Positions 1 to 12,281 of a DNA stretch of 12,281 nt are shown in pieces. The stretch is from a bacterium (GTDB lineage: Bacteria > Patescibacteriota > Patescibacteriia > UBA1558 > GWA2-36-10). The position numbers were made by a program, and so were the translations under genes. Numbering within the stretch: the first letter of the stretch is position 1; the number at the start of each line of letters is the position of its first letter. Below the pieces are notes generated by a model, which did no database searches, was not told where the DNA came from, and was given only the letters and a program-made list of their open reading frames with translations. The stretch lies in the NCBI GenBank assembly GCA_030690875.1, contig JAUYFP010000108.1, positions 1 to 12,281 on the forward strand, given 5' to 3'.

Positions 1-2
1 AT

Positions 3-1052
3 GCCTTGCCACAAGAAAAAAAACAGACACTTAGACAAAAAGCTCAAGAAATTTTAGAAAATTTAGAGGATGATTCAGTTAAAGATATGTCAAGTAAATT
101 AGATGACAATCCAGCTGAAACACATCAAGAACATCAAAAAAGAATTGATAAAGACAAAGAACTAAGAGTCAAGGATAGCTTACTGAAAGAAATGGAAGAC
201 TTGGAAGATAGAATAAAAGCTACTGAGAGCCCAAGTGGTTATTATGATAAAGTTTATAAAGAAATCAAAGAGGTTGATGAAGATTTATATAGACGTTTAG
301 ATGAAATTTTTCATCCCAATTTAAAAAGAGATATCAAATTGAAATCCAGTGGACCACGTATAAACTTACAAGCTGTATTCAGATGGGAAGTAAACAGAGC
401 GGTTGGTAACCCAAGTATGGATAATAAAATTTTTGAAACAACCAATGCCCCTAAAAAAAGAGATTATGTTTTTACTGTGTTGGTTGATTTGTCTGGTTCT
501 ATGAGAGGTCAAAAAATAAAGGAAACATTTAAAGGAGTAATACTTTTAACAGAGGTTTTGAATCGTTTGGGTATAAAAAATGAGATCTTAGGTTTTCAGG
601 ACAAAGTGATAAAATTTAAAGATTTTGATGAGGAGCTTACTGATGAAGTAAGAGACAAAATAAGTGGCATGGTAGATGAAGTAGATGGCAGTAATCTGGG
701 TGGCAACAATCATCCTGGGTACAATGATGACGGACCTTCTTTGACAGAAGCTTCTAAAACTTTGTCTAAGCAATTTTCAAAAAACAAATTTTTATTGGCT
801 TTATCAGATGGCATCCCAGAAGGTAGATTTAGTAGTGCCCAAGATTTGCACACTGCTATTAAGTTTATTTTGACTAACACTGATCAAAAGCTAGTGGGTA
901 TTGGCCTTGGCCCTGACACGGAACATGTCAAAGAATTTTATCCCACTTCCCTACCAAATGTAAATATTAAAAAATTACCAGAAACTTTTGGAGATTTACT
1001 AGAAGATATGATTCTTAATCCTCAGCGATATGAACAAAAATCTCAAGATTAA
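3..1052 (+). CDS. CobT-like VWA domain protein (5' partial)
   Basis: The reading frame is open to the left window edge, so the N-terminus is probably missing. The first possible in-window start is a TTG at 6, and residue numbers count from there. Residues 1-110 are charged, probably helical and coiled-coil-like. A von Willebrand A domain fills about residues 153-335. Its metal-ion (MIDAS) residues are all visible: DLSGSM at 161-166, Thr247 in DGPSLTEA, and Asp268 in ALSDG. The order and spacing resemble the C-terminal VWA domain of CobT and similar chelatase subunits. Such proteins work with a MoxR/CobS-type AAA+ ATPase, and one lies two genes downstream on the same strand. No chelatase catalytic subunit is visible, so the substrate is unknown. 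The VWA call is firm; a cobalamin role is not supported. Confidence 0.88.
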   Translation, partial: ALPQEKKQTLRQKAQEILENLEDDSVKDMSSKLDDNPAETHQEHQKRIDKDKELRVKDSLLKEMEDLEDRIKATESPSGYYDKVYKEIKEVDEDLYRRLDEIFHPNLKRDIKLKSSGPRINLQAVFRWEVNRAVGNPSMDNKIFETTNAPKKRDYVFTVLVDLSGSMRGQKIKETFKGVILLTEVLNRLGIKNEILGFQDKVIKFKDFDEELTDEVRDKISGMVDEVDGSNLGGNNHPGYNDDGPSLTEASKTLSKQFSKNKFLLALSDGIPEGRFSSAQDLHTAIKFILTNTDQKLVGIGLGPDTEHVKEFYPTSLPNVNIKKLPETFGDLLEDMILNPQRYEQKSQD

Positions 1053-1071
1053 TAATTAATATAAATATAAT

Positions 1072-1518
1072 ATGCCACAATTTAAAAAAGAAAATTATTT
1101 ATTAGATTATATTGATGGTTTAAAAAACCTTAAAACTTCATTTGCATTTCCGATAGGTACTGTTATCACAGAAGAGAAAAATCGTTTAGAGATTTTAAAA
1201 TTGTTGAAAGATCAAGATTTGCAAATACTCGAGGCAGAAGAAAAAAATATTGAAGAAGTAATTAAACATCTTTTTTATTTTTTAGAAAATAAAATAAATT
1301 TTGCTATTAATATCAAAAATTCAATACCAACTCTTTTAAATATTTTTATTAAAGACTTGGCCAATGGCAGAGTAGAGATTGTTTTTTCTGACGCTAGTAG
1401 AAAAGTTGTAGAAAATATAGAACCAGGATTTTTTGGTGTTCTTGTTCTAAATAGTGACTTATATCAAAGGTTGGACTTAGAAAATATAAACTCATCGTTT
1501 TGTAATTTAATAAATTAA
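1072..1518 (+). CDS. Hypothetical protein between VWA and AAA+ genes
   Basis: A 148-residue protein that I do not recognise. It starts 19 nt after the VWA gene and ends 12 nt before the ATPase gene, so it is probably co-transcribed with both and may be an adaptor or substrate of that pair (inference from position). It has no signal peptide or clear membrane helix. It looks like a mixed alpha/beta cytosolic protein: a charged helical stretch at residues 45-75, a hydrophobic helix-like stretch at about 88-115, and a strand-rich tail with GFFGVLVLNSD near 123-133. No catalytic motif stands out. The start codon has no Shine-Dalgarno; the preceding bases are an AT-only run. Its codons are more AT-rich than those of its neighbours. 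Confidence 0.75.
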   Translation: MPQFKKENYLLDYIDGLKNLKTSFAFPIGTVITEEKNRLEILKLLKDQDLQILEAEEKNIEEVIKHLFYFLENKINFAINIKNSIPTLLNIFIKDLANGRVEIVFSDASRKVVENIEPGFFGVLVLNSDLYQRLDLENINSSFCNLIN

Positions 1519-1530
1519 ACCTTAAATATT

Positions 1531-3378
1531 ATGACAAATATCTTTGAAAAATTAACAGGTCAATCCAGAGATGAAAACGAACCGCCTCTAGAAACCAGAG
1601 ATAGAATAAAACCAAAAGAAAATATTGAACCAATAGAAATAGACCGAGAATCGGCCAAAGTATATATTCTAGAGTCTATTTTGGACTATAACCTAAAAGG
1701 TGGAGATCTAGTACCAAATCCAAAGAAATTTAGACATTTTACCCTTGACCAAAGAACTCTTGAAACTATTGAAAAGATAACTACAGCAGCAGAGCTACGC
1801 GATCCTTGTCTTCTAGAAGGCAAAACATCTACTTCTAAAACTAGTTCTATAGAATATCTAGCTATGTGCCTCAATCAAGAAGTTGTTAGATTAAACCTAA
1901 ATGGTCAGACAGACACCTCGGAATTGATTGGTAAATTTATCCCTAATGATGGACAATTACAAATAAAATTTGAGCAACTTCTCAAACATCCAGAATTATT
2001 AAGTGCCTTATCTTTACAAATAGTCCAAAAAGCCAATAAAGAGGGCCGAGGTATATCACTTTTGGAAGCACAAAAGATAGCCAAAGCAGAAGATATTGAT
2101 GTTCCAGACTGGCGTTGGCAAGATGGTATTGTCCCTAAAGCCATGGAAACTGGTCAATGGGTTATCCTAGATGAAATCAATCTAGCAGAACCGCAAATAC
2201 TAGAGCGTCTAAACTCAGTTTTAGAAAGACACCCTTCTTTGGTATTATCAGAACACGGAGGAGACAAAATAGAAGAAGGTTCGGCTAGGTCACTTGACCA
2301 TCATTTTCGTATATTTGCTACCATGAATCCAGCTGAATACGCTGGTAGAGCAGCTATGTCTCCAGCCTACAAAGATCGTTGGACTAGTTATATGTTTGTT
2401 GGTCAGCCAAATGAAAAAGACTATCTAGCTATGTCTGAACACTTAGTCTATGGCACTCAACCAAAAGTAGAAATTAATGGTATTAAATATCAAGCTCCAG
2501 AAGTAGAACCTCTGTTCGAAAATATTTCGCAAATACCAAACTTTAGAAATTTTCTAGCTAGACTATCTAAATTGCAAGTCAAGCTAGAACAAATGTCTGA
2601 AGAAAGAGAAATAGGTAAAGGACGTAAAGAAAAATACATTTTTACCAGAAGAGGGTTAATTGAATTTTTTGAATATCTTTCTCAAAAAACTATTGTCAAC
2701 AGACAATCAGGAAAAACTATTAATATTAAATCTAATCCCAAAGAAGTTATCCTTAGGGCCATTAAATACTATTTCATAGATAAAATGGCTAATCCTGACG
2801 ATGTCAAAAGAGTCCAAGATTTAATGGATGCTATTGGTATTTCAGAAGAAAACTGGACTCTAGAGTTCAGTACTAAGGCTGCTAAGAAAATGGATAAAGA
2901 CTTAAAAATACTTGACGAAGAATTAGAAAAAACTACAGAGAGTGGTAGTTTTAAGGAAGATGAATCAGTAAAAATAAAAGAGGGATCATCTCATAGTAGC
3001 CATGATGGAGAAACTGGTGTTATTTTATCTTTAGAAAAAGAAAAAATAACAGTACGCGTAGGTGGTTGCACCCATGATTTTCCGATCGAAGAATTAATAA
3101 AAGTAGATAAATCTAGAAAAACTACATTTAAAGGTTTTTCTGGTCGAGATGTAGAAAGTGCAGGGGAATTAGAAAGATATGGTTTTAAAGTAGGTGATAG
3201 ATTAAGGTACGCAGGCGTTAACGCTATCGATGAAGTTAAAGGTGCAAAAAGTTTAGAAATAGTAGGTTTCACAAAGATTTGGGATACTTTCAATGGAGAT
3301 ATTATCTTACAAGTAGATGGCGAATATGTTTTTAGGTGCAATGAAGAAATTATAAAAAGAGAATTTGAGAAAATGTAA
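1531..3378 (+). CDS. CobS/midasin-type AAA+ ATPase (AAA_5)
   Basis: A 615-residue AAA+ ATPase of the MoxR/CobS/midasin group. The Walker A loop is GKTSTSKTS at residues 97-105, with Ser102 where the consensus has Gly just before the Lys; K103 and T104 are kept. The loop resembles the PTSSGKT loop of midasin modules. Walker B is WVILDEIN at 210-217 (D214, E215). Sensor 1 is ATMNP (N266), and a candidate arginine finger is R283 in SPAYKDRW. This combination matches the AAA_5 family, which hydrolyses ATP to remodel or load partner proteins with a MIDAS-containing VWA subunit, here the product encoded at the left edge. The C-terminal part (about 470-615) is strand-rich, possibly two small SH3/KOW-like folds (residues 490-525 and 550-605); I cannot assign them. 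The start lacks a Shine-Dalgarno. Last gene of the cluster. Confidence 0.9.
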   Translation: MTNIFEKLTGQSRDENEPPLETRDRIKPKENIEPIEIDRESAKVYILESILDYNLKGGDLVPNPKKFRHFTLDQRTLETIEKITTAAELRDPCLLEGKTSTSKTSSIEYLAMCLNQEVVRLNLNGQTDTSELIGKFIPNDGQLQIKFEQLLKHPELLSALSLQIVQKANKEGRGISLLEAQKIAKAEDIDVPDWRWQDGIVPKAMETGQWVILDEINLAEPQILERLNSVLERHPSLVLSEHGGDKIEEGSARSLDHHFRIFATMNPAEYAGRAAMSPAYKDRWTSYMFVGQPNEKDYLAMSEHLVYGTQPKVEINGIKYQAPEVEPLFENISQIPNFRNFLARLSKLQVKLEQMSEEREIGKGRKEKYIFTRRGLIEFFEYLSQKTIVNRQSGKTINIKSNPKEVILRAIKYYFIDKMANPDDVKRVQDLMDAIGISEENWTLEFSTKAAKKMDKDLKILDEELEKTTESGSFKEDESVKIKEGSSHSSHDGETGVILSLEKEKITVRVGGCTHDFPIEELIKVDKSRKTTFKGFSGRDVESAGELERYGFKVGDRLRYAGVNAIDEVKGAKSLEIVGFTKIWDTFNGDIILQVDGEYVFRCNEEIIKREFEKM

Positions 3379-3401
3379 ATAATTTATAAAAGAACCATAT
3401 T

Positions 3402-3466
3402 TTGGCTCCGCCCCGCTCGAGTGGATCACTAAAATCTCTCGCGGGACGTCGCAATAAAAATAAAAA
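3402..3466 (+). repeat. Dispersed repeat, module R, copy 1
   Basis: A 65-nt sequence identical at 63 of 65 positions to 11157-11221 (differences at 3424 and 3454). It begins with TTGGCTCC and contains nested inverted repeats: CCCGC near 3413 pairs with GCGGG near 3441, enclosing the smaller arms AGTG and CACT. It ends in an A-rich tail. It sits between the ATPase gene and the protease gene, so a plus-strand transcript could fold here, but no clean T-run follows, so I do not call a terminator. Confidence 0.85.
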
Positions 3467-3491
3467 AACCGACAAAAAATATCCAAAAATA

Positions 3492-3500
3492 TGGTATTAT
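3492..3500 (+). promoter_or_regulatory. Candidate extended -10 promoter for the subtilase gene
   Basis: TGGTATTAT fits an extended -10 (TGn followed by TATTAT) with its last base 16 nt before the ATG at 3517. No good -35 lies 16-18 nt upstream. Transcription would begin near 3507, leaving a leader of about 10 nt with no Shine-Dalgarno, so the mRNA would be nearly leaderless. The same bases are part of a small palindrome (TGGTA, 3-nt loop, TACCA; 3492-3504). Inferred from motif and spacing only. Confidence 0.45.
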
Positions 3501-3516
3501 ACCAAAAAATAAATAC

Positions 3517-5511
3517 ATGAAAAAAATTATACATATTATAATATTTTTGTCCGCTATCACTCTTATAAATGAAACACAAGCTAGTAGCCAATACCCCGCT
3601 GATTCTTTACTAAAACAAAAAAACAGCTCTAATTCAGCTGTTTATTATATTGCCAATGACGGCAAAAAATATATATTTCCTGATTTAAAAACATACCACA
3701 CTTGGTATGATGATTTTTCCAAAATCATAGAAGTGTCTGTCGAAGTATTAGACTCATTTCCTAATGGTGGGGCCATGCCTTATCATCAAGCCTCTAAATT
3801 GATCACAACTCAAAATACCAACAAAATATACGCCGTTGAGCCAAATGGCGTCTTAAAATATATCCCTTCCGAAGATATGGCAAAAAAATTATATGGCAAT
3901 AACTGGTACAGATTAGTTCAAGATGTCTTGCCTGGATTCTTTGCTTCCAGCTACAAAATAGATGGAGAGCTTGACGGTAAATACCCAACCGGCACTCTAG
4001 TAAAAGACATGCAAACAATAAAATATTATTATATAGAAAATGGGCTTAAAAGACCATTTGAATCCGACCATAATCTAGAGTATGGTGAACTTGGATTCGA
4101 AAAATCTGACGCCATAGCTTCTGATGAATTATCAGATTATGATACCGGCAAAAAAATAGATTACATAACCAGAGATATAAACGGTTTTGATCCGGCTTCA
4201 CAAATGTATTTTAAAAAAAATTCAAAACAATGTATTCCTCCAGATGAACTATCTACAAAACAAACCATCCCTAATGACCCGTATTTTAACAAGCAAGTTG
4301 GCTTCAATAATCTAGGTAGCAGCCAGGGATTAGCTGGCGCAGTCTTGGATGCTGATATAGACGCACCTGAAGCTTGGAGTGTAGAAACTGGCAAGGGAAA
4401 AATAATTGCCTTCATTGATACTGGCCTAAATGTAAATCATGAAGATATAAAAGACAATTTATGGATTAATATAAATGAACTCCCTAACAATGGCGTTGAC
4501 GATGACAAAAATGGTTACATTGATGATGTCCATGGATGGAATTTTGAAAATAATAATAGCTACCTCGGTGATATTGGTATGACCAGCGATCACCCCGAGG
4601 GGCATGGGCAACTCGTAGCCGGCATAGCCGCTGCTACTGGTAACAATAATAAGGGGATAACTGGTTTGTGCTGGAACTGCTCAATAATGCCACTTAAAGG
4701 CCTCGGATATTCAATCAAATCTATACCCTATGCGGTAGATAATGGCGCCAATGTTATAAATATGAGTTTTCTCTCTGCCGGCGTCCAAGCAATAAAGGAC
4801 GCCTTAGATTACGCATACTCTCATGGAGTTATACTAGTTGGCGGCGCCGGCAATGATAGTAAAAATCAACCCAATGCTCCGGCTGATTTTGATAATGTAT
4901 TAGCTGTTTCTGGAACAGCCGCCTACAACAAAATATCATGGTGGTCAAATTATGGTTCTTGGATTGACGTTAGTGCTCCTGGTGATGCCTATACTACTGC
5001 CCATAACAATGAATCATATATAGAGGAAACTGGGACTTCACTGTCTGCCTCCTATGTATCTGGGCTAGCCGCTCTAATATTATCAAAAAATCCGGCCTTC
5101 AATCCGGAAGAGGTTTATTCAATAATAAGGTCTAGTGTTGATGAACCTGCTGATTCAGATAAATATTTTGGTATTGGCAGAATAAATGCCGCCAAGTCCC
5201 TGCAATATAACTCTATACCTATTGCTAAGTTTTCTTCTACTCTAGATGACGCCACAATTACCAAACCATTTAACATAGTTGGCACAGCTATATCTGCTTC
5301 TTTTAATAACTATAAAGTAGAATATGGTAGCGGTAACTATCCAAAAGAGTGGCAACTTGTAAAAGAATCTGGCAGTGAAAAAATAAATAGCACTTTGGTG
5401 TCATTTGATCCAACAAAGCTAAATCCTGGTGTCTACACATTTAAACTAACAGTGGCTGATGATTGTGGTAATACGGCTTTGGATAAATTTAATGTTAATA
5501 TAACTAAATAA
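3517..5511 (+). CDS. Secreted subtilisin-like serine protease (S8)
   Basis: A 664-residue exported protease. Residues 1-22 form a signal peptide: Lys-Lys, a hydrophobic core, then a likely cleavage near TQASS. Residues about 40-205 carry repeats of the type YYIANDGKKYIFP and KIYAVEPNGVLKYI, a module I associate with exported proteins of Patescibacteria. The peptidase S8 domain spans about 285-560. Its triad is Asp301 (AFIDTG), His363 (GHGQLVAG) and Ser508 (GTSLSA), with Asn446 (AGND) as oxyanion residue. The usual HGTHVAG motif reads HGQLVAG, and the usual PHV after the serine motif reads SYV. An acidic loop, DDDKNGYIDD at 328-337, resembles calcium sites in related subtilases. The C-terminal 90 residues form a beta-sandwich-like domain ending GVYTFKLTVADDCGNT. 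It stands alone, with its own candidate promoter and a terminator downstream. Confidence 0.93.
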   Translation: MKKIIHIIIFLSAITLINETQASSQYPADSLLKQKNSSNSAVYYIANDGKKYIFPDLKTYHTWYDDFSKIIEVSVEVLDSFPNGGAMPYHQASKLITTQNTNKIYAVEPNGVLKYIPSEDMAKKLYGNNWYRLVQDVLPGFFASSYKIDGELDGKYPTGTLVKDMQTIKYYYIENGLKRPFESDHNLEYGELGFEKSDAIASDELSDYDTGKKIDYITRDINGFDPASQMYFKKNSKQCIPPDELSTKQTIPNDPYFNKQVGFNNLGSSQGLAGAVLDADIDAPEAWSVETGKGKIIAFIDTGLNVNHEDIKDNLWININELPNNGVDDDKNGYIDDVHGWNFENNNSYLGDIGMTSDHPEGHGQLVAGIAAATGNNNKGITGLCWNCSIMPLKGLGYSIKSIPYAVDNGANVINMSFLSAGVQAIKDALDYAYSHGVILVGGAGNDSKNQPNAPADFDNVLAVSGTAAYNKISWWSNYGSWIDVSAPGDAYTTAHNNESYIEETGTSLSASYVSGLAALILSKNPAFNPEEVYSIIRSSVDEPADSDKYFGIGRINAAKSLQYNSIPIAKFSSTLDDATITKPFNIVGTAISASFNNYKVEYGSGNYPKEWQLVKESGSEKINSTLVSFDPTKLNPGVYTFKLTVADDCGNTALDKFNVNITK

Positions 5512-5515
5512 CAAA

Positions 5516-5558
5516 CAAAAAAGATGAAATTATTTACCTCATCTCTTTTGTTGGCTCC
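5516..5558 (+). repeat. Dispersed repeat, module L, copy 1 (left flank of the defence operon)
   Basis: A 43-nt sequence perfectly identical to 11122-11164. It ends with the 8-nt core TTGGCTCC, which also begins module R. The two module L copies are in the same orientation and bracket the minus-strand five-gene operon. It contains the bidirectional hairpin described separately. Confidence 0.85.
5521..5550. terminator. Bidirectional hairpin terminator between convergent genes
   Basis: AGATGA (5522-5527) and TCATCT (5539-5544) form a stem with an 11-nt loop. On the minus strand the stem is followed directly by a run of six T, and on the plus strand by CTTTTG. It lies 10 nt after the subtilase stop and about 105 nt past the end of the defence operon, so it could stop transcription from both sides. 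The stem is short and AT-rich, so strength is uncertain. Confidence 0.55.
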
Positions 5559-5649
5559 CGAATTAAAACCTTCACAAACTTTTGAAATTATTTTGCCAAA
5601 TCTGATACACAAATCCATAAAGCGAAATCTGAAAAGATGCGCCCCGCCA

Positions 5650-7413
5650 CTATTTTTCTATTTCTAAAAGTAATAGTTCAACCAACTCCAAAAAATCTTT
5701 TCTGTATAATTCTTTACGTTCGGATTCCTTGCAAATTTCTTTAATCTCTTCGCTTTCAATTTCCACTTTTATTTTTTCCAACTTTTCTTTCCGCGCTATT
5801 TTCAACATTGATTCTCGCTTTTTATTATCAACATTTTCCCATGTGTCTTTGTTGTTATTGTCCAAGGTTATTTTTAACTTGTCCCAATAGTGAGAGAAAA
5901 AATTAAAAATGATGTTAATAGTTTCTTCTTTTTGGGATTTAGCTTTTGCATTCATCATCTTAGCAAGTCTCTTGTCTCTATCTACTTCGCTTTCCTCAAC
6001 AGATCCAGTCCATGACACACTTATACCTAAAATATAAAAATTTGGCTCTTTCTCTATCGCATATTTCACTTCCGTCGAGAAAAATAACATTAAAAATGAT
6101 GTAAACAACGATGAGTACACATTTGGGAAGATACCGTTTATAACCTCTGTTAAGTCCTTATCAAAATCAACCTTTTTATCACTTTTAAATATTCTATCTC
6201 GCGACCATTGCAAAAACTCATTTAAAATAACACGGGGGATCCCGCTTTTTTTATTTGCCATTGATATTTTCCACTCCGCAGGAAAATTATGTTCCCAAAT
6301 TTCATAGTTTGATAGCGCGCTGTCAATTTCACTAAAGAAAGTCGGGCAAAAACTTGCAAAAAGTCCAGTGATGTAATGGTCGTACTTTTGCTTTTCTTCT
6401 TTGTCTTTAATTTCATTCAATTTTTCCATGCTTTCTTCAATGTGTTTTTTGAATGACGAAAAGAGCTGATATGGACCATGCCCGTCTTTGAGTAGGATTT
6501 TGGTTATTGCTTGAAAAAATTCTCCACCAAAATAGTGCCAGTTCCAAAAACGATCTCTCTTTAAGTTAGTTTTCTTGTATATTTTCAACGCCCACGATCT
6601 AAAAGTCGGAAAGTGCTTTTGTGAAATAAAATTTTGAATTCTTTTTTCCGTGTCATATCCTTTTAGCCAAAGTTGTTGCTCATTCCAAAGTATCTCATTC
6701 CACTCAAACGCTTTTGGCAGTATTTCATAACCTATTGAAAAGCGGTCACGTTTTTCAATGTTGCTCACATAAGTTTGTGAAAGCTGAACCGCAAGTTCAA
6801 ATTTTCCGTTTCTTATAGCGTCGTCAATATGAGATATAAAAATTTTCGTAAAATCCCTTTCATTAAATTCTGATTTTTCAGACCAAAAAGAATTCCAAGC
6901 ACGCACCATTTTTTCGGCTTTCACTTTATTTCTAAATTTCAATATTTTTGAAAAATTAAGGCTTTTGAGAAATCCTATTTCAAATTTATATCTCTTTCCT
7001 CTGAAAAAAACTTGAAACTTGAAAATTGGTCGCATTAAAAACAAAGTGGCAATAATGGTAAAAATGAGAATTATAAATTTTGATTCCAAACTAACACTGT
7101 ATATTTGCTCATTGTTTATGGAATCTTTGAAAAAGGAAATTATAAAGATTGATAAAACTGCTAAAACAGCGGTGACGGAAATGTTAAGAATTTCATAGGA
7201 AATAACCATCTTTGAAAACTCACCTCTTTTCTCTTGCGTTTTTACTTCAGAAAAAATTTGCTCCCCAACAAAAATTAGTAACATTAAAATACCTATGATT
7301 ACATTTTGAAATAATGAAGGATCAAGATTTTGCAAAAATGGTTTAAAAAAATTCTCAATGTTTTGCAAAAGGAATATCCCTGACATCCATGTTTGTTGAA
7401 GTATTTCTGTCAT
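5650..7413 (-). CDS. Membrane-anchored protein of unknown function, last gene of the defence operon
   Basis: A 587-residue protein that I cannot assign to a family. Three hydrophobic segments lie near the N-terminus (about residues 35-54, 74-95 and 112-130), followed by a large charged domain (about 140-587) with aromatic-rich stretches such as RDRFWNWHYFGG near 290. The last 80 residues are a Lys/Glu-rich helix, probably a coiled coil. Basic residues after the third helix suggest that the large domain is cytosolic. It starts 38 nt after the DUF262-HNH stop, with no strong Shine-Dalgarno, and lies on the same strand. A membrane protein with a big cytosolic domain at the end of a restriction/toxin operon could be a membrane effector or a sensor, but that is inference from context only. 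Its DNA is clearly more AT-rich than the gene before it. Confidence 0.8.
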   Translation of the reverse strand: MTEILQQTWMSGIFLLQNIENFFKPFLQNLDPSLFQNVIIGILMLLIFVGEQIFSEVKTQEKRGEFSKMVISYEILNISVTAVLAVLSIFIISFFKDSINNEQIYSVSLESKFIILIFTIIATLFLMRPIFKFQVFFRGKRYKFEIGFLKSLNFSKILKFRNKVKAEKMVRAWNSFWSEKSEFNERDFTKIFISHIDDAIRNGKFELAVQLSQTYVSNIEKRDRFSIGYEILPKAFEWNEILWNEQQLWLKGYDTEKRIQNFISQKHFPTFRSWALKIYKKTNLKRDRFWNWHYFGGEFFQAITKILLKDGHGPYQLFSSFKKHIEESMEKLNEIKDKEEKQKYDHYITGLFASFCPTFFSEIDSALSNYEIWEHNFPAEWKISMANKKSGIPRVILNEFLQWSRDRIFKSDKKVDFDKDLTEVINGIFPNVYSSLFTSFLMLFFSTEVKYAIEKEPNFYILGISVSWTGSVEESEVDRDKRLAKMMNAKAKSQKEETINIIFNFFSHYWDKLKITLDNNNKDTWENVDNKKRESMLKIARKEKLEKIKVEIESEEIKEICKESERKELYRKDFLELVELLLLEIEK

Positions 7414-7451
7414 GTTTTGTTCAGCCTAAATTTAAAAACTTTTTATGGGGT

Positions 7452-8561
7452 TTATTTTCCAGATTTGGTTCGATTATGCTCCTTACACAACATTTGGCAA
7501 TTTTCAGCAACAGTTTTCCCGCCCTCATACCAAGGCGTGATGTGATCTGCTTCCATTTCTTCAATTTCCCATTTCTTTTTCTTATTCTCGCCTTTGCAGT
7601 GCGAGCAAATACCTTTTTGTCTCTCGTACGCTTCTCGCTTCATCTTTTCGGTAAAAGCACGAATGTTCAGATATTTTTCATTTCCGGTTAAGACATATTC
7701 GTAGATGCCGGACTTTTTAGTCACATCTTCATCTTGCATCAACTCGGTTATTTCCTTTTCCAGTTTCTTTGAATCAAATTTTTTATTTTTGAATTGGTTA
7801 TACAAATCGCCCCACGACACATTGCTCATTTCGCGACGATAACTTAGAAAAATCTTTCGTGTCCATGTAACAACATCTTGAAAATACTGCCATAATTTAT
7901 CAGCATTTTTGTCGTGTTGGTGCTTGGCCATATAATCCTCAATCTTGTCGCCATTGATCCACGAAAGCGCGGTTTCTAAATATTCTTGTCGAATTGGTGA
8001 GCCACTGACAAGCGATCCGCCATCATTTGCCAATAAGTACGCCACGCAATTTGATTTACTGAATTTTAATTTTGCGTCTGAAAGCCATGGGCCAGTGTAA
8101 ACCGCATTGCGAATTTCTTGGTCGGTTAGTTTTTCCCCGGCGATATTGATAATCCTAAACCAATCTAGTCGCTCCTTGTCCGTGCCTTCACAGAAATAGA
8201 TCATCAATTCATAATCCAAAATTTTGTCCTGCTCTTCTTTGGTTAGATTATGAAAAAAGCGGTCGTTCAACGAAAAATCACCAGTAACATATTGTCCAAT
8301 ACTGATGGTACGCTGTTGACCGTCCAACACTTCATAGCCGCCATCATCTCTAATCATCCAATACATCACGTTCAGTGGAAAGCTATTTTTGATTGTTTCA
8401 ATCACGGCGTTGCGTTGCTTTTCTTTGTACACAAACTCACGCTGATATTTCGGGCGAATATTCAATTTGCCCTCATAAGCCGTCACGCCACCTTCTTTGG
8501 CGCTTTCTTTGTAGCCAGCGATTACTTCACGAATTAAAATTTTATGTAGATCGATTTTCAT
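7452..8561 (-). CDS. DUF262 (GmrSD/SspE-like) protein with C-terminal HNH nuclease
   Basis: A 369-residue fusion. The N-terminal DUF262/ParB-like domain shows IRPKYQREFVY (35-45), the signature DGQQR (80-84), and LTDQEIRNAVYTG (145-157). In GmrS, SspE and relatives this domain carries NTP-dependent regulatory activity that governs DNA cleavage. The C-terminus is a zinc-type HNH nuclease: Cys319-x2-Cys322, Asp339-His340 in ADHITPW, Asn354, Cys359 and His362. These residues look intact, so nuclease activity is plausible. The ATG comes 1 nt after the methyltransferase stop, which implies translational coupling and a joint role. The likely function is the restriction component paired with the upstream methyltransferase. 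Whether it cuts unmodified DNA (classical restriction) or modified DNA (as GmrSD and SspE do) cannot be told from sequence. GC content here is the highest in the operon (one 60-base line is 47%). Confidence 0.9.
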   Translation of the reverse strand: MKIDLHKILIREVIAGYKESAKEGGVTAYEGKLNIRPKYQREFVYKEKQRNAVIETIKNSFPLNVMYWMIRDDGGYEVLDGQQRTISIGQYVTGDFSLNDRFFHNLTKEEQDKILDYELMIYFCEGTDKERLDWFRIINIAGEKLTDQEIRNAVYTGPWLSDAKLKFSKSNCVAYLLANDGGSLVSGSPIRQEYLETALSWINGDKIEDYMAKHQHDKNADKLWQYFQDVVTWTRKIFLSYRREMSNVSWGDLYNQFKNKKFDSKKLEKEITELMQDEDVTKKSGIYEYVLTGNEKYLNIRAFTEKMKREAYERQKGICSHCKGENKKKKWEIEEMEADHITPWYEGGKTVAENCQMLCKEHNRTKSGK

Positions 8562-8562
8562 A

Positions 8563-9630
8563 TTATTTTTTTACTTTTTTATTCTTAATCAAAACTCTAA
8601 AATACGTTGATTTTCCACCTATCTCCGTCATGTGAAGGTGGTTTTTTACTGCATTGTCATTCAGACCGGCGACATCTAGTACTGTGTACCGATTTAATCC
8701 ATCAACAATTTCAAACTGTCTGGGATTGTATTTATGTAAAAAAGTTATAGGTACTCCCATCACACCAGTATAATCCATAGGGATTTGTTCTGTCCTATCT
8801 ACATTTATAGCATTGTAGTTATCAAAGTTAGAATATTCTTTCTTAGTATATTTTTTGTACAAAACCAATTCTTCACTTCGTTTCGGTACATCAAGGTTGG
8901 TAAACCAAACTACGCTTTTTGGGAAAGCATACTTTTTACCGTCAATAATTTTGTAATAGCTTTCATAGTGATCTGGAATTTGAAATAAAATATTTTTACC
9001 ATTTAAACTTTGTCCGAGCCACATTTTATTTTCTTTAATCAATTTAAAGATTTCTTTATAAGTAATCGCATTTTGATTACCCATAATTAAGAACTTTTTC
9101 TTGTGCTTTACGAGTTGAGCAACATATTCGCGGAATAAAGAAAACGGGGGGTTGGTTATGACTATATCGGATTGCTTGAGTAATTCGATGCATTCGTCGC
9201 TCCGAAAGTCACCACTACCCCGCAGAGGGGTTGCGGTGTTTTTGTCGTGTTTGAGCAAATACTTAACATCATCAAGGTTTATCGCTCCATCTTTGTCTGT
9301 ATCCGGCACTTCTTTGATTTCAATTTTGAGCGGTTGCTTGCCCTTTGACCCAGCCACTTGAAATAGTGGTAATTGGCCTCCAACGATCGGTGAACCGCTG
9401 TAACTCGTGGTGATGAGCTTCTTTAATCCAAGAGCATTAAAGTTGGATGCAAAGTATTTAAAAAAGTTGCTCTCGTATGGATCATCGCAATTACAATAAA
9501 CAACCTTGCCCCGAAACTGTTCTTTATAATGTTTTAGTTCTTTTTCAATATCAATAAGCTGAGTATAAAACTCGTCTTTTTTGGCTTTGCTTGCATTGCG
9601 CAAATTTTTGTTTAAAGATTTCTTTTCCAT
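8563..9630 (-). CDS. EcoRI-family adenine-specific DNA methyltransferase
   Basis: A 355-residue protein that closely resembles M.EcoRI as I remember its sequence. Shared blocks include KKDEFYTQ (18-24), VVYCNCDDP (43-51) followed by SNFFKYF, GDFRS (140-144), the catalytic motif TNPPFSLF (159-166), MGVPITFLHK (291-300) and a C-terminal FRVLIKNK. The family transfers a methyl group from S-adenosylmethionine to adenine N6; M.EcoRI acts on GAATTC, but target specificity here is a prediction. Compared with M.EcoRI, extra residues lie at about 108-135 and include DTDKDGAINLDD, which looks like an EF-hand or dockerin calcium loop. There is also an insert near 308-335. It follows abiEii by 4 nt and precedes the HNH gene by 1 nt. 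No EcoRI-like endonuclease is present, so the DUF262-HNH protein is the likely partner. Confidence 0.93.
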   Translation of the reverse strand: MEKKSLNKNLRNASKAKKDEFYTQLIDIEKELKHYKEQFRGKVVYCNCDDPYESNFFKYFASNFNALGLKKLITTSYSGSPIVGGQLPLFQVAGSKGKQPLKIEIKEVPDTDKDGAINLDDVKYLLKHDKNTATPLRGSGDFRSDECIELLKQSDIVITNPPFSLFREYVAQLVKHKKKFLIMGNQNAITYKEIFKLIKENKMWLGQSLNGKNILFQIPDHYESYYKIIDGKKYAFPKSVVWFTNLDVPKRSEELVLYKKYTKKEYSNFDNYNAINVDRTEQIPMDYTGVMGVPITFLHKYNPRQFEIVDGLNRYTVLDVAGLNDNAVKNHLHMTEIGGKSTYFRVLIKNKKVKK

Positions 9631-9634
9631 AACT

Positions 9635-10330
9635 TTATTTTTCGCTCTCTGCTCGGGCTTTTAATAAAAATATAGTTTCGGACTTCAATTTTGCCCGGCT
9701 CCAATCTTTGTGCGGTTCGGTCAAAAAGTCGCCCAGGCCGTCCAAAATATGCCTGTTGTCCAGCTGTTCCAATTGCTCGGCTGTTAATTGTAAAACCTCT
9801 TTAAATGTTTTACCGGAACGCTGCTCAACGATTTCTTTATTGATAGGCCAGTGGTTTTCCAAGAAAAACCAAACATCATAAACATCACGGCTCGTCTTGC
9901 CTATCCTCTCGTGCATGGCCATTAGCTTATGAGCAAACATATCTTCCTGAACCATTACCAACATTGATATGCCAAGCAATGTTTTAAGATCATATTTTGA
10001 TCCGAACTGCCTTCGGTTAACTTCAACTTTTATCCTTTGCGCGCCGGGCGCATACGAAAGAACATTCAATAGGTTGAATTTCTTAATTCTGGAGTCAGCA
10101 ACGGTTCCATAGCTAGTGATTATTTTTTGAATCTTCTCAAACACCTCAGCTTCTTTTTCTTCGTTTAATAAATCAAAATCCAAATCAACCGAATCACGAG
10201 TCAAGCCATAGAACAACAAAGCAGCCGTTCCACCCTTGAATCCCAAATGAGGCGCAATCGAAGTATTAGAATAAATATCCTTTAAAATCTGCAATAAAAT
10301 ATTTTTGTGTTTTGAGTAATCTAATTTCAT
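9635..10330 (-). CDS. abiEii: AbiEii-family nucleotidyltransferase toxin
   Basis: A 231-residue member of the AbiEii/AbiGii family (DUF1814-type nucleotidyltransferases), the toxin half of type IV AbiE systems. The nucleotidyltransferase motif is complete: GFKGGTAALLFYGLTR at 30-45, then DSVDLDFD (46-53) with acidic residues Asp49 and Asp51. Downstream family motifs are EDMFAHKLMA (129-138) and TSRDVYD (146-152). AbiEii toxins act on RNA: MenT3, a related enzyme, adds nucleotides to tRNA acceptor ends, though the target here is unknown. The start codon overlaps the abiEi stop by 4 nt (ATGA), the usual antitoxin-toxin arrangement. All key residues appear present, so an active toxin is plausible. 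Confidence 0.93.
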   Translation of the reverse strand: MKLDYSKHKNILLQILKDIYSNTSIAPHLGFKGGTAALLFYGLTRDSVDLDFDLLNEEKEAEVFEKIQKIITSYGTVADSRIKKFNLLNVLSYAPGAQRIKVEVNRRQFGSKYDLKTLLGISMLVMVQEDMFAHKLMAMHERIGKTSRDVYDVWFFLENHWPINKEIVEQRSGKTFKEVLQLTAEQLEQLDNRHILDGLGDFLTEPHKDWSRAKLKSETIFLLKARAESEK

Positions 10331-10944
10331 GTGTTTTCTGGTTTTATTGATTGATCGCTTTTGTAGTGATCAAAATATTGCTTAACTTTCTTTTCCATGC
10401 GCTTATTGTTGTAGATTGGTAAAATCTCAAACACCTTGCCCCAATCCAAAGCGTTCAAATTATCAAAATGATAATCTTTGCTTACATAGACTCTGTCCAA
10501 GAACGCACGCTCTTTCGTAGCTGTAGCAATTCCGTCCGCGTGCTCAATACCAGCCGTGTTGCTTAACACATAATCCTTCATTCGAATAAATGAGATTTTC
10601 TGATCATCAGCTTCAATATCACGGGTCACATACGAAGCAACAAAAATGTTGCTGTAAAACTGAAAATTAATTCCAGCCCTTGTCAAAATAGTTTCGAAGC
10701 TTATATAAGATGGGGTATAAATACGCGTTGCCAATTCAAAACGGTTATAATTTTTATCCTTAGTATAAATACCTCTGTGAACCCTTATTAATTTGCCTGT
10801 TTTTACGTAATTGTTTAATCTGACCCTAACAGCGTTTTTAGCTTCTTCGCCCCACAACAAAGCAACGTCTTTAACCGAAAAGACGGTTTTAGTGGATCTC
10901 AATAAAACATCTATGAATTGGCCTTTTGTTGGTTTATTATCCAT
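10327..10944 (-). CDS. abiEi: AbiEi-family antitoxin and transcriptional repressor
   Basis: A 205-residue protein with an N-terminal winged helix-turn-helix (about residues 16-60, ending LIRVHRGIYTK). The AbiEi C-terminal region follows, with RIYTPSYISFETIL (74-87) and ATKERAFLDRVY (142-153), which correspond to the conserved SPSYIS and EKALLD-type blocks of the family. AbiEi proteins neutralise AbiEii and repress their own promoter by binding inverted repeats. This is the first gene of the five-gene minus-strand operon, and the promoter upstream has a palindrome over its -10 box, so it may control the restriction-modification genes as well as the toxin (inference). No Shine-Dalgarno precedes the ATG. 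Confidence 0.9.
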   Translation of the reverse strand: MDNKPTKGQFIDVLLRSTKTVFSVKDVALLWGEEAKNAVRVRLNNYVKTGKLIRVHRGIYTKDKNYNRFELATRIYTPSYISFETILTRAGINFQFYSNIFVASYVTRDIEADDQKISFIRMKDYVLSNTAGIEHADGIATATKERAFLDRVYVSKDYHFDNLNALDWGKVFEILPIYNNKRMEKKVKQYFDHYKSDQSIKPENT

Positions 10945-10985
10945 AATCTTGACTGTTAGTTATATTTAACCTAAGGTCCAGTTAA

Positions 10986-11000
10986 ATTATATGATATAAT
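10986..11000. promoter_or_regulatory. Palindrome over the -10 box, candidate AbiEi operator
   Basis: ATTATAT-G-ATATAAT is a perfect inverted repeat with 7-bp arms around one base, and it covers the -10 box. AbiEi proteins are known to bind inverted repeats in their own promoters, so this is a reasonable operator candidate. AT-rich palindromes also arise by chance in this kind of sequence. Confidence 0.4.
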
Positions 11001-11014
11001 CAATAACAAAGCAA
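10986..11014 (-). promoter_or_regulatory. Promoter of the abiE/restriction operon
   Basis: On the minus strand, TTGCTT (11009-11014) and TATAAT (10986-10991) are separated by 17 nt. The -10 box matches the sigma-70-type consensus at all six positions; the -35 matches at three. The start point would lie near 10979, leaving a leader of about 35 nt before the AbiEi ATG. Confidence 0.6.
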
Positions 11015-11121
11015 GAGTCTGAGGAATAGAGCAAAAGCTAATTCAATCACTGTCTTATAATATAATAAGGTCTAAATAATTATAAAAAAATACCAACAGA
11101 TCCCTACTAATTTCAAATCAG

Positions 11122-11164
11122 CAAAAAAGATGAAATTATTTACCTCATCTCTTTTGTTGGCTCC
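11122..11164 (+). repeat. Dispersed repeat, module L, copy 2 (right flank of the defence operon)
   Basis: Identical at 43 of 43 positions to 5516-5558 and in the same orientation. It includes the AGATGA/TCATCT hairpin followed on the minus strand by six T. Its last 8 nt (TTGGCTCC) are shared with module R copy 2, so at this site the two modules form one continuous 100-nt unit. Confidence 0.85.
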
Positions 11165-11221
11165 GCCCCGCTCGAGTGAATCACTAAAATCTCTCGCGGG
11201 ACGTCGCAGTAAAAATAAAAA
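11157..11221 (+). repeat. Dispersed repeat, module R, copy 2
   Basis: Matches 3402-3466 at 63 of 65 positions. The change at 11179 (A for G at 3424) still permits pairing in the inner hairpin on the plus strand (A-U instead of G-U). On the minus strand the module ends in CGGAGCCA, the same eight bases as the 3' end of the nearby tRNA-Asn, which may be coincidence or shared origin. Confidence 0.85.
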
Positions 11222-11250
11222 TACCAACTTCTGTTGGTATTTTTATTTTT
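11211..11250. terminator. Strong bidirectional intrinsic terminator
   Basis: A perfect inverted repeat of 18 bp (11211-11228 and 11233-11250) around the 4-nt loop TTCT. The core is ATACCAAC/GTTGGTAT, flanked by A-rich then T-rich arms, so either strand ends in a T-rich tract. It lies downstream of tRNA-Asn on the minus strand and would insulate the tRNA cluster from the defence operon. Confidence 0.75.
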
Positions 11251-11269
11251 GGCTCCGGGAGGGGGATTC
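11247..11269 (-). repeat. Partial copy of the tRNA-Asn 3' end
   Basis: Twenty-three nt (11247-11269) are identical to 11312-11334, the acceptor 3' strand, CCA and part of the T arm of tRNA-Asn. Beyond this, weaker similarity continues for about 12 nt into the T arm with a 2-nt deletion. It could be a tRNA remnant or a scar of an attachment site. Confidence 0.75.
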
Positions 11270-11301
11270 TCCCACACTCAAAATAATTTTTCTTAATTTA
11301 A

Positions 11302-11406
11302 AAATCCCCCATTTTGGCTCCGGGAGGGGGATTCGAACCCACGACCAATTGATTAACAGTCAACTGCTCTACCACTGAGCTATCCCGGACCCAAAATGGG
11401 GGATTT
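11302..11406 (-). promoter_or_regulatory. Inverted repeat flanking tRNA-Asn (extended acceptor stem)
   Basis: The 16-nt arms 11302-11317 and 11391-11406 are perfectly complementary and flank the tRNA. With the 7-bp acceptor stem and one G-G mismatch at the discriminator, they would make a 24-position stem that includes the encoded CCA. On the minus strand the distal arm is followed by a T-rich tract (GGGGGATTTTTA), so the structure may act as terminator or processing stem. Confidence 0.7.
11315..11389 (-). tRNA. tRNA-Asn (GTT)
   Basis: A 75-nt gene with an encoded CCA. The acceptor is TCCGGGA/TCCCGGA, D stem GCTC/GAGC, anticodon loop CTGTTAA with anticodon GTT, and T loop TTCGAAT. The T stem GTGGG/CCCCC contains one T-C mismatch at positions 50-64, and the anticodon stem opens with a G-U pair. 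The discriminator is G. All invariant features are present and the gene looks functional. Confidence 0.93.
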
Positions 11407-11407
11407 A

Positions 11408-11413
11408 ATTATA
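11408..11413 (-). promoter_or_regulatory. Candidate -10 box for tRNA-Asn
   Basis: TATAAT on the minus strand, 18 nt before the mature 5' end. Transcription would start near 11401, within the base of the flanking inverted repeat. No good -35 is visible; that position is occupied by the tRNA fragment and palindrome. Confidence 0.4.
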
Positions 11414-11429
11414 TATTGTTAATGGAACT

Positions 11430-11475
11430 CTGCTCCCTGCCTGCCGGCAGGCAGGTACCACTGAGCTATCCCGGA
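11430..11475 (-). pseudogene. tRNA-Asn 5' fragment interrupted by a palindrome
   Basis: Bases 11456-11475 equal the first 20 nt of tRNA-Asn, and 11430-11435 continue the tRNA sequence (GAGCAG on the minus strand). A 20-bp palindrome separates them. The similarity then stops, so this is a truncated copy upstream of the intact gene. Its 5' bases also supply the last codons and stop of the GIY-YIG gene. Confidence 0.8.
11436..11455. repeat. 20-bp GC palindrome inside a tRNA-Asn fragment
   Basis: CCTGCCTGCCGGCAGGCAGG, a perfect 10+10 palindrome, inserted between GGTA and GAGCAG of the tRNA fragment (minus-strand reading). An identical copy lies at 12199-12218 in a fragment of a different tRNA, at the same junction. 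No target duplication is seen. Confidence 0.88.
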
Positions 11476-11729
11476 AAATTTTTAAAATTTTTTATTAACT
11501 TTTCTTTTTCTACTTTGCTTAAATTTTTTATTTGGGCTTCTCGCTGTAAAACCTTTCTTAAAGAAGCAAATTTCTCCCAATATACTATTTGGACAGGCCG
11601 GCGATATTTAGTATATTTTGCGCCTTGACCGCTATTATGTTTAGACTCTCTATTTTTTAAATTTATAGTGTAACCAGTATAGATGGTTTTATCAGCGCAA
11701 CGCGCTAAATATAAATAATACTTTTTCAT
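11466..11729 (-). CDS. GIY-YIG nuclease-like protein (UPF0213/YhbQ type)
   Basis: An 87-residue single-domain GIY-YIG protein. The first motif is YLY at 5-7 and the second YTG at 17-19. The expected catalytic Arg is R27, followed by H31-N32, and the metal-binding Glu is E64 in QREAQIK. Length and layout fit the small YhbQ/UPF0213 group, whose cellular role is unclear; related domains occur in homing endonucleases and repair nucleases. It is one of few genes here with a Shine-Dalgarno (AAGGGAG, 5 nt before the ATG). The last three codons and the TAG stop (FPG, stop) are formed by the first bases of a tRNA-Asn fragment, so the original C-terminus may have been replaced. It lies between tRNA-Met and tRNA-Asn on the same strand. 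Confidence 0.85.
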   Translation of the reverse strand: MKKYYLYLARCADKTIYTGYTINLKNRESKHNSGQGAKYTKYRRPVQIVYWEKFASLRKVLQREAQIKNLSKVEKEKLIKNFKNFPG

Positions 11730-11889
11730 CTGGTCTCCCTTATTATAACTCTAATACCATTCGACTTCGTCCATTCGGCCTCGAGCTCAGGGCATCCTCC
11801 TCGTTTACTTATCAATAACGGTTGAAAGATCGAACGAAGTGAGATACTGAAACCACGAGTGAGGAGGAGTAAAACGACGACGAGTCGAG
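11730..11889. other. Spacer between tRNA-Met and the GIY-YIG gene
   Basis: A GC-richer spacer with many short CGAG, CGAAG and GAGGAGG words. CGAATGG occurs twice as a direct repeat on the minus strand (about 11758-11779). Some words recur in inverse orientation (CCTCCTCG near 11796, GAGGAGGAG near 11861), so partial folding is possible. No gene is supported; the frame crossing it begins inside tRNA-Met. Confidence 0.5.
11735..11741 (-). promoter_or_regulatory. Shine-Dalgarno of the GIY-YIG gene
   Basis: AAGGGAG, 5 nt before the ATG. Most other genes in the window have no comparable site. A TATAAT directly upstream (11742-11747) is too close to serve as the -10 box without removing this site from the mRNA. 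Confidence 0.6.
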
Positions 11890-11967
11890 TGGTAGCAGGG
11901 GTGGGGATCGAACCCACGACCTCAGGCTTATGAGTCCTACGCTCTAACCAAACTGAGCTACCCTGCC
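11890..11967 (-). tRNA. tRNA-Met (CAT), elongator type
   Basis: A 78-nt gene with encoded CCA. The acceptor is GGCAGGG/CCCTGCT with a G1-U72 wobble, D arm GCTC/GAGC with a 10-nt loop, anticodon loop CTCATAA, T arm GTGGG/CCCAC. The anticodon stem has an A-G mismatch at 31-39. The paired position 1-72 separates it from the initiator. A CAT anticodon could also be tRNA-Ile2, which is modified to lysidine; I favour elongator Met from overall sequence but cannot exclude Ile2. Confidence 0.9.
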
Positions 11968-11984
11968 CTGTCTTAATTGCGCAA

Positions 11985-12013
11985 CTATTTAATTATATAA
12001 TAGTATAATTGAT
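11985..12013 (-). repeat. AT-rich block upstream of tRNA-Met, shared with 12251-12277
   Basis: TTAATTATATAATAGTATAA recurs near 12251 with one change in that stretch. Both copies lie upstream of tRNA sequence (tRNA-Met and the fMet fragment) on the minus strand and hold TATACT and TATAAT-like boxes, so they may be related promoters. No convincing -35 is seen. Confidence 0.4.
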
Positions 12014-12070
12014 ACACCTATTTAACTTTAATTAATAATTACACAATTACTCTATTATGCTATTAATTTT

Positions 12071-12146
12071 TGGTAGCGGGGGTCGGACTCGAACCGACGA
12101 CCTCCAGGTTATGGGCCTGGCGAGCTGCCAACTGCTCTACCCCGCG
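12071..12146 (-). tRNA. Initiator tRNA-fMet (CAT)
   Basis: A 76-nt gene with encoded CCA. C1 faces U72, the unpaired first position that marks bacterial initiators and permits formylation. The body closely follows bacterial fMet (CGCGGGG start, GAGC/GCTC D stem, GTCGG/CCGAC T stem). The anticodon stem is CCAGG/CCTGG, so only two of the usual three G-C pairs next to the loop are present; the third is A-U. Confidence 0.93.
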
Positions 12147-12190
12147 TCGTAAATATAATATTATTTTTCTGTTTTAAATAACTATCAACT

Positions 12191-12233
12191 AACTGCTCCC
12201 TGCCTGCCGGCAGGCAGGTACCCCGCGTCGTAA
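12191..12233 (-). pseudogene. tRNA-fMet 5' fragment interrupted by a palindrome
   Basis: Bases 12219-12233 equal 12138-12152 (the 5' end of tRNA-fMet plus six flanking bases), and 12191-12198 equal 12130-12137. The two parts are contiguous in the intact gene but separated here by the 20-bp palindrome. It lies 44 nt upstream of the intact tRNA-fMet in the direction of transcription. Confidence 0.8.
12199..12218. repeat. 20-bp GC palindrome inside a tRNA-fMet fragment
   Basis: Identical to the palindrome at 11436-11455 and placed at the same junction, GGTA before and GAGCAG after, on the minus strand. Confidence 0.88.
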
Positions 12234-12281
12234 TAAAATATTTAATAACCGCTTAATTGTATAATAGTATAACTAATGTGT

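Follow-up and report, generated by a model that had tools for sequence, protein, structure and literature searches.

A probable mobile AbiE control-and-addiction cassette in the regulator slot of a type II-like restriction-modification operon

Introduction

Restriction-modification (R-M) systems face a timing problem, as the nuclease must wait until the DNA has been methylated, and C proteins are the textbook answer to it. R-M units are also mobile: in work by Nobusato et al. from 2000 they were reportedly inserted with long target duplication. C-protein systems are described as R-M operons under the control of a small regulator gene (PMC12707154). The AbiE type IV toxin-antitoxin (TA) system described from Streptococcus agalactiae is a bicistronic abiEi-abiEii operon encoding a winged-helix antitoxin and a nucleotidyltransferase toxin, with inverted repeats over the promoter (PMC3985639, PMC7319586).

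Here we describe a locus that shares features with both. The window, by which we mean the whole stretch of 12,281 nucleotides that was analyzed, belongs to the 718-kb genome bin of a tiny, uncultured bacterium and carries an AbiE pair immediately before R-M genes. We propose that AbiE is probably a mobile control-and-addiction cassette that sits in the regulator slot of a type II-like R-M operon.

Results

The AbiE-headed set in the window consists of five minus-strand open reading frames (Table 1), which follow each other with a 4-nt overlap and gaps of 4, 1 and 38 nt; the coordinates, order and spacing given in the initial annotation were matched exactly. AbiEi was recognized by its PADLOC model (3.6e-58), while it scored slightly short of the 25-bit cut-off of Pfam AbiEi_4 (23.6 bits) and well short of the 150-bit cut-off of NCBIfam AbiEi (35.8 bits). 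AbiEii matched both PADLOC (9.1e-78) and Pfam AbiEii (1.7e-17, 64.6 bits against a cut-off of 22.5), with GGTA at position 33 and DLDFD at 49. The pair thus has the hallmarks of AbiE type IV: a nucleotidyltransferase with GGTA- and DxD-type motifs, an abiEi gene that lies directly upstream of and overlaps abiEii, and inverted repeats at the promoter. Searches at class and order level around G060 and G121 returned no further close AbiE, none of the AbiEii relatives on viral contigs was confirmed, and neither AbiEii nor the membrane protein had a match among plasmids. A search of solved structures gave weak matches for AbiEii and the HNH protein and no match for AbiEi, the methylase or the membrane-protein profile.

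Table 1. Coordinates of the genes and sequence elements of the locus.
Feature	Position	Strand	Description
abiEi	10327..10944	-	205 aa, antitoxin / winged-helix regulator family
abiEii	9635..10330	-	231 aa, nucleotidyltransferase toxin family
EcoRI-family adenine methyltransferase	8563..9630	-	355 aa, 4 nt after abiEii
DUF262 (GmrSD_N) + HNH nuclease	7452..8561	-	369 aa
Membrane protein	5650..7413	-	587 aa, membrane segments predicted at the N terminus (three), remainder ~440 aa
-35 box TTGCTT	11009..11014	-	most of 14 regions upstream of AbiE have a TTG-type box
-10 box TATAAT	10986..10991	-	exact TATAAT in 9/14 AbiE upstream regions
31-bp dyad	10952..10982	-	11-bp arms and 9-bp center, 7 nt before the abiEi ATG
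Direct repeat (43 bp) upstream of abiEi	11122..11164	.	100% identical to second copy
Direct repeat (43 bp) downstream of membrane-protein gene	5516..5558	.	100% identical

The methylase matched EcoRI_methylase (PF13651, 2e-137) and PADLOC MTase_II and had an NPPF motif at residue 160. The nuclease matched Pfam GmrSD_N/DUF262 (1.1e-16) and HNH (2.8e-8) as well as the PADLOC type II model PDLC03418 REase_II (3.4e-132), with LDGQQR at 79 and the HNH residues at 339-363. The two genes were adjacent and co-inherited, as in type II R-M systems: a methylase accompanied the nuclease in 77 of 80 close DUF262-HNH loci, the exceptions being L024 and L075, with <500 nt of upstream sequence, and L091, which had no methylase within 4.5 kb. 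The spacing between them was 1 nt in 34 of the 76 loci measured, and extra genes intervened in some. Among the plasmid records listed, the EcoRI-family methylase and DUF262 were annotated together in 13/25, and an HNH protein from Macrococcoides canis was 59% identical over its full length. Judged by this neighborhood, the methylase and the DUF262-HNH protein are a widespread R-M core. A literature search with the Pfam name of the methylase and HNH returned nothing. The methylase appeared to change faster than the nuclease (mean pairwise identity 62% against 79%, from 2346 non-independent pairs); this gap is partly a selection effect, because most loci were chosen by their HNH protein.

The 587-aa protein at the end of the set had hydrophobic stretches at ~30-58, 68-100 and 103-135 in its hydropathy profile and no match in Pfam, PADLOC or NCBIfam. 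It had 235 homologues. The membrane protein followed the DUF262-HNH gene in just 2/80 loci (L015 and L054), and in L138 and L139 no R-M genes accompanied it.

The promoter before abiEi, with a spacing of 17 between its boxes, was recognized when the window was compared with 13 further AbiE loci. It was absent from the list of a consensus promoter scan, which returned 49 weak promoter-like sites in the window against 43.5 expected by chance. Some of these lie on the minus strand inside the operon, for example at 7500-7473 (10/12), just before the membrane-protein gene. Of the single recognizable promoter originally proposed, the site before abiEi stands, as it recurs across AbiE loci, while the word single is not established in view of the weak internal sites. 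Since such same-strand sites are present, in a total near chance, the operon may also be transcribed from promoters within it. A dyad spans the expected transcription start of abiEi. Its covariation over 14 loci was 0.282 against 0.155 after shuffling; 0/500 shuffles reached the score, and controls slid along the sequence stayed at ≤0.177. This dyad is likely the AbiEi operator. Promoter and dyad were present at both R-M-linked and free AbiE units.

Close relatives of the R-M genes carried a different head. In L015 the HNH protein and methylase were 92% and 74% identical to those of the window and were followed by the membrane protein, with an XRE regulator 2 nt before the methylase; in L054 (79% and 68%, with the membrane protein) the methylase was likewise immediately preceded by an XRE regulator. 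No small XRE-type gene precedes the nuclease or methylase gene in the window. HNH bodies headed by XRE, MerR-like or other genes were common (mostly read by eye), and AbiE stood beside the DUF262-HNH genes in 0/80 loci, ~15 of which end too near upstream to tell.

AbiE was also found before R-M genes elsewhere. The order AbiEi-AbiEii-methylase-HNH was complete in two further genomes (L199, L254); in L240, L241 and L246 it was decayed or cut short. This recurrence bears out the initial view of AbiE and R-M genes as parts of one operon-like set. Related AbiE pairs headed two more EcoRI-methylase/HNH operons and type III, HaeIII-type and IIG-like systems. In L241 an AbiEii 94% identical to that of the window was followed by a different, frameshifted methylase start, which was 90% identical over 70 residues to that of L240. 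The latter locus (G001, same genus) retained a 26-aa AbiEii stub (88%) before the other methylase, and its methylase and HNH protein were 57% and 41% identical to those of the window. L141 and L193 represent nearly identical DNA from two bins; there, a stop-interrupted XRE remnant that lacks a start lay between abiEii and an AAA/DUF559 helicase-nuclease.

The junctions between abiEii and the R-M genes measured -11 to +9 nt in L140, L199, L201, L243, L254 and the window; a DUF7695 gene intervened in L142 and a 93-nt gap in L195. In the AbiEii tree, 6/7 R-M-linked rows, including the window, fell in one 19-row clade (support 100/98). Of the 45 genes directly following AbiE that were scanned, drawn from 84 units, 8 matched PADLOC models for a methylase or REase, against 1 or 2 of 75 control genes, a lower bound; the control genes included defence genes too. 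Only a minority of the AbiE units were linked to R-M genes. The data came largely from metagenome bins.

A perfect 43-bp direct repeat, absent from the initial annotation, brackets all five genes, and its downstream copy forms part of a 17-pair terminator-like hairpin (5552-5514). The two copies, which like those of mobile units with long target duplication are long and surround the unit, were the only ones with ≤3 mismatches in the genome bin. Because the repeat is perfect and encloses the whole set, the set probably moved as one unit. In a search for the empty site, the neighboring peptidase was matched just partly in 18 relatives, with no readable orthologous site. Sequence comparison demonstrates that heads were exchanged, that AbiE recurs before R-M operons of several kinds and that the 43-bp repeat brackets the whole set of the window.

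Using a strict scan (loose limits gave matches at 30/125 controls), tight flanking repeats were found at 10/54 AbiE units against 1/516 random intervals, and at 5/27 against 0/257 in new loci, giving 15/81 other AbiE units against 1/773 random intervals for both sets. A translated scan of 3' ends was positive for 6/30 AbiE units and for 8/291 controls at E 0.01, of which 1 was <2e-6. The whole units in L141, L142, L195, L199 and L201 had no flanking repeats (exact, ≥16 nt, within 3 kb), L140 extends to the contig end, and L243 and L254 had none when AbiE alone was taken as the unit. Flanking repeats were rejected as a general trait of methylase-HNH loci, as exact repeats of ≥20 nt occurred in 2/61 usable loci and 2/98 shifted controls. 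One of these two loci, L042, is probably a contig-end overlap.

In five loci the repeat copies were coding, and the differing codons were 22 synonymous to 16 non-synonymous (3 to 7 in L207, 0 to 1 in L202), where the neutral expectation of 1:3 is an assumption. This ratio suggests that the copies in most of the five loci derive from two genomes. Given these codon differences, simple target duplication is unlikely to be the source of every repeat.

Discussion

The body of the operon, which is type II-like, consists of an EcoRI-family methylase, a DUF262-HNH nuclease and, as its tail, the membrane protein. The nearest relatives have a small XRE protein as the usual regulator head; by comparison with them, this head has been replaced in the window by an AbiE cassette supplying its own promoter and likely dyad operator. 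AbiEi would bind the dyad and repress the whole transcript, including methylase, nuclease and membrane protein, and would in this way do the work of a C protein in restraining the nuclease, while AbiEii would impose a cost on cells that lose the unit. The methylase would form an ordinary R-M pair with the nuclease, and both AbiE cassettes and AbiE-headed units would spread as mobile pieces. Layered defence is possible in such an arrangement: loss of the regulator would free the toxin and the nuclease, but the protective methylase as well.

More tentatively, AbiE could be a recombinase-less cassette that inserts behind genes, displaces C-protein-like regulators and passes between R-M bodies. 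It would comprise tens to ~300 nt of upstream DNA with the promoter, abiEi and abiEii, and would insert behind genes, accompanied by a copy of the 3' end or terminator at that site. Wherever it came to head an R-M operon or another defence operon, that operon would come under antitoxin control, and this one exchangeable head, fusing addiction, timing and restriction, would move from one R-M body to another through recombination where abiEii stops and the methylase starts.

AbiE may instead stabilize the R-M unit without regulating it. Plasmids are stabilized by AbiE (PMC3985639), and R-M and TA units have been grouped as mobile addiction units (PMC3874152). This account overlaps with a regulatory cassette, so that the odds of the two are not exclusive, yet as the full explanation we find it doubtful, since AbiE occupies the slot of a transcription regulator, carries a conserved dyad and has in AbiEi a protein described as an autorepressor (PMC3985639, PMC7319586). 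Somewhat less likely still is an ordinary defence island, in which AbiE and the R-M operon are independent chance neighbors, separately expressed. Such independence would fit the majority of AbiE units, and the close HNH loci with readable upstream sequence, that lack the partner, the defence genes among the controls and the weak promoter-like sites inside the set, but it is at odds with the tight junctions in six loci, the two-way head exchange at the abiEii/methylase junction or the XRE fossil behind AbiE. The fixed, co-evolved five-gene system of the initial annotation, with toxin, methylase, nuclease and membrane protein in one pathway, would suit the tight spacing of all five genes and the repeat around them and is nevertheless very improbable, given that the exact set occurs in the window alone among the loci examined, that close HNH bodies with readable upstream sequence lack AbiE, commonly have other heads and rarely the membrane protein, which in turn occurs without R-M genes, and that most AbiE pairs examined are not directly followed by R-M genes.

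An AbiE pair at a position that a small regulator occupies in related operons suggests that such pairs serve as exchangeable control units for restriction systems. If an antitoxin can replace a C protein while introducing its toxin, TA and R-M would be exchangeable parts of one operon and more than merely similar selfish modules. This could partly explain how small genomes of the Patescibacteria type retain and exchange R-M systems. Whether AbiEi also acts beyond its own toxin becomes testable with a simple reporter.

Compared with the AbiE described from S. agalactiae, the AbiE of the window has R-M genes within 4 nt, and its dyad differs in layout from the two 23-bp repeats, 3 bp apart, found there (PMC3985639, PMC7319586). 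With C-protein systems the locus shares a small regulator gene before R-M genes, and its nearest relatives are XRE-headed, whereas its own regulator belongs to another family, that of a TA antitoxin, and is paired with a toxin; the typical C protein is described as both activating and repressing (PMC12707154). BrxR and CapW likewise represent one regulator family associated with many kinds of defence operon and with inverted-repeat operators, but are described as WYL-domain regulators and not as antitoxins with a toxin of their own (PMC9122601).

The plasmid pairs of EcoRI-family methylase and DUF262 consist of the same two genes, to which the window adds the AbiE head and the membrane-protein tail; no enzyme of this pair is characterized in the literature consulted. 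The type IV enzymes GmrSD and BrxU also combine DUF262, with DGQQR, and a His-Me finger nuclease domain (PMC4619093, PMC12707154). The window nuclease differs from these as described in that its C-terminal domain is a PF01844 HNH, with no match to the DUF1524 that together with DUF262 defines GmrSD, and in having a companion methylase. Because the methylase so regularly accompanies the nuclease, cutting blocked by modification is likelier for the DUF262-HNH protein than modification-dependent cutting. As in R-M insertion with long target duplication, the unit lies between long direct repeats and has no recombinase of its own; the repeats here, however, surround AbiE cassettes, and several of them consist of coding 3' ends that have diverged, a pattern that favors import of a copy over plain duplication.

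The five-gene set and its surroundings

The initial annotation had proposed that five genes form one AbiEi-headed operon, which might give layered defence: abiEi, abiEii, an EcoRI-family methylase, a DUF262-HNH nuclease and a 587-aa membrane protein. All five ORFs of the window, a single contig in a 718-kb, 69% complete genome bin, were recovered in the stated order and with the stated spacing, and the family assignments were borne out by family-model searches. AbiEii carries GGTA and DLDFD motifs, the methylase an NPPF motif, and the nuclease both LDGQQR and the HNH residues. The 587-aa protein encoded by the final gene has three hydrophobic stretches close to its N-terminus and 235 homologues, among 120 of which, as listed, no Pfam domain was found; W, F and H positions are invariant across its family, which is without a Pfam match. 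The protein is also found without R-M (restriction-modification) genes, among chromosomal-looking neighbors, in L138 (4162-5982) and L139 (8184-9938), and is therefore not tied to restriction (L plus number denotes a comparison locus from another genome).

The set is bracketed by a perfect 43-bp direct repeat, the left copy of which is part of a terminator-like hairpin. No third copy was found in the genome bin with up to three mismatches allowed. Most simply read, the 5.6-kb set came in as a single piece. The peptidase beside the set had only a partial match in 18 relatives, and no empty site could be read there.

Partial tRNA copies are present upstream of the set. Each copy of a first tRNA part is followed by a perfect 20-bp palindrome, CCTGCCTGCCGGCAGGCAGG, and then by GAGCAG, the next tRNA bases; two different tRNAs, tRNA-Asn and tRNA-Met, are affected at the identical D-loop position. 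The palindrome has just these two copies in the 718-kb bin (up to one mismatch allowed) and, among 261 loci, also occurs in the unrelated L038 and L057.

Features of the window in and around the five-gene set
Feature	Position	Remarks
Five-gene set	5650-10944	minus strand
Subtilase gene		downstream of the set, convergent
43-bp perfect direct repeat	5516-5558 and 11122-11164	both copies outside all five genes
Perfect 18-bp hairpin	11211-11250	overlaps the 23-nt copy; between right 43-bp repeat and tRNA genes
23-nt copy of tRNA-Asn 3' part	11247-11269	between right 43-bp repeat and tRNA genes
Sites of the duplicated first tRNA part (through GGTA, D-arm) and palindrome	11430-11475, 12193-12230	upstream of tRNA-Asn / one tRNA-Met
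tRNA genes (three)		upstream of the set

A common R-M core with variable ends

DUF262-HNH genes were scanned in one genome per species and the best 80 of 246 loci were compared. The methylase accompanied the nuclease in 77 of the 80, with a gap of 1 nt in 34 of 76 measured loci and one or two genes intervening in some. Such extra genes separate the pair by 0.3-1.7 kb in L037, L045, L058, L069, L076 and others. AbiE adjoined the pair in none of the 80 loci, about 15 of which had a contig start inside the methylase or too near to tell; L030 contained a weak match to an AbiE pair more than 5 kb from the R-M pair. The gene for the 587-aa protein followed the nuclease gene in two loci (L015 and L054). 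A fixed five-gene set is not supported by these loci. The genes preceding the methylase were diverse and included small XRE and MerR-like regulators, a Ymh-domain protein and GIY-YIG proteins, as checked against Pfam for L015, L016 and L033 and judged by eye from the first residues for the others. On plasmids, mostly from cultured bacteria, 13 of 25 listed records carry both a DUF262 protein and an 'adenine-specific methyltransferase EcoRI family protein' as annotations under the match. The methylase-nuclease core is therefore an ordinary one, with the variation sitting in the head (the genes before the methylase) and the tail (the membrane-protein gene).

Across L013-L092 the mean pairwise identity was 79% for the nuclease and 62% for the methylase, the nuclease value exceeding that of the methylase in 99% of the 2346 pairs (which are not independent), and methylase residues 316-330 were highly variable (mean column identity 0.13); the methylase could hold the specificity, although the nuclease was the selection criterion for most loci. 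The ends of the 6.2-kb contig L042, on which the R-M pair lies, match over 37 and 74 bp, as they might in a small circular element.

Exchange of the operon head

Judged by comparison of the genes, the head of the R-M operon has been exchanged, in both directions. The methylase (74% identity in L015, 68% in L054), the nuclease (92 and 79%) and the membrane-protein tail of the window recur in these two loci, where an XRE regulator of roughly 70 aa forms the head instead of AbiE. In L241, an AbiEii 94% identical to that of the window is followed by a broken methylase start, which over 70 residues is 90% identical to the methylase of L240, a locus whose genome belongs to the same genus as the window. 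The L240 methylase and its HNH partner are 57 and 41% identical to those of the window, and a 26-residue AbiEii stub (88%) persists before this methylase. Intact AbiEi-AbiEii-methylase-HNH sets with R-M genes of this second type were present in L199 and L254, which are 65, 63 and 74% identical to each other in AbiEii, methylase and nuclease; L246 carries AbiE and a DUF7695-like frame, and its contig ends in the start of a methylase.

AbiE is also followed by other R-M genes: type III mod and res in L140, L201 and L243, a type III mod broken off by the contig end in L119, a HaeIII-type REase with C5 methylase behind a small DUF7695 gene in L142, where a GIY-YIG frame separates abiEi from abiEii, and an Eco57I/IIG-like set 93 nt behind AbiE in L195. 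The extended abiEii frame of L195 overlaps abiEi, which may be decayed. In L141 and L193, identical at 3791 of 3793 bases and counted as one element, abiEii is followed by a dead XRE remnant and then by a gene whose product is an AAA helicase carrying a DUF559 nuclease domain. DUF7695 or DUF7695-like frames stand directly behind abiEii in L142 (68 aa), L145 and L246, possibly as an extra cassette gene. The AbiE unit (abiEi-abiEii pair) of L205 has an AAA_14/DUF4143 ATPase gene on one side and, on the other, a stretch that resembles this gene at approximately 66% identity over 814 bp.

The next gene was surveyed for 84 AbiE units (57 + 27), 37 of which had no codirectional gene of at least 100 aa within 400 nt. 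Two very long genes were dropped from the 47 others, and of the 45 scanned, 8 had an E 1e-10 match to a model for a methylase or REase, namely those of L119, L140, L142, L195, L199, L201, L243 and L254; the window, L240, L241 and L246 are outside this count. Among 75 control next genes from the same loci, MTase_I and MTase_II models matched one member each, a lower bound from the 25 of 102 families listed; with the controls taken at 2/75, Fisher p was 0.006. Other defence-type models appeared in both gene groups alike. In an AbiEii tree of 58 rows, which leaves out L240-L259 and has a long, doubtful L119 row, six of the seven R-M-linked rows, the window among them, fell into a 19-row clade (support 100/98). 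L254 (61% identity) may lie outside it.

Direct repeats flanking AbiE units

In a scan reaching 400 nt to each side, direct repeats (E 1e-6 or better) flanked 10 of 54 AbiE units in a first batch of loci and 5 of 27 in a second, against 1 of 516 and 0 of 257 random intervals in the same loci (together 15/81 vs 1/773; Fisher p 2e-15, intervals within one locus not being independent). The repeats are locus-specific, 23-143 bp long and 82-100% identical. Six of the ten first-batch repeats start 0-12 nt past the abiEii stop (L150, L154, L198, L206, L207 and L208), with the upstream copy ending 35-144 nt ahead of the AbiE frames, so that there is no space for a recombinase gene. A recombinase, if involved, would have to act from elsewhere, and we would guess at homologous recombination as the simpler route. 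In L150, L154, L202, L206 and L207 the upstream copy falls within the coding 3' end of the neighboring gene. Since codon differences between these copies are synonymous in 22 cases and non-synonymous in 16, in most of the five loci the copies apparently derive from two different genomes, which would fit import of a gene end along with the cassette; L207 shows the opposite trend (3 vs 7). In the window (43 bp) and L241 (59 bp, 100%) the repeats enclose AbiE plus the R-M genes or their remnant. No repeats around whole AbiE-R-M units were found at L141, L142, L195, L199 and L201, and L140 runs to the contig end.

Promoter and dyad before abiEi

A -10 box, with the exact sequence TATAAT in nine of 14, is common to the AbiE upstream regions of the window and 13 close relatives, R-M-linked and free alike; most also have a TTG-type -35 box, and all have a dyad ending 6-7 nt 5' of the abiEi start codon. 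Pairing in the dyad reached 76.5% of cells (slid controls, at most 42.5%), with 17 two-sided changes (shuffled mean 7.0) and a covariation score of 0.282 (0.155 shuffled; reached in none of 500 shuffles). Two of the five measures were unremarkable, namely both-side-change pairs (54 of 500 shuffles as high) and further pair types (342 of 500). Since a consensus promoter scan of the window did not have the abiEi promoter among its listed sites and gave weak sites within the operon, the operon may have more than one transcription start. The AbiEi of S. agalactiae is an autorepressor that acts via inverted repeats at the promoter (PMC3985639), and an M. tuberculosis relative likewise acts on its own operon via repeats, with the transcription start overlapped by one repeat pair (PMC7319586). 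From these cases we infer that AbiEi represses the operon of the window.

Proposed mode of action and relation to known systems

In the proposed scheme, expression of the whole set would be driven from the abiE promoter, with AbiEi both repressing the set and neutralizing AbiEii. A newly entered cell would contain no AbiEi, and transcription would be high; AbiEi, methylase and nuclease would be made together, the methylase gene lying ahead of the nuclease gene, and repression would subsequently hold the set at a low steady level. Loss of the unit would threaten the cell with toxicity from AbiEii and restriction by the nuclease, which would amount to addiction. Gene content and order, the head exchange, the conserved promoter and dyad and the repeats are read from the sequences themselves; the expression, toxicity, restriction and addiction in this scheme are inferred.

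Titles and abstract openings, with few subscription journals among them, described neither AbiE-headed R-M operons nor AbiE cassettes flanked by repeats of gene ends, which is weak evidence of absence. The component parts are already known; what is new is their arrangement. The proposed AbiEi control is similar in outcome to the control of R-M systems by C (controller) proteins, but uses a different regulator family. The nearest published idea to AbiE as a shared R-M head is BrxR/CapW, a single regulator family that accompanies many defence systems (PMC9122601).
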